From Planctomyces sp. SH-PL62 (GTDB lineage: Bacteria; Planctomycetota; Planctomycetia; Isosphaerales; Isosphaeraceae): 64,000 nucleotides of DNA. Made by a program: the position numbers and the translations under genes. Under the pieces are notes generated by a model, which was not told the DNA's origin, made no database searches, and saw only the letters and a program-made list of their open reading frames with translations. Position 1 is the stretch's first letter. Each line of letters opens with the position of its first letter. Shown here one piece after another: positions 1-64,000 of the stretch. The stretch is from assembly GCF_001610895.1 (NCBI RefSeq), contig NZ_CP011273.1:186001-250000 (forward strand), written 5' to 3'.

Positions 1-1119
1 AACCAGGCCCCCCAGCTCGCCCCGGCGATCCGCGAGGTCGAGAAGTCTCGCGAGCAGGTCCGTCACGACGAGCGCTGGAAGGAGGTGTACGCCCAGGCCA
101 ATTCCCTGGAGGCGATCGACGAGCCCGCCAAGGCCGTCACCGCGCTCGACGGCTTCCTCCGCGAGTTCCCCGACACCCCCCGACGCCCCGAGATCCTCAA
201 GCTGGCCCAGGGTCTCAAGGCCGAGCTGACCACCCGTCGAAGCGCCGCCGAACGCCGGACCATCGACGACCTCGTCCGCTCCGAGTCCCTCCCCAACGCC
301 TCGCTCGCCGACCTGATCGAGCGTTCGCGGCAGTTCCTGAACGAGCACCCGGAAAGCCCGTATCGGTCCGAGGTCCAGGAGCGGCTCGACGACTACGTCC
401 GCCGCCTGGACGAGCGCGACATCGCCCGCGCCCGCGAATACTCCCAGCGCCAGCCGACGAGCTTCGAGACCCGGATCGAGAAGTACCAGGACTACCTGAA
501 GGCCCACCAGACCGGCGGGCTGTTCATCAGCGAGGCGATCGAGGCCCGCGACAAGATCCTCCGCGAGTGGGACGCCTACTCCTACCGCCAGGCCTACGAC
601 CACGCCACGGCCCACCCCGACGACGTCGCCGAGGTCGCCCGGCGGCTCCGCGACTACCTCCGCGACCATCCCGACGGCCGCTTCGCCAGCACCTCCAAAA
701 CGTACCTCGACTGGTGGGACAAGGTCTCCGTCCCCCACGGCTACCGCGTCACCCTGCGCCGGGGCGAGGTCTCCCCGTCGATCGCCAAGTACCTGGCCGG
801 CGGCGGCCCCGACCTGGGCGTGACCCTCGAAGTCGGCGGCGTGACCTACGGCCCCTCCCCCGTCATCGCCAACTCCACGCGGCCGATCTGGGACTACACC
901 TTCCCCCAGCCGATCATCTGGAAGTATGGCGACCCCGTCACCATCCGGGTCATCGACTACGACTGGTCCGCCTCCGAGGTCGCCGTCCTCAACAGCCGCC
1001 AGGGGGACCCCCTCGCCCTCCGCCTGCTCGACAACACCATCCGATTCGCCAGGGGAGGCCAAACCTCCCTCACCTTCACCTCCGACTTCGCCATGCCCAC
1101 CCTCGCCCGGCCCGAATGA
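1..1119 (+). CDS. TPR-like repeat protein with C2-like C-terminus, 5'-truncated
   Basis: The reading frame is open from the first base, so the N-terminus lies outside the window; 372 residues are visible. The first ~240 residues are charged and helical, with recurring elements of the type FLREFPDTP, FLNEHPESP and YLRDHPDG at ~75-residue spacing. This resembles the tetratricopeptide-like repeats of BamD/YbgF-type proteins. The last ~110 residues are beta-rich (DLGVTLEVGG, RPIWDYTF, VTIRVIDYDW) and look like a C2-type beta-sandwich. No catalytic motif is visible. The gene is followed by ~980 bp without a convincing gene. The role is unknown; a scaffold or envelope assembly function is only an inference. 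Confidence 0.6.
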   Translation, partial: NQAPQLAPAIREVEKSREQVRHDERWKEVYAQANSLEAIDEPAKAVTALDGFLREFPDTPRRPEILKLAQGLKAELTTRRSAAERRTIDDLVRSESLPNASLADLIERSRQFLNEHPESPYRSEVQERLDDYVRRLDERDIARAREYSQRQPTSFETRIEKYQDYLKAHQTGGLFISEAIEARDKILREWDAYSYRQAYDHATAHPDDVAEVARRLRDYLRDHPDGRFASTSKTYLDWWDKVSVPHGYRVTLRRGEVSPSIAKYLAGGGPDLGVTLEVGGVTYGPSPVIANSTRPIWDYTFPQPIIWKYGDPVTIRVIDYDWSASEVAVLNSRQGDPLALRLLDNTIRFARGGQTSLTFTSDFAMPTLARPE

Positions 1120-1373
1120 CCGGAATGGCTTCGTTTGGACCGGCGTTAAACGAAGCCATCGGACGCAAGTCGTTGCGGCGGTTGAGTTTTGATGCTGGTT
1201 TCCGACTCCGGGATTGGCTTCGAACGGCGATTTTTCATCGCTTCCGGCATCGATCCCCCGCAGCCGATCGCCCTTCTCGATCGCTCCGAAGCGCAACCCG
1301 CCATCCTCACAATGCGCCCTCCCGACCGATTACGGAGCCGGGCCATCGCCCGGAGGAAGGCTCGCGCAATCCT

Positions 1374-1420
1374 GCCTTCTCCCGTGGTGGGAGGAGGTGG
1401 CCGGAAGCCGATGAGGGGGA
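1374..1420 (+). repeat. Degenerate copy of palindromic intergenic element
   Basis: This matches the element defined at 39955-40006: a CCTTC-rich arm, a GGAGGAGG-type counter-arm, then GGCC-GGAAG-CC and a GATGAGGGGG tail. Both stems carry mismatches, so it looks like an old copy. Confidence 0.5.
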
Positions 1421-1472
1421 CCATCATCGCGGATCAACCGAAACGGTGCCGGCCCTCGGGCTGGCCGCCCCT

Positions 1473-1551
1473 CATACGTAGTTGCTTTGATGAATCGTCA
1501 TTGGCGAGCGGCCTCGGGCGCCACGGGTCGGTGATCGAGGCGATTTGGTCT
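1473..1551 (+). repeat. Dispersed ~80-bp intergenic repeat, copy 1
   Basis: Begins CATACGTAGTTGCTTTGATG and ends with GTCGGTGATCGAGG followed by CGATTTGGTC. The same sequence, with roughly 15-20% mismatches and a one-base gap, occurs at 23281-23362. Both copies are intergenic and in the same orientation. The sequence has no visible coding capacity. Confidence 0.7.
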
Positions 1552-1570
1552 CATCCGCCGCTGCACGGGT

Positions 1571-1597
1571 ACCTTCTCCCGCGAGGGGGGGAAGGCA
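1571..1597 (+). repeat. Partial palindromic element (first stem only)
   Basis: ACCTTCTCCCGCGAGGGGGG followed by GAAGGC. It contains the CCTTC...GAAGG hairpin of the dispersed element without the GGCC stem or the GATGAGGGGG tail. Confidence 0.45.
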
Positions 1598-2101
1598 TGA
1601 TCGCGACGGTCCCACGTCGTCGCGGACGAACACAAGAGTCGACGGCCCCGGTGCTCGTCACCGCGTCAGCCAAGGAGGAAGGACTTCGCGGCGGGAGAGT
1701 TGGCGGGCGGGGAAATGAATGGATCGAGGCGTCTCCGGAGGCCGATATCAGGCGATGGTGTCGACGCGTGCGACGCGTCCCTTCCGCGGCTTCGGCCGTG
1801 AATCCCCGGTCTCGGCGGCCCTGTCGTCCCGGTCTGGGGATGGTTCGGAGGTTGCGTCGCGTTCGCCCCCCGACGCCGGGCGCGCCTCGCGAGTTCTCGC
1901 TGGGGGTCGCCCGGGGAAGTCGCGGCGGGCGGGATAAAGGACGGTCCTGTGCACCTGGGAACCGAGCGAAAGCCTATCCCCCGATCGTTGCGGATATGGT
2001 ATGGTCCGTCGAAACCCATTTCGACGTCGACCGGACTTCCCGCCGGACCTCCAGGGCCGGGCGCGGGGGCGTCCACCATCACGATCCGGACGGATGACAC
2101 G

Positions 2102-4015
2102 ATGGGAACGCGCGTGCTTCGACCAATGCGAAGGTCGGCGACGGCGTCGGCGAGGCCCCGGTTCGAGCCGGCGGACCCGCGTTCGCCCCGGCCGCTGATC
2201 CGCCCGGCCCCACGATCGGCGATGTTCTTTCCGCTGGTGGTGATGGCGGCGATCCTCCCCGGCCTGGCCGCCCTGCGGTCGTGGGACCTGACGATGCCCG
2301 GCCCGCTCTGGGGCCTTCGGGCGATGGCCGTGGCCGTCGACGGCATGGCGGTCGACCAGACGGCGGCCGACGCCGCGATCAAGCCCGAGCGGGAATCGGC
2401 CGGGTATCGCAGCGTGGCGTTCCAGCCTCCGTTGTACCCCTGGCTCGCCGCCCTCGGCCTGACCCTCAGCGGCGACTGCGACCCGCTGGCCTGCGTGCTC
2501 CCCAGCTACGCGGCGGGCGCGGCGATCGTGATGCTGGTCTACCTCCACGGGCGGCTGTGGCGGGGGGGCGGCATGGGGTTCACCGCGGCCCTCATGATGG
2601 CCTTCAGCCCGAGCCTCCTGCTGCGCGAGCAGGAGATGACGCCGAACCTGCTGGCCGCGGCCGGGGCCCTCGCGGCGCTGTACGCGTACGCCGCCAGGAC
2701 TCGGATCACGGCCGAATCGGCCGACCCCCGGCGGCTCTCCCTGCTCTGGTCGGCGGCCGGCGGCGCGGCCCTGGGGGCCTCGCTGCTGACGATCGAAGCG
2801 TTCGGCCTGATCACGATCCTCGTGGTCGCGCTGCACCAGGTCTACCTGCGGGTGAGCGCGTCGGCCGACCCGAACTTCCGCGCGGCCCCCTCGGCGGGAC
2901 GCTCGGCCTGGCTCCGCGACGGCGGCCTGATCGACGCCGCCCTGGCGCTGGGGATCGCGACGCTCATCGCCGTCCCCTGGCGGCTGATGATGTTCCGCGT
3001 CCACGGCTGGGACCTCTTCGCCCCCCTCATCCTCCCCCCCTCGGGCTGGACCGACTCCTACAACCTGCTGACCAAGATCGTGGAGCTGGCCCCGGTGGCC
3101 GCCCCGCTGGCCCTCTTCGGCGCGGCCCGGACGGTTCGGATCGCCCTGACCGCGGAGAGCGACGACCGCGAGACCATCGGCGGATCGCTCTGGGTCGTCT
3201 GGGCGGGGGCGGTCGCCCTGGCGCTCGCGTTCTGGACGACCGGCCCTCGCCAGGCGCTGGAGATCTTCCTGCTGGTCCCGCTCAACCTGCTCGCGGCGTC
3301 GGCCGTGGCCGACCTGGTCAACCGAAGGGCCTCGGTCCGCGCGCTGATCGGCCTGGCGCCCGCCGCGGCGCTGGGGCTCGCCTGGTGGTCCAGCAAGGAC
3401 CTTCGCGGCGCCCTGGACGAGCTGCTCGCCGGTCGCGCCAGCTCGGCGACGACCCTCAGCCTCCACCTGGCGCTCGACCTGCTGATCGTCTCGTTCCTGC
3501 TCGGCCGCGCAGTCGAGCGCTGGGCGCGCGACCGCGACGACCGCCAGCGTCAGGTGCTGGCGGCGTTCCTGCTGGCGACCCTGGCGGCGACCGTGGGCTT
3601 GGGCGTCCGCGAGGTGGTCTTCCGCCACGGCGAGACCAACGACCTCCTGATGCTCCGGACGATGATCCTCAGGCGCAATCGCGAGCGGCCGTTCAGCCAC
3701 ATCGCGGTCGTCAGCCCGCCGTCGTCCCGGTTCGACTCCGACGGCGAGCCCGGTTCGCTCGACGCCCCCTATCCCGGCGGCCGGCTCCGCTTCATCCTTC
3801 GCACGGCCCTGCCGGAACTCCCGCAGATCGACCTCACCCACGTCGACGAACTGCTCACCCTGCCGGACGAGCAGCGCCTGGTGATCCTCTACGGGGCCGG
3901 CAGTCGGCTCTCCTACAGCCTGCAGTCGCGGCTCGGCCTGGAATCCATCCATCCGGGCCGCAGCGGGATCCTCGACGCGTACGCCACGGCCAGCAGCCGC
4001 GTCGCCCGTCGCTGA
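2102..4015 (+). CDS. GT-C type membrane glycosyltransferase-like protein
   Basis: A 637-residue polytopic membrane protein with about ten hydrophobic segments from residue ~45 onward. After the first membrane segment, a loop contains AFQPPLYPWLAAL, the PPLYP-type pattern of the dolichyl-phosphate-mannose mannosyltransferase (PMT_2/GT39) and related GT-C families. The C-terminal ~120 residues are soluble. GT-C enzymes transfer sugars from lipid-phosphate donors on the outer face of the membrane; the acceptor here cannot be deduced. The start at 2102 is preferred because a longer upstream frame would add 51 low-complexity residues. It stands alone. The family call is moderate and the exact function unknown. 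Confidence 0.65.
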   Translation: MGTRVLRPMRRSATASARPRFEPADPRSPRPLIRPAPRSAMFFPLVVMAAILPGLAALRSWDLTMPGPLWGLRAMAVAVDGMAVDQTAADAAIKPERESAGYRSVAFQPPLYPWLAALGLTLSGDCDPLACVLPSYAAGAAIVMLVYLHGRLWRGGGMGFTAALMMAFSPSLLLREQEMTPNLLAAAGALAALYAYAARTRITAESADPRRLSLLWSAAGGAALGASLLTIEAFGLITILVVALHQVYLRVSASADPNFRAAPSAGRSAWLRDGGLIDAALALGIATLIAVPWRLMMFRVHGWDLFAPLILPPSGWTDSYNLLTKIVELAPVAAPLALFGAARTVRIALTAESDDRETIGGSLWVVWAGAVALALAFWTTGPRQALEIFLLVPLNLLAASAVADLVNRRASVRALIGLAPAAALGLAWWSSKDLRGALDELLAGRASSATTLSLHLALDLLIVSFLLGRAVERWARDRDDRQRQVLAAFLLATLAATVGLGVREVVFRHGETNDLLMLRTMILRRNRERPFSHIAVVSPPSSRFDSDGEPGSLDAPYPGGRLRFILRTALPELPQIDLTHVDELLTLPDEQRLVILYGAGSRLSYSLQSRLGLESIHPGRSGILDAYATASSRVARR

Positions 4016-4081
4016 ACGAGGTCCGGGAGGGCCGGGCTCGCGCCACGCGACCCGGCCTCCGTCCCGCTCGTTCCGGCCCCG

Positions 4082-4576
4082 TCAGGTCGCGGCGGCCTCG
4101 ACGTTGACGATCGACTCGGCGAGCTCGGTGAGGAGGCCGTCGGTCGTCTTCTCCTCGGCCAGCGTGTCACCCAGGAGCTTCTTGACCTCCGGGAGCCCGA
4201 GCGTGTTCGCCCAGGTGCTCAGGGTGCCGTAGCCGGCGATCTCGTAATGCTCGACCTTCTGCGCGGCGGCGATCAGGGCGGCGTCGCGGGTCTCCGGGGC
4301 GGCCTCCATCTCCAGGACCTCCTTCCCCTCCTCGATCAGCCCCTCCATCGCCTTGCACTTCTTCCCGCGCGCGGCGTGGCCGAGCGCCTCGAGGACCTGG
4401 GCCATGCGTTCGACGTGGACCTTGGTCTCTTCCAGATGCTTCGTGAACGCCTGGCGCAGCTCCGGGTGCGAGGCCGCCTTGGCCATCTTCGGGAGGGCCT
4501 TGGCAAGCTGCTTCTCAGCGTCGAGCATGTCGCGGGCGACGTCCACCATCAGGTCGTTGAGCGTCTGCATCTTCAT
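4082..4576 (-). CDS. DUF892 (YciE-type) ferritin-like protein
   Basis: 164 residues, all-helical, close to the usual length of the DUF892 family. Family features visible are [19 protein letters not shown] near the N-terminus, a central helix with [12 protein letters not shown], and [12 protein letters not shown] with the Glu/His residues of the ferritin-like four-helix bundle. YciE-type proteins are small cytoplasmic proteins often linked to stress conditions; the biochemical role is not settled. The gene is single, downstream of and in the same direction as the TIGR03067 gene, but separated from it by a hairpin at 4697-4725 that probably ends the upstream transcript. Confidence 0.9.
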
Positions 4577-4696
4577 GTCTGCGTTCCCTGAATCGATTGG
4601 TCGTTAGGTCGCGGGCCGTCGTCAAGACGTCGATCTCCATCGCAAACACCGCGCCGCCGAGCGAGGATCGTCCACTTCCCATTCCATTCGAAACGA

Positions 4697-4725
4697 CCGA
4701 CGCCCCGCGAGGGCCGGGGCGTCGG
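4697..4725 (-). terminator. Intrinsic terminator-like hairpin
   Basis: CCGACGCCCCG and CGGGGCGTCGG form an 11-bp perfect stem with a 7-nt loop. It lies downstream of the TIGR03067 gene and upstream of the DUF892 gene on the same strand. There is no clear U tract. Confidence 0.55.
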
Positions 4726-4759
4726 GGGATCGACGGTGGCGGGACGCGGACGCGCGGGG

Positions 4760-5254
4760 TCAGTCCGCCTTCTTCTTGAGGACGAAGAGGAGCTGCTTGT
4801 CCTTGGTCTTGAACTCGCGCGGGACCTCGCCGCCGGGGAGGGCGTAGACGAGGCGGACCTGATCGCCGTCCTTGTCGACGAGGCCGTAGGCGACCGTCTC
4901 CTCGGAATCGGCGAGCTTGCTCGTCATCTTGATCTTGGACGCGGTCGCGCCCGACTCGCTCTCGCCAGCCGCGGCCTCGGTCGCCTCCAGGGAGTAGGCC
5001 GCGCCGTAGATCTCCTTGCTCTCCTTGTCCATGACGACCACGCGGTCCTTGGTGAACCGGACGGTCGAGCCCTTGATGCGCTCGGACGGCTCGGGGATGC
5101 CGAACTTCTCGCCCGAGACGATCTCATACGCGCCGGCCAGGTCCTCGGCCTTCAGCGGCCCGTCGCCCTGCGCGTGGGCGGGGAGCGGGAGGAGGGACGC
5201 CGGGGCGAAGGCGAGGGCGAACAGGGCGACTCGGGCGATCGATCGGCGCATCAT
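4760..5254 (-). CDS. Exported TIGR03067 domain protein
   Basis: 164 residues. The chosen start gives MMRRSIARVALFALAFAP, a clear signal peptide ending near AHAQ (residue ~28); a longer frame upstream only adds arginine-rich sequence. The mature part follows the TIGR03067 pattern, a planctomycete-enriched domain of unknown function: a DLAGAYEIVSGE opening strand, IKGSTVRFTKDRVVV in the middle, and DGDQVRLVYALPGG then FVLKKK at the end. It is probably periplasmic. It lies downstream of the LarA-like gene on the same strand, ~155 bp apart. No function is known for the family. Confidence 0.85.
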   Translation of the reverse strand: MMRRSIARVALFALAFAPASLLPLPAHAQGDGPLKAEDLAGAYEIVSGEKFGIPEPSERIKGSTVRFTKDRVVVMDKESKEIYGAAYSLEATEAAAGESESGATASKIKMTSKLADSEETVAYGLVDKDGDQVRLVYALPGGEVPREFKTKDKQLLFVLKKKAD

Positions 5255-5408
5255 GACGGCTCCTTGAGTGGCGGTCGTGGCTCGGAAACGTCGAGGAAGA
5301 CCCTCGCGACAGGCCCTTCCCTTCCGCAACTCCCGCGCCGACGCCGACGGCCTCGCGAACCGAAGCGGCCCTCGCGCCCGTCGCCCCCTCATCCGCCCCG
5401 CGGCGCGT

Positions 5409-6763
5409 CTACGGGAGCGAGTCGCGTTGCGGCGCGTAGGTCAGGCCGCCGCGAGGGAAGATGCGGACGCGCGGCGAGCCGCGCCGGGCGCGGGGGAGGG
5501 CGCGGCGGACCGCTCGCCACAGGGCGTCCTGATCGGCGAAGAGTCGCACGGGACCGAGCCGGCCGCCGATCCGGGCGTGGAGCGGAGGCGCGTAAACCAT
5601 CACCGCCCGGTCGACGACCAGCTCGCGAGCCCATCGGAGCATGAACGCCGCGGACGACTCTCGCGCCGAGAGGATCCGCTCGGCGATCGGCACCAGGCGG
5701 CGGATCGCCCAGCCCCCGGGCGCGCCGGACCCGGCGATCAGCCGCATCGCCGAGCGCGGCATCGAGCGGTCGATCTCGCCGGGATCGGTCCAGAAGAGAC
5801 CGACCGTCACCCCCCCTGGGACGCTGGCGGCCCGATGGTGGAGCAGCGCCTTGAAGCTCTGCATCGGGTCGCCCGGCCAGGGGTTGTTCCCCACCACCAC
5901 CACGTCGGCGGGGGGGCGGGAGGGGCCTGGAACCGCGTCCGGGCCTCCTCGGCCAGCGCGTCCTGGACCGATTCGGGCCGCCCCGCGCAGGCCCGGAAGA
6001 TCATCCCCGGCGCGCCGATGAGGTGGCTGACCGAGAAGCAAGGGCCCAGCAGCCCCGCCGCCTCGTTCACGGCCTGGCGCATCGGGTTCTCGGCCGCGAG
6101 CCCCCCCAGCAGCAGGCCGGCGTCGGAGTCGCGCGAGAGCCCCTGGCGGTGAAGCGCCCCCAGGGTCGTCCGGTGGCTGGTCCCCGGGAAGATCAGCTTG
6201 TAGCCGCCGCCGAAGCCCGCCTGGAGGTGGGGCAGGACCGAGCCGATCAGGACCCGCAGGTCGGCCTCGGCGACCGGCCGGAAGACCCGGACGGGGACGC
6301 CCCTGGCGGTCGTCCCCAGGTCGACGTAAGCCGAGAGGTCGTCGACCGGCGGGCTGTAGCAGCGATACGACGACGCCGGGCCTTCCCCCAGCCGCCTCCG
6401 CATCGCCGCGTCGTCGACCGCGTGATGGCGGCCCACCCCGACGCTGATCGTCACGTCCTCGGCCGCCACCCCCGCGGCGTGCAGCCGGGCCAGCACCATC
6501 GGCAGGGCCTCGCGCACCGGAGTCCAGCGCGACGGGTCGTCGACCACGATCGCGACCTTCGATCCCGGCCGGACGCGGTCCTCCAGCCGGGGCGAGTCCC
6601 GGGGCGCGTCGAGGGCCCCGGCCAGCGCGGCGGGGTAATCGTCCGTCGGGCCCCGGAGGTCGGGCTCGACCACGCTTTCGCGGCCCACGTTCCAGTCCGG
6701 AGGCAGGCGCAGGCCCAGCGTCCCCCCGTCGCCCCAGGGCGCCTCGATCGTCGCCGTCGTCAT
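5409..6763 (-). CDS. LarA-like nickel-pincer racemase, frameshifted
   Basis: Two overlapping frames together encode a ~451-residue protein of the lactate racemase (LarA/DUF2088) family. The N-terminal part carries VVDDPSRWTPVREALP (the D-x-x-R-x-x-P element), VGVGRHHAVDDAAMRRRLGE (catalytic His region) and GGYKLIFPG. After the break the other frame continues with DVVVVGNNPWPGDPMQSFKA and ends at 5409. The break falls in a run of seven C (coding strand; plus-strand G at 5910-5916), and one extra C would restore a single frame. LarA enzymes racemise 2-hydroxy acids with a Ni-pincer nucleotide; no larB/larC/larE genes are in the window. Start at MTTATIEAPWGDGG. Either a sequencing error or a true frameshift. 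Confidence 0.8.
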
Positions 6764-7209
6764 CCCCGCCCCCACATCCCGACGTCTTCCATGTCGGCCT
6801 CGATCCGTCCGGTCAGGTTACGCCATCCCCGGCGTTCGCCGCAACCGCCGCGATCCGGCATGAGACGTGCCTCTCCTGGGGGAAACGTCGGCCGCCGGAG
6901 TCCGACCGTTCAACTTTGGAAGGGGTGGGAGTATGATGCTGGAACGGCTGTTGCGGTCGTCCCGAAGCGACGACGAAGGCGACGCCGCCGCGCGGGACCA
7001 TGCAGTCCCCCGCGGAGTCGCCCTCACGCGAAACCCCCCGACGACTCCCCCGCCCTGGCCCCGAGCCGCCTGTCGACGCCATGCGAGCGTCACGCCAGGC
7101 CTCGCCAAATCCGGGGCCATGGGATGAGTCCCATCAATGGATGGGCGATCCGCCAATAATCTCGGTGAAGATCCAGTAATAAATAATTATAGCGGAAGAG
7201 ACGGGTAAA
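6764..7209. other. Intergenic region between divergent genes
   Basis: Separates the LarA-like gene from the coiled-coil gene transcribed the other way. No protein-like frame is visible. The last ~50 bp (7160-7208) are unusually AT-rich for this genome (AATAAATAATTATAG) and could hold the promoter of the gene starting at 7210, with a GAAGAG ribosome binding site just upstream. No repeats were seen. Confidence 0.4.
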
Positions 7210-8184
7210 ATGACTCCATCGCTGGCACAACTCGCCGAGCTGGTTCGTCAGGCCGAGGCCAAGACCCGGGCGAAGAAGGTTGAGGCCGAGACGCAGCACG
7301 CCGCCGAGCTGTTCCGCACGGCCGAGAAGCGGTCGCGCCACGCGTTGGAGCGGATGAGGACGGCGCGGCCGGCGTGCACCCGGGCGATCGAGCAGGCCGA
7401 CGCCGACGAGCAGCTTTTGAAGGATCTGGTCCGCAAGCTGGCCCAGTTCAAGTCGTCGCTGACCTCGGACGCCGACGCCGAGCAGTTGATCGCAACGTCC
7501 CAGGGTGAGATCGACCGCACTCGCAAGGACGCCAGGGCCGAGCTGGACGTCGTGGGCCGCGAGCTTGACGAGGCCCGCCGCGAGCTGCGCGTCGCCGTCG
7601 ACGCCTATCGTCAGCACCGCCGCGAGCTGGAACGGCTCCAGCCCGAACTCCTCGAACAGTTCGCCGACGCCGACCGCCTCCTCTGGGACGCCGAGAGCCA
7701 CTTCCCCGGCGGCCAGCTCCAGCTCCTGGCCCACGAGATCGAGGCCGGCCTGCACGCCTTCGCCCACCTCGTCAAGCTCGAGCAGTACGCCCGGCTCAAG
7801 GTCTGGATCGGCCGCTTCCGCTACCACCAGGCCGGACCCGATCGCGACTGCGGCAACGTCGAGGAGATGCAGGCCCTCGCGCACAAGGTGTTCCACCAGC
7901 TCAAATGGCTCTCCCGCCAGTATGAGCCCGGCTACATCGAAGCCTTCCGGCAGGACTTCTCCACCGACTGGGGCGCCTACGTCGCCGAGGCCCAGGAGCA
8001 GCTCGTCCAGGCCGTCGAAGCCCAACGCCGCGCCCGCGCCGAGGCCGCCGAACAGTCGAACCACGCCCGCGACCGGATCGCCGCCGAATCCGACGGCCCC
8101 CGCCCCGATGCCGATCGGTCCGAGTCCGAACGCGACCATTTCGATGCTGGCGATCCTGGCGGTCGGAGCGACGAAATCGGCTGA
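7210..8184 (+). CDS. Coiled-coil protein of unknown function
   Basis: 324 residues with no signal peptide or membrane segment. Residues ~1-150 are strongly helical and charged with heptad-like spacing (TRAKKVEAETQHAAELF, RRELRVAVDAYRQHRREL), predicting a long coiled coil. Residues 150-255 hold a more conserved-looking segment (YARLKVWIGRFRYHQ, KVFHQLKWLSRQYEPGY). The last 40 residues are acidic and disordered. I do not recognise the family. It is preceded by an AT-rich promoter-like stretch. The disordered tail could reflect a shifted end of the gene, but no restoring frame is evident. Confidence 0.6.
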   Translation: MTPSLAQLAELVRQAEAKTRAKKVEAETQHAAELFRTAEKRSRHALERMRTARPACTRAIEQADADEQLLKDLVRKLAQFKSSLTSDADAEQLIATSQGEIDRTRKDARAELDVVGRELDEARRELRVAVDAYRQHRRELERLQPELLEQFADADRLLWDAESHFPGGQLQLLAHEIEAGLHAFAHLVKLEQYARLKVWIGRFRYHQAGPDRDCGNVEEMQALAHKVFHQLKWLSRQYEPGYIEAFRQDFSTDWGAYVAEAQEQLVQAVEAQRRARAEAAEQSNHARDRIAAESDGPRPDADRSESERDHFDAGDPGGRSDEIG

Positions 8185-8337
8185 GACCGGGACTCGTTCC
8201 GCCGAGGCCGCGTCACAATCACGCGACGTTTCGTCATCCACATGCTAAGGATTCTCCGTGGCATGCCATGGCTCGGCGACGTGCGTCGAGCTGGATGGGT
8301 GACGGGTCGCGCCGGCGTCGGCGCAAGGGAACGCTAC

Positions 8338-9720
8338 ATGAGCGGTCGCGAGATCACGGCCGACCGGCGCGCGTGGCTGGTGGGCGAGGTGGAAGCCTGG
8401 ACGGCGATGGGCCTTCTCTCCGTCGAGCAGTCGACGGGGATCCTCGGCGTGTACGCGGACGCGCCCCGGCGCGAGGCCGCGAGGCGGGACGACCGGGCGA
8501 GCGCCGCGGTCATGGGGCTGGGGGCCTTGCTGATCGGCCTGGCCGTCTTCACGGCGGTCGCGTTCAACTGGTCGGAGCTGCCGAGGGGGGCGCGGATCGC
8601 CCTGATCTTCCTGACGCTCGCCGGGACCTACGGCGGGGCCTGGCTGCTGCGCTATCGGGCCGCCGCGAGGACGACCTCGAACGTCGTCTGCTTCCTCGGC
8701 TGCCTGTTCTACGGCGCGGCGATCGCGCTGATCGCGCAGATGTTCAACTTCAACGTGGAAGGTCCCGACGGCTACTGGTGGTGGGGGATCGGCGTGCTGC
8801 CGTTCGCCCTGACCCTGGGGACCTGGCCGCTGCACGCCCTGACCGCCGCGACGCTCGCCTATTTCGTCGGCCTGTCCGCGTTCGGGTCGTGGTCCTGGGG
8901 CGGGGGCGGGATGCGAGACCTGGTCGAGCCGGCCTGGAGCGTCCCGATCCTCGCGGGCCTGGGCCTGGCCTGGGCCTACCGCCACAAGTCGCGGAGCGCG
9001 CTGGGCCTGTACGTCGCGCTCGGGACCTGGTGGCTGCTCCTCCAGCCGACGGCCTGGCGGCTCGACGAGGCGCCGATCTACTGGGTCGGGCTGGTGGGAT
9101 CGCTCCTCTTGCTGCTGGCCGAGTGCCATCCGGTCGAGGGGGGCCTGGGGATCCCGTATCGGTTCTTCGGGGTGGTGCTGGTCGGCGGCGTGCTGCTGCC
9201 GCTGAGCACGTACGCGGCCAACTCGGCGATGAGCGGCGAGATCCTGCCGACGCCGCTGGCGATCGAGTCGGCGGCGGCCGTGGTGCTGGCGGCGATCCTC
9301 CTGGTCGTCGCGGCCGAACTCGACCGCCGCCGCGAGGGGGGGGCCGGCTCGCTGGGCCGGAGGCTGCTCGCCGCCCCCGGCCGTTGGTTCCCGGTCCTGA
9401 TGCTGGCCTTCTTCGCGGCCCTGGGCTTCTGGAACGCCGTCGTGGCCGAGCCGATCACGACGACGATCGCGGCCAACGTCGCGATGGCGTCGCTGGCGAT
9501 CTGGCTGACGATCGTCGGCGCCCGCGAGGATCGAGTCCGTCCCTTCGCGGCCGGCGTGGCGTACTTCCTGCTCTGGGCGATCGCCCGCTACATCGACCTG
9601 TTCAGCGGCTTCGGCGGCATGCCGGGCGCGGCCCTGATGTTCCTGGCCTGCGGCGGGGCCCTCGTCGCGGCCTCCTTGCTCTGGCGACGGCTGAAGGAGG
9701 TCCACCATGTCCCTGCCTGA
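8338..9720 (+). CDS. DUF2157 integral membrane protein
   Basis: 460 residues with about ten membrane helices. The N-terminal ~60 residues are cytoplasmic and match the DUF2157 domain (WTAMGLLSVEQSTGILGVYA), followed by VMGLGALLIGLAVFTAVAFN at the first helix. The start at 8338 (MSGREITADR) is preferred; the longer upstream frame adds 32 unlike residues. It overlaps the next gene by 14 bp, and the GAAGGAGG sequence near its end serves as that gene's ribosome binding site. DUF2157 proteins are widespread, of unknown function, and typically sit beside GDYXXLXY proteins, as here. Confidence 0.85.
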   Translation: MSGREITADRRAWLVGEVEAWTAMGLLSVEQSTGILGVYADAPRREAARRDDRASAAVMGLGALLIGLAVFTAVAFNWSELPRGARIALIFLTLAGTYGGAWLLRYRAAARTTSNVVCFLGCLFYGAAIALIAQMFNFNVEGPDGYWWWGIGVLPFALTLGTWPLHALTAATLAYFVGLSAFGSWSWGGGGMRDLVEPAWSVPILAGLGLAWAYRHKSRSALGLYVALGTWWLLLQPTAWRLDEAPIYWVGLVGSLLLLLAECHPVEGGLGIPYRFFGVVLVGGVLLPLSTYAANSAMSGEILPTPLAIESAAAVVLAAILLVVAAELDRRREGGAGSLGRRLLAAPGRWFPVLMLAFFAALGFWNAVVAEPITTTIAANVAMASLAIWLTIVGAREDRVRPFAAGVAYFLLWAIARYIDLFSGFGGMPGAALMFLACGGALVAASLLWRRLKEVHHVPA

Positions 9721-10321
9721 ACCCAAGCCCGCCGCCTCCTCCGCGCTCGCCGACCCGGATTTCGGCGCCTCGGCGCGGCCTCGGGGGCCGTTCGCGACCC
9801 GCGAGTCCAAGCTCCTGATCGCGGCGGCGGCGTTCCAGCTCCTCGTCCTGGGCTGGATGATCGGCGGGACGTTGCTGGCGTTTCGCGAGACGCGGACCGT
9901 CCTCCTGAAAGTCGAGCCGGTCGATCCCCGCGACCTGTTCCGGGGCGAGTACGTGATCCTCGCCTATGACTTCGGCCGCGTCCCCCCCGAGGGGATCGAG
10001 GGCCTCCCCGGCCCTTTCACGGCCGAGAATTTCGACGACTGGCACGATCGCCCCGTCTTCGTGCCGCTGATCCCCGAGGAGGGCGGGATGGGCCGATACG
10101 CCGCCGGCCCCCCCAGAAGCACGCCTCCGCCGGACGGCGTTCCTTTCCTCCAGGGGACGCTGGAAGAGCCCTCGCGGATCGTCTTCGGCATCGAGACCTA
10201 CTACGTCCAGGAGGGGGGAGGAGCCCCCTACGAAGCCGCCGCCCGCGACCACAAGCTCTGGGCCCGCGTCGCCCTGAACCGCTCCGGCCATGGGACGCTG
10301 CAGGGGCTCGAGATCGATTGA
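9707..10321 (+). CDS. GDYXXLXY family membrane-anchored protein
   Basis: 204 residues with one membrane helix at residues ~40-60 (LLIAAAAFQLLVLGWMIGG). After it comes the family signature RDLFRGEYVILAYDF, matching the GDYXXLXY pattern with E for D. The remainder is probably periplasmic. The start overlaps the DUF2157 stop region, with a strong GAAGGAGG site six bases upstream, so the two are translationally coupled. The pair probably forms one membrane complex; its function is unknown. Confidence 0.85.
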   Translation: MSLPEPKPAASSALADPDFGASARPRGPFATRESKLLIAAAAFQLLVLGWMIGGTLLAFRETRTVLLKVEPVDPRDLFRGEYVILAYDFGRVPPEGIEGLPGPFTAENFDDWHDRPVFVPLIPEEGGMGRYAAGPPRSTPPPDGVPFLQGTLEEPSRIVFGIETYYVQEGGGAPYEAAARDHKLWARVALNRSGHGTLQGLEID

Positions 10322-10607
10322 GCCTCCGCTGGTGCAATCCTGCTTCCCTCGACGGAGAGGCGGATGCGCAGCGTTGGACGAGGGGGCGCCGAGCACGGGG
10401 GCCGTCGCCCCCTCGGTTGTTCCGAGATGACGGCCGAATCAATCAAGCGCAAGGCCGTCGCGGGTTCTTTATTTGTCATGGGGCTATGGCATCACGTTTG
10501 CGTTATTGCTCTGGCGTTGGCGTCGAGGCCGGCCGGGGACCGAGTGGTCCGGTCGCGGCCCTCAGCCGGAGCATTCCCATAGCCATCCAGGCGAAAGGAT
10601 CACGACC

Positions 10608-10778
10608 ATGTTGCGCTGGGCTATCGTCTTCTTCGTGCTCGCGCTGATCGCGGGCTTCCTGGGCTTTGGCGGCATGCAGAGCGACCTGGCGGGGATCGCC
10701 AAGATCCTGGTCTTCGTCTTCCTCGTGCTGTTCGTGGTCGCGCTGGTCATGGGCCGTTCCGGTCCACCCGCCGTATAA
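10608..10778 (+). CDS. DUF1328 (YtjA-type) small membrane protein
   Basis: 56 residues: MLRWAIVFFVLALIAGFLGF then GIAKILVFVFLVLFVVAL, two membrane helices around a short loop (GGMQSDLAG). This is the exact layout of the DUF1328/YtjA family, small inner-membrane peptides of unknown role common in Gram-negative bacteria. The ATG has a GAAAGGA site nine bases upstream. A strong terminator lies ~30 bp downstream, so the gene is probably monocistronic. Confidence 0.9.
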   Translation: MLRWAIVFFVLALIAGFLGFGGMQSDLAGIAKILVFVFLVLFVVALVMGRSGPPAV

Positions 10779-10810
10779 TCGGCGTCGATCCATCAAGGAT
10801 CAAGCCATCG

Positions 10811-10865
10811 AAAAGGGCCGGGGACGGACGCTGCAAGAAGCGTCGCGTCCCCGGCCCTTTTTTCT
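10811..10865 (+). terminator. Strong rho-independent terminator
   Basis: AAAAGGGCCGGGGACG pairs with CGTCCCCGGCCCTTTT, with an inner GACGC/GCGTC extension, followed by a run of T. The A tract before and the U tract after make it a bidirectional-looking intrinsic terminator. It lies just after the DUF1328 gene. Confidence 0.85.
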
Positions 10866-10928
10866 GACCGTCGCGGATTTTCGGGGGCCACACAATGTCC
10901 TTCCCTCGCGGGGGGGAAGACCGTCGTC

Positions 10929-11894
10929 TCAGCCTTGCGAGGTCGCGCCGAACAGTTCGGTGGAGAAATAGCGTTCCATGCGGTCGGGGAAGACCGTGAG
11001 GATGCGGGCTTCGGGCCCGAGGCGTTGGGCGACCGTCATCGCGGCCCGGTAGTTGAGGCCGGAGCTGGGCCCGATGGGGAATCCCTTGCGGATCAGGCGA
11101 CGGGCGACTTCCATGGATTCGTCGTCGGAGACGTCAAGCTCCACCAGGGACGCCGCGCGGTCGGCGCGGAATTTCGTGTAGATGGCGGAGAGGCCGTCGA
11201 TCACGCCGGGAATCCGACCGCTGAACGAGCAGCACTCCGCCCCCGCCCCGCCGATCGCGGCGCCGCCGACGGGCCTTGCGGCGAAGGCGGTGGGCGAGCA
11301 GCCGTGATCGCACAGGCCCTCGAACAGGCCGACGAGCGTCCCGCCGGTGCCGACCCCGCTGACGACGGCGTCGACCCGACCGCCGGGGATCTGCGCCAGG
11401 ACTTCCTGGGTGGTGCGGCTCCGGTGCGCGGCGGGGTTGTCCGGGTTCTCGAACTGGAGCGGCTGGAACGCCCCGCGCTCGTCGGCGACGGCCGCCGCGG
11501 CGGCGAGGGCACCGAGAATGCCCTCGCCTCGGGGTGAGAACTGGACCTCACCGCCGTACGCCTCGATCATCAGCCGGCGCTCGCGGCTGACCCCCTCGGG
11601 CATGACCGCGACGAACTTCAGGCCGAGCTGCGCCGAGGCCAGGGCCATGGCGATGCTCGTCGAGCCGCTCGACGCCTCGACGACGGTCCCCCCCGGCGGG
11701 ACCGTCCCGGTGCGCACCGCCTTGTGCAGGATGTGGCAGGCGATGCGGTCCTTCGTCGAGCCGCTGGGGTTGAGGAACTCGAGCTTGCACCAGATCGTCG
11801 GCCCGTCCGGATCGAGCCGGACGGGGATCAACGGCGTCGCCGCCGCGCGGTCGAGATAGTGGTTGACGTCGGGAAGCCGGGCGCCGGTGTTCAC
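10929..11894 (-). CDS. Cysteine synthase-like PLP-dependent enzyme
   Basis: 321 residues, close to the size of CysK/CysM. Motifs: NPSGSTKDRIA with the Schiff-base lysine near residue 45, VVEASSGSTSIAMALAS at the substrate loop, and GVGTGGTLVGLF, the phosphate-binding glycine loop, near residue 180. These enzymes form C-S or related bonds at the beta carbon of (O-activated) serine in the cytoplasm. A GTG start at 11894 is chosen because a GAGGT site precedes it and alignment of the N-terminus (LPDVNHYLDRAAATPLIPV) begins there; longer versions run into the neighbouring gene. The exact donor (sulfide, thiosulfate or another nucleophile) cannot be told from sequence. Confidence 0.85.
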   Translation of the reverse strand: MNTGARLPDVNHYLDRAAATPLIPVRLDPDGPTIWCKLEFLNPSGSTKDRIACHILHKAVRTGTVPPGGTVVEASSGSTSIAMALASAQLGLKFVAVMPEGVSRERRLMIEAYGGEVQFSPRGEGILGALAAAAAVADERGAFQPLQFENPDNPAAHRSRTTQEVLAQIPGGRVDAVVSGVGTGGTLVGLFEGLCDHGCSPTAFAARPVGGAAIGGAGAECCSFSGRIPGVIDGLSAIYTKFRADRAASLVELDVSDDESMEVARRLIRKGFPIGPSSGLNYRAAMTVAQRLGPEARILTVFPDRMERYFSTELFGATSQG

Positions 11895-11986
11895 GGGGAC
11901 CTCGCGGGCTGCTGGTGGTCGTTCGCATCGAGATCGATGCCGTCCCGGACAGCTTACGCCATCCTCGCGGCGGTCGGGATCGACGG

Positions 11987-12970
11987 TCAGACGGCCGGAG
12001 GCGTCGAGGTGGTCGGCCGGGGCGTCCGGGCGATGGCGATCAGGCGTCGTAGGCCCCACCACATCAGCACGAGCCCGATCGCGTAGAACGGCAACCAGAC
12101 GACCTGGCCGACGACGAAGATCGTCAGGGCCTTGCCCAGGTCGAGCAAGCGGGTGAGCGAGCTCTGCCAGGTGCGCGCCAACTGCGTGGGGAAGTCGGCC
12201 ACGACGGGCGCGGGGGGCTGGAAGCGGTCGCGCTCGCGGATCGTCAGCGTCAGGGTGGCGAGCGAAGAGAGGTTCTGGAGCACGCGGAGGCGGCCCTGCA
12301 TCTGCTCGACCTCGCCCCGGACGCGGGCGAGTTCCACCTCCACCTTCAGCACCTCTTCAAGCTGGCCCGAGCGTTCTTCCAGGATCTTCTTGAGCGTCTC
12401 CTCCTCGACCAGCTTGTTCTTGATCCGGGCCTCGACGTCGTAGAACTCGGCGGTGACGTCCTGGGACTTGCGGTTGAACTGCACGAGTTCGCCCAGCGCC
12501 ATGATCGAGCGGACGAGGCCGTCGAAGCGGTCGACCGGGACGCGGAGCCGCCAGAATTGCGAGCGGAGCGAGCCCGGCGAGCCGGTCATGTTCTCCTCGG
12601 CGATGTACCCGCCCGACGAGGCGACCAGCTCGCCGACCATGGCGGCCACGGGGTCCACCGCATCGACGGCCAGGTCGAGCGTGGCGTCGTAGATGACCTT
12701 GCGGGAGATTCCGGCGTCTGTGGGCGCAGCGGCCTCGGCCGGTGCCTCGGGTGCCGTCGCGGCGTGCATCCCCATCATGCCCCCCGCCATCCCCCCACCT
12801 CCGTCGGAGTCCGCCGAGATCACCTGGCCGGGGGCCGGCACCTTGTAATTGGCGTAATGCGACGCCGCAGGGGCTTCCGCCGTCTTCATCTGCGCCTCGT
12901 ATCCCGCCTCGCCGCAGCCGGTCAGCGGGAGGAGCACCATGGTCAGGAGGAAGCTGGCGGGTGATTGCAT
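11987..12970 (-). CDS. DUF4349 lipoprotein
   Basis: 327 residues. The N-terminus MQSPASFLLTMVLLPLTGC is a lipoprotein signal with the lipobox LTGC. A Gly/Met/Ala-rich linker follows, then a DUF4349 core from residue ~90 (VIYDATLDLAVDAVDPVAAM, SGGYIAEENMTG, FWRLRVPVDRFDGL). Residues ~190-240 form a coiled coil (ERSGQLEEVLKVEVELARVR), and a C-terminal membrane helix lies around residues 280-305 (VVWLPFYAIGLVLMWWGL). The architecture is typical of DUF4349 proteins of unknown function. It precedes the cysteine-synthase-like gene by ~90 bp on the same strand. Confidence 0.9.
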   Translation of the reverse strand: MQSPASFLLTMVLLPLTGCGEAGYEAQMKTAEAPAASHYANYKVPAPGQVISADSDGGGGMAGGMMGMHAATAPEAPAEAAAPTDAGISRKVIYDATLDLAVDAVDPVAAMVGELVASSGGYIAEENMTGSPGSLRSQFWRLRVPVDRFDGLVRSIMALGELVQFNRKSQDVTAEFYDVEARIKNKLVEEETLKKILEERSGQLEEVLKVEVELARVRGEVEQMQGRLRVLQNLSSLATLTLTIRERDRFQPPAPVVADFPTQLARTWQSSLTRLLDLGKALTIFVVGQVVWLPFYAIGLVLMWWGLRRLIAIARTPRPTTSTPPAV

Positions 12971-13156
12971 GGTCGGGCCTTTCGTCGAAGAACCGCATCG
13001 TGGCGAGGGAAAGGGGCGTTCCTCTTCTTAGACGTTGGGACAGGCCGTTTTGATAGTCGGCGACATGAAAATCGTGGGGGAGCGCCTATCGACCGGCGCG
13101 CCGCCGACGTTCCGGACTCGGGTCGACGATTCGATGATCCGCGACCTCGGCGGATT

Positions 13157-15085
13157 TCAAGTCGGGTCGAGGTGGTTCCGCATCCAGAGTTCGAGCATGA
13201 GGAGGGCCCAGAGGCGGTGGCCGTGCTCGCGGCGGCCGGAGGTGTGCTCGTCGACGAGGTTGCGGATCTGGTCGGGGCGGAAGAGGCCGCGTTCGAGGGT
13301 GGAGCGGTCGAGGAGGACCTCGGTCAGCTCGGATTTCAGCTCGTCGCGGAACCAGCGGCCGACGGGGACGCCGAAGCCCATCTTGCGGCGGGTGCGGATG
13401 GGTTCGGGGATGAGGTCGGCGAACGCGCGCTTGAGGACCACCTTGGATCGCCCAGGTCGGATCCGCATCTTTCGGTCGATGGGCATCGCCGCCGCCAGCT
13501 CGACGACGCGGTGATCGAGGAACGGCCCCCGACACTCAAGGCCGTGGGCCATGCTCGCCATGTCCACCTTGTGCAAAAGGTCGCCGGGAAGGTAGGTGAG
13601 CAGGTCGCAGGCCATGGCCCGGGTCACGACGTCGCGGCCCGACGCCTCGGCGAGGGCGCGATCGAGGATCGAGGCGGGGTCGGCCGATTCGGGGTCGTCC
13701 AGGCCCGAGGCGTAGGAGGCGAGGCGGTCGAGCTGGTCGTCGGCGTAGAGCGCGAGCCGTTGGTCCTCGTCGAAGGTCGTCATCCAGCCCAGGTAGCGTC
13801 GGGACGCCGGCTCGTCGATCCGCTCGAAGACCCGCTCCAGCGCCCGCAGCCGCGACTTGGCCTTGCCGGATCGGGGCAGGATGCGGGCCGTCATCCGGCC
13901 GAGTGCACGGGCGCCGACGGGAAGGCGCTGGAAGAGTTCGGTCAGGGCGAGGGCGCGGTAGCGGTCGTAGCCGCCGAACAGCTCGTCGCCGGCGTCGCCG
14001 GTCAGGGCGACGGTGACCTCGCGGCGGGTCTCGCGGGCGACGTGCCAGGTCGGCAGCGCCGAGCTGTCGGCGAACGGCTCGTCGAACTGCCGGGCCAGGG
14101 CCGGGAGGGTCTGCCACGCTTCCGGCTCGACGCGGAACGTGCGGTGCTCCGTGCCGATCGCCTTCGCGGCGGCCTCGGCGAAGGCCGTCTCGTCGTAGGC
14201 GGGGTCGGGGAAGCCGATGGCGAACGTCTTCACCGGCCGGGTCGAGGCGCGCTGCATGAGCCCCGCGATGATCGTCGAGTCGACGCCGCCGGAGAGGAAC
14301 GCGCCCAGCGGCACGTCGGCGATCATCTGCTCGCGCACGGCGGAGTCGAGGGTGGCGCGAAGCTCCTCGGCGTCTTCCTCGAACGGCCGCCGACGCTCCA
14401 GGTTCCAGTCCGGGTTCCAGTAGCGTTCGATCCGGAGGCCGCCGTCGCGCCAGACCGCGAAGTGGCCCGGCGGGAGCTTGTGCACCCCCTGGAGGATCGT
14501 CCGGGGATGCGGGATGTATCCCAGGGTGAGGTACTGATCGACGGCCGCCGGGTCGACGCGGCGGGGGATCTCGGACTCCGGCAGCGCCAGGAGCGCCTTC
14601 AGTTCGCTGGCGAAGGTCAGCCGGCCGCCGTGGTTGCGATACAGCAGCGGCTTCTGCCCCATCCGGTCGCGGGCCAGGGTCAGGGTGCGCCGGGGGGCGT
14701 CCCAGATCGCCAGCGCGAACATGCCCCGGAGCAGGCCGAACATCGCGGGTCCCTCGTCCTCATAGAGATGGACGAGGACCTCGGTGTCGCCGGTCGATCG
14801 CAGGGTGTGGCCCCTGGCTTCGAGCCGGTGTCGGAGCGCGGGGAAGTTGTAGATCTCGCCGTTGAAGACGGTCCAGACGGTGCCATCCTCGTTCGAGAGG
14901 GGCTGACGGCCCCCCGGCAGGTCGACGATCGCCAGCCTTCGGAATCCCAGCGCCGCATGGGCGTCGCGATGGACGCCGGCGTCGTCGGGCCCGCGATGGA
15001 CGATCCGGTCCATCATCGCCGCCAGACGGTCCTCCCCCAGTGCCAAGGCCGGATCGCTCCAGACTGCTCCGCAGATACCGCACAT
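13157..15085 (-). CDS. asnB: Asparagine synthetase (glutamine-hydrolysing)
   Basis: 642 residues. The chosen start exposes MCGICGAVWSD, placing the catalytic Cys at position 2 after Met removal, as required for the class II glutaminase domain (residues ~1-200, with FNGEIYNFPALR and TVWTVFNGE). The synthetase domain has the PP-loop motif SGGVDSTIIAGL near residue 265 and later GGYDRYRA. The enzyme converts aspartate, glutamine and ATP to asparagine. The length fits the ~600-650-residue AsnB family of planctomycetes, whose members can also act in surface-polysaccharide clusters as amidotransferases. A small lipoprotein gene lies immediately upstream. Confidence 0.92.
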   Translation of the reverse strand: MCGICGAVWSDPALALGEDRLAAMMDRIVHRGPDDAGVHRDAHAALGFRRLAIVDLPGGRQPLSNEDGTVWTVFNGEIYNFPALRHRLEARGHTLRSTGDTEVLVHLYEDEGPAMFGLLRGMFALAIWDAPRRTLTLARDRMGQKPLLYRNHGGRLTFASELKALLALPESEIPRRVDPAAVDQYLTLGYIPHPRTILQGVHKLPPGHFAVWRDGGLRIERYWNPDWNLERRRPFEEDAEELRATLDSAVREQMIADVPLGAFLSGGVDSTIIAGLMQRASTRPVKTFAIGFPDPAYDETAFAEAAAKAIGTEHRTFRVEPEAWQTLPALARQFDEPFADSSALPTWHVARETRREVTVALTGDAGDELFGGYDRYRALALTELFQRLPVGARALGRMTARILPRSGKAKSRLRALERVFERIDEPASRRYLGWMTTFDEDQRLALYADDQLDRLASYASGLDDPESADPASILDRALAEASGRDVVTRAMACDLLTYLPGDLLHKVDMASMAHGLECRGPFLDHRVVELAAAMPIDRKMRIRPGRSKVVLKRAFADLIPEPIRTRRKMGFGVPVGRWFRDELKSELTEVLLDRSTLERGLFRPDQIRNLVDEHTSGRREHGHRLWALLMLELWMRNHLDPT

Positions 15086-15161
15086 GGCCGAGCCTTTCGC
15101 CGAGTCCCGACGCGTCCGTCGACCGGACGTCCGGGTTCCAGGATAGCAGGCCCGGCCCGGC

Positions 15162-15353
15162 TCAGCGACGACCGCTCGACATCGACGACGAATCGGGCGC
15201 GAACTCGGGCGTCCACGCGCCCCAGTACACGTTTTCCAACGGTCCGCGCAAGGCGTTGACGAAGCCGTGCTCCTCGCCGACGTCCGTGTGATTCGTCGAG
15301 GCGCAGCCGCAGAGGGCCAGTAATGCCGCCGCCAGCATGACCAGACGTCGCAT
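15162..15353 (-). CDS. Small lipoprotein
   Basis: 63 residues. MRRLVMLAAALLALCGCAST is a textbook lipoprotein signal with the lipobox LCGC. The mature part, NHTDVGEEHGFVNALRG to the end, contains ENVYWGAWTPEF and resembles nothing I recognise. It sits ~75 bp upstream of asnB on the same strand. Confidence 0.65.
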   Translation of the reverse strand: MRRLVMLAAALLALCGCASTNHTDVGEEHGFVNALRGPLENVYWGAWTPEFAPDSSSMSSGRR

Positions 15354-15718
15354 GATCCACTCCTCACTTCTCACCGACCGCGGTCCCGCGCCGGATTATT
15401 GCGTTCGCCCTAGCTCGTGCAAGCCCGATCCGAGCCCAGGTCGATCGCTGGACTCCCACTCCCCGATTCGCGTCTCGGAGGAGCAGGCCGATCCGGCGTC
15501 CTCGACGAACGGTAAGGCCGTGAAATCGCGGCGAGCCCCGTCGACGGCCCCGATCGTGGCCTAGTTGTTGAGTGTCGCGAATCGGAATGGGGAGCGGCGA
15601 AGGGGCCGCGAAGCGACGGCGGCGGGGGTCGGCGATGAGGCCGGACTCCGCCGCTCGGGGAAGGGCTCGACCGCCCCCCGATCGCGTGAGATGGACATGA
15701 TGGGGAAGGAGTGCGTTG
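15354..15718. other. Divergent intergenic region
   Basis: Lies between the small lipoprotein gene (minus) and the PEP-CTERM gene (plus) and must hold both promoters. No repeat or hairpin was noticed. An AAGGAG ribosome binding site lies at 15706-15711, seven bases before the plus-strand ATG. Confidence 0.4.
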
Positions 15719-16465
15719 ATGCGGAGATTGGGCGCCTTGGCTCGATTCGGGTTTGCGCCCGCGGCTTTCCTGGGCCTCGGGTTGGGTTCGGCCTCGGCGG
15801 GGTTGGTGCTCACCGTCGAGGCCCCGGGACGGCAGGAGACCTCCGTGGCCGGGGTGACCACCGAACGGTTCGAGAGCTTCGCGACCGGCTGGACGAGTTC
15901 GCTGTCGACGGCCGTGGGGTCGATCACCTCGGGGAACATGTTCGTCCTGAACGCCGACCAGTACGGCGGCGCGGGGGGGACTGGGAAGTATCTGGCGGTC
16001 GGCGGCGGGAACGACCCGACGACGTTGCAGTTCAACGCCGCGCAGGCGTATTTCGGCTTCTGGTGGTCGGCGGCCGATCCATCGAATTATCTCGAAATCT
16101 ACTCGGGCTCGGCCCTGCTCGCCAGATTCGACCCCACGACGGCCCTGGAGGCGCTGTCGTACGAGTACAAGGGGAATCCGACGGCCCCCTTCGAGGGCTG
16201 GAACTACGGCGAGAAGTACGCGTACCTGAACTTCGCCGGGACCGCCGGGACGACGTTCGACCGGGTCGTCTTCATGAACCCCAACAGCGGCAGTCGACTG
16301 GAGTTGGACAATTTCAGCATCCGAAACGCGGCCGTCGACGGGCTGCCGGGGACCGTGATCGACGGCGTCGAAGCCGTCCCCGAGCCCTCCTCGTTCGCGA
16401 TGGCCGGGGTGGCGTCGGCGCTCGCCCTGGGCTTCGCCGCCCGTCGGGGGAGGAAGGCCCGCTGA
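15719..16465 (+). CDS. PEP-CTERM sorting domain protein
   Basis: 248 residues. Signal peptide in residues 1-26 (ending GSASAG), a beta-rich domain (YFGFWWSAADPSNYLEIYSG, YLNFAGTAGTTFDRVVF), then the sorting tail VPEPSSFAMAGVASALALGF followed by AARRGRKAR. That tail is the Pro-Glu-Pro motif, hydrophobic helix and basic end recognised by the exosortase/PEP-CTERM system. The ATG at 15719 has an AAGGAG site. No exosortase gene is in the window. The body resembles the lectin-like or PEP-CTERM-associated beta-sandwich proteins of planctomycetes; its ligand is unknown. Confidence 0.88.
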   Translation: MRRLGALARFGFAPAAFLGLGLGSASAGLVLTVEAPGRQETSVAGVTTERFESFATGWTSSLSTAVGSITSGNMFVLNADQYGGAGGTGKYLAVGGGNDPTTLQFNAAQAYFGFWWSAADPSNYLEIYSGSALLARFDPTTALEALSYEYKGNPTAPFEGWNYGEKYAYLNFAGTAGTTFDRVVFMNPNSGSRLELDNFSIRNAAVDGLPGTVIDGVEAVPEPSSFAMAGVASALALGFAARRGRKAR

Positions 16466-16527
16466 TCGAGGAGCCGGAGGATTCCGCCGCGTCGCCTCGG
16501 GCCTCCCGGGGCGATGGCGCTTTTGAC

Positions 16528-16543
16528 ATTCCCCGCGGGGAAT
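16528..16543. promoter_or_regulatory. 16-bp perfect palindrome
   Basis: ATTCCCCGCGGGGAAT is a perfect palindrome between the PEP-CTERM and LEPR-XLL genes, ~150 bp before the latter's start. It could be a binding site for a dimeric regulator or a short hairpin. There is no U tract. Confidence 0.3.
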
Positions 16544-16697
16544 CTAGGTTCAGGATGGAGGAGCCCGGTTCCCGGGGCCTTTTAGGTCTCGCGACCGGCC
16601 ACGACCACGCCGACCTCCTCTCCCCCCTCCGCGCCACGGTCGGCGCTTTCCATCCGTCACGGGAATCGGCCCGTCGTCACGCAACTGGAGTCGAACC

Positions 16698-19676
16698 ATG
16701 CCCATCCGCGTCTTCCCGTCTTCAGGTCGTTGGAGCCCCCTCGGTCGGGCGGTCGGACTTTCCCCCCGCCGCGCGGGCCGACGCCGGGCGAACGATCGCC
16801 GCCGGCCGACGATCGAAAACCTGGAGGTCCGATCGCTGCTCTCCACGATGTTCGTCGACGACGACTGGGCCGGCCTCTCGGCCGGGACCGTCGTCGACGG
16901 CAAGACCATCGGGACCGACGCCTTCGCGACCATCCAGGGCGCGATCTCCATGGCCGTCAACGGTGACGAGGTTCGGATCGCCGAGGGGACCTACTCCGGC
17001 GTCGTGACGATATCCAAGAGCCTGGACCTCGTCGGCGCCGGCGCGGACAAGGTCACCCTCGACGTCTCCGCCATCGCGTCCTCCTACGGCGTGAACATCA
17101 CCGCCTCGGAGGTCGGCCTCAGCGGGATGACCGTCAAGGGCTCGAAGGAGAACGCCAAGCTGAAGTACGGGATCTACTCCAGCGGCAAGTCGGACGTGAC
17201 CTTGCAGAATCTGGTCGTGCATTCCATGCCGTCCACGGGGGTCAACCTGATCGGCTCGACCGATTTCACGATCACGGGCGTGACCTCGCGCGACAACAAC
17301 GGGGCGGGGATCTTCCTCACCGACGTGAAGCGGGGCACCCTGACCGACGTGGCGACCTCGGGGAACGTCTGGACCGGGCTGGCCTTTTCGACGGCCGGCC
17401 GCTATCACGCGATCGGTATCGAGGGGGTGGTGATCGCGGGCGCGAGCACGTTCGGCGAGGCCGCCACGGCCAACGGCGGCGTGATGTTCGAGGAGTCCTC
17501 CTGGGACGACGTGGGCAAGGTCTACGACCCGTCGAACCCCTACCCGATCACCTTCAGCACCAACCCGGCCGACGGCGCCGACGTGACGTTCAGCACGACG
17601 ACCCCCCTGCCCTACGTCCTCTCGGGCCCGCAGGACGACGCCTGGTCGGTGCGTCGGCGGTTTTACGCGTCGCTGGATCAGGGGTTGGACGCGGCGTCCG
17701 GGGCGCCCGACCACTATCTGAATCACGACCGGGTGCTGGCGACGGTGGGAGCGTCCGGCGCGGCGCGGACGTTCACGGTGGGGCCGTACGCGACGATGAG
17801 CATCCAGGCGGCGATCGACGCGGCCGACGTCGGCGACACGGTGCACGTCCAGACCGGGACCTATGCCGAGAACCTCGCGATCGATCAGGCGATCACGCTC
17901 GAAGGCGCCGACGGCGCGATCCTCCAGCCCACCTCGGGCGCGGCGGTGGCGATCACCGGGATCGGCTCGGAGGCGAGCCCGATCGCCGTTCGCGGATTCC
18001 AGATCCTCGGCGGCGAGCAGGGCGTCCGGCTTCATGGGGAGGTGGGGGGGGTCGTCCTGGAGGATGTGCTGATCAGCGGGACGACCATCGGCGTCGACGC
18101 GAGCGACGGGGCGGCCGTCTCCGGCTTCCAACTCCGTTCCAGCGTGATCACCGGCAACGGCACGGGCCTCCTGATCGGCGAGGGGGCGGAAGAGATCTCC
18201 ATCAACTTCAGCCGGATCGTCGGCAACGCCTCGTCGGCCCTGACGAACCTGTCCGCGACGGCGGTCGACGCGGTCCACAACTGGTGGGGCTCCAACGCCG
18301 GGCCGGGCTCGTCCGCGACCGGCGCGGTCACGGCGGCGCCCTACATCGTCCTGAGCCTTTCGAATCCCGGGCCGCTCGTCGTCGGCGGATCGGCCGGGAT
18401 CACGGTCGATCTGAATCACGACTCGGCCGGGCAGGACGTCTCGGGCCTCGGCCGGATCCCGGGCCTGTCGTTGGTCCACCTCACGCCGGACCTCGGCTCG
18501 CTGAGCGAGGACTTGCTCGCGCTGGTCGACGGCGTCGGCTCGACCCTCTTCTCGGCCGGGAGGACGACGGGCCAGGCGACCGTGACAGCCAGCCTCGACG
18601 GCGCATCGGCGTCGACGTCGTTCGACGTCCTGAGCCCGCCGCTGTCCCTCGCCGGCCCGGCGTCCGTCGACCAGGGATCGACCTACACCCTGAGTCTCCT
18701 GAGCGACGGCTCGCCGGTCGACGTGGGCCTGTGGCGGATCGACTGGGGTGACGGGACGATCGACTTCGTTTCGGGCGGTCTCGCCACGGCGAGTCACGTC
18801 TACTCCGGCGTTCCCGGAGCCCGCACGATCTCCGCCACCGCGACGACGACCTCGGGCGTCTTCGACGCGCGGAATACGGTGTCCGTCCGGGTGCTGAACG
18901 TGGCGCCGACGGTGGCGATCGTGGGGGCTCCCGGCTCGCTGAACCAGGGCGAGTCGGTGGTTGCGCAGGCGGTGGGCGCGGACCTCGGCGGCGACGCGCT
19001 GACGTATGCGTGGACGGTCACCCGTGAAGGGGTGGTGGTCTTCACCGGCGACCAGGCGACGCTGGCGTTCGCGCCGGTGGTCCCGGGCGAGTACGTCGTG
19101 AGCGTGACGGCGAGCGACCCTCACGGAGCGTCGGGGCATGCCTCGCAGGCCGTCTCGGTGCTGAACGTGGCGCCGACGGTCGTTATCCCGCCGATCCCCG
19201 AGCAAATCGACGCCGCCGCGACCGTCTCGCTCACGGCCCAGGCGGCCGACGTCAATCCCTCGGCGGTCCTCACTTATGCGTGGACGGTCCTGCGCAACGG
19301 CACGGTGGTCGCGGTCGGCGACCGGGCCGTGCTCGACTTCACGCCGATCTTCCCCGGCGTGTACGAGGCCGTCGTGGAGGTCTCCGACGGTGAGGGGGGC
19401 CTGGTCGGCCGGTCGGTCGTCTTCACGGCCGTCACGGCCAACGCCCCCCCGGCCGTGCAGCAGTCGGTGCAGGATCTCGTGACGAGGACGGACGCCGTCG
19501 TCCGTGAGCAGGAGGTGCGCCTGGCCGCCCTGACCGCGCAGTATGGCGAGGCCCCGCCGCCGACGATCCGCCGACTCATGCAGCGGATCATCCAGTCGAC
19601 CGTCCGCATCCAGGCGATGACCAACCGTCGGATCTTCGCCATCCAGCGGACGTTCAGCCGGATGGCCCGCCGTTGA
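16698..19676 (+). CDS. Large secreted LEPR-XLL / beta-helix / PKD protein
   Basis: 992 residues. The N-terminus is arginine-rich with IENLEVRSLLST at residues 40-51, the LEPR-XLL-type motif found at the start of giant planctomycete surface proteins. Residues ~60-230 and ~360-520 are parallel beta-helix regions (FATIQGAISMAVNGDEVRIA, YATMSIQAAIDAADVGDTVH; IQAAIDAA repeats, DUF1565/NosD-like). Residues ~650-740 and two following blocks are PKD-like domains (DWGDGTIDF; TYAWTVTREG and TYAWTVLRNG are repeated). The last ~75 residues are a basic helical tail. Probably exported to the cell surface; polysaccharide binding is an inference. Confidence 0.85.
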   Translation: MPIRVFPSSGRWSPLGRAVGLSPRRAGRRRANDRRRPTIENLEVRSLLSTMFVDDDWAGLSAGTVVDGKTIGTDAFATIQGAISMAVNGDEVRIAEGTYSGVVTISKSLDLVGAGADKVTLDVSAIASSYGVNITASEVGLSGMTVKGSKENAKLKYGIYSSGKSDVTLQNLVVHSMPSTGVNLIGSTDFTITGVTSRDNNGAGIFLTDVKRGTLTDVATSGNVWTGLAFSTAGRYHAIGIEGVVIAGASTFGEAATANGGVMFEESSWDDVGKVYDPSNPYPITFSTNPADGADVTFSTTTPLPYVLSGPQDDAWSVRRRFYASLDQGLDAASGAPDHYLNHDRVLATVGASGAARTFTVGPYATMSIQAAIDAADVGDTVHVQTGTYAENLAIDQAITLEGADGAILQPTSGAAVAITGIGSEASPIAVRGFQILGGEQGVRLHGEVGGVVLEDVLISGTTIGVDASDGAAVSGFQLRSSVITGNGTGLLIGEGAEEISINFSRIVGNASSALTNLSATAVDAVHNWWGSNAGPGSSATGAVTAAPYIVLSLSNPGPLVVGGSAGITVDLNHDSAGQDVSGLGRIPGLSLVHLTPDLGSLSEDLLALVDGVGSTLFSAGRTTGQATVTASLDGASASTSFDVLSPPLSLAGPASVDQGSTYTLSLLSDGSPVDVGLWRIDWGDGTIDFVSGGLATASHVYSGVPGARTISATATTTSGVFDARNTVSVRVLNVAPTVAIVGAPGSLNQGESVVAQAVGADLGGDALTYAWTVTREGVVVFTGDQATLAFAPVVPGEYVVSVTASDPHGASGHASQAVSVLNVAPTVVIPPIPEQIDAAATVSLTAQAADVNPSAVLTYAWTVLRNGTVVAVGDRAVLDFTPIFPGVYEAVVEVSDGEGGLVGRSVVFTAVTANAPPAVQQSVQDLVTRTDAVVREQEVRLAALTAQYGEAPPPTIRRLMQRIIQSTVRIQAMTNRRIFAIQRTFSRMARR

Positions 19677-19698
19677 GCGGATCGAGGCGGAGGAATCC

Positions 19699-19732
19699 CG
19701 AGGTCCGCGCCCGACGCCGGGCGCGGACCTCG
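19699..19732. terminator. Bidirectional terminator hairpin
   Basis: CGAGGTCCGCGCCC and GGGCGCGGACCTCG form a perfect 14-bp stem with a 6-nt loop between two convergent genes (the LEPR-XLL protein and glgC). U tract weak. Confidence 0.65.
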
Positions 19733-19876
19733 ACGTGGCGACGAACGCCGGCGCGATGGGCCGCGGCGAGACGGCGGATACGGTCGTGATCGAATCGACT
19801 CTCTGCCGTTCCGAACACCGTCGCTCTCGCCGTGGCTCCTCGCGCCGGCGGAGATCCCTCGCGATCCACGGCGGCT

Positions 19877-21115
19877 TCAAGCGAAGCGTTCGAGGTCCTC
19901 GTCCTTGGAGACGACGGTGACGCCCGCCGGGGTGATGGTGAAGCCGTGCTCGATGTCGAGCTGGCGGTCCCAGCCGATGGTGAAGCCCGGGGGGACGCGG
20001 ACGTACTTGTCGATGATGGCGTTTCGGACGCGGGCGTGTCGGCCGACCTCGACGCCGTCGAACAGGATGGAATCCTCGACGAGCGAGTAGCTGCGGACGC
20101 GGACGGCGGGCGAGAGGATGCTCCGGAAGACCTGGCCCCCCGAGACGATCACCCCCTGGCAGACGATCGAGCCGAACGCCGCGCCGCGACGGTCGGGGTC
20201 GGTGTGGACGAATTTCGGGGGGGGGGAGGCGGGCTGGTAGGTGTGGATCGGCCACTCGCGGTCGTACAGGTTGAGGGTCGGGTCGACGGCGATGAGGTCC
20301 ATGCTGGTCTGGAAGTAGGCGTCGAGGGTGCCGACGTCGCGCCAGTAGGCGGCCGTCTTGCGGTTCTCGTCGCGGAACGGATAGGCGACGACGCGCATCC
20401 CCTCCTGGACCATCCGGGGGATGATGTCGCGGCCGAAGTCGTGGCCGCTGGCTTCCTTCCTCGCCGCGTCGCGGAAGAGCAGCTCGTACATGACGTCGGT
20501 GTTGAAGACGTAGATGCCCATCGAGGCGAGGGCCTGGTCGGGATGGCCGGGCATGGGGGGCGGGTCCTTGGGCTTCTCGACGAAGCTGGTGATCCGCCCC
20601 TCGTCGTCGGTCCCCATGACGCCGAAATCGCGGGCGGCGGCCAGCGTGGAGGGCTGGCAGGCGACGGTCAGGTCGGCCTTGCGTTCGCGATGGAAGTCGA
20701 TCATGCGGGCGTAATTCATCTTATAGATATGGTCGCCGGCCAGGATGATCGTGTCGCGGGGGGCGGCCTTCTCGATCGTGTAGACGTTCTGGTAGATGGC
20801 GTCGGCCGTCCCCTGATACCAGGCCTCGGTGAGCCGCTGCTGGGGCGGGATGACCTCGATGTACTCGTCCAGCTCGCGGCAGAGGAAGTTCCAACCCTGG
20901 TCGATATGGCGATTGAGGCTGGTGGCCTTGTACTGGGTGGGGACCAGGATGCGCCTGATGTCGGAATTGATGCAGTTGGATAGGGTGAAGTCGATGATCC
21001 GGTAGATGCCCCCGAACGGGACCGCCGGCTTGGCGCGGTCTCGCGTCAGGGGGTCCAGCCGCGTCCCCCGCCCGCCCGCCAGAACGATGGCCAGCACGTC
21101 GCGATACACCGTCAC
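19877..21115 (-). CDS. glgC: Glucose-1-phosphate adenylyltransferase
   Basis: 412 residues, full family length. VLAIVLAGGRGTRLDPLTRD at the N-terminus is the nucleotide-binding motif; AKPAVPFGGIYRIIDFTLSN is the GlgC signature. The middle contains WYQGTADAIYQN and ILAGDHIYKM, and the C-terminal part is a left-handed beta-helix (hexapeptide-like: VRVRSYSLVEDSILFDGVEV). The enzyme makes ADP-glucose from ATP and glucose-1-phosphate, the committed step of glycogen synthesis. Divergent from the alkaline phosphatase gene. Confidence 0.96.
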   Translation of the reverse strand: MTVYRDVLAIVLAGGRGTRLDPLTRDRAKPAVPFGGIYRIIDFTLSNCINSDIRRILVPTQYKATSLNRHIDQGWNFLCRELDEYIEVIPPQQRLTEAWYQGTADAIYQNVYTIEKAAPRDTIILAGDHIYKMNYARMIDFHRERKADLTVACQPSTLAAARDFGVMGTDDEGRITSFVEKPKDPPPMPGHPDQALASMGIYVFNTDVMYELLFRDAARKEASGHDFGRDIIPRMVQEGMRVVAYPFRDENRKTAAYWRDVGTLDAYFQTSMDLIAVDPTLNLYDREWPIHTYQPASPPPKFVHTDPDRRGAAFGSIVCQGVIVSGGQVFRSILSPAVRVRSYSLVEDSILFDGVEVGRHARVRNAIIDKYVRVPPGFTIGWDRQLDIEHGFTITPAGVTVVSKDEDLERFA

Positions 21116-21437
21116 GCCTCCGATCGCACTCGACCAGCCGAAACGGGGACGACCTCGCCGCCTCTATTCTGCCCGAGGCGACGCGCCGATCCAACCGGCG
21201 ACCGCCCCGGCCTTCCTCGCTCCCGCTGGGCGCTGCGGAACCGGCCGCGCATCCGTTAGACTGTCCTTCGGGCGGGGCCGCCGTCCCTCCTCCGAAAGCT
21301 CACCGATCCTCCCGCCGATCTTCGCGAGGCGTTCGTATGCTGGGCCCAGGCCCGGGACCGGGGCGGCGTCGCGTCGTCGTCGACGTCCCGCCCGCAGGCG
21401 TCCCGGGGTATCGCAGACTCGAAAGGCTCGAAGTTTG
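21116..21437. other. Divergent intergenic region glgC / phosphatase
   Basis: Must contain both promoters. I see no repeat, hairpin or convincing small gene; open frames here are shadows with arginine/proline-rich composition. Confidence 0.4.
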
Positions 21438-23180
21438 ATGATCCGACACGCATCTCAACCCGTTCGCATGACGGCCGTCTCGATCGCGGCGGCCCTGCTG
21501 GCCTGGGGCGGCCCCCGCGCCGCGCAGGCCGAGGACCGCCTGAAGGAATTGCAGACGGAGTATTCGAACTCCGTCGCCGAGAAGCGCGACCGCGTGTATC
21601 ACTTCGGGTCGCAGGGCCCCGGCGACGTCTACTCGAACCACGGCAGCCATTCCAACCGCCAGATCCCCGTCTACACCTGGGGGACCAAGGCCGACCTCGG
21701 CCTGATCACCGGCTCCGCGAGCAGCTATCGCGACCCGGAGAAGCTCAAGGCGATCTACGGCTACGTGCCCGAGAACACCGTCAACCCCGACGCCGAATAC
21801 GCCGACCAGAGCGACATCCGCAAGGTCCTGGAGTCGGCCGCCGTCAAGGGCGCCAAGCACGTCTTCATCGTCTGGTTCGACGGCATGGACTGGGTCGCCA
21901 CCCAGGCCGCCGCGATCGCCAAGTCGAACAAGGTCTACACCGAGGGGAAGGGCTCGGGCCTGATTTTCCAGGACTACGCGGCCCCGGGCTCCAACCCCCA
22001 GTACGGCTACGTCGTCACCAGCCCGACGTATGACAAGAGCGACCTCGACGTCGACGCCCAGACGGTCAAGATCCCCAAGGGGAGCATGAAGGGGGGCTAC
22101 GACGTCCAGATCGCCGGCCCGAACCCCTGGACCCCCGGCCCGCTCGGCGCCAAGGCCCCCGGCTACTTCAAGGGTCAATCGGCCAACGAGGCCGACCGCG
22201 AGGGTGTGAAGTCCGTCGGCCGGATCCTCCACGCCTACACCGACTCTTCCCAGAGCGCCGCCGAGATCGTCAGCGGGGTCAAGTCGTACAACAACAGCGT
22301 CAACGTGAGCGACGACGGACGTCCGGTCCCCACCATCTTCCACGACCTCCAGGCCCAGGGCTGGAAGACCGGCACCGTGACGAGCGTGCCGTTCCCCCAC
22401 GCCTCGCCCGCCGGCATGTACGCCCAGAACGTCTACCGCGACGATTATCAGGACCTGGCCCGGACCATGCTCGGCATCCCGAGCGTCATCCAGGAGGCCC
22501 TGGGGGCGCCCCAGTATCCCGGCCTCGACGTCGTGATCGGGATGGGCTACGGCGTCATGATGGAGCCCGCGCACCTCAAGCGGCAGGGCAAGAACGCGGT
22601 CGAAGGCCACCTGTTCATCGCCGAGGCCGACCGCGCCGCGATCAACGTGAAGAACGGCGGCAAGTACACGGTCGTCGAGACCAAGCTCGGCGTCAACGGC
22701 GGCGAGGCCCTCCAGCGCGCCGCGGACGAGGCCGCCCGGGCGGGCACCCGCCTCTTCGGCTTCTTCGGCGAGAAGGGACTGGACCATCTCCCCTTCCGCA
22801 CCGCCGACGGCAACTTCGACCCCTCCCCCAACCCCTCGAAGGAGGGCAGGCAAGCGGTCGGCCTCCCCTACTCCAAGGAAGTCCTCGACTCCCAGCCGAC
22901 CCTCGCCCAGATGACCGACGCCGCGCTCACGGTCCTCGCCAGGCCCGACGAGAAGTTCATCCTGTTCGTCGAGGCCGGCGACGTCGACTTCGCGCTCCAC
23001 GCCAACAACCTGGACAACGCCGTCGGCGCCGTCCACAGCGGCGACGCCGCCATTCGGCGGATCATCCACTGGGTCGAGACCCAGAGCAACTGGGACGACT
23101 CCGTCCTGCTCGTCTCGTCCGACCACGGCCACTACCTGGTGATCGACAAGCCCGAAGGCCTGCTCTCGCCCGGCCGCTGA
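21438..23180 (+). CDS. Secreted alkaline phosphatase family protein
   Basis: 580 residues. Signal peptide MIRHASQPVRMTAVSIAAAL ending near AQAED. Alkaline phosphatase superfamily motifs follow: FIVWFDGMDW (metal Asp), AYTDSSQSAAEIVSG with the nucleophile Ser in the TDS triad position, FVEAGDVDFALHANNLDNAV (metal ligands) and VSSDHGHY (Asp-His pair). It would hydrolyse phosphate monoesters in the periplasm or outside. The start at 21438 is chosen because it gives the signal peptide directly; the frame extends upstream without it. A strong terminator follows. Confidence 0.9.
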   Translation: MIRHASQPVRMTAVSIAAALLAWGGPRAAQAEDRLKELQTEYSNSVAEKRDRVYHFGSQGPGDVYSNHGSHSNRQIPVYTWGTKADLGLITGSASSYRDPEKLKAIYGYVPENTVNPDAEYADQSDIRKVLESAAVKGAKHVFIVWFDGMDWVATQAAAIAKSNKVYTEGKGSGLIFQDYAAPGSNPQYGYVVTSPTYDKSDLDVDAQTVKIPKGSMKGGYDVQIAGPNPWTPGPLGAKAPGYFKGQSANEADREGVKSVGRILHAYTDSSQSAAEIVSGVKSYNNSVNVSDDGRPVPTIFHDLQAQGWKTGTVTSVPFPHASPAGMYAQNVYRDDYQDLARTMLGIPSVIQEALGAPQYPGLDVVIGMGYGVMMEPAHLKRQGKNAVEGHLFIAEADRAAINVKNGGKYTVVETKLGVNGGEALQRAADEAARAGTRLFGFFGEKGLDHLPFRTADGNFDPSPNPSKEGRQAVGLPYSKEVLDSQPTLAQMTDAALTVLARPDEKFILFVEAGDVDFALHANNLDNAVGAVHSGDAAIRRIIHWVETQSNWDDSVLLVSSDHGHYLVIDKPEGLLSPGR

Positions 23181-23228
23181 TCCCCGGCGGCCTCGCACCC
23201 CACCCGCCGGCCGAACCGCACCGCACCA

Positions 23229-23261
23229 CGGCCGCCGCGCTCCTGCGCGGCGGCCGTTTTT
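23229..23261 (+). terminator. Rho-independent terminator of the phosphatase gene
   Basis: CGGCCGCCGCGC and GCGCGGCGGCCG form a perfect 12-bp stem with a TCCT loop, followed directly by TTTTT. Confidence 0.92.
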
Positions 23262-23280
23262 CGTGCGCCCCGACCCCTGC

Positions 23281-23362
23281 CATACGCAGTTGCTTTGGTG
23301 ACTCGCCTTTACCGAGCGGCCGTGGCGCCCAATGGTCGGTGATCGAGGCAATTTGGTATCAG
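23281..23362 (+). repeat. Dispersed ~80-bp intergenic repeat, copy 2
   Basis: Begins CATACGCAGTTGCTTTGGTG and continues to GGTCGGTGATCGAGG and AATTTGGTATCA. Aligns end to end with 1473-1551 with scattered substitutions. It lies 20 bp after the terminator of the phosphatase gene. Confidence 0.7.
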
Positions 23363-23606
23363 GCGTCAGGTGAATGCAGAGGAGATTTGATGAAATGACC
23401 GATTCGACGTCATGCATTGAATCGGGATTGCGCGGTGCATTGCACGGACTTGAAGCCGATCCGACCCGGCTTGAATCGTCTCATCTCATCTCGTATGAGG
23501 CCGGGCGGAAGATGAGCGAACGACGAGGGCCGAAAGTGATGGACGCCGCGTCACGCCCGAGGGGCGGGGGCCGCCGGGAGGGGGCGGGACGGGACGCGGC
23601 GGCGGC

Positions 23607-24008
23607 TCAGGAGAGGAGCTCGGCGAGCTTCTTGACGTTCTCGACGCCGACCTTGGCGACCAGCGGCTTGAGGGCGCGAAGGGCGTCGATGAGGTCTCCT
23701 TCGCCCGCGGGGGAGATCCGGGGAGGGGCGAGATAGCCCTCGACGGCGGCCCTGGGGCGGCGTCCCCGGCGCGGGGCCTCGCCGGCCTTGCGCCTGGTCT
23801 GCGACTTGTAGGCGGAAATCTGCTGCCGGGGGATCTCCTTGCCGTACTCGGTCCTGACGAATTCATCGATGGAGCTGATGTCGTCGTGACCTTCGGCCAG
23901 CGCGTTGCGCACGGCCTGCGCGTTGGAAATCGCGCCGCCCTCGCTCGGGGCGGTCGTCTCTTCGGCCATCTCGGGTACTTCGACGACGGACTTGGATTTG
24001 CGGCTCAT
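23607..24008 (-). CDS. Small putative DNA-binding protein
   Basis: 133 residues, basic. MSRKSKSVVEVPEM is followed by a helical domain, AQAVRNALAEGHDDISSIDE then FVRTEYGKEIPRQQISAYKS, which has the shape of a winged-helix-like fold (compare proteins with SEAVRDYL...VSNYK). A basic linker (RRKAGEAPRRGRRPR) follows, then a short C-terminal helix (ALKPLVAKVGVENVKKLAEL). Planctomycete genomes carry many small proteins of this layout, usually annotated hypothetical; DNA binding is my inference. The start at 24008 is chosen over a longer frame whose extra residues are unlike protein. A dyad lies ~150 bp upstream. Confidence 0.7.
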   Translation of the reverse strand: MSRKSKSVVEVPEMAEETTAPSEGGAISNAQAVRNALAEGHDDISSIDEFVRTEYGKEIPRQQISAYKSQTRRKAGEAPRRGRRPRAAVEGYLAPPRISPAGEGDLIDALRALKPLVAKVGVENVKKLAELLS

Positions 24009-24496
24009 AGGCGTCTCCGTGGAAGAAAGAATGCGGGGCGGCCCGTTATGCAGGGCGGGAGCGGATCCGGGGATTCGCGAGTCATTCGGTCGCCGGGGGA
24101 GAGATCGCCTCGCAGAGGTGAAGCCTCTGTCGGCCGATCCGGCATGTACCTCAAGATAACTCATACGTTATCCAGGATGGGCCCCGATTTCAATATAGGC
24201 GCTTGCGCAAACGAGCCCGATCCTTCGCTTCGGGAAGGGTGTTGTCGGGGCCGGGGTGTCCGGCTCGGAACGACGCTCGGAGCCGGGATCGCGCCGCGGT
24301 GAATGAGTCCGCTCTCGCCTGCGGTTGTGCGTGGAATCCTTGGATGCGATGATTATATCCGGGCCGGCTATTCAATCGAATGGGCGTCGATCCGTCCCCG
24401 GGACGCCTCGATCGGTCGAGGCGCAAGGGGCCGAGGCGGCGTATCCGAATCCGCCGACGCGGGCTCGTCGCCCGCCCGCGGCGGTGTCCGATCCGA
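24009..24496. other. Intergenic region upstream of small DNA-binding-like gene
   Basis: 488 bp. It contains an AT-rich dyad at 24155-24172 and otherwise nothing recognisable. The 3' end of the endonuclease/exonuclease/phosphatase gene borders it on the other side. Confidence 0.4.
24155..24172. promoter_or_regulatory. Dyad, possible operator
   Basis: GATAAC-TCATAC-GTTATC is an inverted repeat with 6-bp arms and a 6-bp spacer, AT-rich in a GC-rich context. It lies ~150 bp upstream of the gene at 24008 on the minus strand. An operator role is inferred only. Confidence 0.3.
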
Positions 24497-25309
24497 TCAG
24501 CGATCCGTGGGGAATCGCAGGTCGACGAAGACCGGCTGGTGGTCGGACGCGATCGTCTCGACGTCCACGCGAGCCGACCCGGCGACGAGGCCGGCGGCGA
24601 GCGGCCCGGACGTGAAGACGTAGTCGATCCGCGCCGAACGAGTCCCATGCACGCCGATCGTGTCTCCCGGGCCTTTCCCGGCGACGGTCCAGGCGTCGAT
24701 GAAACGGGGACCGGGCTCGGGCGCCGTGAGGGTCCGGTAGTCGGCCGAGTCGGGGCGGAGGTTGAAGTCGCCCATCACGACCCAGGGGTCGGGGCTCGCG
24801 GCGACGATCTCGCGCACCCTGGCGACCTGGAGCGCCCGATCGGCCCCGGAGTCATGGGCCAGGTGGGTGACGTAGACCCGCAACGGCTTGCCGTCGACGT
24901 CGAGCCGACATTCCAGGAGCCCGCGAGGTTCGGCCTTGTCGCGCCCTTCGGACCTCGGCAGGCGATGGTTCGTGTGGCCCACGATGGGGAACCGCGTCAC
25001 CAGGGCGACGCCGTAGCTCCCCTCCCCTCTGAGCAGGTTCGGCCCGAAGGCGAAGTTGCCGCCCAGCTCCTTCCCGAGCTGCTCCGCCTGATCCACGCCG
25101 CCGCTCCGGTCGCCGAACCGGACGTCGATCTCCTGGAACGCGATCACGTCGGCGCCCCGGACCACGTCGGCGACGCGCTTGAGGTCGAGCTTGCCGTCGG
25201 TCCCCTCGCCGTGATGGATGTTGAAGGTGGCCAGCTTGATCACGTCCTGCGCCCCGGCCAAGGCGGGCGACAGGAGGAGTCCGAAGGATAGCGCGAGGCG
25301 ACGGATCAC
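24497..25309 (-). CDS. Exported endonuclease/exonuclease/phosphatase family protein
   Basis: 270 residues. MIRRLALSFGLLLSPALAGA is a signal peptide. The EEP fold motifs are in order: KLATFNIHHGEG (Asn), DVIAFQEIDV (metal Glu), VYVTHLAHDSG (His), WVVMGDFNLRPDS (Asp/Asn) and ASDHQPVFVDL (Asp-His). This superfamily includes nucleases, sphingomyelinases and phosphatases acting with Mg2+; the substrate is undetermined, and secretion favours a hydrolase of phosphodiesters or phospholipids. It is downstream of the DUF1559 gene in the same direction, but well separated. Confidence 0.88.
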   Translation of the reverse strand: MIRRLALSFGLLLSPALAGAQDVIKLATFNIHHGEGTDGKLDLKRVADVVRGADVIAFQEIDVRFGDRSGGVDQAEQLGKELGGNFAFGPNLLRGEGSYGVALVTRFPIVGHTNHRLPRSEGRDKAEPRGLLECRLDVDGKPLRVYVTHLAHDSGADRALQVARVREIVAASPDPWVVMGDFNLRPDSADYRTLTAPEPGPRFIDAWTVAGKGPGDTIGVHGTRSARIDYVFTSGPLAAGLVAGSARVDVETIASDHQPVFVDLRFPTDR

Positions 25310-25462
25310 GGGTAAGGCTCCTTGAGGGACGGGAAACGAAAGAGGGCCTTTCAGCCGTCCTCCGCCCCCGGCGTCGGGGGGAGAGGGGCGGCGAAGGCCC
25401 CGGATCGCGGCCCCCTCACGCGTGGCGAGGGGGAGATGTTGGAACGACGGCCTCCGCCTGGA

Positions 25463-26437
25463 TCAATAGGCGTCGGAGCTGATGATCTCGCCCCCCTGGG
25501 TGGTGCTCAGGGCGCGCCAGATGGGGAGGCTGACGGAGTTCTTCACGAACCGTACGGAGCCGTCGCACATCGCGGCGTTGACCCCACCGGAGTGCTGGCT
25601 TCGGGCTGCCAGGTAGTTGAGGCGGGGGGTGCCCGCGGAGTGGGCGCAGGGGGTGGGCCTGGCGATCGTCGGCGTGCAGGCGCCGCCGCCGTACATCATG
25701 TCGGGGAGGGCCGAATTGGGGGCCAGCATGGCGGTGAAGCTGGTGGCGTCGGCCCACCAGGTCATGCCGCGCAGCTCCTGCTCCTTGGGCACGATGAGGA
25801 CCTCGGAAGCCAGCATGGTATTGGTCGTGCCGTCGGTGATCGAGGCGATGGTGATCGTCTTGCCCTTGTTGGGCGACTCCGGGTGGTCGGCGTTGGTGTA
25901 AGGCCTCATGAATGTGAACGGGGCGCCGGCGAAAACGGAGTCCAGCGCGACGCTCTGCTGATTGAGGTCGGTCGCGCCGAAGTTCGCCACGTAGTTGTGC
26001 GCCGAGATCTTGCCCGTGGCGTCGGCCCCGAGCGCCGTGCTGATCGGCCTGTGCCGCAGACCATTGCTCGGGCAGAGGAACGCGCTGATGAAGCTCGTCG
26101 TAACCGTGGTGTTGGCCAGGTTGACGTAGCGAGGATTGGAGAAATTGTACGAGTTGGAGAGGGCGCCCTGTTCCATATAGGGGAGGATGAACGCCTGCCA
26201 GGTGCCGTTGCAGCAGTCGGACGCGCCCGGGGGGAACGAGCCCACCGCGTCGCCGTAGTTGTGGACGGCGAGCCCGATCTGCTTCAAATTGTTGGTGCAC
26301 TGGATCCGCCGGGCGGCCTCGCGCGCCGACTGCACCGCCGGGAGCAACAGCGCGATGAGCACGGCGATGATGGCGATGACCACCAGCAGTTCGATCAGCG
26401 TGAATCCACGCGGGCGCTTACGAATTTCGGACGGCAT
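25463..26437 (-). CDS. DUF1559 pseudopilin-like protein
   Basis: 324 residues. [20 protein letters not shown] is a type IV pilin-like N-methylation motif and helix, followed by [20 protein letters not shown], the fixed start of DUF1559. The C-terminus has [20 protein letters not shown] and SSDAY, the H-X9-DG motif of the family. These proteins are processed by prepilin peptidase and occur in very large families in planctomycetes; function unknown. A lipoprotein gene lies 66 bp upstream on the same strand, probably in one transcript. Confidence 0.95.
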
Positions 26438-26503
26438 CGGATGAAAACTCCTGGGACCGGGAGGGAGAGGGATGGACGGGGATTTCGTCGGCGATTTCCC
26501 CGT

Positions 26504-26968
26504 TCACTTCGAGGTGACGGCGAACGGGAAATCGTTCGGACCGGCTTCGGTGACGTCGGCGGTCAGCTCGGTACGCGCGTTGTATCGCTCGGGGAGGGCT
26601 TCCGCGAGGGTCGTCGACGGCGGCGGGATGACCTCGCCGGTCACGCTGTCGGTGTGCGGCTTCCGCGACGCCTTGGCGGGCGCCTCTTTTTGCACCGAGA
26701 TGGAGACCCGATACTTGCCGGGGATGAGGCCCTCGGCCTTGGAGATCGCGAACGATCCCGAGGAGACCTTGGTCGCCCCCGAGGTCGAATCGCCCCCCGC
26801 GCCCAGGGGCGTGAAGGTGATCAACGCCGACTCCAGCGGCTGGTCGTCGAGCGTGACCCGGCCCGAGATCGCCTGCCGAGGCAGGCCGTCGCCTCCCCCG
26901 CAACCCGACGAGGCGACGAGCAGCGCCGCCGCAGCCACAAATCCGGTTCGAAACTTGACGAGGGTCAT
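26504..26968 (-). CDS. Lipoprotein with carboxypeptidase-regulatory-like fold
   Basis: 154 residues. MTLVKFRTGFVAAAALLVAS precedes the lipobox SSGC. The mature part begins ISGRVTLDDQPLESALITF, the pattern of the beta-sandwich 'carboxypeptidase regulatory-like' domain, with LIPGKYRVSISVQK further on. Such small lipoproteins are a standard partner of DUF1559 genes in planctomycetes, and the next gene downstream is one. Confidence 0.85.
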   Translation of the reverse strand: MTLVKFRTGFVAAAALLVASSGCGGGDGLPRQAISGRVTLDDQPLESALITFTPLGAGGDSTSGATKVSSGSFAISKAEGLIPGKYRVSISVQKEAPAKASRKPHTDSVTGEVIPPPSTTLAEALPERYNARTELTADVTEAGPNDFPFAVTSK

Positions 26969-27334
26969 GAGTCGGAACTCCTTTCAGCAAGGCGCGCAGC
27001 GCATCCGGCGAAGCCGCCGGGATGGGGCGTTCGTCGAGCCGTCGACGATGTAGGTTGATTTAAGCAGAGGCCGCCGCCCGAGGAGGACTCCTCGGGCGTT
27101 TCGAGCGGGGCTCCATGAAGACTAGAAAAGATAGCGATTCGAACGGGCGAGCTGAACGAACCTGGCGGGGGGATGGCCTCTCGACCGTTGGTCGGGGGGC
27201 TAGGCGTTCGGTGGTTTGCGCAGCCGCACGTATTGGCGCAAACAAAACGCAGTCGAGTCGCCGAAGCTCCTGTTCATGGTCGCGTGCATCGTAGCCTGGT
27301 CGCTGGGATTAAGTAAGTCGAAACCTTGGGGATT
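26969..27334. other. Intergenic region
   Basis: Between two minus-strand genes. It contains a hairpin at 27075-27098 and moderately AT-rich sequence between 27220 and 27330. No gene was recognised. Confidence 0.4.
27075..27098 (-). terminator. Terminator-like hairpin after the sulfatase gene
   Basis: CGCCCGAGGA and TCCTCGGGCG form a perfect 10-bp stem with a GGAC loop. It lies ~240 bp downstream of the sulfatase stop on the minus strand. No strong U tract. Confidence 0.4.
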
Positions 27335-28831
27335 TCAAGGCAAATTCCGCGCCTTGGCGAGATCGGCGCGGAGGCTGTCGAGGATCTCGGGGTGGTCGGC
27401 GGCCAGGTTCCGGGTTTCTCCAGGATCGGCGTCGAGGTCGTAGAGCTGCGGGGCCTCGTCATTGCCGGTCTCGGTGGCGGTGGCGGGATTGAACGCCCGG
27501 CCCCCGGAGGCGGGGATGAACTTCCACTTCCCCCGGCGCACGGCCAGGCCGTTGGCGTGTTCGATCAGGGTCTCGCGGCCGTTCGGGTCCTCGCCCAGCA
27601 GCGCCCGGAGATGGTCTTGCGCGTCGGGGGCCGTCGGGATCGCGTCCTGGCGGCCGACCAGGGCGGCGAACGTGGCGAGGAAGTCGACCTGTCCCACCAA
27701 CGCGTGCGACTCGCCCGGCCTGACCTTCGCTGGCCAGCGGACGATGAACGGCACCCGCGTCCCCCCCTCGAACTTGCTGTACTTGCCCCCCCGGAAGGGA
27801 CCGGCCGGCTTGTGGCCGCCCAGCTTCGCGACGGCCTCGTCGCGGTAGCCGTCGTCGACGACAGGGCCGTTGTCGCTGGTGAAGACGACCAGCGTGTCAT
27901 CGGCCAGGCCCTCCTCGTCGAGCGTCCTGAGGATTTCGCCGACCGTCCAGTCGAACTCGACGATCGCGTCGCCGCGCGGGCCCATTCCCGACTTCCCCTG
28001 GAACCGGGGGTGCGGCAGCCTCGGGACGTGGACGTCGTGGGTCGCGAGGTACAGGAAGAACGGCCGATCCTTGTTCCGTTTGAGGAATCCGACGGCCTCG
28101 TCGGTGAACGTCTCGGCCATCGTCTCGTCGTGCCAGCGGGCCTTCTTCCCCCCCTTCATGTAGCCGATCCGGCTGACGCCGTCGACGATCGCCATGTCGT
28201 GGCCGTGGCTGGGATGGAGCCGGAGCATCTCGGGGTTCGCCTTGCCGGTGGGCTCACCGGCGATCGGCTCGCCGTACCGGACCTGGATCGGGTCGGCCGG
28301 GTCGCGGTTCACGACCTCATGGTCCCTCACGTAGACGCAGGGGACGCGGTCGCCGGTGGCGGCCATGATGAAGCACTCGTCGAAGCCGACCTCCAGCGGG
28401 CCGGGCTTGATCGCCCCGTTCCAGTCGAGGCTCCCGTCCCCCAGCCCCAGGTGCCACTTGCCGACCGCCGCCGTCCGATAGCCGGCGTCCCGGAAGACGG
28501 TCGCCAGGGTCGTGCGGCCGGGCTCGATGATCAGCTTGGCGTCGCCCGGCAGGACCCCGGTCCCCTGCTTCCGCCAGGGATACTCCCCCGTCAGGATCGC
28601 GTATCGCGACGGCGTGCACGTCGCCGACGACGCATGGGCGTCGGTGAATTTCAGCCCCTCGCGCGCCAGCCGGTCGAGGTTCGGCGTCAGCCCGGCCTTC
28701 GCCCCGTAAGCGCCCACGTCGCCGTAGCCGAGGTCGTCCGCATAGATCACGACCACGTTCGGCGGCGCGGCGGGGGCCGCCGAGGTCGTCAGGAGGATCG
28801 CGAGGGTGAGGATCGAAGCGTGTCGCGTCAT
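27335..28831 (-). CDS. Secreted sulfatase
   Basis: 498 residues. Signal peptide MTRHASILTLAILLTTSAAP, then PNVVVIYADDLGYGDVGAYG (metal Asp pair) and CTPSRYAILTG, the C-x-P-x-R formylglycine motif of type I sulfatases, near residue 70. GKWHLGLG and VFTSDNGPV complete the active site. It hydrolyses sulfate esters after Cys-to-formylglycine conversion by a maturase not present here; exported planctomycete sulfatases mainly act on sulfated polysaccharides. It follows the glycerophosphodiesterase gene by 24 bp on the same strand. Confidence 0.95.
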   Translation of the reverse strand: MTRHASILTLAILLTTSAAPAAPPNVVVIYADDLGYGDVGAYGAKAGLTPNLDRLAREGLKFTDAHASSATCTPSRYAILTGEYPWRKQGTGVLPGDAKLIIEPGRTTLATVFRDAGYRTAAVGKWHLGLGDGSLDWNGAIKPGPLEVGFDECFIMAATGDRVPCVYVRDHEVVNRDPADPIQVRYGEPIAGEPTGKANPEMLRLHPSHGHDMAIVDGVSRIGYMKGGKKARWHDETMAETFTDEAVGFLKRNKDRPFFLYLATHDVHVPRLPHPRFQGKSGMGPRGDAIVEFDWTVGEILRTLDEEGLADDTLVVFTSDNGPVVDDGYRDEAVAKLGGHKPAGPFRGGKYSKFEGGTRVPFIVRWPAKVRPGESHALVGQVDFLATFAALVGRQDAIPTAPDAQDHLRALLGEDPNGRETLIEHANGLAVRRGKWKFIPASGGRAFNPATATETGNDEAPQLYDLDADPGETRNLAADHPEILDSLRADLAKARNLP

Positions 28832-28855
28832 GGCGTCTCCCGTTGCAACGGCGGT

Positions 28856-29692
28856 TCAGCGACTCGGGGCCTGCTTGATCGCCAGCAGCGTGCGCGGCCG
28901 GTCGGTGTAGATGCGGTCGACCCCCATGCCGAGGAGCTCGCGCATGAGGTCCGGGTCGTCGACGGTCCAGGCGCCGAAGGCGAGGCCGGCGGCCTTGACC
29001 TTGCGGACCTTCTCGGGGGTGACTCCGGCGTGGTTGACGACGAGGGCCTCGAAGCCCCGCTCGCGGGCGATGCGGACGTCGGCGTCGACGTCGCAATCGG
29101 CCGGGCGATCCCAGAAGACGGGGATCTCGGGCGCGAGCCGTTTCACCTCGGTCATGTACGCCAGGTCGCCGTCATTGAAGCCGACCCACGCCTCGGCGCC
29201 GAGCCCCTTCACGAGCGCGACGGCCTCGCCGACGCAGTCCATCTTGGGCTGGATCGAGATCCTCGCGCGGTCTTGCGTCATCGCCAGCCGCAGCACGTCT
29301 TCCAGCAGCGGCATCGCCATCGGCGGGAATTGCTCGGCCGTCAGCCCATGCCGTCGTCGGAAGTCGGTCGCCACGTCGACCGTCTTCAGTTGTTCATAGG
29401 TCGACTCGGAGATGGCGAGGTTCCGGTCGCCGACGCGACCGGTGGTCGCGTCGTGGGTGACGACGATCTTGCCGTCACGGCTGAGGAAGACGTCCAGTTC
29501 GACCCAGTCGGCGCCCATCTCTAAGCCGCTCGCGAACGCGGGCAGGGTGTTCTCGGGGTGTTCGCTGGAGTTTCCGCGATGGGCCGTGACGCCGTTGTTC
29601 AGGAACGAGGTCGGGCGCGGGGGGGCGTCCGCCCCGGCGTGGTCGGGGAGGCCGAGCGCGGCCAGGAAGACGAGCGTGAAGGTTCGCGTCAT
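28856..29692 (-). CDS. Exported glycerophosphodiester phosphodiesterase
   Basis: 278 residues with a signal peptide (MTRTFTLVFLAALGLPDHAG). GVTAHRGNSSEHPENTLPAF is the GDPD motif (H-R-G and E-N-T), followed by ADWVELDVFLSRDG and VVTHDATTGR, which supply the metal-binding Glu/Asp and catalytic His. The C-terminus FGAWTVDDPDLMRELLGMGV followed by DRIYTDRP is typical. It hydrolyses glycerophosphodiesters to glycerol-3-phosphate and an alcohol, probably in the periplasm. It sits between a beta-helix protein and a sulfatase in a same-strand cluster. Confidence 0.92.
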   Translation of the reverse strand: MTRTFTLVFLAALGLPDHAGADAPPRPTSFLNNGVTAHRGNSSEHPENTLPAFASGLEMGADWVELDVFLSRDGKIVVTHDATTGRVGDRNLAISESTYEQLKTVDVATDFRRRHGLTAEQFPPMAMPLLEDVLRLAMTQDRARISIQPKMDCVGEAVALVKGLGAEAWVGFNDGDLAYMTEVKRLAPEIPVFWDRPADCDVDADVRIARERGFEALVVNHAGVTPEKVRKVKAAGLAFGAWTVDDPDLMRELLGMGVDRIYTDRPRTLLAIKQAPSR

Positions 29693-29753
29693 GGGCGTGC
29701 GTCCGTGGCGACGTGGGGATGGTTGGTCCGGGCGGCGAGCCTCGGCGGGCGGT

Positions 29754-31136
29754 CTACGGCTTCAGTTCGACGTTGGAGACGCCCCGGAGGCCGGGATGGA
29801 AGAGGTTGTTGGAGAAGTGCAGACCGACCGGCGCGGAGTCGCCGGATTCGATCAGCACCGCGTATCGGTAGCGCGGCGGGACGACCTCGGGCTTGCCGTC
29901 CTTGAGGATCGCGTCGTGGCCGGTGTCGTAGACCACGTTGCCGGTGACGATCACGTCGGCGAGCGGCGGGTTCTCGGGGACCTGGGCGTGGTCGAAGCGG
30001 ATCGGGCAGCCGCCGGCCTCGTCGCCCCAGATCCATCGGGTCAGGCCGAGTCCGAAGTCGGTGATGATGTTGCCGGAGATGATCGAGCCGCCGTCGACGT
30101 TGGCGGCGCGGGCGGGCCGGTCGCCCTCGGCGGCGCGGGCCGGGAGCGACGCGGCGCCGGGCATCATGCCGATGCTCCAGAGCGAATTCTTGATGAATTG
30201 ATTATTCGACACGATCACATGCTTGGAACCGTGCATCGCCTTCATGCCGATGAGGGCGTCGTTCACGATGTTCTGCGACAGGATGACGTGGTCGGCGTGG
30301 ATGTCGAACCCCTGCCCCGCGCGCTCGACGAGGTTGCCCAGGACCCGCGTGCAATCGGTCGCCTCGGGCGAGCCGACGTGGACGGCCGTGCCTTGCATCC
30401 AGTTGTCGGTCTCGCCCCGCTCCCAGTCGCGGGCGCTGGCGATCCGGCCCCGGACGGCGTTCTTCTTGATGATCCGGCCCAGCTCGAACTCCCGCTTCAC
30501 CTCGGGCGTGGCGATCAGCCGGTCCTCGCGGACGGTGTTCCCCTGGATCAAGGTCCCCTGGCATTCGCGGATCAGGATCCCCGTGCCGATGATGCAGCGG
30601 AAGGCGAACCCCTGGTCGGGCGTGTCCGTCCGGTCGTCGATCCCGACGCGCTGGTAGTTCTGGACCAGGCAGTCGCGGACTTGGCCGTTGTCGCAGTTGC
30701 GCAACTCGACGGCCGCCGACCGCGTCTGGTTGTCGAGGATTCGCAGGCCCGCGAGGCTCACGTCGCGGCTGTCGGTGACGAGGACGGCCTCGGCCTCCGT
30801 CTCGCGGAGCCCTTCCGGCCGCGTCAGCGTGAGGTCGCGGAGGATCGCGCCGTCGGCGTGGTCGATGCGGACGATGGCCTTCGCCGAGTCCTTCTGCACG
30901 ATCCGGGCGCGTCCGACCAGGCCGCCCCCCTCGGTGGCGATGCGGATCGTCTCGTCGATCTCATGGACGCCCGGCGCGACCTCGACCACCTTGCCGGGGT
31001 TGGCGTCGATCGCCGCCTGGATCGAAGGATAATCGCGCGTGGACACGTCGGAATCTCCGCCGGCCCGCACCGCGGTCGATCCCGCAAGGAGGATGAGCAG
31101 GGGGATCGTCCGGGCTCCGTACGAACGGTTCGTCAT
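29754..31136 (-). CDS. Secreted right-handed beta-helix protein
   Basis: 460 residues with a signal peptide (MTNRSYGARTIPLLILLAGS). YPSIQAAIDANPGKVVEVAP opens the beta-helix, followed by many turns (GAILRDLTLTR, VSLAGLRILDNQT, GTGILIRECQGTLIQGN, ADVIVTGNVVYDTG). This is the NosD/pectate-lyase-like fold. Binding or cleavage of a polysaccharide is likely, but I see no diagnostic catalytic set. Its ATG overlaps the TGA of the VanX-like gene (ATGA), so the two are translationally coupled. Confidence 0.85.
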   Translation of the reverse strand: MTNRSYGARTIPLLILLAGSTAVRAGGDSDVSTRDYPSIQAAIDANPGKVVEVAPGVHEIDETIRIATEGGGLVGRARIVQKDSAKAIVRIDHADGAILRDLTLTRPEGLRETEAEAVLVTDSRDVSLAGLRILDNQTRSAAVELRNCDNGQVRDCLVQNYQRVGIDDRTDTPDQGFAFRCIIGTGILIRECQGTLIQGNTVREDRLIATPEVKREFELGRIIKKNAVRGRIASARDWERGETDNWMQGTAVHVGSPEATDCTRVLGNLVERAGQGFDIHADHVILSQNIVNDALIGMKAMHGSKHVIVSNNQFIKNSLWSIGMMPGAASLPARAAEGDRPARAANVDGGSIISGNIITDFGLGLTRWIWGDEAGGCPIRFDHAQVPENPPLADVIVTGNVVYDTGHDAILKDGKPEVVPPRYRYAVLIESGDSAPVGLHFSNNLFHPGLRGVSNVELKP

Positions 31137-31948
31137 CGGGTCTTCTCTCCGGCCTGGAGCTTCTCGAACTCGACGTTCTGGATCGGGTGGCGGTTCCAGT
31201 CCTTGTAGTCGTAGTGCCACCACTCTTCGGGGAGGTGGAGGAAGCCCTCGGCTTCGAGGGCCTTGCGGAGCGTGGCGCGGTTGGCGGCCTGGGGGGGCGT
31301 GGCGTCGGGGGAATCGGAGAAGGCGCGTTCGGTGAAATCGTCGTAGCCGGTGGGCATGTCGACGGGTCGGCCGGACTTCAGGTCGTAGAGCGTGAGGTCG
31401 ACGGCGCAGCCGCGGTTGTGCCGGGAGCCCTTGGCGGGGTCGGCGACGAAGTCGTGGTACTTCGCGGGGGTGGCCTCGCGGAAGATCTTGGTGACGTACC
31501 AGGGCCGGTAGCCGTCGTAGATCAGGAGGCCGAAGCCCTGCTCCGCGAGCTTCGCCTGGGCCCGCTTCAGGGCCTCGGCCGCCGGCCGCTGGAGGAACGC
31601 GCGGGGCGTCGTATAGACCGGGACGCCCAGGAAGTTGTCCGCCGTCGCATAACGGATCTCCAGCCTGATCCTCGGGTCGAGCGTCGCCAGGTCGACGAGA
31701 TCCGGCCTGACGAACTCGCCCGATTCCTCCGGCGGGCTGGCGGCGAGGGCCTCGGCGCGGATCTCGGCGATGGGCCGCGTGGGCTGGATGTGGAACGTCT
31801 GGCGGGACGGTTCGGCCCGCGATCCCGGCTTCCCGTCCTCATCCTTTGAGGCGACCGTCATCGCGGCCTGGACGACGGGGGCGGGAGCGGCCCAGGTAAG
31901 CCCGCCCGAGAACAGCAACACGGCCCGACCGATCGACTTCGCGCTCAT
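31133..31948 (-). CDS. D-alanyl-D-alanine dipeptidase (VanX-like)
   Basis: 271 residues with a signal-like hydrophobic N-terminus (residues 8-28) and a ~40-residue linker. The peptidase M15D motifs are RYATADNFLGVPVY, GLLIYDGYRPW, SRHNRGCAVDLTL (Zn His and Asp) and EWWHYDYKDW (catalytic Glu, Zn His). It would cleave D-Ala-D-Ala in the periplasm, recycling peptidoglycan parts; no vanH/vanA or vanRS genes are nearby, so a resistance role is not indicated. First gene of a four-gene minus-strand cluster. Confidence 0.92.
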   Translation of the reverse strand: MSAKSIGRAVLLFSGGLTWAAPAPVVQAAMTVASKDEDGKPGSRAEPSRQTFHIQPTRPIAEIRAEALAASPPEESGEFVRPDLVDLATLDPRIRLEIRYATADNFLGVPVYTTPRAFLQRPAAEALKRAQAKLAEQGFGLLIYDGYRPWYVTKIFREATPAKYHDFVADPAKGSRHNRGCAVDLTLYDLKSGRPVDMPTGYDDFTERAFSDSPDATPPQAANRATLRKALEAEGFLHLPEEWWHYDYKDWNRHPIQNVEFEKLQAGEKTR

Positions 31949-32090
31949 GCGGTCTCCCTCGAATCTCGGCGACCAGGAACCGCGGCCATGATAACATCAC
32001 CGAGACTCGGTTTCCCGCCATCGAAACCCGGCGTAGGCCGCGCGGGTAGCTCCTTGCGTGCGAGACACCGAGGCGAAGGAGACGCGAGCC

Positions 32091-33014
32091 GTGAAGCTCT
32101 GGAAGAAATGGGCGGGCCTGACGGCGTTGCTGGTCGTCGGAGCGGCGATCGCGCTCGCCGGGCGCGAGCCCTCGCCGCCGGATTCGATCCTCTTCGAGCC
32201 CGACGTGACGTACCGCGAGGTCGACGGTGAGACGCTCCGGCTGGATTTCGCGCGGCCGAAGGAGGGGGACGGGCCGTTCCCGGTGGTCGTCTGCATCCAC
32301 GGCGGCGGCTGGCGCGCCGGGGACAAGAAAGACTTCCGCGAGGCCCTATTCGGCCTGGCCCAGCAGGGCTGCGGGGTCGTCTCCGTGCAGTACCGATTCG
32401 CCCCCAGGCACCCGTTCCCGGCGCAGCTCGACGACGTCAAGGCGGCCGTCCGGTTCGTCCGCGAGCGAGCGAAGCCGTGGAAGCTCGACCCGGAGCGCAT
32501 CGCCGTGATGGGGGGCTCGGCGGGGGCGCACCTGGCCCTCTTGCTGGCGACGACCGGAGACGAGGACCCGAAAGACGCCCCGTCGACCGCGATCAGGGCC
32601 GCCGTCTCGATCGCCGGGCCGACCGACCTCACGGCCGATTTCCCCGAGTCCTCGCGCGACATGGTCGCGGACTTTCTGGGCCGTGATCGCCGGGCCGACC
32701 GCGCCGTCCAGGAGGGGGCGAGCCCGCTCTTCCACCTGAACCCCGGCGACGCTCCGGTGCTGCTGATCCACGGCACGAAGGACGAGTTGGTCCCCTACGA
32801 CCAGGCGACGAGGTTTCGGGAGGCCTGCGAGAAGTCCGGGGTCGAGGCCGAGCTGGTGACGATTCAGGGGGGCGGGCACGGCGGCGGGGGGGACGATCCC
32901 CACGCCTGGGAGGCCGTCGTCGTGAAGTCGGTCGCGTTCCTGCGGAAGCACCTGGGACTCCCCCCCCTGGCGGGGTTCGACGCCGAGGGGAAGCCGACGG
33001 CCAAGGCGCCCTGA
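32091..33014 (+). CDS. Exported alpha/beta hydrolase (BD-FAE/esterase type)
   Basis: 307 residues. The N-terminal MKLWKKWAGLTALLVVGAAI (GTG start) is a signal anchor. The hydrolase core has VVVCIHGGGWRAGDKK (oxyanion HGGGW), IAVMGGSAGAHLALLL with the nucleophile Ser in GGSAG, HGTKDELVPYDQA (Asp) and GGGHGG (His). It belongs with carboxylesterases of the acetyl-xylan/feruloyl esterase type. The GTG at 32091 is preferred because GAAGGAG lies nine bases upstream; a second GTG 33 bp earlier lacks one. Confidence 0.88.
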   Translation: MKLWKKWAGLTALLVVGAAIALAGREPSPPDSILFEPDVTYREVDGETLRLDFARPKEGDGPFPVVVCIHGGGWRAGDKKDFREALFGLAQQGCGVVSVQYRFAPRHPFPAQLDDVKAAVRFVRERAKPWKLDPERIAVMGGSAGAHLALLLATTGDEDPKDAPSTAIRAAVSIAGPTDLTADFPESSRDMVADFLGRDRRADRAVQEGASPLFHLNPGDAPVLLIHGTKDELVPYDQATRFREACEKSGVEAELVTIQGGGHGGGGDDPHAWEAVVVKSVAFLRKHLGLPPLAGFDAEGKPTAKAP

Positions 33015-33120
33015 CGCGCCGAGGCCGATGGCGGCCCGTGATTCGCGGGTTATGATGGGGCTTCGCGGACGTCGAGGGACGTCCCGACGGTTCGTTCGCA
33101 CGCCCGGAGAGGCAACCGCC

Positions 33121-33822
33121 ATGTCCACCCGCTTCCGCTGGCTCGGCCATTCCGCCCTGCTGTTCGAGAACGACGGCAAGCACGTGCTCGTCGACCCGTT
33201 CCTGACCGGGAACCCCGCAGCCGCGATCAAGCCCGAGGACGCGCCCGCCGACCTGATCCTGATCTCGCACGGCCACGGCGACCACGTCGGCGACGCGGTG
33301 GCGATCGCCGGCCGCACCGGGGCGACGGTCGCCACCAATTACGAGATCGGCGGCTGGCTCCAGCAGCCGCCCCGGGGGCTTTCCAAGGTGGAGGGGCTCC
33401 AGCACGGCGGCGGGTTCACGTTCAACGACTGGGTCCACGTCAAGCTGACGCTCGCCTTCCACGGCTCGGCCCTGCCCGACGGCTCCAACGGCGGCAATCC
33501 GTGCGGCTTCATCCTGACCTTCCCCGACGGCACCAAGGTCTACGACGCCGCCGACACCGCCCTCTTCGGCGACATGGCCCTGATCGGTGAGGAAGGGCTC
33601 GACCTGGCCCTGCTGCCGATCGGCGACTATTACACGATGGGCGTCGACGACTCCATCCGCGCCATCAAGTTGCTCAAGCCGAAATATGTGATCCCCATCC
33701 ACTACAATACATTTCCCACCATCGCGCAAGACGCGCACGCCTGGGCCGAACGCGTCAAGGCCGAGACCTCCGCGCAACCCATCGTCCTGAAGCCCGGCGA
33801 TTGGTTCGACGTCGCCAAGTGA
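33121..33822 (+). CDS. UPF0173-type metal-dependent hydrolase
   Basis: 233 residues, cytoplasmic. RFRWLGHSALLFENDGKHVL then VDPFLTGNP is the typical start. The metallo-beta-lactamase motif is LISHGHGDHVGD (HxHxDH), then TFHG-type and DAADTALFGDM (metal Asp), ending VIPIHYNTFP (His). Length and order match the UPF0173 (YtkL) family of metal-dependent hydrolases. The physiological substrate is unknown. The start at 33121 is chosen by similarity; an upstream extension is arginine-rich. Confidence 0.92.
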   Translation: MSTRFRWLGHSALLFENDGKHVLVDPFLTGNPAAAIKPEDAPADLILISHGHGDHVGDAVAIAGRTGATVATNYEIGGWLQQPPRGLSKVEGLQHGGGFTFNDWVHVKLTLAFHGSALPDGSNGGNPCGFILTFPDGTKVYDAADTALFGDMALIGEEGLDLALLPIGDYYTMGVDDSIRAIKLLKPKYVIPIHYNTFPTIAQDAHAWAERVKAETSAQPIVLKPGDWFDVAK

Positions 33823-33932
33823 GCCGTGGCGCGAAACGAGCGGACCCGCGGAACCCCTCCCCTCCCTTGCGGAGCTAAGCGCCCGCAGGGACCGGACGAG
33901 CCCGAGGCCCGCCGGGCGTTCGGTCCATGACG

Positions 33933-33987
33933 GTCTTCCCCCCTGGCGGGGGAAGACAGACGCCGAAGGCGTCAGATGAGGGGGGGA
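33933..33987 (+). repeat. Palindromic intergenic element, variant copy
   Basis: TCTTCCCCCCTGGCGGGGGA with its closing arm AGA, then a second hairpin GACGCC-GAA-GGCGTC in place of the usual GGCC stem, and the tail GATGAGGGGG. The changed second stem keeps its pairing, a compensatory difference. Confidence 0.7.
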
Positions 33988-34077
33988 CGCGCCGGTGAGC
34001 CGTCGGGATTCGAGGTCTGTTTCAAGAGCCGACGGTCTGGGAAAGGCTCGTCGAACTCCGACGGTCTTGGTGCTCGT

Positions 34078-34128
34078 CCCCCCCTCATCCGGCCCCGCGG
34101 GCCGCCTTCCCCCACCAGGGGGAAGGCG
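34078..34128 (-). repeat. Palindromic intergenic element, reverse copy
   Basis: On the minus strand it reads GCCTTCCCCC-TGGT-GGGGGAAGGC, then GGCCCGCGGGGCC and GGATGAGGGGGG. It faces the copy at 33933-33987. Confidence 0.75.
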
Positions 34129-34153
34129 TTTTGACGTGATTACATCTTTAGAT

Positions 34154-35224
34154 TCACGCGCCTGGATAGCGGAAGTGCCAGCCTTCGACGGCGCGGACGG
34201 AGTCGAGGTCTTCGCGGGTGAAGCCGTAGCGGGCGAACCAGGGGGAGCCCTCCTCTCGGACCAGGGCGTCGACCTCGGCGATCCGCTTGCGGGCGACGTC
34301 GGACAGGAACGAGGCGCGCGCGGGGGCGTCGTCCTGGTCGAAGTATTCCTTCCAGAAGGCCCGGCCCCCCAGGACGCCGGAGGCCCCGGCGCGGAGCGCC
34401 ATCTGGACCTGGTCCAGATACTGGTCGTAGTCCACGCCCGCCGAGAGCAAGACCCAGGGACGCTCGGAGACGGCGTCGAGGGCTTGCAGGTTGTCCTCGA
34501 GCTGCTGGTCGCTCTCACGGTCGAGCGTGCCGGGGAACTCGGCCTTGTAAACGTCGCAGAACCGGCTCAGGATGCGGGCGCTCTCGATGACCGTCTCGGC
34601 CTTGCGGTCGAGGAACGAGGCGTCCTTCTTGGTCTCGCCGCCGATCGGGAAGGCGACGGCCTCCAGCAAGAGCAGCAGGTCGTGCTTCTTGCACTCCTCG
34701 TAGACCCGCTCCACGATCGCGAGGTTGGCGTCGGCCGACTCGGTCTCGGTTGGCTCGAACTGGGCCAGGAACTTGATCGCGTCGGCCCCCATCTTCTTGG
34801 CCTTCTCGACGCCCCAGCCGGGCTCGATCGTCGCCAGGGGCGCGCCCTTGGCGCTCATCTCATACTTGGTGCGCTCCAGGCGCAGGAGCAGCCCGGTGTG
34901 GGGAGGGATCGCGCCGGAGGCGACGGCTGACCACGCGCCGTAATAGGGGTCGATCAGGACGCCCGAAGCCGCCGTCGCCAGGCCTCGCATCAGGTCGAGC
35001 TTGGCCTCCACGACCTCCTCGTAAGTCGGCTCGCGGTCCTCCCCGGCGCGTCGCAGGGCCTTGCCGCCCATGTCGATCACCGAGTTGTTCTGGTCGAGCG
35101 CCAGCATGGTGAGGGTGCCGTTCGGGTTGCTGATCCGCTGCAACCCCCGGAGCTTGCCCGGCGTCAGCCCCTTGGCCGCCAGCACGAACGCACCCAGCTT
35201 CTTCGATCCGTCCCCGAACGTCAT
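34154..35224 (-). CDS. Tagatose-1,6-bisphosphate aldolase-like (LacD/YihT family)
   Basis: 356 residues, cytoplasmic. The class I aldolase pattern of the LacD family is visible: LTMLALDQNNSVIDM at the N-terminus, GVLIDPYYGAWSAV, ADAIKFLAQFEPTE with the Schiff-base lysine expected in the D-A-I-K-F strand, FCDVYKAEFPG (second Lys), and VLLSAGVDYDQYL plus GASGVLGGRAFWKE at the phosphate-binding end. Members cleave tagatose-1,6-bisphosphate or sulfofructose-1-phosphate; sequence alone does not separate these. Start at MTFGDGSKKLGAF; an upstream extension is not protein-like. Confidence 0.85.
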   Translation of the reverse strand: MTFGDGSKKLGAFVLAAKGLTPGKLRGLQRISNPNGTLTMLALDQNNSVIDMGGKALRRAGEDREPTYEEVVEAKLDLMRGLATAASGVLIDPYYGAWSAVASGAIPPHTGLLLRLERTKYEMSAKGAPLATIEPGWGVEKAKKMGADAIKFLAQFEPTETESADANLAIVERVYEECKKHDLLLLLEAVAFPIGGETKKDASFLDRKAETVIESARILSRFCDVYKAEFPGTLDRESDQQLEDNLQALDAVSERPWVLLSAGVDYDQYLDQVQMALRAGASGVLGGRAFWKEYFDQDDAPARASFLSDVARKRIAEVDALVREEGSPWFARYGFTREDLDSVRAVEGWHFRYPGA

Positions 35225-35424
35225 GGCCGGCCTTCTTTTCTTCCCGATTCCCGAGCGATCGCCCCGTCCAGGCCCCGTCGCGCGACGAGCCCCACGCCGG
35301 CCCCATTCTAACGGCCCCCCGGGGAGATTGCAGGCGCGGTCCCCTGGCACGGCGCGCCTCGGGGATGCGAGGATGGCGGCGGGACGCCGACCCCAGGTTC
35401 GTCGAAGGGAATGAGGACAGGCCC

Positions 35425-35877
35425 ATGATCTCGCGCCGGAGTCGTTTCGCAGCCGCCCTGCTCGTCAGCCTGATCGCGCCGCATTCCGGCTGCGGTTCCT
35501 CGACGGAATCGACGGTCTCCGGGGCCGAGCCCAGCCCCGTCGAGCAGGTCGGCCAGCTCTTGAGGATGCACCGCGAGCAGAACCGGCCGACGCCCCGGAC
35601 GCTCAAGGAGGCCCAGAAGTCGGGCACGGCCCTGCCCAGGGCGCTGGAGGCGCTGCGGTCTGGGGAAGTCGTGATCGCCTGGGGCCTGGACCTTGAGGAA
35701 TACGGCGGCACGTCGGTGATCGGCTATGAGAAGGACGCCCCGGACAAGGGAGGGGCGGTGGTCCTGGGCGACGGCACCGTCGTCGAGCTGACCGCCGAGG
35801 AGTTCCAGGCCGCTTCCAAGCCCCCCGCGAGCCGGTTCACCCCCCCAGCCGGCGGCCGGTCGAAATCATCCCGATGA
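35425..35877 (+). CDS. Lipoprotein, paralogue of the one at 37.3 kb
   Basis: 150 residues. MISRRSRFAAALLVSLIAPH precedes the lipobox HSGC. The mature domain (VEQVGQLLRMHREQNRPTPR, EVVIAWGLDLEEYG, VVELTAEEFQAASKP) aligns throughout with the lipoprotein at 37344-37823. No known domain was recognised. It lies ~300 bp upstream of a DUF1559 gene on the same strand. Confidence 0.8.
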   Translation: MISRRSRFAAALLVSLIAPHSGCGSSTESTVSGAEPSPVEQVGQLLRMHREQNRPTPRTLKEAQKSGTALPRALEALRSGEVVIAWGLDLEEYGGTSVIGYEKDAPDKGGAVVLGDGTVVELTAEEFQAASKPPASRFTPPAGGRSKSSR

Positions 35878-36175
35878 CCATGCCGCCTGGCGACCTCCCA
35901 AGCCCCAAAACGTCGAGCCTCATTTTTCGCCACGGCGACACGCCTGCACGCTTGACGATCGGCGACTCCAGGATTACTATTCTTAAATCCTAAGAATCTA
36001 GGATTCGGGATGCGAGGTGGAGGAGGATCCCTTCACTCGCTTGCCATGCCATCTCGAGGCCTTCCGTCTTCCGCCTTTCTCCTTCCTCGAATAGCCCCTG
36101 TGTGAGAACTCGTCCGAGGCGAGCCCGCCTGTGCATGCGCTCGGCTTTCCTCGGGCCAACTGAAGGATTTGGACG

Positions 36176-37264
36176 ATGACGTCGACCAGTCGAAGACGAC
36201 ACGGTTTCACGCTGATCGAACTGCTGGTGGTGATCGCGATCATCGCCGTCCTGATCGCGCTGTTGCTCCCTGCGGTGCAGTCGGCGCGCGAGGCGGCCCG
36301 CCGCGCCCAGTGCACGAACAATCTCAAGCAGATGTCCCTGGCGGCGCTGACCTTCGAGTCGACGTACAACGAGCTTCCCCCGGGATTCGGCCCCAACCCG
36401 CCCGGCGGCGGGGGCCGGATCAACGTCCAGGCGATGCTGCTGCCGTTCATCGAGGGGGGCAACACGTACAACGCGTTCAATACCTCGGTGGGCATCAACA
36501 TCTACGGCGCCTCGTCCCCGAACAACACGGCCCAGACCCAGATCGTCTCGGCCTACGTCTGCCCGTCGGACGCGTCGAGCGCCCGTTTCGCGGGGGCGCC
36601 GGGGACGCTCCTCGGTTATTCGAACTACATGGCGAGCACCGGCGGGACCGCCGCCCAGATTTACGGCGGGACCTCGGCCGCCTCGGAGAAGAACACCGCC
36701 TACCTCGGGGCTTTCAACGTCCAGCTCAATGAGACGGCCGCCTCGGGCACCCCGGACTTTCAGAAGGTCACCAGCCGCACGACGATCGGGGCGTTCACCG
36801 ACGGGACCTCGAACACGGGGATGTTCGCCGAGACCCGACGCTCGAACTATGCGGGGGTCGCCGCGGCGACGCTGTACGCCGGCCGGACGCCGTACGCAAT
36901 CGACATGGTCTACCTCATGTCGTCGGCCTCGTTCAACAATCAGACATGGAACCCGCTCTGCGGCAACTGGGACAACTCCCAGGTGGTCGACCTGATCGGC
37001 TACCGCGGCGGTCAGTACTACCGCACCCTGCCGATGACCACGAACTACAGCCACACGCTGACGCCCAACTTCAAGAACAACGACTGCGGCAGCAACTCGT
37101 TCTCCGCGTCGCATGCGGCCCCTCGAAGCTACCATTCCGGCGGCGTCAACGTCTCGTTCTGCGACGGCTCGGTCCACTTCATCAAGGATTCGATCAGCGC
37201 TCCGACCTGGTTCGCCCTGGGCACCCGCGCCGGCGGCGAGGTCGTGAGTTCCGACGCCTATTGA
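36176..37264 (+). CDS. DUF1559 pseudopilin-like protein
   Basis: 362 residues. [20 protein letters not shown] (N-methylation motif and pilin helix), [20 protein letters not shown], a variable middle, and [20 protein letters not shown] with VSSDAY at the end: the complete DUF1559 layout. It shares the N-terminal ~55 residues and the C-terminal motif with the gene at 25463-26437, while the middle is different. Flanked by two paralogous lipoproteins; the second follows by 80 bp and is probably cotranscribed. Confidence 0.95.
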
Positions 37265-37343
37265 CGGCGATGCGCCCGGGCGGGGCGACCTCGCCCGGGC
37301 CTTCCCCCACGTCCGACCGTCCGTCTGAACGAGGAAAGCTGCC

Positions 37344-37823
37344 ATGAGATCCCGCCCGACGGCCCTGGGACGCGTCTGCGTCCTGGCCCTCGCCGCAACC
37401 ATCCTGGGGGGCTGCGACGGCGCCCCCGCCCCCCGAACCGAAGCCCCCAGCGCCGAGGTCCTCTCGATCGAGGAGGTCGGCCAGATCCTTCGGATGTACA
37501 AGAAGTCCGGCCAGGGGGCCCCGAAAACCATCAAGGACGTCATTCCCCTGGCGAACGGCTATCCGTTCGCGGTGGAATCCCTCCGCAAGGGCGATGTCGT
37601 GCTCTACTGGGGCGCGGCCTTCGACCCCGACGATTCCAAGACCGTCCTGGCCTACCATAAGGACGTCCCCACCCAGGGGGGCGAGGTTCTGTTGCGGGAC
37701 GGTTCCGCGATCAAGATGACCGCCGAGGAGTTCCAGTCGGCCCCCAAGCCCGCCGACGGCGACGTCAACGCCGGGGGCGTCGGCAAGGCCGACGGCAAGG
37801 CTGGCGCCAAGCGATCTCGCTGA
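37344..37823 (+). CDS. Lipoprotein, paralogue of the one at 35.4 kb
   Basis: 159 residues. MRSRPTALGRVCVLALAATI is followed by the lipobox LGGC. The mature part has SIEEVGQILRMYKKSGQGAP, GDVVLYWGAAFDPDDSKTVL, GGEVLLRDGSAIKMTAEEFQ. Over ~115 residues it aligns with 35425-35877, including the TAEEFQ end. The C-terminus is Gly/Lys-rich and disordered. GAGGAAAG precedes the ATG. Function unknown; the tie to DUF1559 suggests a shared envelope structure (inference). Confidence 0.8.
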   Translation: MRSRPTALGRVCVLALAATILGGCDGAPAPRTEAPSAEVLSIEEVGQILRMYKKSGQGAPKTIKDVIPLANGYPFAVESLRKGDVVLYWGAAFDPDDSKTVLAYHKDVPTQGGEVLLRDGSAIKMTAEEFQSAPKPADGDVNAGGVGKADGKAGAKRSR

Positions 37824-38162
37824 GCCCCCAGGGCCGAGGCCGGTTCGGGCCTGCGTCGTAGCGAAGCGAGGAATCGCTCATTGCATCGGGGCCCGATCGG
37901 CCCTATGATGGAGCCTTGTCCTGAACGTGTTCGGGCCCCCTTCACCGGGCGGGCCCGGTTTCGGGACCGTGCGGCCGGATGGATCCACGCCGGACGCAAC
38001 GACTCGCCCCCGGGCCCGCTCGACTGGGGCCGTCGTCCGGGGCGTGATGGAAGAAATCCATCGCTCGAGCCTCTCAATTCCCTTCATGTCCACGCGGCCC
38101 GCGCCGGCGTCCGCCCCCAGAGAGGGATCGCCGCGACGCCCGCGCCTCGGAGTGCCAGGAAC
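37824..38162. other. Intergenic region upstream of fbaB
   Basis: 338 bp with no recognisable gene, hairpin or repeat. The fbaB frame is open far upstream (to 37881), but the extra residues are not protein-like. Confidence 0.4.
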
Positions 38163-39224
38163 ATGGCGTCCGTCCAAGAAGTTCTCGGTGGCGAAGCCGA
38201 CGGCCTGCTGAACTACACCTGCAAGGCGATCCCGAAGGAGACCCTCCACCTCCCCGGTCCCGATTTCGTGGACCGCGTGTTCATTCCCAGCGATCGCAAC
38301 CTGCGGGTTCTGGGAAATCTCTCCTGGATGTTCAACGCCGGCCGCCTCGCCGGCACCGGCTATCTCTCGATCCTCCCGGTCGACCAGGGGATCGAGCACT
38401 CCGGCGGCGCGAGCTTCGCCAAGAACCCGGCGTACTTCGACCCCGAGAACATCGTCAAGCTCGCCCTCGACGGCGGCTGCAACGCCGTCGCCAGCACCTT
38501 CGGCGTGCTGGGGATGGTCGCCCGCAAGTACGCCCACAAGATCCCGTTCATGGTCAAGATCAACCATAACGAGCTCCTGACCTACCCGAACCAGGCCAAC
38601 CAGATCCTGTTCGGCAAGGTCGAGGAGGCGTACGACATGGGCGCCGCCGCCGTCGGCGCCACGATCTACTTCGGCTCCGAGAACAGCGGCCGACAGATCG
38701 TCGAGATCGCCGAGGCGTTCTACCGGGCCCACGAGCTCGGCATGGCGACGGTCCTCTGGTGCTACCTGCGGAACAACGCCTTCAAGTCCGACAAGGACTA
38801 CCATGTCGCCGCCGACCTCACCGGCCAGGCCAACCACCTGGGCGTGACCATCGAGGCCGACATCATCAAGCAGAAGCTCCCCGAGAACAACGGCGGCTTC
38901 AAGGCCCTGAACATGGGCGGCTCCAGCTACGGCAAGCTCGACGAGCGGATGTACACGGAGTTGTGCTCCGACCACCCGATCGACCTCTGCCGCTATCAGG
39001 TCGCCAACTGCTACATGGGCCGCGCCGGGCTGATCAACTCGGGTGGGGCCAGCGGCAAGAACGACTTCGCCGAGGCCGTCAAGACGGCCGTCATCAATAA
39101 GCGCGCCGGCGGCACCGGCCTGATCTCGGGCCGCAAGGCCTTCCAGCGGCCGATGGCCGAGGGCGTCAAGCTCCTCAACACCATCCAGGACGTCTACCTC
39201 GACAAGTCGATCACGATCGCCTGA
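38163..39224 (+). CDS. fbaB: Class I fructose-bisphosphate aldolase (FbaB type)
   Basis: 353 residues, the length of E. coli FbaB (350). Motifs specific for that family: [49 protein letters not shown] with the Schiff-base lysine at residue 236, and [18 protein letters not shown]. It cleaves fructose-1,6-bisphosphate to dihydroxyacetone phosphate and glyceraldehyde-3-phosphate in the cytoplasm. Start at [10 protein letters not shown] with AGGA upstream. It is followed by a candidate structured RNA and terminator. Confidence 0.95.
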
Positions 39225-39249
39225 CGATCCCGAAAAAGTAAAGGGGGAC

Positions 39250-39450
39250 CCGGCCGACGCCGATAACAAGGGTGTCGGCTGGGACGCTGAACCGGTCAAG
39301 GAAGACTGGATGACGCAGGCCCTCGCTAGACGGTCGCCCCCAAGGATGGAGCGGCGACCCGAAGGCCGACGGGCCAGGGAAGGCCCGGCTCACGAACACG
39401 AAGGTTCAGCCCGAACGCCCCGACGGCCCGCCAGCCGTCGGGGCGTTCGG
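39250..39450 (+). ncRNA. Candidate structured RNA downstream of fbaB
   Basis: A dense series of pairings in 200 bp. Hairpins: GCCGACGCC/GGTGTCGGC (39253-39279), CCGGTC/GACTGG (39292-39309), GGTCGCC/GGCGACC (39332-39359), GGGCC/GGCCC (39371-39386). A long-range pairing GCTGAACC (39286-39293) with GGTTCAGC (39403-39410) would enclose them in a multibranch structure, though it shares two bases with the second hairpin. A terminator-like hairpin closes the 3' end. I do not match it to tmRNA, RNase P, 4.5S or a known riboswitch. It could also be an unusual fbaB 3' UTR. Confidence 0.35.
39412..39449 (+). terminator. Terminator-like hairpin
   Basis: CGAACGCCCCGACGGC and GCCGTCGGGGCGTTCG form a perfect 16-bp stem with a 6-nt loop. 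Only a weak T-rich stretch follows. It would end the fbaB/ncRNA transcript and also stop the convergent minus-strand transcript. Confidence 0.7.
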
Positions 39451-39469
39451 CGTTTGATCGCCGACCGCC

Positions 39470-40042
39470 TCAGCGAGCCCCGACGCCGATCAGCACTCGC
39501 GAGCCGTCGCGAAGGGACCGCTCATAGAAGAAGAGCTGATTCTCGGGGGCGTCGACGACGGTCACGAACGGCGGGGCGTCGCCCTCCTGGAACGAGCAGC
39601 GGAGCGTCACGCGGCCCGCGTCGTCGCTCTCCAACGTCGTCTCGGCGACGCGCCCCCCGCCCAGGTCGCAGGCCAGCGTCTCGCCCGGAGAGAGCCGCTC
39701 ACTGCGCGAAACGATCAGCTCGAAGCCGTGATCGGGCAGGACCTTGCGGAGCTGAACCCGAACCGACGTCAGCCGGGGGTCGATCGCCGACTCGCCCGGC
39801 TCCGCCTTGATCGCGAACACCGTCACCTGCCGAGCGGCCTCGACCGACGAAACCGCGACCCCCGTCGGCGCGGGCTCGGGAGCCGGCTCCGGCGACGACG
39901 AGCGCGGCGAGCAACCCGAGACGAGCAGCCAAAGCAAGACGACCAGGCCCAATCCCTTCCCCCCTCGCGGGGGAAGGTGGCCCGAAGGGCCGGATGAGGG
40001 GGAAGACGAGCATAACGGCCGTCGGCATTCCGGCCTCATCAT
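39470..40042 (-). CDS. Lipoprotein of unknown function
   Basis: GLVVLLWLLVSGC near residue 32-44 is a lipoprotein signal, followed by a Pro/Ser/Glu linker and a beta-rich domain (AARQVTVFAIKAEPGESAID, VRVQLRKVLPDHGFEL, FFYERSLRDGSRVLIGV). The start is uncertain. ATG at 40042 gives ~30 residues before the hydrophobic stretch, part of which is encoded by a copy of the palindromic intergenic element. A TTG at 39952 would give a short signal without positive charges. Downstream of the ECF sigma/anti-sigma pair on the same strand, so it may be part of that regulon. Confidence 0.6.
   Translation of the reverse strand: MMRPECRRPLCSSSPSSGPSGHLPPRGGKGLGLVVLLWLLVSGCSPRSSSPEPAPEPAPTGVAVSSVEAARQVTVFAIKAEPGESAIDPRLTSVRVQLRKVLPDHGFELIVSRSERLSPGETLACDLGGGRVAETTLESDDAGRVTLRCSFQEGDAPPFVTVVDAPENQLFFYERSLRDGSRVLIGVGAR
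39955..40006 (+). repeat. Palindromic intergenic element, best copy
   Basis: CCTTCCCCCC-TCGC-GGGGGAAGG forms the first stem; GGCCCG-AA-GGGCC the second; then GGATGAGGGGG. This copy overlaps the 5' part of the lipoprotein gene on the minus strand. Confidence 0.75.
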
Positions 40043-40155
40043 AAAAGCCCCGGGCGGCAAGACCGCCCATCGTCGGCCGCTCGGGTTGTTTACCTTGAAA
40101 CGTCCCATCGCCCCACAACCGACGCGGCTGAAGCTACGACAGCATCCGCGCTCGT

Positions 40156-40206
40156 CTTCCCCCTCATCCGGCCTGCGGCCACCTTCCCCCGCCAGGGGGG
40201 AAGGCG
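40156..40206 (-). repeat. Palindromic intergenic element, reverse copy
   Basis: On the minus strand it reads CCTTCCCCCC-TGGC-GGGGGAAGG, then GGCCGCAGGCC and GGATGAGGGGG. It faces the copy at 39955-40006, ~150 bp away, giving the second inverted pair in the window. Confidence 0.75.
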
Positions 40207-40254
40207 TGACGTCGAAGGTCTGCCTTCCCATCCGATCCTCCAGAGGCTCGCCGC

Positions 40255-40743
40255 TCACTCGGACATCGCGACGACCGGGCCGGCCATCGATTCGAGGAGG
40301 TTGAAGACGAGATACCAGGCGTCGACCCCGGCCGGGCCCGCCTGGGCGGTCAGGTCGGTCGTCTGGACGGCGTCGGCGTCGGAGCGGATCAGGACGAGCT
40401 GGCCCTCGTCGATGTGGACGACGGCGGTGGCCGTGTGCGAGACGCCGTCGGGCTGCGAGGCCTCCTCACGCAGGGCGATCCCCACGGCGATCAGGATCGC
40501 GGCGGCCTGCGCCGCCAGCACGACGCCGATCGCCGCCCAGCGGCGGGCTCGGGAGGGTGCCGGCTTCGCCATGACCAGGGTCGGGACGTGGGGGCGGTCG
40601 CCGATCGCGGCCGACTCGTCGACGGCGGCGTTCACGGCCGTCCAGACGCGGTCCCAGGCTTCGGCGGAGGGCGCGGGGGGGCGGGTCGCCCGCCACAGGC
40701 GTTCGAGCCGATCCGACTCGCGATTCTCGGCGTCTCCTCGCAT
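40255..40743 (-). CDS. Probable anti-sigma factor, membrane-anchored
   Basis: 162 residues. The N-terminal ~65 residues are soluble and charged (ESDRLERLWRATRPPAPSAE). One membrane helix follows (AAIGVVLAAQAAAILIAVGI, residues ~70-90), then a ~65-residue extracytoplasmic domain (HTATAVVHIDEGQLVLIRSD). It starts 24 bp after the ECF sigma factor gene on the same strand, which is the usual place for the cognate anti-sigma factor. The HxxxCxxC zinc motif of ZAS anti-sigma factors is absent. Role inferred from position and topology. Confidence 0.7.
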   Translation of the reverse strand: MRGDAENRESDRLERLWRATRPPAPSAEAWDRVWTAVNAAVDESAAIGDRPHVPTLVMAKPAPSRARRWAAIGVVLAAQAAAILIAVGIALREEASQPDGVSHTATAVVHIDEGQLVLIRSDADAVQTTDLTAQAGPAGVDAWYLVFNLLESMAGPVVAMSE

Positions 40744-40767
40744 GGTCTGCCATCCTTCTTGGGTCGA

Positions 40768-41346
40768 TCAGCCGAGGTCCTTGAGGCGTTCCCAATCCAG
40801 CACGGCCTGGAGCTTGCGCCGGGCGGCGTTGATCCGGCTCATGACGGTTCCGATCGGGACGTCCTGCGATTCGGCGATCTCCTTGTAACTCAATCCCAGC
40901 TCGGCGAAGAGGACGAAGGTCGCCCGGAGGGTCGGCGACAGGTTCTCCAGGGCCTCGTCGAGCGCCCGGCGAAGGTCCTGGCGGCGGAGCCCCCGCGCCG
41001 GGTCGTCGTCCGGGGAGAGGCTCGTCGGCTCCCCCTCAAGGGTCACGTACTTCCGCCGTTTTCTCCGCCTTCCCTGGTCGAGTGCCGTATTGACGACGAT
41101 CCGAAGCAGCCAGAACCGGAATCCCCCCCGGCCGTCGAATTCCGACAGTCGGGCGAAGGCTTTCATCAACGATTCCTGCACCACATCGAGCGCGTCGTGC
41201 TCGTCCCCCAGCAGTCGGTACGCCGCGCGGTACGCCTCGTCCCGATGCCGCAGGAACAGTTCCTCGCGGGCCTGGGGGTCGCGTCCGAGCGCCCGCCGGA
41301 CCAGCGATTCATCGGTGATGGATGCGGTCGTCGGGGCGTCGAGCAT
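40768..41346 (-). CDS. ECF RNA polymerase sigma factor
   Basis: 192 residues. Region 2: LFLRHRDEAYRAAYRLLGDE, DALDVVQESLMKAFARLSEF and FRFWLLRIVVNTALDQGRRR. Region 4: LSPTLRATFVLFAELGLSYK, EIAESQDVPIGTVMSRINAA and RRKL, a clear helix-turn-helix. It directs RNA polymerase to alternative promoters in response to an envelope or other signal, probably released from the membrane protein encoded next. The following lipoprotein may be a target. Confidence 0.95.
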   Translation of the reverse strand: MLDAPTTASITDESLVRRALGRDPQAREELFLRHRDEAYRAAYRLLGDEHDALDVVQESLMKAFARLSEFDGRGGFRFWLLRIVVNTALDQGRRRKRRKYVTLEGEPTSLSPDDDPARGLRRQDLRRALDEALENLSPTLRATFVLFAELGLSYKEIAESQDVPIGTVMSRINAARRKLQAVLDWERLKDLG

Positions 41347-41479
41347 ACGATCTCCTACCCAGACCAGACGAACCCGGCCCGTCTCCTATTCGATCTCCGG
41401 GGCCATCGGTTACACTGGACGGCCGTAATCGTCCGCCGCAGCCATTGTAGCGTCACGTCACGCGAGGAGCGCCGCCGCC

Positions 41480-41995
41480 GTGCCCGTCGAGGTGTTGATC
41501 CCGGAGAGCGCGCTTCACGACCGGCTCCGCGAGTTGGGTCGGGAGGTCGCCCGCGACTACGCCGGCAAGCCGCTGACGATCGTCGCCGTGCTGACCGGGA
41601 GCCTGATCGCCCTGGCCGACCTGATCCGCGAGGTCGACGTCCCCCACCGCATCGGCCTGGTCCACGCCAGCAGCTACCGGGGGGCCACGACGACCGCCTC
41701 GACCCTGATCATCAACGAGACGCTCGCCCCCGACGTGGCCGACCGCGACGTCCTGCTGCTCGACGACATCCTCGACACCGGCCAGACCCTCGCGGCGCTC
41801 GTCGACCACCTGATCGCGCGGGGGGCGCGAAGCGTCAAGACGGCGGTGCTGCTCCGCAAGATCGGCCGCCAGACGACGCCGATCGAGCCCGACTACTGCG
41901 GCTTCCCGATCCCCGACGCCTTCGTGGTCGGCTACGGGCTCGACTTCGACGACGACTACCGCCACCTGCCCTTCGTCGGCATCCTCAAGGACTGA
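41480..41995 (+). CDS. hpt: Hypoxanthine phosphoribosyltransferase
   Basis: 171 residues with a GTG start. VAVLTGSLIALADLIREV, VHASSYRGATTTAS and VLLLDDILDTGQTLAALVDH (PRPP-binding motif) are in the proper order for a purine phosphoribosyltransferase; DYCGFPIPDAFVVGYGLDFD and RHLPFVG are the HPRT C-terminal signature. It salvages hypoxanthine/guanine to nucleotides with PRPP. Nine bp separate it from the next gene, so hpt probably heads an operon with two glycosyltransferases. Confidence 0.93.
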   Translation: MPVEVLIPESALHDRLRELGREVARDYAGKPLTIVAVLTGSLIALADLIREVDVPHRIGLVHASSYRGATTTASTLIINETLAPDVADRDVLLLDDILDTGQTLAALVDHLIARGARSVKTAVLLRKIGRQTTPIEPDYCGFPIPDAFVVGYGLDFDDDYRHLPFVGILKD

Positions 41996-42004
41996 CCGCC
42001 CGAC

Positions 42005-43180
42005 GTGACCCCTCCCACGCCCCCCCTCAAGCTGGCCCTCGTCTCCCGACGCTACCCGCCCCTCATCGGCGGCGCCGAGCGCGTGCTCGCGTACCTGGCC
42101 GAGGCCCTGGCGCGCGAGGGGGCCGACGTCTCGGTGCTGACCTCCGCCGTGGGCGAGGCCGCCGGACTCCCGACCCGAGAGGCGCTGGACTACTCGAAAT
42201 CACGAGGCGGGGGGCGGCTGACGATCCACCGGCTGGAGACCTCGCCGCTGCGGTTCTTCGGGACCTGGCTCTACATGCGGAACCTCCGGCGATGGCTGGC
42301 GGCGAACCCCGTCGATCTGGCCTACGTCTCGATGCTCAAGCACGACGCCTACGTCGCCGTGGGCGCCGGGCGCGAGCGCGGCTTCCCGGTCGTCCTGCGT
42401 CCCGAGGGCGCCGGCGACACCGGCGACGTCGCCTGGCAGGCCCGGGGGAACTTCGGCGCGCGGATCGCCCGTCGCACCAGGGACGCCGACGCCTTCGTCG
42501 CCATCTCGAAGGCCGTCCACGACGAGCTGGCCGGGGCCGGATACGACGCGGCGAAGATCCACGACCTGCCCAACGGCGTCCCGATCCCCGCCCGTCCCTG
42601 GCAGCGCCGCAAGGGCTGGCAAGAGGCCCCGCACGCGATGTTCGTCGGCCGGCTGGCCCCCGAGAAGGGGCTGACCACGCTGGTCCGGGCGTGGCCCGCC
42701 GTCCGGTCGAGCTTCCCGAACGCCCGGCTGACGCTCGTGGGCGAAGGCCCGGAACGGCCGGCCCTCGAACGTGCGGCGCGCGACCTGGGCCTCCCCGCCG
42801 GGGCGGTCTCGCTCCCGGGCGCGACCGACGACGTCGAGGCCGCGCTGCGGGCGGCCGACCTGTTCGTGCTGCCGTCGACCGAGGAGGGGATGAGCATCGC
42901 CCTGCTGGAGGCGATGGCGATCGGCGTGCCGGTCGTCGCCACGGCGATCCCGGGCAACCGCCGCCTGATCGCCGACTTCAAGCACGGCCGGCTCGCCCCC
43001 GCGCGCGACGTCGACGCCCTCGCCCGGACGATCGTCGAGCAGTGGACGACCTTCGATCGGGCCTTCCACATGAGCCGCGCGGCGAGGGGCCGCGTCGAGC
43101 AGCAGTTCTCGATCCGGGCCGTCGCCCGCGGCCACCTGCAACTCTTCCAGGAATTGATCGCCCGCGAACGGTCGGGTTGA
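42005..43180 (+). CDS. GT4-family glycosyltransferase
   Basis: 391 residues, GTG start. GT-B fold: KLALVSRRYPPLIGGAERVL at the N-terminus (glycine-rich loop), FVAISKAVHDELAGAGYDAA in the middle, AMFVGRLAPEKGLTTLVRAW at the start of the nucleotide-sugar domain, and LFVLPSTEEGMSIALLEAMA with the E-x7-E motif of GT4. Cytoplasmic and probably membrane-associated; makes a glycoside from a nucleotide sugar, substrate unknown. It lies 16 bp before a second GT4 gene. Confidence 0.92.
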   Translation: MTPPTPPLKLALVSRRYPPLIGGAERVLAYLAEALAREGADVSVLTSAVGEAAGLPTREALDYSKSRGGGRLTIHRLETSPLRFFGTWLYMRNLRRWLAANPVDLAYVSMLKHDAYVAVGAGRERGFPVVLRPEGAGDTGDVAWQARGNFGARIARRTRDADAFVAISKAVHDELAGAGYDAAKIHDLPNGVPIPARPWQRRKGWQEAPHAMFVGRLAPEKGLTTLVRAWPAVRSSFPNARLTLVGEGPERPALERAARDLGLPAGAVSLPGATDDVEAALRAADLFVLPSTEEGMSIALLEAMAIGVPVVATAIPGNRRLIADFKHGRLAPARDVDALARTIVEQWTTFDRAFHMSRAARGRVEQQFSIRAVARGHLQLFQELIARERSG

Positions 43181-43196
43181 AACGGGGTCTTCCGCC

Positions 43197-44312
43197 GTGC
43201 TCAAGGTCTTGCAACTGATCCCGACGCTCGACCGCTCGGGCGCCGAGAAGCAGATGGTGATGCTCTCCAGGGGGCTCCCCCGCGACCGCTTCCAGGTCGA
43301 GGCGGCGGTGCTCACCCGGACGGGCCCGCTCGAGGCCGAGCTGGCCGCCGCCGGCGTGCCGGTGACGTCGATCGCCAAGCGGTTCAAGGTCGACCCGTTC
43401 GCCCTCCGCCGCCTGACGAGGTTCCTGAAGGCGGGCAAGTTCGACGTGGTCCAGACCTGGATCTTCGCCGCCAACGCCTACGGCCGGATCGCCGCCGGGC
43501 GGGCGGGCGTCCCGGTGGTGGTCACGGCGGAGATGGCCGTCGACCTCTGGAAAGGGCGTCTGGAGAAGGCCGTCGACCGCAGGCTGGCGACGGCCTGCGA
43601 CAAGCTCGTCGGCAACTCGAACGCCGTCGTCGACTACTACCGCAAGCTCGGCGTCCCCGAGGACCGGCTGGCGATGATCTACTCGGGGGTCGCCGACGAG
43701 CCGCCGCCGGCCGTCGATCCCGCGGCCGTCCGCGTCGAGATCGGATTCCCCCCCGACGCCAAGCTCGCCCTGTTCGTCGGCCGGCTCGCCCCCCAGAAGC
43801 GGGTGCTGGACCTCCTGCGGGTGCTCGACCTGCTGCAACACGTCCAGCCCGACCTCCGCACCGCGATCGTCGGCGACGGCCCGCTGCGAGCCGAGCTGGA
43901 GAAGCGCGCCGGGCAGTACGAGCTGACCGACAAGGTCCGCTTCCTCGGCCACCGCGACGACGTACCCCGCCTCATGGCCGCCGCCGACGTCGTCGTCCTG
44001 CCGAGCGAGTACGAGGGGCTGCCGAACGTGGTGCTGGAGGCCATGATGCAGGCGAAGCCCGTCGTCGCGACCGCCGCGCCCGGCACGACCGAGGTGGTCG
44101 TCGACGGCGTGACCGGCCTCCTGGCACCCATCGGCGATCTCCCCCTGATCGCCCGCGCCCTTCGCGACCTCGTCCGCGACCCCCGCCGCGCCCGGGCCCT
44201 CGGCGCCGCCGGCCGCGAACGCGTCCTGGCCGACTTTCGCGCCGACGCCATGGTCGCCCACTTCGCCGACCTCTACGAAAACCTCGCCGCCGCCAAGCGC
44301 CCCCCCGCGTGA
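43197..44312 (+). CDS. GT4-family glycosyltransferase
   Basis: 371 residues, GTG start. VLQLIPTLDRSGAEKQMVML opens the protein, then KLVGNSNAVVDYYRKLGVPE, LALFVGRLAPQKRVLDLLRV and VVVLPSEYEGLPNVVLEAMM, the GT4 E-x7-E motif. Related to, but clearly different from, the preceding glycosyltransferase. The pair probably adds consecutive sugars to a surface glycan or lipid-linked oligosaccharide (inference from pairing). Confidence 0.92.
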   Translation: MLKVLQLIPTLDRSGAEKQMVMLSRGLPRDRFQVEAAVLTRTGPLEAELAAAGVPVTSIAKRFKVDPFALRRLTRFLKAGKFDVVQTWIFAANAYGRIAAGRAGVPVVVTAEMAVDLWKGRLEKAVDRRLATACDKLVGNSNAVVDYYRKLGVPEDRLAMIYSGVADEPPPAVDPAAVRVEIGFPPDAKLALFVGRLAPQKRVLDLLRVLDLLQHVQPDLRTAIVGDGPLRAELEKRAGQYELTDKVRFLGHRDDVPRLMAAADVVVLPSEYEGLPNVVLEAMMQAKPVVATAAPGTTEVVVDGVTGLLAPIGDLPLIARALRDLVRDPRRARALGAAGRERVLADFRADAMVAHFADLYENLAAAKRPPA

Positions 44313-44330
44313 ACCGCGCCCGTCATCACG

Positions 44331-44356
44331 CCCTTCCCCCGCAAGGGAGGAAGACC
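44331..44356 (+). repeat. Partial palindromic element (first stem)
   Basis: CCCTTCCCCC-GCAA-GGGAGGAAG, the first hairpin of the dispersed element with one mismatch and no tail, between convergent genes. Confidence 0.4.
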
Positions 44357-44465
44357 GTTGAGACGAATGCCGTCGAGCCGGCTCGCTCGTCATCCTCTCT
44401 CCGGCGAAGGCCGTCATCGCGTCCTTCGCCTGCGGGGGGGATTTCGACGGGTCCCCGAGCGCGGG

Positions 44466-47400
44466 TCAGCGTCCGGTGAAGCCCTTGCGCTCGGCCGGGT
44501 TGGTGTAGATTCGCGTGCGGGGCTTGCGCGGCTTGTCGGCGATCTTGTTGCCGTTGGAGGGCTTGACGATGCCGGGTCGGGTGCCGGTCCGGTCGTCCAC
44601 GATCTGCCAGTTCTCCGGGGCGATGACGTCGACCGAGCCGAGCTTGGGATTGAACCGGACGGCCGCGGCGCGGCCCGGCGAGGCGGACTGGCCGGGGGCC
44701 CCCTGGCGGACGACCTGCACCGGGCGGCCGTCGAGGCCGTTGGCGAAGACCAGGTCGTTGAGCGAGTCATACGTGATGACATCGGCTTGCAGGGCGGTGT
44801 CCTGGGCACGGACGTAGGCGTTGTCCCAGGCCTTCAGGAAGTTCCGACCGTTCGAGGTTTTGGCGGAACCGGCCGGCGGGGGCTCGTTGATGACGCGGAG
44901 CATCTCCGAGGTCAGGAACGCGGCATCGTTCGGCAGGCGGTCGTAGTCGAACCGGACCGCCTCGTTGGCGACGTTCCCCCGGGCCGTCTCGACGGCCCCG
45001 AAGAACTCGGCCCAACGCTGCTCGTCGACGTCGTCCTGGGCGCCGGTGCCGAACCGACCCTTCATCTCGTCGGCGAACCGGATCTGGGTCAGGACCAGCG
45101 GCGGCAGCTCGGGCCTGGCTCCGGCGGCCCCGGCCCGGCGGGGGGCGTCGGGGCTGACGGCGATCTGCTCCTTGACGCCCGAGGCCGCGTCGTCGTCCTC
45201 GCCGGGGTTGTACGCGGTGGGGCGGACGACCGGCCGGGCGGCGACGGAGGCTCCGAATTCCGGGCTCGCCTCCTTGGTCGGGTCGCCCTTGCGGTCGTAG
45301 AGGAAGACCTCGCCGGGGCCCGGCGCCCGGAACGTGCCGGTGCGGCGGTCGTACAGGAGCGAGCCGGCCTCCATCCGCTGCTGGCTGATCAGCAGCGGGA
45401 AGTCCGGGTGGACCTTCCGAGCGATGGCCACGGCCCGCGACTTCGGCGTCCCCACGACCTCGATCATCGCCAGGTCGGGTCGGGACTCGGGCTCGGCCTC
45501 GTCGCCGGCCTCGGCCGGGGCCTTGGCGGCGGTCCGGCCGCTGAGCTTGCCGGCGTCGACCAGCGGGATCGGCTTGTCGGTGTAGACGGTGATCGAATCC
45601 TCGCCGTGGAGCAGCGAGTCCTCCATCTGGGCGTGGGCCCGGCCCAGGAACTTGATCTTGGCGGCCGGCCGCTTGAGCGGGTCGTGCGAGATCCCCTCGA
45701 AGGTCATCAGCTTGGTCCAGGTGATGACGATCGGGACCTTGTTCGACAGGGTCTTGCCGCCGCGCTTGCGGGGCTTGGCCGGGTCGGCCGGCGGCTGGGC
45801 CGCTTCGAGGCCCTCGGCCGAGCGGTCGGTGAACAGGGCGCGGTCGGTGAGCTGGGTGAGCTTGCCCTCGCCGTAGGCCCACGCCTGGTCGGCCTTCTGG
45901 TCGACGCCGATGGTGTCGGCGACGATCGTCATCTCCTCGGTGGAGACGCGGGCCTTGGGGGCCTTCTTGGGATCGATCGCGCGACCCTTGGCGGAGTGCT
46001 GGTCGTGGTGGTAGAGGTCGAAGACGACCTGGCCCGCCGCCTGGTTGCGAAGGACGAGCACCTCGCCCTCCGCGTCGGTGCCGACGGTCTTGCCCGGGCC
46101 GGGCTCCTGGTGGAGCTGCACGCCCCCCCGCAATTCGACGTCGCGAAGCTCATAGGCCGGCTCGGCGGCCGTCCCGGCGGTCGCGCCGGGCTGGGGGGCG
46201 GGGGCGCCGACGATCACGACGGCCTGGGCTCGCTCGGCCTTGGCGGACATCTTCGGTCCGGTCGGCTTGGTCGCGGCACCCTGCGCGGGGACCGGCGTGA
46301 GGTCGGGCGCGACGGCTCCGCCGCCGTCGCCGGCGGCCTTGGCGTCCGCGGCCGGCGCGGGCTTCGCGACCGGGTTCGGGTTCGTCGTCAGCGGCGGGGA
46401 AGCGGCCACGGTCCCGGCTTCGAAGTCCACGTCGAGCCGTTCTCGCAGGTGCAAGTCGCGGCTGGGATCGACGAGGTGGACGTCCTTGACGGCGAGGAGT
46501 CGCCGGATGCTGGGGAGGGCCGGCTTCGGCGCGGCGGCGGGGTCGGGCTCCGTGTAGGCGGCGGGGACGACCTCGCGGCCTTCCCGCGTGAGCTGGGCCT
46601 TCTTCTCGTCCGGGTTCAGCCAGACGACGATGCGGTCGGCCGCGTCGAGCGAGGCGCCCCGGGCGCGGTCTTCCACGCGGGGCGAGCCCTTGAGCACCAG
46701 GACTCGGCCCGAGGCGCGGTCGGCCTGCGGGGCCTCGTTCTGGACCCAGAGCTGCTCGCGCCAGACGGCCGTGCGGGAGGGCGGCACGTCGCGAGGGGGC
46801 TCGTTCTCGCCCAGCGCGGGGCGGGTCTCCAGCAGGCCCGGCCCGTTGGCGACGAGCGCCGCGTTGTTGGGGTCGCCGTCGTCGGTGAGGGTGGCGTCGG
46901 AGCACCAGACGTGGGTGACCGACTGGAGCCGGGCGGGGGCGCCGGCGGGGGCCGCCGCGGCGAGGTCCCGCTTCTCAAGCCAGAGTTTCTTGGGGCCGCC
47001 GCCGTTGAAGACGGTCGTGTTCTTGCCGGAGGCGGGCTCCTTGTAATGCAGCAGCTCCACGCAGAGGATCTTGACCCCCTGCCCCGGCATCTGGAGCCAG
47101 ACCGCGTGGCCGCTGGCCTTGACCCGCCGCAGGGTCAGTCCGCCGAACGCGCTTCCCTTGGCGGCCGTCGTCACCTCGGTCTCGTCTCCAGCCTTGGCCT
47201 GGGCCTCGCCCGACTTCTTCTCGCCGGGGAGGAGGGTGAGGTGGAGGGTGTCGCAGGTGAGCTGGTCGGGCAGGTCCGCGAGCTTGCCGCGGCGGACGAC
47301 GACGTTGTTGCGGAACTCCACGTAGGTCGGCTCGGGGGGGACCGGGGGCCGACCGGGGGCGCGGGGACCGGGCGCGGCAGGGCGACGATGAGCGGGCCGT

Positions 47401-48307
47401 CGCACTGGACGTCGAGCGGGATCGCCTCGTTCGGGTCCCTGGCGGCCTTGCCGTTCGACTTCGGCCGAGCCTGGGCCGCGACGACGCCGCCGTCGGCGGC
47501 CTGCTTAGCGTCCAGGTCGGGGAGCATGCCGGTGCGGCCGACGTCGGCGAACGTGGTGCGGACGTTCTTGAAGAGAGTGAGCTGCTGGGCGCCGTCGAAG
47601 CCGGTGGCGCGGCCGCCGGGCTGGCTCGCCGCGGACTTGGGGCGGAGCTGGATCTCCAGGCCGGTGCCGGTGACGCGGACGTCGCGATCGACGACGACGA
47701 CGTCGGACTTGGTGCGGATGACCGGGGAGACCCCGTCGTCCTCGTACTCGACCTCGGTGAGCGGGCCGATGTGCAGGTCGTCGGTCGGGTCGTCCGGGGT
47801 CCCTCGGTCGTCGCGGATCATGACGTTCCGCTCCAGCCGGGCGTAGCGCACGGTCAGCGGCTCGCCGTCGCCCTTGGGACTGAGGCCGAACGGCTTGTTG
47901 AAGTCGATGACCGCGGACTCGCTGGTCATGGTCCGGGTGCTCCCCGCCTTGGGAGACCCGAGCACGACGGCGGCCGGCTTCACCTCGATCCGCTTGCCGT
48001 CGAACTTCACGCCGCCGCTCTCGGTGGGGCGGGAGAACTCGGCCGCGAAGAGGATCACCCCCTTCTCCGGGCTGACGTAGCGGAGGAGGTCGTCGGAGTT
48101 GGTCCAGCTGTCGGGGCCGAACACGCGCTCCGCGGTCTGCTTGACCAGCGTCTTGGTCTCGGAGTCGTGGACCGTGAACTCCATCTGGTCGACTTGGTGG
48201 GTCGACCGGAGGCGTGCGACCACGAGGTCGAACGCCTGGACGTACGCCAGGTGGGCCGCCGTCAGGAGGCTCAGGACCGTCGCCAGCTTGAAGAGTTTCT
48301 TAAGCAC
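44466..48307 (-). CDS. Giant LptC/LptA-like protein, frameshifted
   Basis: Two frames make one ~1280-residue protein. The N-terminus (LKKLFKLATVLSLLTAAHLA) is a membrane anchor, followed by MEFTVHDSETKTLVKQTAER, as in LptC-like proteins. After the break come several OstA/LptA-like beta repeats: YVEFRNNVVVRRGKLADL, MTIVADTIGVDQKADQAWAY, LQADVITYDSLNDLVFANGL. The break is in a run of seven C (plus-strand G, 47334-47340), and adding one C gives a single frame. The start at 48307 (GTG) gives the anchor directly. It follows kdsD and kdsC, as lptC and lptA do in E. coli. A role in moving lipid A or a related glycolipid across the periplasm is inferred. Confidence 0.75.
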
Positions 48308-48419
48308 GAATCGACATTCCGTAACGTCGGCGGTTACCCGGTCCACGCGGTCGACGACCACCTCGGAAGCGTCGGGGGGACGATCCCCGCGCGATGAGGG
48401 CGGCCCCGCCCAAGCCTGC

Positions 48420-48986
48420 TCACGTCGCTGGCGAAAGATAGCTGCCGCAAGCCCCGTGCCACAGCCCCTGGGCTTTCAGAATGACCTCGACGACTTCGCG
48501 GACGGCGCCGTTTCCTCCGGCTGCGACGGTCGTGAGGTGGGCCGACTCGCGGACCTCGGCCACGGCGTCGGCCGGACAGGCGGCGAGCCCGACGGCCCGG
48601 AGCACCGGCAGGTCGATCAGGTCGTCGCCGACGTAGCAGACCTGCTCCGCCGTCGCCCCCGTCTCCGCCAGCAGCGCCCGGAAGGCCTCGCCCTTGTCGG
48701 CGATCCCCTGGACGACTCGTTGAATCTTGAGCTCGGCCGCCCGCCGCTCGACGACCGCGGCGCGACGGCCGGAGAGGATGGCCGAGGACTTGCCGACCTT
48801 GTGCCAGAGCGCGAACGCCAGGCCGTCGCGGACGTGGAAGTTCTTCGACTCGACGCCGGCGTCGTCGACGATGATCCGGCCGTCGGTGAGGACGCCGTCG
48901 ACGTCCACCGCCAGCACCTGGATCGCCTCGCAACGCGCCTGGAGGTCGGCCGCGACGCCGGCCGTGGGGCTTCCCGGGGTCGTCAT
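48420..48986 (-). CDS. kdsC: 3-deoxy-D-manno-octulosonate 8-phosphate phosphatase
   Basis: 188 residues, HAD fold. VLAVDVDGVLTDGRIIVDDA carries the DxD nucleophile motif typical of KdsC, KSSAILSGRRAAVVERRAAE is motif II, and CYVGDDLIDLPVLRAVGLAA motif IV. It removes phosphate from Kdo-8-phosphate to give Kdo. The end of the upstream kdsD gene (GAGGAG TGA) supplies the ribosome binding site; 5 bp separate the genes. Confidence 0.93.
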   Translation of the reverse strand: MTTPGSPTAGVAADLQARCEAIQVLAVDVDGVLTDGRIIVDDAGVESKNFHVRDGLAFALWHKVGKSSAILSGRRAAVVERRAAELKIQRVVQGIADKGEAFRALLAETGATAEQVCYVGDDLIDLPVLRAVGLAACPADAVAEVRESAHLTTVAAGGNGAVREVVEVILKAQGLWHGACGSYLSPAT

Positions 48987-48991
48987 CCGCG

Positions 48992-50014
48992 TCACTCCTC
49001 GAAGTCTTCGGGGGGCGTCCCGATCAGGTCGGTCACGTCGATCAGGCCCGCCAGCCGGCCGTCGCCGTCGACGACGGGAAGCTCGCTGATCTTGCGGCCC
49101 TTCATCAGCTCGACCGCCTCGCCCAGCATGGAGCCGACCGTGGTGCGGAACGGGTTCGCCGTCATCACCTCGCCGATCGGCCGGTCCAGCTCGGACTCCC
49201 GGCGCTTCTCGAACAGCCGCACGAGGTCGCTGTCGGTGAAGATGCCCAGCAGCCGCTCCTGGTCGTCCCGGACCAGCACGGCGCCGGAGCGGCGGCGGGG
49301 GCCGGCGAGCCGGACGAAGACCTGGCGGACGGTCTCCTCGGGCCTCGCCGTGCGGACGTCGCGGCCGGTCCGCATCACGTCCTCGACCCGCGTCAGCTTC
49401 CGCCCGAGGTTCCCCGCCGGGTGGTAGAGGGCGAAGTCCTCCGGGGTGAAGTCGCGCATCCGGGAGACCAGCAGGGCCAGGGCGTCGCCGACGGCCATCA
49501 TCGCCGTCGTGCTGGCCGAAGGCGCCAGGCCCAGCGGGCAGGCCTCGGCGATGGGCCCCATCGCGATGCAGACGTCGGCCGACCGGCCCAGCGAACTGGC
49601 CGCGCGTTCGGTGACGGCGATCAGGCCGGCGTCGATCCGGCGGATCGAGGGGAGGAGCCGCAGCACCTCCTCGGTCTCGCCGCTCTGCGAGAAGGCGACG
49701 ACGACGTCGCCGGGGCGGATCCGCCCCAGGTCGCCGTGGACGGCCTCGGCCGGGTGCAGCGGGTAGGCCCGCGTGCCGGTCGACGCGAACGTCGCGGCCG
49801 TCTTCTGCCCCACCAGCCCCGCCTTCCCCATGCCGGTGACGATCACGCCCCCCTGGCAGTGGTAGACCAGCCGCGCCGCCCGCACGATCGAGCCGTCGAG
49901 CCGCTCGCGGACGCCGGCCAGCGCCGCGGCCTCGTCCCGAAGGACCCTGCGGGCGAACGCCAGGCCATCGGCCTCCGTCTCCGGGCTCGCCGTCGCTTCC
50001 GAGATCGTCGCCAT
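48992..50014 (-). CDS. kdsD: Arabinose-5-phosphate isomerase (SIS + CBS)
   Basis: 340 residues. SIS domain in residues ~45-180 (VIVTGMGKAGLVGQKTAATF, HPAEAVHGDLGRI, VVAFSQSGETEEVLRLLPSI), then two CBS domains (VEDVMRTGRDVRTARPEETV and IGEVMTANPFRTTVGSMLGE). This is the KdsD/KpsF/GutQ architecture. The enzyme interconverts ribulose-5-phosphate and arabinose-5-phosphate, the first step to Kdo. The choice of KdsD over GutQ rests on the kdsC neighbour. Start at MATISEATAS. Confidence 0.95.
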   Translation of the reverse strand: MATISEATASPETEADGLAFARRVLRDEAAALAGVRERLDGSIVRAARLVYHCQGGVIVTGMGKAGLVGQKTAATFASTGTRAYPLHPAEAVHGDLGRIRPGDVVVAFSQSGETEEVLRLLPSIRRIDAGLIAVTERAASSLGRSADVCIAMGPIAEACPLGLAPSASTTAMMAVGDALALLVSRMRDFTPEDFALYHPAGNLGRKLTRVEDVMRTGRDVRTARPEETVRQVFVRLAGPRRRSGAVLVRDDQERLLGIFTDSDLVRLFEKRRESELDRPIGEVMTANPFRTTVGSMLGEAVELMKGRKISELPVVDGDGRLAGLIDVTDLIGTPPEDFEE

Positions 50015-50575
50015 CCTGGGCCTCCCTGCCCGGCTTGCGGACCCGTGGCCGACGTCGCATCGGATCAGGCCCTCGAGCGGCGGCACCATAGCCCATCCCC
50101 CAAAGGCCGTCAACGCAGACTCCGGCGCGACCCACGCCCGAGCATCCCCGCTTACCCCGTCGCCCCTCCTTATCGTCCAACGCGAAGTCAAACCTGGAAC
50201 GATTATGGAAGCCCTGGATATTTGCGGGACGCCCGTAAGATGGGGCGGGAATAGCGTTGAGCGACCCTGTTGCGATTGTATTGACCGCACTGGCGCGATT
50301 GCGCGGCTTGCATGTAAAAATTGCAAGGCGGAGTGGAGGTTTTTGCTAAAGCTCCAGCCCCAAATTCTTCGCGGGCGGGCCGGGGAGCGGAGCGAGGCCA
50401 GGCGTGTTCGACGGAGCGAGGAAGCCTCCCGCCGGGACTCGCCTGAGGAACCGCGGCCGGGCCGCCACGGATCTCGGGGCTGGAATCCGCCGCGATCGCC
50501 GCCACAATAGTCCTGGACGCGCATTCGTCCCGGACGGGATTCGGATCGGTTTTCTTCACCCAGGAGCGCAGACGG
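50015..50575. other. Intergenic region, AT-richer core with zinc-ribbon-like frame
   Basis: 560 bp between divergent kdsD and msrA. Positions 50190-50370 are clearly richer in A/T than the genome. On the plus strand a frame from 50205 contains RPCCDCIDRTG and ACKNCKAEWRF, a Cys-x2-Cys / Cys-x2-Cys spacing like a zinc ribbon, but the rest of the frame to 50510 is arginine-rich and unlike protein. The inverted repeat TTGCA...TGCAA lies in the same stretch. I do not annotate it as a gene. Confidence 0.35.
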
Positions 50576-51295
50576 ATGAGCACGCTTCAGCAGGCCTGGC
50601 GACTCGGACTTGGACTCGGGTTCGCGCTCGTCGCGGGCGTCGCCTTCGGGCAGGAGGCGAAGGAGGCGGAGCCGAGCCGGGAGACGCCGGGGGCCGAGGC
50701 TCCCGCGACGAAGGACGGCGCCGAGGGCGAGAAGCCGAAGAAGCCGAAGCTGGAGCAGGCGACGTTCGGCGGCGGCTGCTTCTGGTGCACCGAGGCGGTC
50801 TTCGAGCGGATCCCGGGCGTGAAGTCGGTCGTCTCGGGCTACTCGGGCGGGAACGTGGCGAACCCGACGTATGAGATGATCTCCACCGGCCTGACCGGCC
50901 ACGCGGAGGTGATCCAGATCACCTACGACCCGAGCGTCATCTCGTTCGAGAAGCTCCTGGAGTATTTCTGGATCGCCCACGACCCGACCACCGTGAACTC
51001 CCAGGGGCCCGACCACGGCACGCAGTACCGCTCGATCATCCTCTACCACAATGAGGACCAGAAGCGGCTGGCCGAGCAGGCGAAGCACGACCTGAACGCC
51101 AAACGCGCCCGCAAGTCGCCGGTGGTCACCCAGATCGTCCCCTTCGAAGCCTTCTACCCGGCCGAGGAGTACCACCAGGACTTCGCCCGCAACAACCCCT
51201 ACCACGGCTACGTCGAGACCTACATCACCCCCAAGATGTACAAGCTCAAGGCCAAGCTGAAGGCCGAGTCGAAGAAGAAGGCCGAATCGAACTGA
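50576..51295 (+). CDS. msrA: Exported peptide-methionine (S)-S-oxide reductase
   Basis: 239 residues. Signal peptide in residues 1-25 (LGLGLGFALVAGVAFGQ), a ~35-residue Glu/Lys-rich linker, then the MsrA domain: EQATFGGGCFWCTEAVFERI with the catalytic Cys in GCFWC, YSGGNVANPTYEMISTGLTG, HAEVIQITYDP and DHGTQYRS. C-terminal EYHQDFARNNPYHGY. It reduces methionine-S-sulfoxide in proteins; export suggests repair of periplasmic or outer proteins. The C-terminal ~20 residues are Lys-rich. Single gene. Confidence 0.93.
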   Translation: MSTLQQAWRLGLGLGFALVAGVAFGQEAKEAEPSRETPGAEAPATKDGAEGEKPKKPKLEQATFGGGCFWCTEAVFERIPGVKSVVSGYSGGNVANPTYEMISTGLTGHAEVIQITYDPSVISFEKLLEYFWIAHDPTTVNSQGPDHGTQYRSIILYHNEDQKRLAEQAKHDLNAKRARKSPVVTQIVPFEAFYPAEEYHQDFARNNPYHGYVETYITPKMYKLKAKLKAESKKKAESN

Positions 51296-51482
51296 CGCCG
51301 GAGCCCCCCACGGGGAGTCCCCCGCCCTCCCCCCCCGCCCGGTCCGCCCGCGTTCGGATTGGATCAGCGGGTCCCGGCTGGTATCCTGGGACGATCGGCC
51401 GCAAGCCGTTTTCGGATGGGGCGCGACGCGGCCCCCGCGGCGACTACGAGGCGCACGTTCCAGGGTATCAGGGGACTTACTT

Positions 51483-52490
51483 ATGATTCGGGTCGGGATC
51501 GTCGGGCTGGGCTTCATGGGTCGGATGCACTACCGCTGCTGGAAGGCGCAGCCCGGGGCGACGATCACCGCCATCTGCGAGGCGAACCCCAAGGTCCTCG
51601 CGGACGCCGGCGGCGCGCCCAAGGGGAACGTGCAGGGGGCGGCCGACCACATCGACCTGGCGGGCATCAAGACGTACACCGATTTCGACGCGATGCTCGC
51701 CTCCGGCGAGGTCGACGCGATCTCCATCACGCTGCCGACGTTCGTCCACCCGGACACGACCATCAAGGCCCTCAAGGCCGGCGTGCACGTCCTCTGCGAG
51801 AAGCCGATGGCGCTCAACCCGGCCGAGTGCGACCGGATGGTGGCCGCGGCCGAGGAGTCGGGCAAGGTCCTCCAGGTCGGCCACTGCATCCGGTTCTGGC
51901 CGGAGTACGTCGTCGCCCGCGACCTCATCAGGTCGGGCGAGTACGGCAAGCCGATCGCCGCGAGCTTCCGGCGGTTCTCGACCGCGCCGAACTGGAGCCC
52001 GGACAACTGGTTCGCCGACGAGTCGCGATCCGGCGGCCAGCCGCTGGACCTGCACATCCACGACACCGACTACATTCACTACGTCTTCGGCATGCCGGCC
52101 GCCGTGTCGAGCATCGCCGACCCCCCGCAGGCCTACATCTCCAGCCAGTACTTCTACCCCGGCGGCCCGGCCGTCGTCGCCGAGAGCACCTGGCGGATGG
52201 CGCCCAGCTTCGGCTTCGAGATGAGCTTCAACGTCGTGCTGGAGAAGGCCACCATCGTCTTCGACTGCACCCGCACCCCGGCCTTCCGCGTCTGCCCCGC
52301 CGAGGGCGACGCCTTCACCCCCGAACTCCCCCCCGGCGACGGCTACACCCGCGAGATCGACCACTTCGCCCGCGCCGCGGCCGGCGAGACCCTCGAACCC
52401 GTCGTCACCCCCTTCCAGTCCCGCGAGACCATCCGCCTCGTCACCGCCGAGAAGGAATCCGCCCGCGAAGGCCGCCGCGTCGACCTCTGA
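51483..52490 (+). CDS. Gfo/Idh/MocA family oxidoreductase
   Basis: 335 residues, cytoplasmic. IRVGIVGLGFMGRMHYRCWK is the N-terminal NAD(P)-binding motif, HVLCEKPMALNPAECDRMVA carries the conserved E-K-P, and QPLDLHIHDTDYIHYVFGMP is the C-terminal substrate-domain motif (D-x-x-x-H). Enzymes of this family oxidise or reduce sugars or inositols with NAD(P); planctomycetes hold many. No partner gene identifies the substrate. Confidence 0.93.
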   Translation: MIRVGIVGLGFMGRMHYRCWKAQPGATITAICEANPKVLADAGGAPKGNVQGAADHIDLAGIKTYTDFDAMLASGEVDAISITLPTFVHPDTTIKALKAGVHVLCEKPMALNPAECDRMVAAAEESGKVLQVGHCIRFWPEYVVARDLIRSGEYGKPIAASFRRFSTAPNWSPDNWFADESRSGGQPLDLHIHDTDYIHYVFGMPAAVSSIADPPQAYISSQYFYPGGPAVVAESTWRMAPSFGFEMSFNVVLEKATIVFDCTRTPAFRVCPAEGDAFTPELPPGDGYTREIDHFARAAAGETLEPVVTPFQSRETIRLVTAEKESAREGRRVDL

Positions 52491-52870
52491 GGACGACGAG
52501 AAAGCCTCCCGGCCTTCGCTGCGGAAACCTGACCGGAAAGCCGCCGTCCTCGTCGAACGACTCGAGGACGGGGCTCTCCGCGAGGGGCTCTTCATCCATG
52601 AACGACTCGAGGACGGGGCTCTCCGCGCGGGGCTCATCATCCATCGGATCGGCGAGCTTCCCTCGGCCGTCGGCTCCGACGCGCGCCCTGCGCGACGCGA
52701 ACGCTCTCGGGCGGCGCGGCATCCCTGATCGAAACCGCCAGGTCTTGGCGGGGGGGGCGAAGGCCCCTTGATTCCGACGTCCTGATCGACCACCCTCGTC
52801 TGGGGCGTGTTCAACATTGTTTGAGCTGCCCGGGACCGAGCGACGCACCGAGGTTCGACCGAGGGACGTG
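52491..52870. other. Intergenic region with 45-bp direct repeat
   Basis: 380 bp between the oxidoreductase and ceramidase-like genes. It contains the two tandem 45-bp units at 52555-52644 and a hairpin (CCGTCCTCG / CGAGGACGG, 52544-52571). No gene was recognised with confidence. Confidence 0.45.
52555..52644. repeat. Two tandem 45-bp units
   Basis: Each unit begins GAACGACTCGAGGACGGGGC and ends TCATCCAT; the copies differ at two positions. The 45-bp length preserves reading frame. On the minus strand each unit would encode MDDEPRAESPVLESF or MDEEPLAESPVLESF. Confidence 0.85.
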
Positions 52871-54412
52871 ATGATGCAGTCGACGAAGCGATGGCGATGG
52901 GCGGCGACGGTCGCCCTGGCATTGGGGACGATGACGGCCGCGAGGGCCGAGGGGCCGACGTTCAAGGCGGGGTTCGCGGAGCGGGACGTCTCGCCGGCGA
53001 TCGGGGACGAGGCGCCGGGGGGGTACGGCAAGGCCTACCACCAGACGTTCCACGACCCCTGCAAGGCCCGCGCGGCGGTCTTCGACGACGGGACCAATCG
53101 CGCCGCGATCGTCGGGCTCGACGCCCTGTTCATCCGCGGCAAGACCGTCGGCGAGATCCGCGCCGCGATCGAGGCGAAGACCGGCATCCCCGCCGGTTCG
53201 ATCCTGATCTCCGCCTCGCACACCCACAGCGGCGGGCCGACGGGCCTGTTCCTCCCCGGCGAGTTCGCCGACGCCTCGCCGCTGGTCAGGGACATGGTCG
53301 AGAAGGAGACCGTGATCGCCGACCCCGCCTACCTGGAGAAGGTCAAGGCCGGGATCGTCGACGCCGTCGTCGAGGCCGACGCGAAGCGCGTCCCTGCGCG
53401 GGGCGGCGCGGGCTTCGGCCTGGCCGAGAACGTGGCGTTCAACCGCCGCTTCAAGATGAAGCAGGGCCACGCGATGACCCACCCGGGCGTCGGAAACCCG
53501 GACATCGTCGAGCCCGCCGGGCCGGTCGACCCCCAGGTCGGCGTGCTGGGCGCGTGGGACGAGTCGGGCAAGTTCCTGGGCTGCGTCGTCAACTTCGCCT
53601 GCCACTGCACCACCGGCCCCGGCGGGATCTCGGCGGACTACGTCTACTACATGGAGAACGCGATCCGGGGCCTGATGGGCGACGACGCGAAGGTCGTCTT
53701 CGTCCCCGGCATGGCCGGCGACGTGACCCAGGTCAACAACCGCCTGCCTTACGAGGCCAGGCAGTTCGGCGAGGGATCGTCCCGGCTGGTCGGCGGCACG
53801 GTCGGCGCCGAGGCGGGCAAGGCGCTCATCGCGATGGAGCCGAAGGCCGGCCCGCTGGTCCCGGTGGCCGTCGCATCGCGCCGGCTTTCCATCCCGCGCC
53901 GGAAGCCGTCGGCGGAGCACGTCGCGGCGGCCCTCGCCCTGGTGCAGAAGCCGGACAAGACGGGCGTCGACCCGACCGAATGGACATTCGCCAAGGAGAC
54001 CGTCGTCCTGGAGGCGCGGATCGCCAGGGAGCCGGTGGTCGAGACCGAGGTCCAGGCCGTGCAGGTCGGCCCGGCCGTCTTCCTGACCTCGCCCGCCGAG
54101 TACTTCTGCCAGTACGGCCTGGACCTGAAGGCCGGGTCGAAATTCCCGTTCACGTTCCCGGTGTCGCTGGCGAACGACGTCGTGGGCTACGTCCCGCACG
54201 AAAGCGCGCTCGACCCCCAGACGGGCGGCGGCTATGAGACCCGCCTGACCGCCTACAGCAACCTGGAGCCCGCCGCCGGGCGCAAGATCGCCGACGCGCT
54301 CCTGGAACTCTCCGCGAGCCTCAAGCCCGGCGCCATCCCCAAGGCCCCCGCCCTCGGCCCGTTCAAGGGCAAGCCCTGGACCTACGGCGACGGTCGCCCG
54401 CAACTCGACTGA
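52871..54412 (+). CDS. Exported neutral/alkaline ceramidase-like hydrolase
   Basis: 513 residues. Signal peptide in residues 1-27 (WAATVALALGTMTAARAEG). FKAGFAERDVSPAIGDEAPG, then ILISASHTHSGGP (metal-binding H-T-H-S), GCVVNFACHCTT (His) and FVPGMAGDVTQVN, which match the neutral/alkaline non-lysosomal ceramidase superfamily common in planctomycetes. Real ceramidases cleave N-acyl sphingosine, but most planctomycete members have unknown substrates. Two adjacent ATG codons are possible; GAGGG lies just upstream. Confidence 0.85.
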   Translation: MMQSTKRWRWAATVALALGTMTAARAEGPTFKAGFAERDVSPAIGDEAPGGYGKAYHQTFHDPCKARAAVFDDGTNRAAIVGLDALFIRGKTVGEIRAAIEAKTGIPAGSILISASHTHSGGPTGLFLPGEFADASPLVRDMVEKETVIADPAYLEKVKAGIVDAVVEADAKRVPARGGAGFGLAENVAFNRRFKMKQGHAMTHPGVGNPDIVEPAGPVDPQVGVLGAWDESGKFLGCVVNFACHCTTGPGGISADYVYYMENAIRGLMGDDAKVVFVPGMAGDVTQVNNRLPYEARQFGEGSSRLVGGTVGAEAGKALIAMEPKAGPLVPVAVASRRLSIPRRKPSAEHVAAALALVQKPDKTGVDPTEWTFAKETVVLEARIAREPVVETEVQAVQVGPAVFLTSPAEYFCQYGLDLKAGSKFPFTFPVSLANDVVGYVPHESALDPQTGGGYETRLTAYSNLEPAAGRKIADALLELSASLKPGAIPKAPALGPFKGKPWTYGDGRPQLD

Positions 54413-54436
54413 GGCCCGACGGCCCACGGACCGCAC

Positions 54437-54467
54437 GCGGAGACGGCGCGTCGCGCGCCGTCTCCGC
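54437..54467 (+). terminator. Terminator-like hairpin
   Basis: GCGGAGACGGCGCG and CGCGCCGTCTCCGC pair over 13-14 bp with a very short loop, directly after the ceramidase-like gene. No U tract follows. Confidence 0.6.
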
Positions 54468-54558
54468 GCCGCATGAGTCCTTGCGCACCTTTCGCCCCGC
54501 TCTCTTGCCGCCCCCTTCTCCGGGACTTCGCCCGCACCGATCCCCGAGGCCGTCGAAC

Positions 54559-55929
54559 ATGAACGACCGCATCCTGTCGGCCCTCTTCGTCCCCCTTCTC
54601 GCCATCGGGGCGAACGTCGCCCGAGGGGCGGAGCCGCCGGCGGCCGATCGTCCGAACGTGGTCGTCTTCTTCACCGACGATCAGGGGTACGGCGATCTCG
54701 GCTGCCAGGGCTCGACGGACCTCAGCACGCCGAACATCGACCGGATGGCCGCCGAGGGGGTGCGGTTCACGTCCTGGTACTCCGCGGCCCCCGTCTGCTC
54801 CGCCTCGCGCGCGGCGATGTTGACGGGCCGGTCGCCGCAGGGGGCCGGGGTGCCGGGCAATGTCTCGTCGTACCCCGGCCGGCCGGGCATGCCCCCGGAG
54901 CAGGTCACCATCGCCGAGCGCCTGAAGCCGCTGGGCTACGCGACGGCCGCCGTCGGCAAGTGGCACCTGGGCTCGGCCCCCGGCGCGACCCCCAACGACC
55001 AGGGGTTCGACCGCTTCTTCGGCTTCTACGCCGGCTGCGTCGACAACTTCAGCCACACCTTCTACTGGGACGCCCCCCACGTCCACGACCTTCGCCGCGA
55101 CGACCAGGAGGTCCACGAGGACGGCACCTACCTGACCGACATCGTCACCCGCGAGGCGCTCCGCTTCGTCGACGAGAACCGCGCCGGGCCGTTCTTCCTC
55201 TACGTCGCCTACAACCTCCCGCATTACCCGTTGCAGGCGCCCCAGCGGATCCTCAAGCGGTTCGCCCACCTGCCCCCTTCGCGCGCGAAGTACGCGGCGA
55301 CCCTCGCGGCCGTCGACGAGAGCGTGGGCGACGTGCTGGCGCGACTCGATGAGCATAAGATCTCCGATCGCACCCTCGTCGTCTTCCTCAGCGACCACGG
55401 CGCGACGGCGGAGGCCCGGGGCGACGGCCCGATCGGCGACAACGGCCCCTTCCGAGGCCGGAAGTTCAGCCTGTTCGAAGGCGGACTCCGCGTCCCCTGC
55501 ATCGTCCGACGCCCTGGCGTCGTCCCCGCCGGCCAGACCCGCGACCAACTCGCCTGCACGTCCGACCTGGCTCCGACGTTCCTCGCCGCCGCCGGCGGCA
55601 CGCCCGATTCGCCGACCGCGTTCGAGGGCAAAGACCTGACCGAAGTCCTCCTCCGCGACGCCCCCTCGCCGCACGCGTCCCTCGCCTGGTCCTCGGCCGG
55701 CCAGGACGCCGTCCGCGAAGGCCGCTGGAAGCTCGTCCGCAACGGCCGGGATGACCAGAACCGCCCGGTCGTCGGCCCCGACGCCCTGTTCCTGGCGGAC
55801 CTCGAAGCCGATCCGGGCGAGACCAGGAACCTCGCCGCCGACCATCCCGAGGTGGTCGAACGCCTCTCCGGACTCCACGCCGAATGGGCGAAGTCCGTCG
55901 CCGAGACGCCGACTCCCGGCCCAGGGTGA
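54559..55929 (+). CDS. Secreted sulfatase
   Basis: 456 residues. Signal peptide MNDRILSALFVPLLAIGANV. DRPNVVVFFTDDQGYGDLGC (metal Asp), CSASRAAMLTGR, a C-x-A-x-R variant of the formylglycine motif, GKWHLGSAPG and VVFLSDHGATAE. The protein is related to, but distinct from, the sulfatase at 27335-28831. The start gives the signal peptide directly; a longer frame adds 26 proline/arginine-rich residues. Confidence 0.93.
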   Translation: MNDRILSALFVPLLAIGANVARGAEPPAADRPNVVVFFTDDQGYGDLGCQGSTDLSTPNIDRMAAEGVRFTSWYSAAPVCSASRAAMLTGRSPQGAGVPGNVSSYPGRPGMPPEQVTIAERLKPLGYATAAVGKWHLGSAPGATPNDQGFDRFFGFYAGCVDNFSHTFYWDAPHVHDLRRDDQEVHEDGTYLTDIVTREALRFVDENRAGPFFLYVAYNLPHYPLQAPQRILKRFAHLPPSRAKYAATLAAVDESVGDVLARLDEHKISDRTLVVFLSDHGATAEARGDGPIGDNGPFRGRKFSLFEGGLRVPCIVRRPGVVPAGQTRDQLACTSDLAPTFLAAAGGTPDSPTAFEGKDLTEVLLRDAPSPHASLAWSSAGQDAVREGRWKLVRNGRDDQNRPVVGPDALFLADLEADPGETRNLAADHPEVVERLSGLHAEWAKSVAETPTPGPG

Positions 55930-55930
55930 G

Positions 55931-55957
55931 AAGCCTTCCCCACTGAGGGGGAAGGCG
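55931..55957 (+). repeat. Partial palindromic element (first stem)
   Basis: GCCTTCCCC-ACTG-AGGGGGAAGGC, the first hairpin of the dispersed element, right after the sulfatase stop and between convergent genes. It could act as a terminator. Confidence 0.45.
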
Positions 55958-55993
55958 GGAACGCGCCGCCGGGGGTTGGGGCCGCTCGGCGAT

Positions 55994-57930
55994 TCACTCC
56001 ACCGGCGGGCCGGTGCGGAACGAGTGCTCGCGGGAGAAGGGCGTGGCCGAGGCGTGTTCGACGCGGAGCCACGAACGGTAGCGGGAGCCGTCGGCCCCGG
56101 CGGAGGCGAAGTCGCAGAGCTTCACGGGCTTGCCGTCGGCCGTCTTCGCCTCGACGAGGACGATCGGCGGCTGGGAACCCTTCCAGTCGGAGGGGGGGAG
56201 GATGCGGAGCGAGCGGGCGTCGATCGGCTCGGGGTCGTCGGGGCCGTTCTCGTTCAGCCGGGCGTCGTAGGCCAGCAGGGTCGGGCCGACGTAGAGGGAC
56301 GCGCGTCCGGCGTACCCGTTCTCGCCCACCCAGACGCGGGGGCTCATATCAAGATCCAATTCGATGACGTCGCCGTCCTTCCACTCGCGGTCGATCGTCC
56401 GGTAGGTCGCCGGCTTCACGTCCGCGACGGCCTCGCCCCCGACCGTCAGCCTGGTGGCCGTGGACCATTGCGGGATACGGAGGGCGAGCGCGAATTTCGT
56501 CGGCCGGTCGACGTCGACCTTGATGCGGACGCGGCCCGAGCGCGGGTAGTCGGTCTCGGTCTCCAGGCCGACCCGCGCTCCCCCCCCGAGGCGGCCGATG
56601 AGGTCGCCGGCGCCGTACCAGTTCAGGACCAGGCCGCCGGTCGCGTCGTCGCTCAGGAGGGCCCATTGCGAGACCAGGCCGAGGCCCCGCGCGGCGTTGA
56701 CGGAGCAGCAGTTCAGCTCGGGCGACCCGGGGCGGGACTGGAAGACGATCTCGTGGTAGTTGGCCTGGCGGACGCCGTCCATCGGCGTGTTGTACGTGCT
56801 CCAGCGGCCGGTGGGGGAGAACAGCCCGAGCGCCGAGTTCAGCGTGGAAAGCTCCAGCTCGTCGGCCGCGATCGGGTCGCCCGACTGCTTGAGCATGTCC
56901 ACCGAGAGGGCGAGCCAGGCGATGGTGCAGCAGGTCTCGATGGCGCCGGCGTGGTATGGGTCGCCCTGGGCCTGCTCGCCCGAGGAGAACCCGCCGTTGT
57001 TGTGGCGGTCGAGCTTGGCGATGCTCCACCAGAGGTTCGCGTAGGCCTTGCGGCGGTCCGCGTCGTTCTCGATCCTCCCGAGGGCGGCGAGGGCCTGCAT
57101 CGGGTGGAGGCTCTCCCATCGCGGCTTCGGGGTCTGGAAGAACTCGTCGCCGGCCAGGCCCCGTCGGAGGTAGTCGCCGGCCAGGGGGGCGCCGTCGGGG
57201 GCGGTCGCGGCGAACTCGTCGACGATCTGCTTCGCCAGGTCCAGGTACTTCTTCGCCCGCGTCTTCTCATAAAGCAGGACGAGTGCGTGCGCGGGGGCGA
57301 GGTTCATCTCGGTGGAGCCGGTGTCGACCAGCCGGGGCTTCTTGTCGCCGAGGAACCTGTCGCAGAGCAGGTCGCCGATCTTGACGGCGGCGGCCAGCGC
57401 GTCGGGGTCGCCGACGGCGTCGTCCCAGGTCATCAAGCCGAGCATCATGTGATAATGGCCCCAGGCGTCCCAGGTGCCTCCGGGCTTGCCCTGGATGTTG
57501 GGCGCCGTGCCGGTGAGCCGGTGGTCCTTCGGGAAGGGACCGAAGTAGCCGTCGGCGTCTTGCAGGGGGAGAAGCTCGCGGACGTAGGCTTCGAGCGACC
57601 GCTTCAGGTCGGGGTTGCTGGTCGCCTGGTAGACCTGCGCCGCGCCGGTGAGGAACTTGCCCGCGAACTCGCCCGACCAGGGGAGGAGGTCGCGATAGGG
57701 CTGGCGGTCGCGGTCGGCGAACATCGCCAGGATCGCCGGATTCGCCCTGGGGCCGGGCAGGAGCCAGTCGGCCGTGACGGCGTCGAGATAGGCGCGGAGC
57801 GGCCCGGCGGGCTCCATCCTCAGGCCGGCGGGACGTCGCAGCGGGTGCTCGGGGGGCGTCTCGGGGGGGCGGCGGATGCGCCCGCGCAGAGGATCGCGGC
57901 CAGCGTCGCGAGGCCTAGCTTTCGTGTCAT
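55994..57930 (-). CDS. Secreted DUF1680 / GH127-like glycoside hydrolase, frameshifted
   Basis: A signal peptide (MTRKLGLATLAAILCAGASA) lies in one frame and the rest in another; joined they make ~645 residues. The break is in a run of seven C on the coding strand (plus-strand G, 57863-57869), and one added C restores the frame. The body fits DUF1680: YLDAVTADWLLPG, WDAWGHYHMMLGLMTWDDA, AGAIETCCTIAWLALSVDML (Cys pair), PELNCCSVNAARGLGL and a beta C-terminus. Family members include GH127 beta-L-arabinofuranosidases, whose zinc/thiolate site uses Cys. Convergent with the sulfatase. The substrate is not determined. Confidence 0.8.
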
Positions 57931-58147
57931 CGGGAGTCTCTCCGGGGCTGAATGATGCGGCCAGGTCCCTTCGCAGGACGCGACGGTTTCCGAGGATAGA
58001 CCCGATCCGAGCCCGCCGCCAGCCTCCGCCCCCTCGACGACGGCCCCGGCGGTCGGTAACGTCGACGTGACTCCCTCGACATCCTCCACGCCCCGCCCCG
58101 GCGCGACGGTCCCCCCGAGCCGCTCGCCGGTGAGCCAGGAACCCATC

Positions 58148-59368
58148 ATGAAACGAACCGTCTATGCGACGATGCTGTTCGCCTGGTGTCTCGCCGCGCA
58201 GGCCGGAGGCCCCGTCGAGGGCTTCGTCGCCGTCCAGGGGGCTCGGCTCGTCCTCGACGGCCGGGAGTACCGGGCGGTCGGCGCTAACGTGCCGCACCTG
58301 CACCAGATCCACCTGGGGACGTGGTTCCACCTCGGCCAGATCTACGGGACCCCCGAGCGGGCGAAGGCGGCGGCCGCCGCGGCGATCGAGGACGCCTCGC
58401 GGAGCGGCCTGGCGTTCCTCCGATTCTTCGCCGGCCCCGGCTACCCGATCGAGGCCGACCGACTCCTCACACGCGACCCCGACGCCTACTGGCGCGGCAT
58501 GGACGAGCTGTTCGCCCTCTGCCGACGCTCGGGCCTCCGCCTGGTCCCCTGCCTGAACGTCACCTCGTGGAACTCCCACGTCGGCGAGCCGAGGGGCGCG
58601 ATCCTCGACCACGACTCGAAGACCTGGCGCGCGAACGAGGCCTACGTCCGGGCCTTCGTGACCCGCTACAGGGACGACCCCACGGTCCTGATGTGGGAGC
58701 TGGAGAACGAGCTGATGCTCGCCGCCGACGTGGACCTGAAGGGCTCGCCGCTGCTCCCGCGAAGCGTCTACCCCGAGGGGGCGACGATCCGCGAGACCGG
58801 CGGGCGCGAGGACTCGTTGACCTGGGAGATGACCCGGCGGATCTACCGCGAACAGGCCGCGTTCATCAAGTCGCTCGACCCGAACCATCCCGTGACCAGC
58901 GGCGACGCCGGCGTGCGGCCCGAGGCCGCCAGCCGCCGCGAGACGTTCCCCGACTTCCGCTTTCGCGACGACTCGTGGCGCGAGCACCTGGCGAACGAGC
59001 TGGCCGCGCAGCCCGAGCCGCTCGACGTCTTCAGCCTGCACCACTACGGCCCCGCCGACCCCGGCCCGAAGGGCTCCGGCCTCGACGCCCTCGGACGAGC
59101 CCGCCTCGCCGCCCGCGCCGTCGGGGCCGCCCGCGCCCCCCTGTTCATCGGCGAGCTGGGCCAGGACGCCCCCCGATTCCAGTCCGACCCGGAGGCGAGT
59201 TGGGCCAGGGCCTACCTGGACATGGCCGAGGAGGAAGGGATCTCCCTCGTCGCCCTCTGGGTCTGGCACTTCCCCTGGCAGCCCGACATGACCCTCGACG
59301 GCCGCTCCCACCCCGCACTCGTCGAGCGCGCCCGCGCCTTCAACCGTCGCCACGCGGGCCTTGATTGA
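58148..59368 (+). CDS. Exported GH5-like glycoside hydrolase
   Basis: 406 residues with a signal peptide (MKRTVYATMLFAWCLAAQAG). (Beta/alpha)8 features of clan GH-A: YRAVGANVPHLHQI, LAFLRFFAGPGYPI, LRLVPCLNVTSWN, VLMWELENELM with the acid/base Glu after Asn, FSLHHYGP and APLFIGELGQDAP with the nucleophile Glu. Resembles the mannanase/cellulase-type GH5 proteins; substrate open. It is divergent from the GH127-like gene, which suggests they may act on the same polysaccharide (inference). Start at 58148 by signal peptide. Confidence 0.85.
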   Translation: MKRTVYATMLFAWCLAAQAGGPVEGFVAVQGARLVLDGREYRAVGANVPHLHQIHLGTWFHLGQIYGTPERAKAAAAAAIEDASRSGLAFLRFFAGPGYPIEADRLLTRDPDAYWRGMDELFALCRRSGLRLVPCLNVTSWNSHVGEPRGAILDHDSKTWRANEAYVRAFVTRYRDDPTVLMWELENELMLAADVDLKGSPLLPRSVYPEGATIRETGGREDSLTWEMTRRIYREQAAFIKSLDPNHPVTSGDAGVRPEAASRRETFPDFRFRDDSWREHLANELAAQPEPLDVFSLHHYGPADPGPKGSGLDALGRARLAARAVGAARAPLFIGELGQDAPRFQSDPEASWARAYLDMAEEEGISLVALWVWHFPWQPDMTLDGRSHPALVERARAFNRRHAGLD

Positions 59369-59397
59369 GGCCGCGCCGGCCCCCCTTCATCCGCCGT

Positions 59398-60468
59398 TCA
59401 GGCCACGATGACGCGGCCGGGCTGGTCGGGGGAGACGGCTTCCTCGATCTCGATTTCGCGAGGGAGGAAGGCGCGGATGGTGTCGGCGTTGGTGCGGAGG
59501 TGCTCGGTCACGCGGGAGACGGTGTAGACCGATCGGCCTTCGGCCAGGGCCAGGGGGAGGAGGATCTGGTCGGCCGAGTGGGGGTCGACGGCGCCGTCGG
59601 GGACGCCCAGGAAGTCGAGGAGTTCGTCGACGGCCTCGTCGGCGACGAGTTCGGCGGGCTTGCCGCGCTCGCCGAGGCCGACGAACGTGGCGGGGGCCGA
59701 TCCGGCGTGCACGGCCGTGAGGCTGATCGCCGCGCCCTGGCCGGGGCTGGGCCAGGAGGCGGCCTCGATCTCCACGTCGACGTTCCAGCCTTCGTCGGCG
59801 ATCCGGCTCAGGGCGCGGTCGCGGAGACGGCGGACGACGTCCTCGCGGAGGTTGGCCGCGCCGGCGACGCCCCGGATGCGGAGCAGGTCGCCTCGGGTGG
59901 TGCGGACCCAGGGGCTGGGCTTCGCCGGCTCGATCCAGGCTTCGAGACGGCCGCCGCCGCGAGGATAGAAGCCGGCCGAAGGCATGGCCAGGGCGATCGG
60001 CGTCCCGAGGTTCGCCAGGTGCTCGCGCCAGGTCTGGTCCAGGAACGGGAACGCGGGCGCCTTGGGGTTGAACGTCCCCCCGGTCAGGACGACGCGGGCG
60101 GCGGTCTCGGCCCGCATCGCCAGAGGGAGGTGCAGAGTCTGGAGGACGAGCCCGGTCGAGCCGGCGGTGCCGATGTCGATGGTCAGGTCGCGGGGCGCGA
60201 CCGCGCCGGGGCGGAAGACCAGGTCGCGAGAGCCGACCTCGGCGCCGAGCAGGTCGGCCCCGCCGAGGAGGGCGGCGGCCTCGACGGCCTTGAGGTGCTG
60301 GGGCCGGAGGCCCGGCTTGTCGCGGTTGGCGCGCAGCTTCACGATGCGGAACGGCCTGCCGGTCAGCAGCGACAGCGTGAGGGCCGTGCGGAGGATCTGC
60401 CCGCCCCCCTCGCCGTGCGAGCCGTCGAGGGTGACGAGGCGTTCCGACTCGGGCTTGGAAGAGGACAC
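59398..60468 (-). CDS. rtcA: RNA 3'-terminal phosphate cyclase
   Basis: 356 residues, GTG start. LDGSHGEGGGQILRTALTLS at the N-terminus, LRANRDKPGLRPQHLKA, FNPKAPAFPFLDQTW, PSAGFYPRGGGRLEAWI and VTEHLRTNADTIRAFLP, with the catalytic His in the last. It converts RNA 3'-phosphate to a 2',3'-cyclic phosphate with ATP. No rtcB/rtcR gene is nearby. The start was chosen because similarity begins there; the longer frame adds 70 residues without similarity. Confidence 0.93.
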   Translation of the reverse strand: MSSSKPESERLVTLDGSHGEGGGQILRTALTLSLLTGRPFRIVKLRANRDKPGLRPQHLKAVEAAALLGGADLLGAEVGSRDLVFRPGAVAPRDLTIDIGTAGSTGLVLQTLHLPLAMRAETAARVVLTGGTFNPKAPAFPFLDQTWREHLANLGTPIALAMPSAGFYPRGGGRLEAWIEPAKPSPWVRTTRGDLLRIRGVAGAANLREDVVRRLRDRALSRIADEGWNVDVEIEAASWPSPGQGAAISLTAVHAGSAPATFVGLGERGKPAELVADEAVDELLDFLGVPDGAVDPHSADQILLPLALAEGRSVYTVSRVTEHLRTNADTIRAFLPREIEIEEAVSPDQPGRVIVA

Positions 60469-60674
60469 GGCGCGCGATCCCCTGGAAGGGCGAGGACTGG
60501 GGGGAGAGGCCCACGACGGCCGCAACGGTCCCGCGTTCGGCTCATGCGCGGCATGGCCGACCCAGCGCTTCCGACAACCGCCGGCGAGCTTCGGTTCGAT
60601 GCCCGTCGGGGGTCGGTTCCGCCGATCTCCGGATCCGATGTCGCCTTCCATGGTCGCGCTCCTGGGGGGCAAGG

Positions 60675-61631
60675 TCAACGGGCGGCTTCGTCCTTGGCCG
60701 GCGTGGGCCGGGCCGTCGCCAGGTCGGCGCCGGGCTGGGCCGCGACGTCGCCGACGATCTTCGAGGGCTTCTCCTCAAGCACGCCGAGCTGGTTGCGGCC
60801 GGCCCAGATCAGGACCAGGCGCTGGCTGCGGCGGTCGGGGTGGTCGGCGGAGGCGGTGAACAGGAACGCGCCCAGGCTCCGCTCCTGGTCGGGCAGGCAG
60901 CCCAGCACGACGGCCTGGTCGGGCTCGACGACGAGGTTGGCGGTCAGGTCGCGGAGCGATTCCTGCTGCTGGCCGTCGGCGATCTTGAACTCCTGGGGGG
61001 AGTACGGGGACGGCTGCTGGAGCGGCTGGTAGGACCGCTGCACGTCGCCGTGGTGGATCTCGGGCGTGAGCCGGAGGGACACCGAGCCCGACTCGTAGTG
61101 CTCGGGCGTGACGCGGTAGAAGCCGCTGGCCTCGCTGTAGTCCTTGCCGGTGACGCGGCGGTCCAGGTTGAGCAGGAGGCTCGCCTGGTCGACCTTGTCG
61201 CAGACGGTGAGCAACTCCTGGGTCCCCTCGGGGACGAGGAACGTGATCGGTTCCACCTTGTGGGGCGGCGGGGCGTTGAGCAGGGCCTCCAGCTCGCGCG
61301 GGAGGTCGCCGGTGATCCGGCCCATGCGGATGCCGTTGGCTTGCAACGCCAGCCGCTCCTCGGGGGCGACGGACTGCTCGTCGACGGCCCGCCAGGCGAT
61401 CTCGTTGACGACGGGGTCGCGGAACGGCCGGGTGACGACCGCCATGCGGAGGGCGCACTTCTTGGGCTCGATGATCTCGCCCTGCCGGTTGCCGATCCGC
61501 CCCAGGAGGTTGTCCGGTCGGATCTGGTCCTTACGCGGGTTGCAGCCCCAGGCCCCGGCCAGCCCCGCCGCCAGACAGCCAAGGACGGCCCGTCGCGACG
61601 CGACGGCCGAAAACCCCCAGTTCGCACGCAT
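60675..61631 (-). CDS. Lipoprotein of unknown function
   Basis: 318 residues. MRANWGFSAVASRRAVLGCL continues to the lipobox GAWGC. The mature domain is beta/alpha with no motif I recognise (KKCALRMAVVTRPFRDPVV, SLLLNLDRRVTGKDYSEASG, ANLVVEPDQAVVLGCLPDQE, RRSQRLVLIWAGRNQLGVLE). It is a planctomycete-type conserved-looking protein rather than a random frame. The first gene in the direction of rtcA, with a ~205-bp gap. The start could also be 21 or 39 bases earlier. Confidence 0.7.
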   Translation of the reverse strand: MRANWGFSAVASRRAVLGCLAAGLAGAWGCNPRKDQIRPDNLLGRIGNRQGEIIEPKKCALRMAVVTRPFRDPVVNEIAWRAVDEQSVAPEERLALQANGIRMGRITGDLPRELEALLNAPPPHKVEPITFLVPEGTQELLTVCDKVDQASLLLNLDRRVTGKDYSEASGFYRVTPEHYESGSVSLRLTPEIHHGDVQRSYQPLQQPSPYSPQEFKIADGQQQESLRDLTANLVVEPDQAVVLGCLPDQERSLGAFLFTASADHPDRRSQRLVLIWAGRNQLGVLEEKPSKIVGDVAAQPGADLATARPTPAKDEAAR

Positions 61632-61992
61632 GGGGCGGAATCCTTTCCGCATAGCAAAGCCCGGCCTCATCCTCGACTCGACCGATTCGTCCCCGTCGTC
61701 GACAGCGGGCGAGTGTAGGACGGTTCGACGCCGCCGTCAATCGCAGTACCCCGGGTCGAGACGGGGGGCTCGGGAGGACCTGTGGATCTGGGCGGCCGTC
61801 GCCGGCCACGGCCCCGCCCCCGGTCGCAAAAACTGGTTGAGATCCGGTCGAGCGGCCGGTATATCTTGGGACGGCGGTCGGTCCTCCCGAAGATCAACCG
61901 GACGCCCTCGATCCACGCTGTCGTGCTTCAGGATGAACACCCATGAGGGACGAGGACGCGGACATGAAACGACTCGAAAGGTCTCGATCGTG
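61632..61992. other. Divergent intergenic region
   Basis: 360 bp between the lipoprotein gene and the PAS sensor gene. A nine-codon frame (MKRLERSRS, 61964-61993) ends in a TGATG overlap with the sensor's ATG and could be a leader peptide. No hairpin or repeat noticed. Confidence 0.4.
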
Positions 61993-64000
61993 ATGGGTTC
62001 GCTCGCGGCCCTGTCGCCGTCGTCGGGATACGCAGCCGCCGTCTGGGCGCTGGAACTCGCCGTCGGCCTGGCCTCCGTGGCCTGCGCCGTTCTGCTGGCG
62101 GTCGAGCGGCTGCGCCTGACGAGCGTCTCGACCCGCCGGCTCTCCCCGGCGATCGTCTGGGGGCTGACCGCGTTCGCCGTCCTGACCGCCGCGACGGCGT
62201 TCGTGCACGCGCTCGGCCTGGGCGATTCCGCGGGCCTTCGGCTGGTGCTGGATCTGGGTAGGGCCGTGGCGGCGGGCTCGGTCGCGCTGGGCCTGGCGGC
62301 CCGCGCGCGACGCGCCGCGGCCCGTGCCGAGGACCCGGAGGCGCTCGCCGACGCCGAGGCCTTGCAGGAGGCCCTGGGCCGCGCCCATCGCGACGCGCGC
62401 TGGCTCCAGCTTTTCGCCAGCCGGACCGAGGAGGGGATGATCGTCACCGACGCCCGGCGTCGGATCGAGTGGGTCAACGAGGGCTTCACCCGGATCACCG
62501 GCTATGAGCCCGCGGAGGTCGTCGGCCGCACCCCCGGCTCGCTGCTCCAGGGCCCCGAGTCCGACCCGGCCGTTCGCGCCTACGTCGGCCAGCGGCTCCG
62601 CGCCGAGAAGCCGGTGCGGGCGGAGATCCTCAACTACGCCAAGAGCGGCCGGAAATACTGGGCGACGATGGAGATCCAGCCCATCTTCGACGCCGACGGC
62701 CGGCTGGTGAACTACCTCTCGGTCCAGACCGACGTCACCGAGCGGAAGCGCGACGAGCGGCGGCTGGAGGCCCAGTACGCCGTGATGCGGATCCTGGGGG
62801 ACTGCATGCGGCTGGACGAGGCGATCCCGCATCTCCTGGCGACGATCGGCCGGACGCTGGATTTCGACGTCGCCGCGTTCTGGATCTGGGACCGGCAGGC
62901 TCGCACCCCTCGGCTCGCCGGCCGTCCCTGGGCTTCGGGCCGGGTCGACGCCGGCTGGGCGGGCGACGCCTCCGCCCTGATCCCCAACGCCGCGCTCGCC
63001 GGGCCGATGGACCGAGTCTGGACGACCGGGGCCCCGGCCTGGGTCTCCGAGATCGCCGCCCCCCCCCCCGACGCGTCCGGGGCCCCGTCGCCGGAGGCCC
63101 GGAACGACCTCCGGGGAGCCGTCATCATCCCGGTGGCCGACGCCGAGAAGAGCCCGCTGGTCGGGGTGCTGACCCTGTTCAGCCGCGAGCCCCTGGTCCG
63201 CGACGAGCCCTTGCTCCAGGTCTTGACGACCATGGGCCGCCAGATCGGCCTGTTCGCCGAGCGCCGCAAGGCCGTCCGCGAGCAGGTGGAGATCAACGCC
63301 CGGCTCAACGCCATGCTGGACGCCTCGACCCACTCGTCGATCCTGGTGACCGATCCCAGCGGCCTGATCATGATCTTCAACACGGGGGCCGAGCGGATGC
63401 TCGGCTACGCCGCCGGCGAGATGGTCGGCCGGGCCACCCCCCTGATCCTCCACGACCCGGCCGAGGTCGACGCGCGGGCCGTCGAGCTCGCCGCCGAGCT
63501 GGACCGGCCGGTGCAGGGCTTCGAGGCGCTGGTCGCCCACGCCCGCCGCGACGGCCACGACGTCCGCGAGTGGACCTTCGTCCGCAAGGACGGGACCCGG
63601 ATCGCGGTCCTCCTGGCCGTCACCGCCGTCCGCGACCCCGAGGGGACCCTCCGGGGCTTCCTGGCGATCGCCACCGACCTCAGCCATCGCCAGGCCGCCG
63701 AGCGCCAGGTGCGGACCAGCGAGGCCCGGCTCCGCCGCCTGGTCGAGGCCAACATCTTCGGCGTGGCCTTCGGCGAGATGACCGGCGCCCTGACCGACGC
63801 CAACGACGCCTTCCTTGAGATGGTGGGCTATTCCCGAGACGACCTGATCGACGGCGGCGTCCACTGGCTGAACATCGTCGCCGACACGTCCGGCCGCTGG
63901 ATCCGCCGCTGCCGCGTCCAGCTCGCCCGTCGCGGGAGCTGCACCCCGTTCGAGATCCAGGTCCGCCGCAAGGACGGCCGCGTCCTGCCGATCCTCCTGG
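61993..64000 (+). CDS. Membrane sensor with PAS-GAF-PAS-PAS, 3'-truncated
   Basis: The frame runs off the end of the window; 669 residues visible. Three membrane segments lie in residues ~14-105. PAS 1 (residues ~134-250) has WVNEGFTRITGYEPAEVVGR and TEEGMIVTD; it looks LOV-like (LLQGPESDP, NYAKSGRKYW) but lacks the flavin-binding Cys. A GAF domain follows (~255-430), then PAS 2 (~436-560, FNTGAERMLGYAAGEMVGR) and PAS 3 (from ~574, VEANIFGVAFGEMTGALTDA). The output domain, probably histidine kinase or diguanylate cyclase, is outside. An 11-C run at 63059-63069 is read in frame. Confidence 0.85.
   Translation, partial: MGSLAALSPSSGYAAAVWALELAVGLASVACAVLLAVERLRLTSVSTRRLSPAIVWGLTAFAVLTAATAFVHALGLGDSAGLRLVLDLGRAVAAGSVALGLAARARRAAARAEDPEALADAEALQEALGRAHRDARWLQLFASRTEEGMIVTDARRRIEWVNEGFTRITGYEPAEVVGRTPGSLLQGPESDPAVRAYVGQRLRAEKPVRAEILNYAKSGRKYWATMEIQPIFDADGRLVNYLSVQTDVTERKRDERRLEAQYAVMRILGDCMRLDEAIPHLLATIGRTLDFDVAAFWIWDRQARTPRLAGRPWASGRVDAGWAGDASALIPNAALAGPMDRVWTTGAPAWVSEIAAPPPDASGAPSPEARNDLRGAVIIPVADAEKSPLVGVLTLFSREPLVRDEPLLQVLTTMGRQIGLFAERRKAVREQVEINARLNAMLDASTHSSILVTDPSGLIMIFNTGAERMLGYAAGEMVGRATPLILHDPAEVDARAVELAAELDRPVQGFEALVAHARRDGHDVREWTFVRKDGTRIAVLLAVTAVRDPEGTLRGFLAIATDLSHRQAAERQVRTSEARLRRLVEANIFGVAFGEMTGALTDANDAFLEMVGYSRDDLIDGGVHWLNIVADTSGRWIRRCRVQLARRGSCTPFEIQVRRKDGRVLPILL

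Follow-up and report, generated by a model that had tools for sequence, protein, structure and literature searches.

Does the region behind kdsC in Planctomyces sp. SH-PL62 encode, in a single chain, what E. coli divides between LptC and LptA? The question is raised by gene order in the window (the whole 64,000-nucleotide stretch of DNA analysed): kdsD and kdsC are followed on the minus strand by a coding region of ~1,280 codons, hereafter the giant, reaching down to position 44466, and the yardstick order in E. coli K-12 is kdsD-kdsC-lptC-lptA-lptB. The features of the locus are the following.

48992–50014, minus strand: kdsD, arabinose-5-phosphate isomerase, 340 aa (Pfam SIS and two CBS stretches; NCBIfam)
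48420–48986, minus strand: kdsC, Kdo-8-phosphate phosphatase (HAD), 188 aa (TIGR01670, 149 bits, cut-off 107)
47348–48307, minus strand: first 320 codons of the giant, carrying a predicted membrane anchor and LptC-like head, within ORF 48361-47171 (translation; joined to the C-terminal part in relatives)
47334–47350, minus strand: C-rich Pro linker in which the reading frame is interrupted (DNA alignment; one base less than in six aligned relatives)
44466–47339, minus strand: C-terminal 957 aa of the giant plus stop, with LptA/OstA-like units, within ORF 47405-44466 (class-wide profile match)

Gene order and distribution

The kdsD product scored 261 bits against the KpsF/GutQ subfamily model TIGR00393 (NCBIfam, cut-off 204) and 282 bits against the NCBIfam KdsD equivalog, under its cut-off of 505; the kdsC product reached 162 bits against the KdsC equivalog of NCBIfam, likewise under the cut-off (208). 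Family models for both genes and the comparison with the K-12 order confirmed the sequence-only reading of this DNA as kdsD-kdsC followed by a giant coding region. In 19 of the 20 loci of the nearest relatives, and in 19 of 20 from the rest of the class (38/40 overall), kdsD lies upstream of the giant on the same strand. E. coli has lptB in the kds locus, whereas here lptB lies elsewhere: tblastn with the E. coli and own LptB (E ≤ 1e-5) found none near the giant in the window and the 40 loci, with both positive controls recovered. A motif scan of the same sequences, which also returned nothing, was replaced by tblastn because the motif overlooked even the genome's own LptB. The locus is likely to encode two Kdo-supply steps (KdsD and KdsC) together with a single-protein bridge that carries Kdo-lipid A/LPS through the periplasm, the bridge function being read from sequence and structure models.

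The giant profile matched 82 of 98 Planctomycetia genomes in the first search, and a broader profile recovered one (G019) of the 16 initially missed; matches in 82/98 genomes of the class at a syntenic locus are more than chance would produce. Stop to stop, the giants of 17 Isosphaeraceae measure 1196–1541 codons, and fetched relatives elsewhere in the phylum 350–1183 codons, the genomes outside the class being one even sample of the phylum with 67 unmatched. Two alignments underlie the comparisons below. A1 holds 16 of the 20 nearest-relative loci, omitting L042 and L050 (contig ends), L048 (other family) and L049 (shorter second copy). A5 holds 31 giants, namely 12 of those 20 loci (the same four and, for redundancy, L032, L034, L039 and L047 omitted) and 19 of the 20 from the rest of the class (L115, at a contig end, omitted).

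A frame break in this assembly

A single ~1280-residue polypeptide had been proposed for this locus. For the family this holds: the giant is one open frame in 18/18 other Isosphaeraceae genomes with a contig across the break point. In the window it does not, as the two ORFs (48361-47171 and 47405-44466) lie in different frames, the downstream one being -1 relative to the upstream one, with 320 and 957 residues on the two sides of the break. One giant protein thus fits the family, and this assembly carries a broken copy. Two natural genes are ruled out, since no hydrophobic segment opens the second ORF and all 18 relatives have one frame. Read-through matches containing one stop were seen in G010, G054, G034, G025, G019 and G033. 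A suspected second frame break at 40253-41719 was dropped, the opposite-strand ORF being better conserved there (87% versus 67%).

A true one-base deletion in this strain, with the bridge lost or made as two proteins, would agree with the two frames of the assembly, and errors are evidently not everywhere, as the neighbours that match four congeners (kdsD, kdsC, msrA and ORFs 34157-35284 and 38160-39221) are one frame each. We nevertheless regard such a deletion as unlikely. The C-terminal part would begin, by hydropathy only, without a hydrophobic segment; its 957 codons are still open, with 81% identity to P. soli, which speaks against an old loss; and the break sits within C5 and C7 runs, at a place where P. 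soli has C8. Sequencing errors are common in C runs. The C7 run (47334-47340) and the -1 displacement of the downstream frame would also suit programmed -1 frameshifting that joins both ORFs in this strain, but 18/18 relatives have one frame at the break point and the slippery site is not conserved: among the six aligned relatives the run is C8 in one, C6 in two and absent at a length of at least six in three. Programmed frameshifting can be given very little credence.

Family similarity and repeated units

The searches with LptC and OstA families called for by the earlier reading both matched distant giants, LptC weakly, while the window protein itself fell below Pfam detection (at E ≤ 10, nothing but one unrelated weak match). 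PF03968 (LptA/LptD_N) matched 19 of the 31 giants (best E 4e-12), and in nine distant giants, hand-picked from the 19 A5 members of the rest of the class and scanned singly, it exceeded the gathering cut-off of 20.4 in seven (21.2–46.8 bits), at varied positions along the chain. TIGR03002 (LptA) matched 22/31 giants at E ≤ 1 (best 7.9e-10), Lpt families were the only ones matching more than one of the 31, and LptA was the top PDB sequence match in two profile searches (E 0.013 and 0.014). Similarity to the single E. coli LptA was weak by hhalign (probability 6.2% and 24.5%). As TIGR03002 stayed under its cut-off (71.7 bits, reached in 0/30 genomes), the giant is not filed as an LptA orthologue; at E ≤ 1 this model also matches control genomes without an outer membrane.

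Within the chain, the following segments were delimited.

48203–48307, minus strand: N-terminal hydrophobic helix, predicted inner-membrane anchor (hydropathy; low-confidence helix in the P. soli homologue model)
47501–48220, minus strand: LptC-like head domain (profile similarity to U1–U5)
46791–47428, minus strand: U1, LptA-like, spanning the frame break (repeat analysis; PF03968 29.0 bits in the L097 counterpart, cut-off 20.4; fold match of the corresponding P. soli segment)
46386–46793, minus strand: U2, LptA-like, with the weakest Pfam support (repeat analysis; PF03968 14.0 bits in L109, under cut-off)
46269–46379, minus strand: Pro/Ala-rich linker separating U2 from U3 (alignment A1)
45822–46268, minus strand: U3, LptA-like (repeat analysis; PF03968 17.1 bits in L106, under cut-off)
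45282–45758, minus strand: U4, LptA-like (repeat analysis; PF03968 25.1 bits in L109)
44556–45113, minus strand: U5, LptA-like C-terminal unit (repeat analysis; PF03968 25.9 bits in L102, 22.0 bits in L106)

Several OstA-like beta repeats had been anticipated, and five mutually similar internal units were found: all ten unit pairs gave E values of 1.7e-8 to 4.7e-4, ahead of each of 144 controls (36 reversed, best E 0.011; 108 shuffled, best E 0.033). The U1–U5 boundaries were placed by eye on L031, and insert columns were removed in this controlled comparison, unlike in the earlier repeat analysis. In single-unit segments from four giants hand-picked from the same 19 rest-of-class members, PF03968 matched 10/20 at E ≤ 1 and 4/20 over the cut-off. 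The U3 region (L031 residues 664–816) of the A5 profile aligned with E. coli LptA by hhalign at E 8e-4 with a probability of only 24.5%, and the U5 region (window protein residues 856–899) matched TIGR03002 at E 0.034.

At the N-terminus, a membrane anchor and an LptC-like start had been proposed. The former is predicted, with a best 19-residue hydropathy of 1.6 and a low-confidence helix at residues 2–35 of the P. soli homologue model. The LptC-like character of the head is suggested by weak sequence matches: PF06835 matched 8/31 giants (best E 4.5e-4) and TIGR04409 14/31 (best E 8.2e-5), every singly viewed match to either LptC model being under the cut-off, and the similarity of giants to the single E. 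coli LptC (hhalign) was not significant. Against the U1–U5 profiles the head gave E values of 3.3e-4 to 0.016, four of the five outdoing all 144 controls.

Predicted fold

Structure prediction pointed to an Lpt fold in the N-terminal half. For the model of P. soli residues 1–660, the best 15 of the 50 listed VIA matches were all Lpt proteins (Z 10.2–12.8), led by LptD 4q35 (Z 12.8 over 175 residues), with LptA at Z 11.7 and LptC at Z 11.2; the match ranked next had Z 8.3. The Lpt beta-jellyroll (beta-taco) is supported over about residues 175–552 of this homologue. LptC 6mit aligns at residues 195–451, mostly past the head, for which pLDDT is mostly under 50. Foldseek with the same N-half model returned no match at E ≤ 0.001. 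The AlphaFold prediction for the 957-residue C-terminal part had a pLDDT of 34, so that the fold evidence covers the N-half, with U3–U5 outside it.

Other Lpt components and the search for a separate LptA

The partners to be expected elsewhere in the genome, lptB, lptF/G and lptD, were all found. LptF/G lies at C1:4953322-4955697 and was detected in 30/30 genomes; LptB (331 bits, cut-off 240) lies away from the giant locus and was detected in 29/30; LptD was found with a profile of three planctomycete LptDs (E 2.5e-103; 30/30 genomes). The last result overturned an apparent lack of LptD in Isosphaeraceae: PF04453 had matched 3/30 genomes, none of this family, because the Pfam model is too insensitive. 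PF04413, the family of the Kdo-transferase N-domain, scored 203 bits in the own genome and was present in 30/30.

Separate LptA or LptC genes, which would have told against a joined protein, were not found in the genome by searches that are weak for divergent proteins, and a free LptA is probably absent. At E ≤ 1 the sole TIGR03002 match in the own genome is the giant itself (E 0.585). The giant might nevertheless supply LptC and part of the bridge, while LptD would be reached only with the help of a free LptA of highly divergent sequence or of another giant chain. Such an arrangement gains from the weakness of the profile searches, as whole-genome Pfam LptC and LptD_N searches gave no score and overlook even the giant, and from the LptA unit number of the known bridge, stated as unknown in the relevant passage of PMC10094684. 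Against it, 27 of 30 TIGR03002 matches at E ≤ 1 across 30 genomes fall, as assigned by position, in the giant (19) or LptD (8), the other three being ORFs of 106–373 codons (E 0.16–0.56), and giant profiles find no second giant copy in the own genome; we hold it to be distinctly improbable. Still less probable is a long Lpt-fold bridge whose cargo is some lipid different from Kdo-lipid A, an idea considered for the glycolipids of Borrelia. An Lpt system is described in an organism without LPS (PMC10353723, in the part concerned), but kdsD and/or kdsC are linked to the giant in most fetched loci and PF04413 matches all 30 genomes. A single-chain bridge for Kdo-lipid A remains the favoured account.

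A proposed single-chain bridge between the membranes

On the best reading, planctomycete LPS would cross the periplasm on a single-chain bridge, a variant of the Lpt system; what the sequences show is the gene order, the single frame in relatives, the repeats, family likeness, N-half fold and the presence of LptB/F/G/D. The N-terminal helix would anchor the giant in the inner membrane beside LptB2FG, and the LptC-like head would accept the LPS handed over by LptF. A hydrophobic groove would be formed by the five LptA-like beta-jellyroll units, linked covalently and interrupted by the Pro/Ala-rich linker, with the last unit (U5) docking onto the N-terminal jellyroll of LptD, so that the giant would stand in for LptC and the LptA oligomer. 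We infer the cargo, partners, groove continuity and LptD docking of the giant.

The giant resembles E. coli LptC and LptA in its order after kdsC, predicted N-terminal anchor, Lpt family profiles, N-half fold and LptB/F/G/D companions. It differs in being one chain, in which five LptA-like units follow an LptC-like head, whereas E. coli has two small proteins of which LptA oligomerises. The N-terminal jellyroll of LptD is the best fold match of the N-half model and PF03968 spans both, but the genome has a separate LptD gene besides the giant. Long OstA-like proteins of Bacteroidota have several OstA repeats and are longer than E. coli LptA and shorter than the giant; none of them is known to form a membrane-anchored chain of LptC and LptA encoded after kdsC. 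The Borrelia Lpt orthologues also form a divergent Lpt system in a non-proteobacterium, but with separate LptC and LptA genes, according to the relevant part of PMC10353723. No description of an LptC-LptA fusion of this kind was found in the literature searched.

From sequence and fold, planctomycetes appear to possess a one-piece bridge. It is an even question whether covalent linkage sets the number of their bridge units, a protein of LptC plus a few units (the 350–670 codon forms elsewhere in the phylum) having grown by unit duplication into a single chain of six domains that bridges the membranes, serves as a ruler of the distance between inner and outer membrane and makes free LptA unnecessary. 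The planctomycete Lpt system was called largely reduced in the pertinent passage of a 2022 survey (PMC8871954), and a 2012 genome study reported LptD in planctomycetes without using the word LptA (PMC3422733). A one-chain LptC-LptA, if true, would account for part of this gap in the planctomycete Lpt set. With a fixed unit number and a lineage-dependent length, the question of how many copies bridge the periplasm would become testable, as the number of units could be set against the spacing of the membranes.

Locus organization and the frame break

The envelope protein encoded after kdsD and kdsC, here called the giant protein, lies in a compact minus-strand locus comprising the following features:

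50014-48992, minus strand: kdsD, first in the order kdsD, kdsC, giant gene
48986-48420, minus strand: kdsC, between kdsD and the giant gene
down to 44466, minus strand: giant coding region, long and directly after kdsC
48361-47171, minus strand: open reading frame (ORF) with an N-terminal hydrophobic helix and ~320 residues, the N part of the giant protein
47405-44466, minus strand: ORF with the remaining 957 residues, the C part, in a different frame from the N part

The order that the sequence-only reading had compared with E. coli is indeed present: the kdsD-kdsC-giant arrangement matches that of kdsD-kdsC-lptC-lptA-lptB in E. coli K-12. An LptB-like ATPase was found neither in the window nor in 40 giant loci. 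Two tandem glycosyltransferase genes (Pfam Glycos_transf_1/Glyco_transf_4; 42005-44312) on the opposite strand head toward the end of the giant gene, and a peptide methionine sulfoxide reductase gene (50576-51295) is divergent from kdsD.

The same reading proposed a single polypeptide, which holds for the relatives but not for the window as assembled, where ORF translation splits the protein over two frames. The two parts share one frame in all 18 other Isosphaeraceae genomes with a contig across the break point; in 17 of these the open frame spans 1196-1541 codons stop to stop (one running past the contig end), and in the remaining genome the contig ends within the gene, leaving a 485-codon fragment. 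When aligned as DNA with six relatives, the window proved to be one base short in the C-rich, proline-coding linker, with a run of C7 compared to C8 in Paludisphaera soli (Isosphaeraceae, Planctomycetia), the nearest named relative found, C6 in two relatives and no run of six or more in three. A sequencing error or a recent mutation most likely explains the break.

Conservation of the giant protein

The C part was matched in 20 of the 30 nearest genomes, own genome included, and a profile of 16 Isosphaeraceae giants detected the protein in at least 82 of 98 Planctomycetia genomes, a lower bound because one genome missed by this profile (G019) was recovered with a broader profile of 31 sequences. 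A same-strand kdsD lies upstream in 19 of 20 loci from the nearest relatives and in 19 of 20 from the rest of the class, where the one exception (L115) is truncated at the end of its contig. The exception among the nearest relatives, L049 (minus strand, ~7860-9203), is a second, shorter giant-like ORF of 804 codons stop to stop, which matches the head and first unit, has no kdsD in the fetched stretch and occurs in a genome (G014) that also encodes a full giant. kdsC was detectable in 17 of the 19 nearest-relative loci with kdsD and in 11 of the 20 rest-of-class loci; in several loci, kdsD adjoins the giant gene with no detectable kdsC between them (L096-L101, L110, L112).

Of 119 genomes sampled evenly across the phylum, 32 matched the giant protein, 6 inside and 26 outside Planctomycetia. 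Nineteen loci were fetched from beyond the class, and kdsC and/or kdsD lay beside the relative in 16 of them. ORF lengths there are 350 (L211), 445 (L210), 652-667 (four loci, L205-L208) and 953-1183 codons, the six shorter relatives all being located beside kdsC. These short forms possibly consist of an LptC-like head with fewer units, and the length range, judged from ORF lengths and partial matches, tentatively suggests a series in unit number.

Homology to Lpt proteins and internal repeats

Searched alone against Pfam, the window protein yielded nothing useful, the sole hint in a profile scan being the LptA model TIGR03002 (E 0.034). The alignment of 31 giants points to clear homology with Lpt proteins, in line with the proposed LptC/LptA-like nature: PF03968 (LptA/LptD N-domain) matched 19 of 31 members (best E 4e-12), TIGR03002 matched 22 (7.9e-10) and two LptC models matched 8 and 14 (4.5e-4 and 8.2e-5), with no non-Lpt family matching more than one. 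Scanned singly, seven of nine giants exceeded the PF03968 cut-off (20.4 bits; best stretches 281-465, 654-855 and 978-1069), LptA matches in Isosphaeraceae giants were close to the C terminus, and LptC matches fell within the first 270 residues, save a weak one in the first unit of L109. LptA was also the top, albeit weak, match for both giant profiles among solved structures searched by sequence (E 0.013 and 0.014). Against E. coli LptA alone, hhalign gave E 0.006 and 8e-4 (probabilities 6.2% and 24.5%), and against E. coli LptC nothing significant with either profile.

With borders set by eye on a reference giant (L031), we delineated a head (30-270) and units U1-U5 (283-490, 490-625, 660-815, 845-1005 and 1060-1245). 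All ten unit-unit profile comparisons (E 1.7e-8 to 4.7e-4) surpassed every control (best of 36 reversed, 0.011; best of 108 column-shuffled, 0.033), and we therefore conclude that the giant protein contains repeated units, five of them where several had been predicted. The head resembles the units weakly, as LptC does LptA (E 3.3e-4 to 0.016; four of five comparisons beat every control).

Modelling of the first 660 residues of the P. soli protein gave moderate confidence (mean pLDDT 53.6; 199 residues at 70 or above, mostly ~210-550). Foldseek placed LptA (2r19) first (probability 1.00, E 0.016), with no match at 0.001 or better, and the top 15 VIA-align matches were LptD, LptA, LptH and LptC (Z 12.8 to 10.2; the next at 8.3), covering residues ~175-552. 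Structure prediction supports the Lpt fold over this region, and U3-U5 are assigned from sequence, because prediction of the C part (957 residues) failed, with a pLDDT of 34.

The remaining Lpt machinery

All the partners sought are encoded elsewhere in the genome: an LptF/LptG tandem (C1:4953322-4955697; 30/30 genomes), LptB (C1:1497942-1498652; 331 bits, above the cut-off of 240; 29/30) and LptD (C1:1524044-1526803), the latter found in 30/30 genomes when the profile was built from three planctomycete LptDs but in only 3/30 with Pfam LptD. The own-genome LptD, missed by PF04453, lies within a 1362-codon open frame ~25 kb from lptB. PF04413, the N-domain of Kdo transferases, scored 203 bits in the own genome and was present in 30/30 genomes. 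A separate LptA or LptC, which would speak against a fused protein, was not found elsewhere in the genome by profile searches of low sensitivity for divergent proteins: Pfam LptC and LptD_N had no match, even in the giant protein, which was the only TIGR03002 match (E 0.585) at E ≤ 1. Across the 30 genomes, TIGR03002 gave 30 matches at this threshold, 19 in giants, 8 in LptD and 3 elsewhere.

Implications for planctomycete LPS transport

An LPS-type outer membrane and LptD were proposed for planctomycetes in 2012 (PMC3422733), and their Lpt system was termed largely reduced in 2022 (PMC8871954). No report of a one-chain LptC-LptA was found in the literature searched, which mostly excludes subscription papers. 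The known path runs LptF-LptC-LptA-LptD (PMC10094684), and by analogy we infer the cargo, partners and groove continuity of a giant bridge: the anchored head would take LPS from LptB2FG, the five covalently linked units would pass it along, and the last would hand it to the N-domain of LptD. We rate the giant protein as a novel form of the Lpt system.
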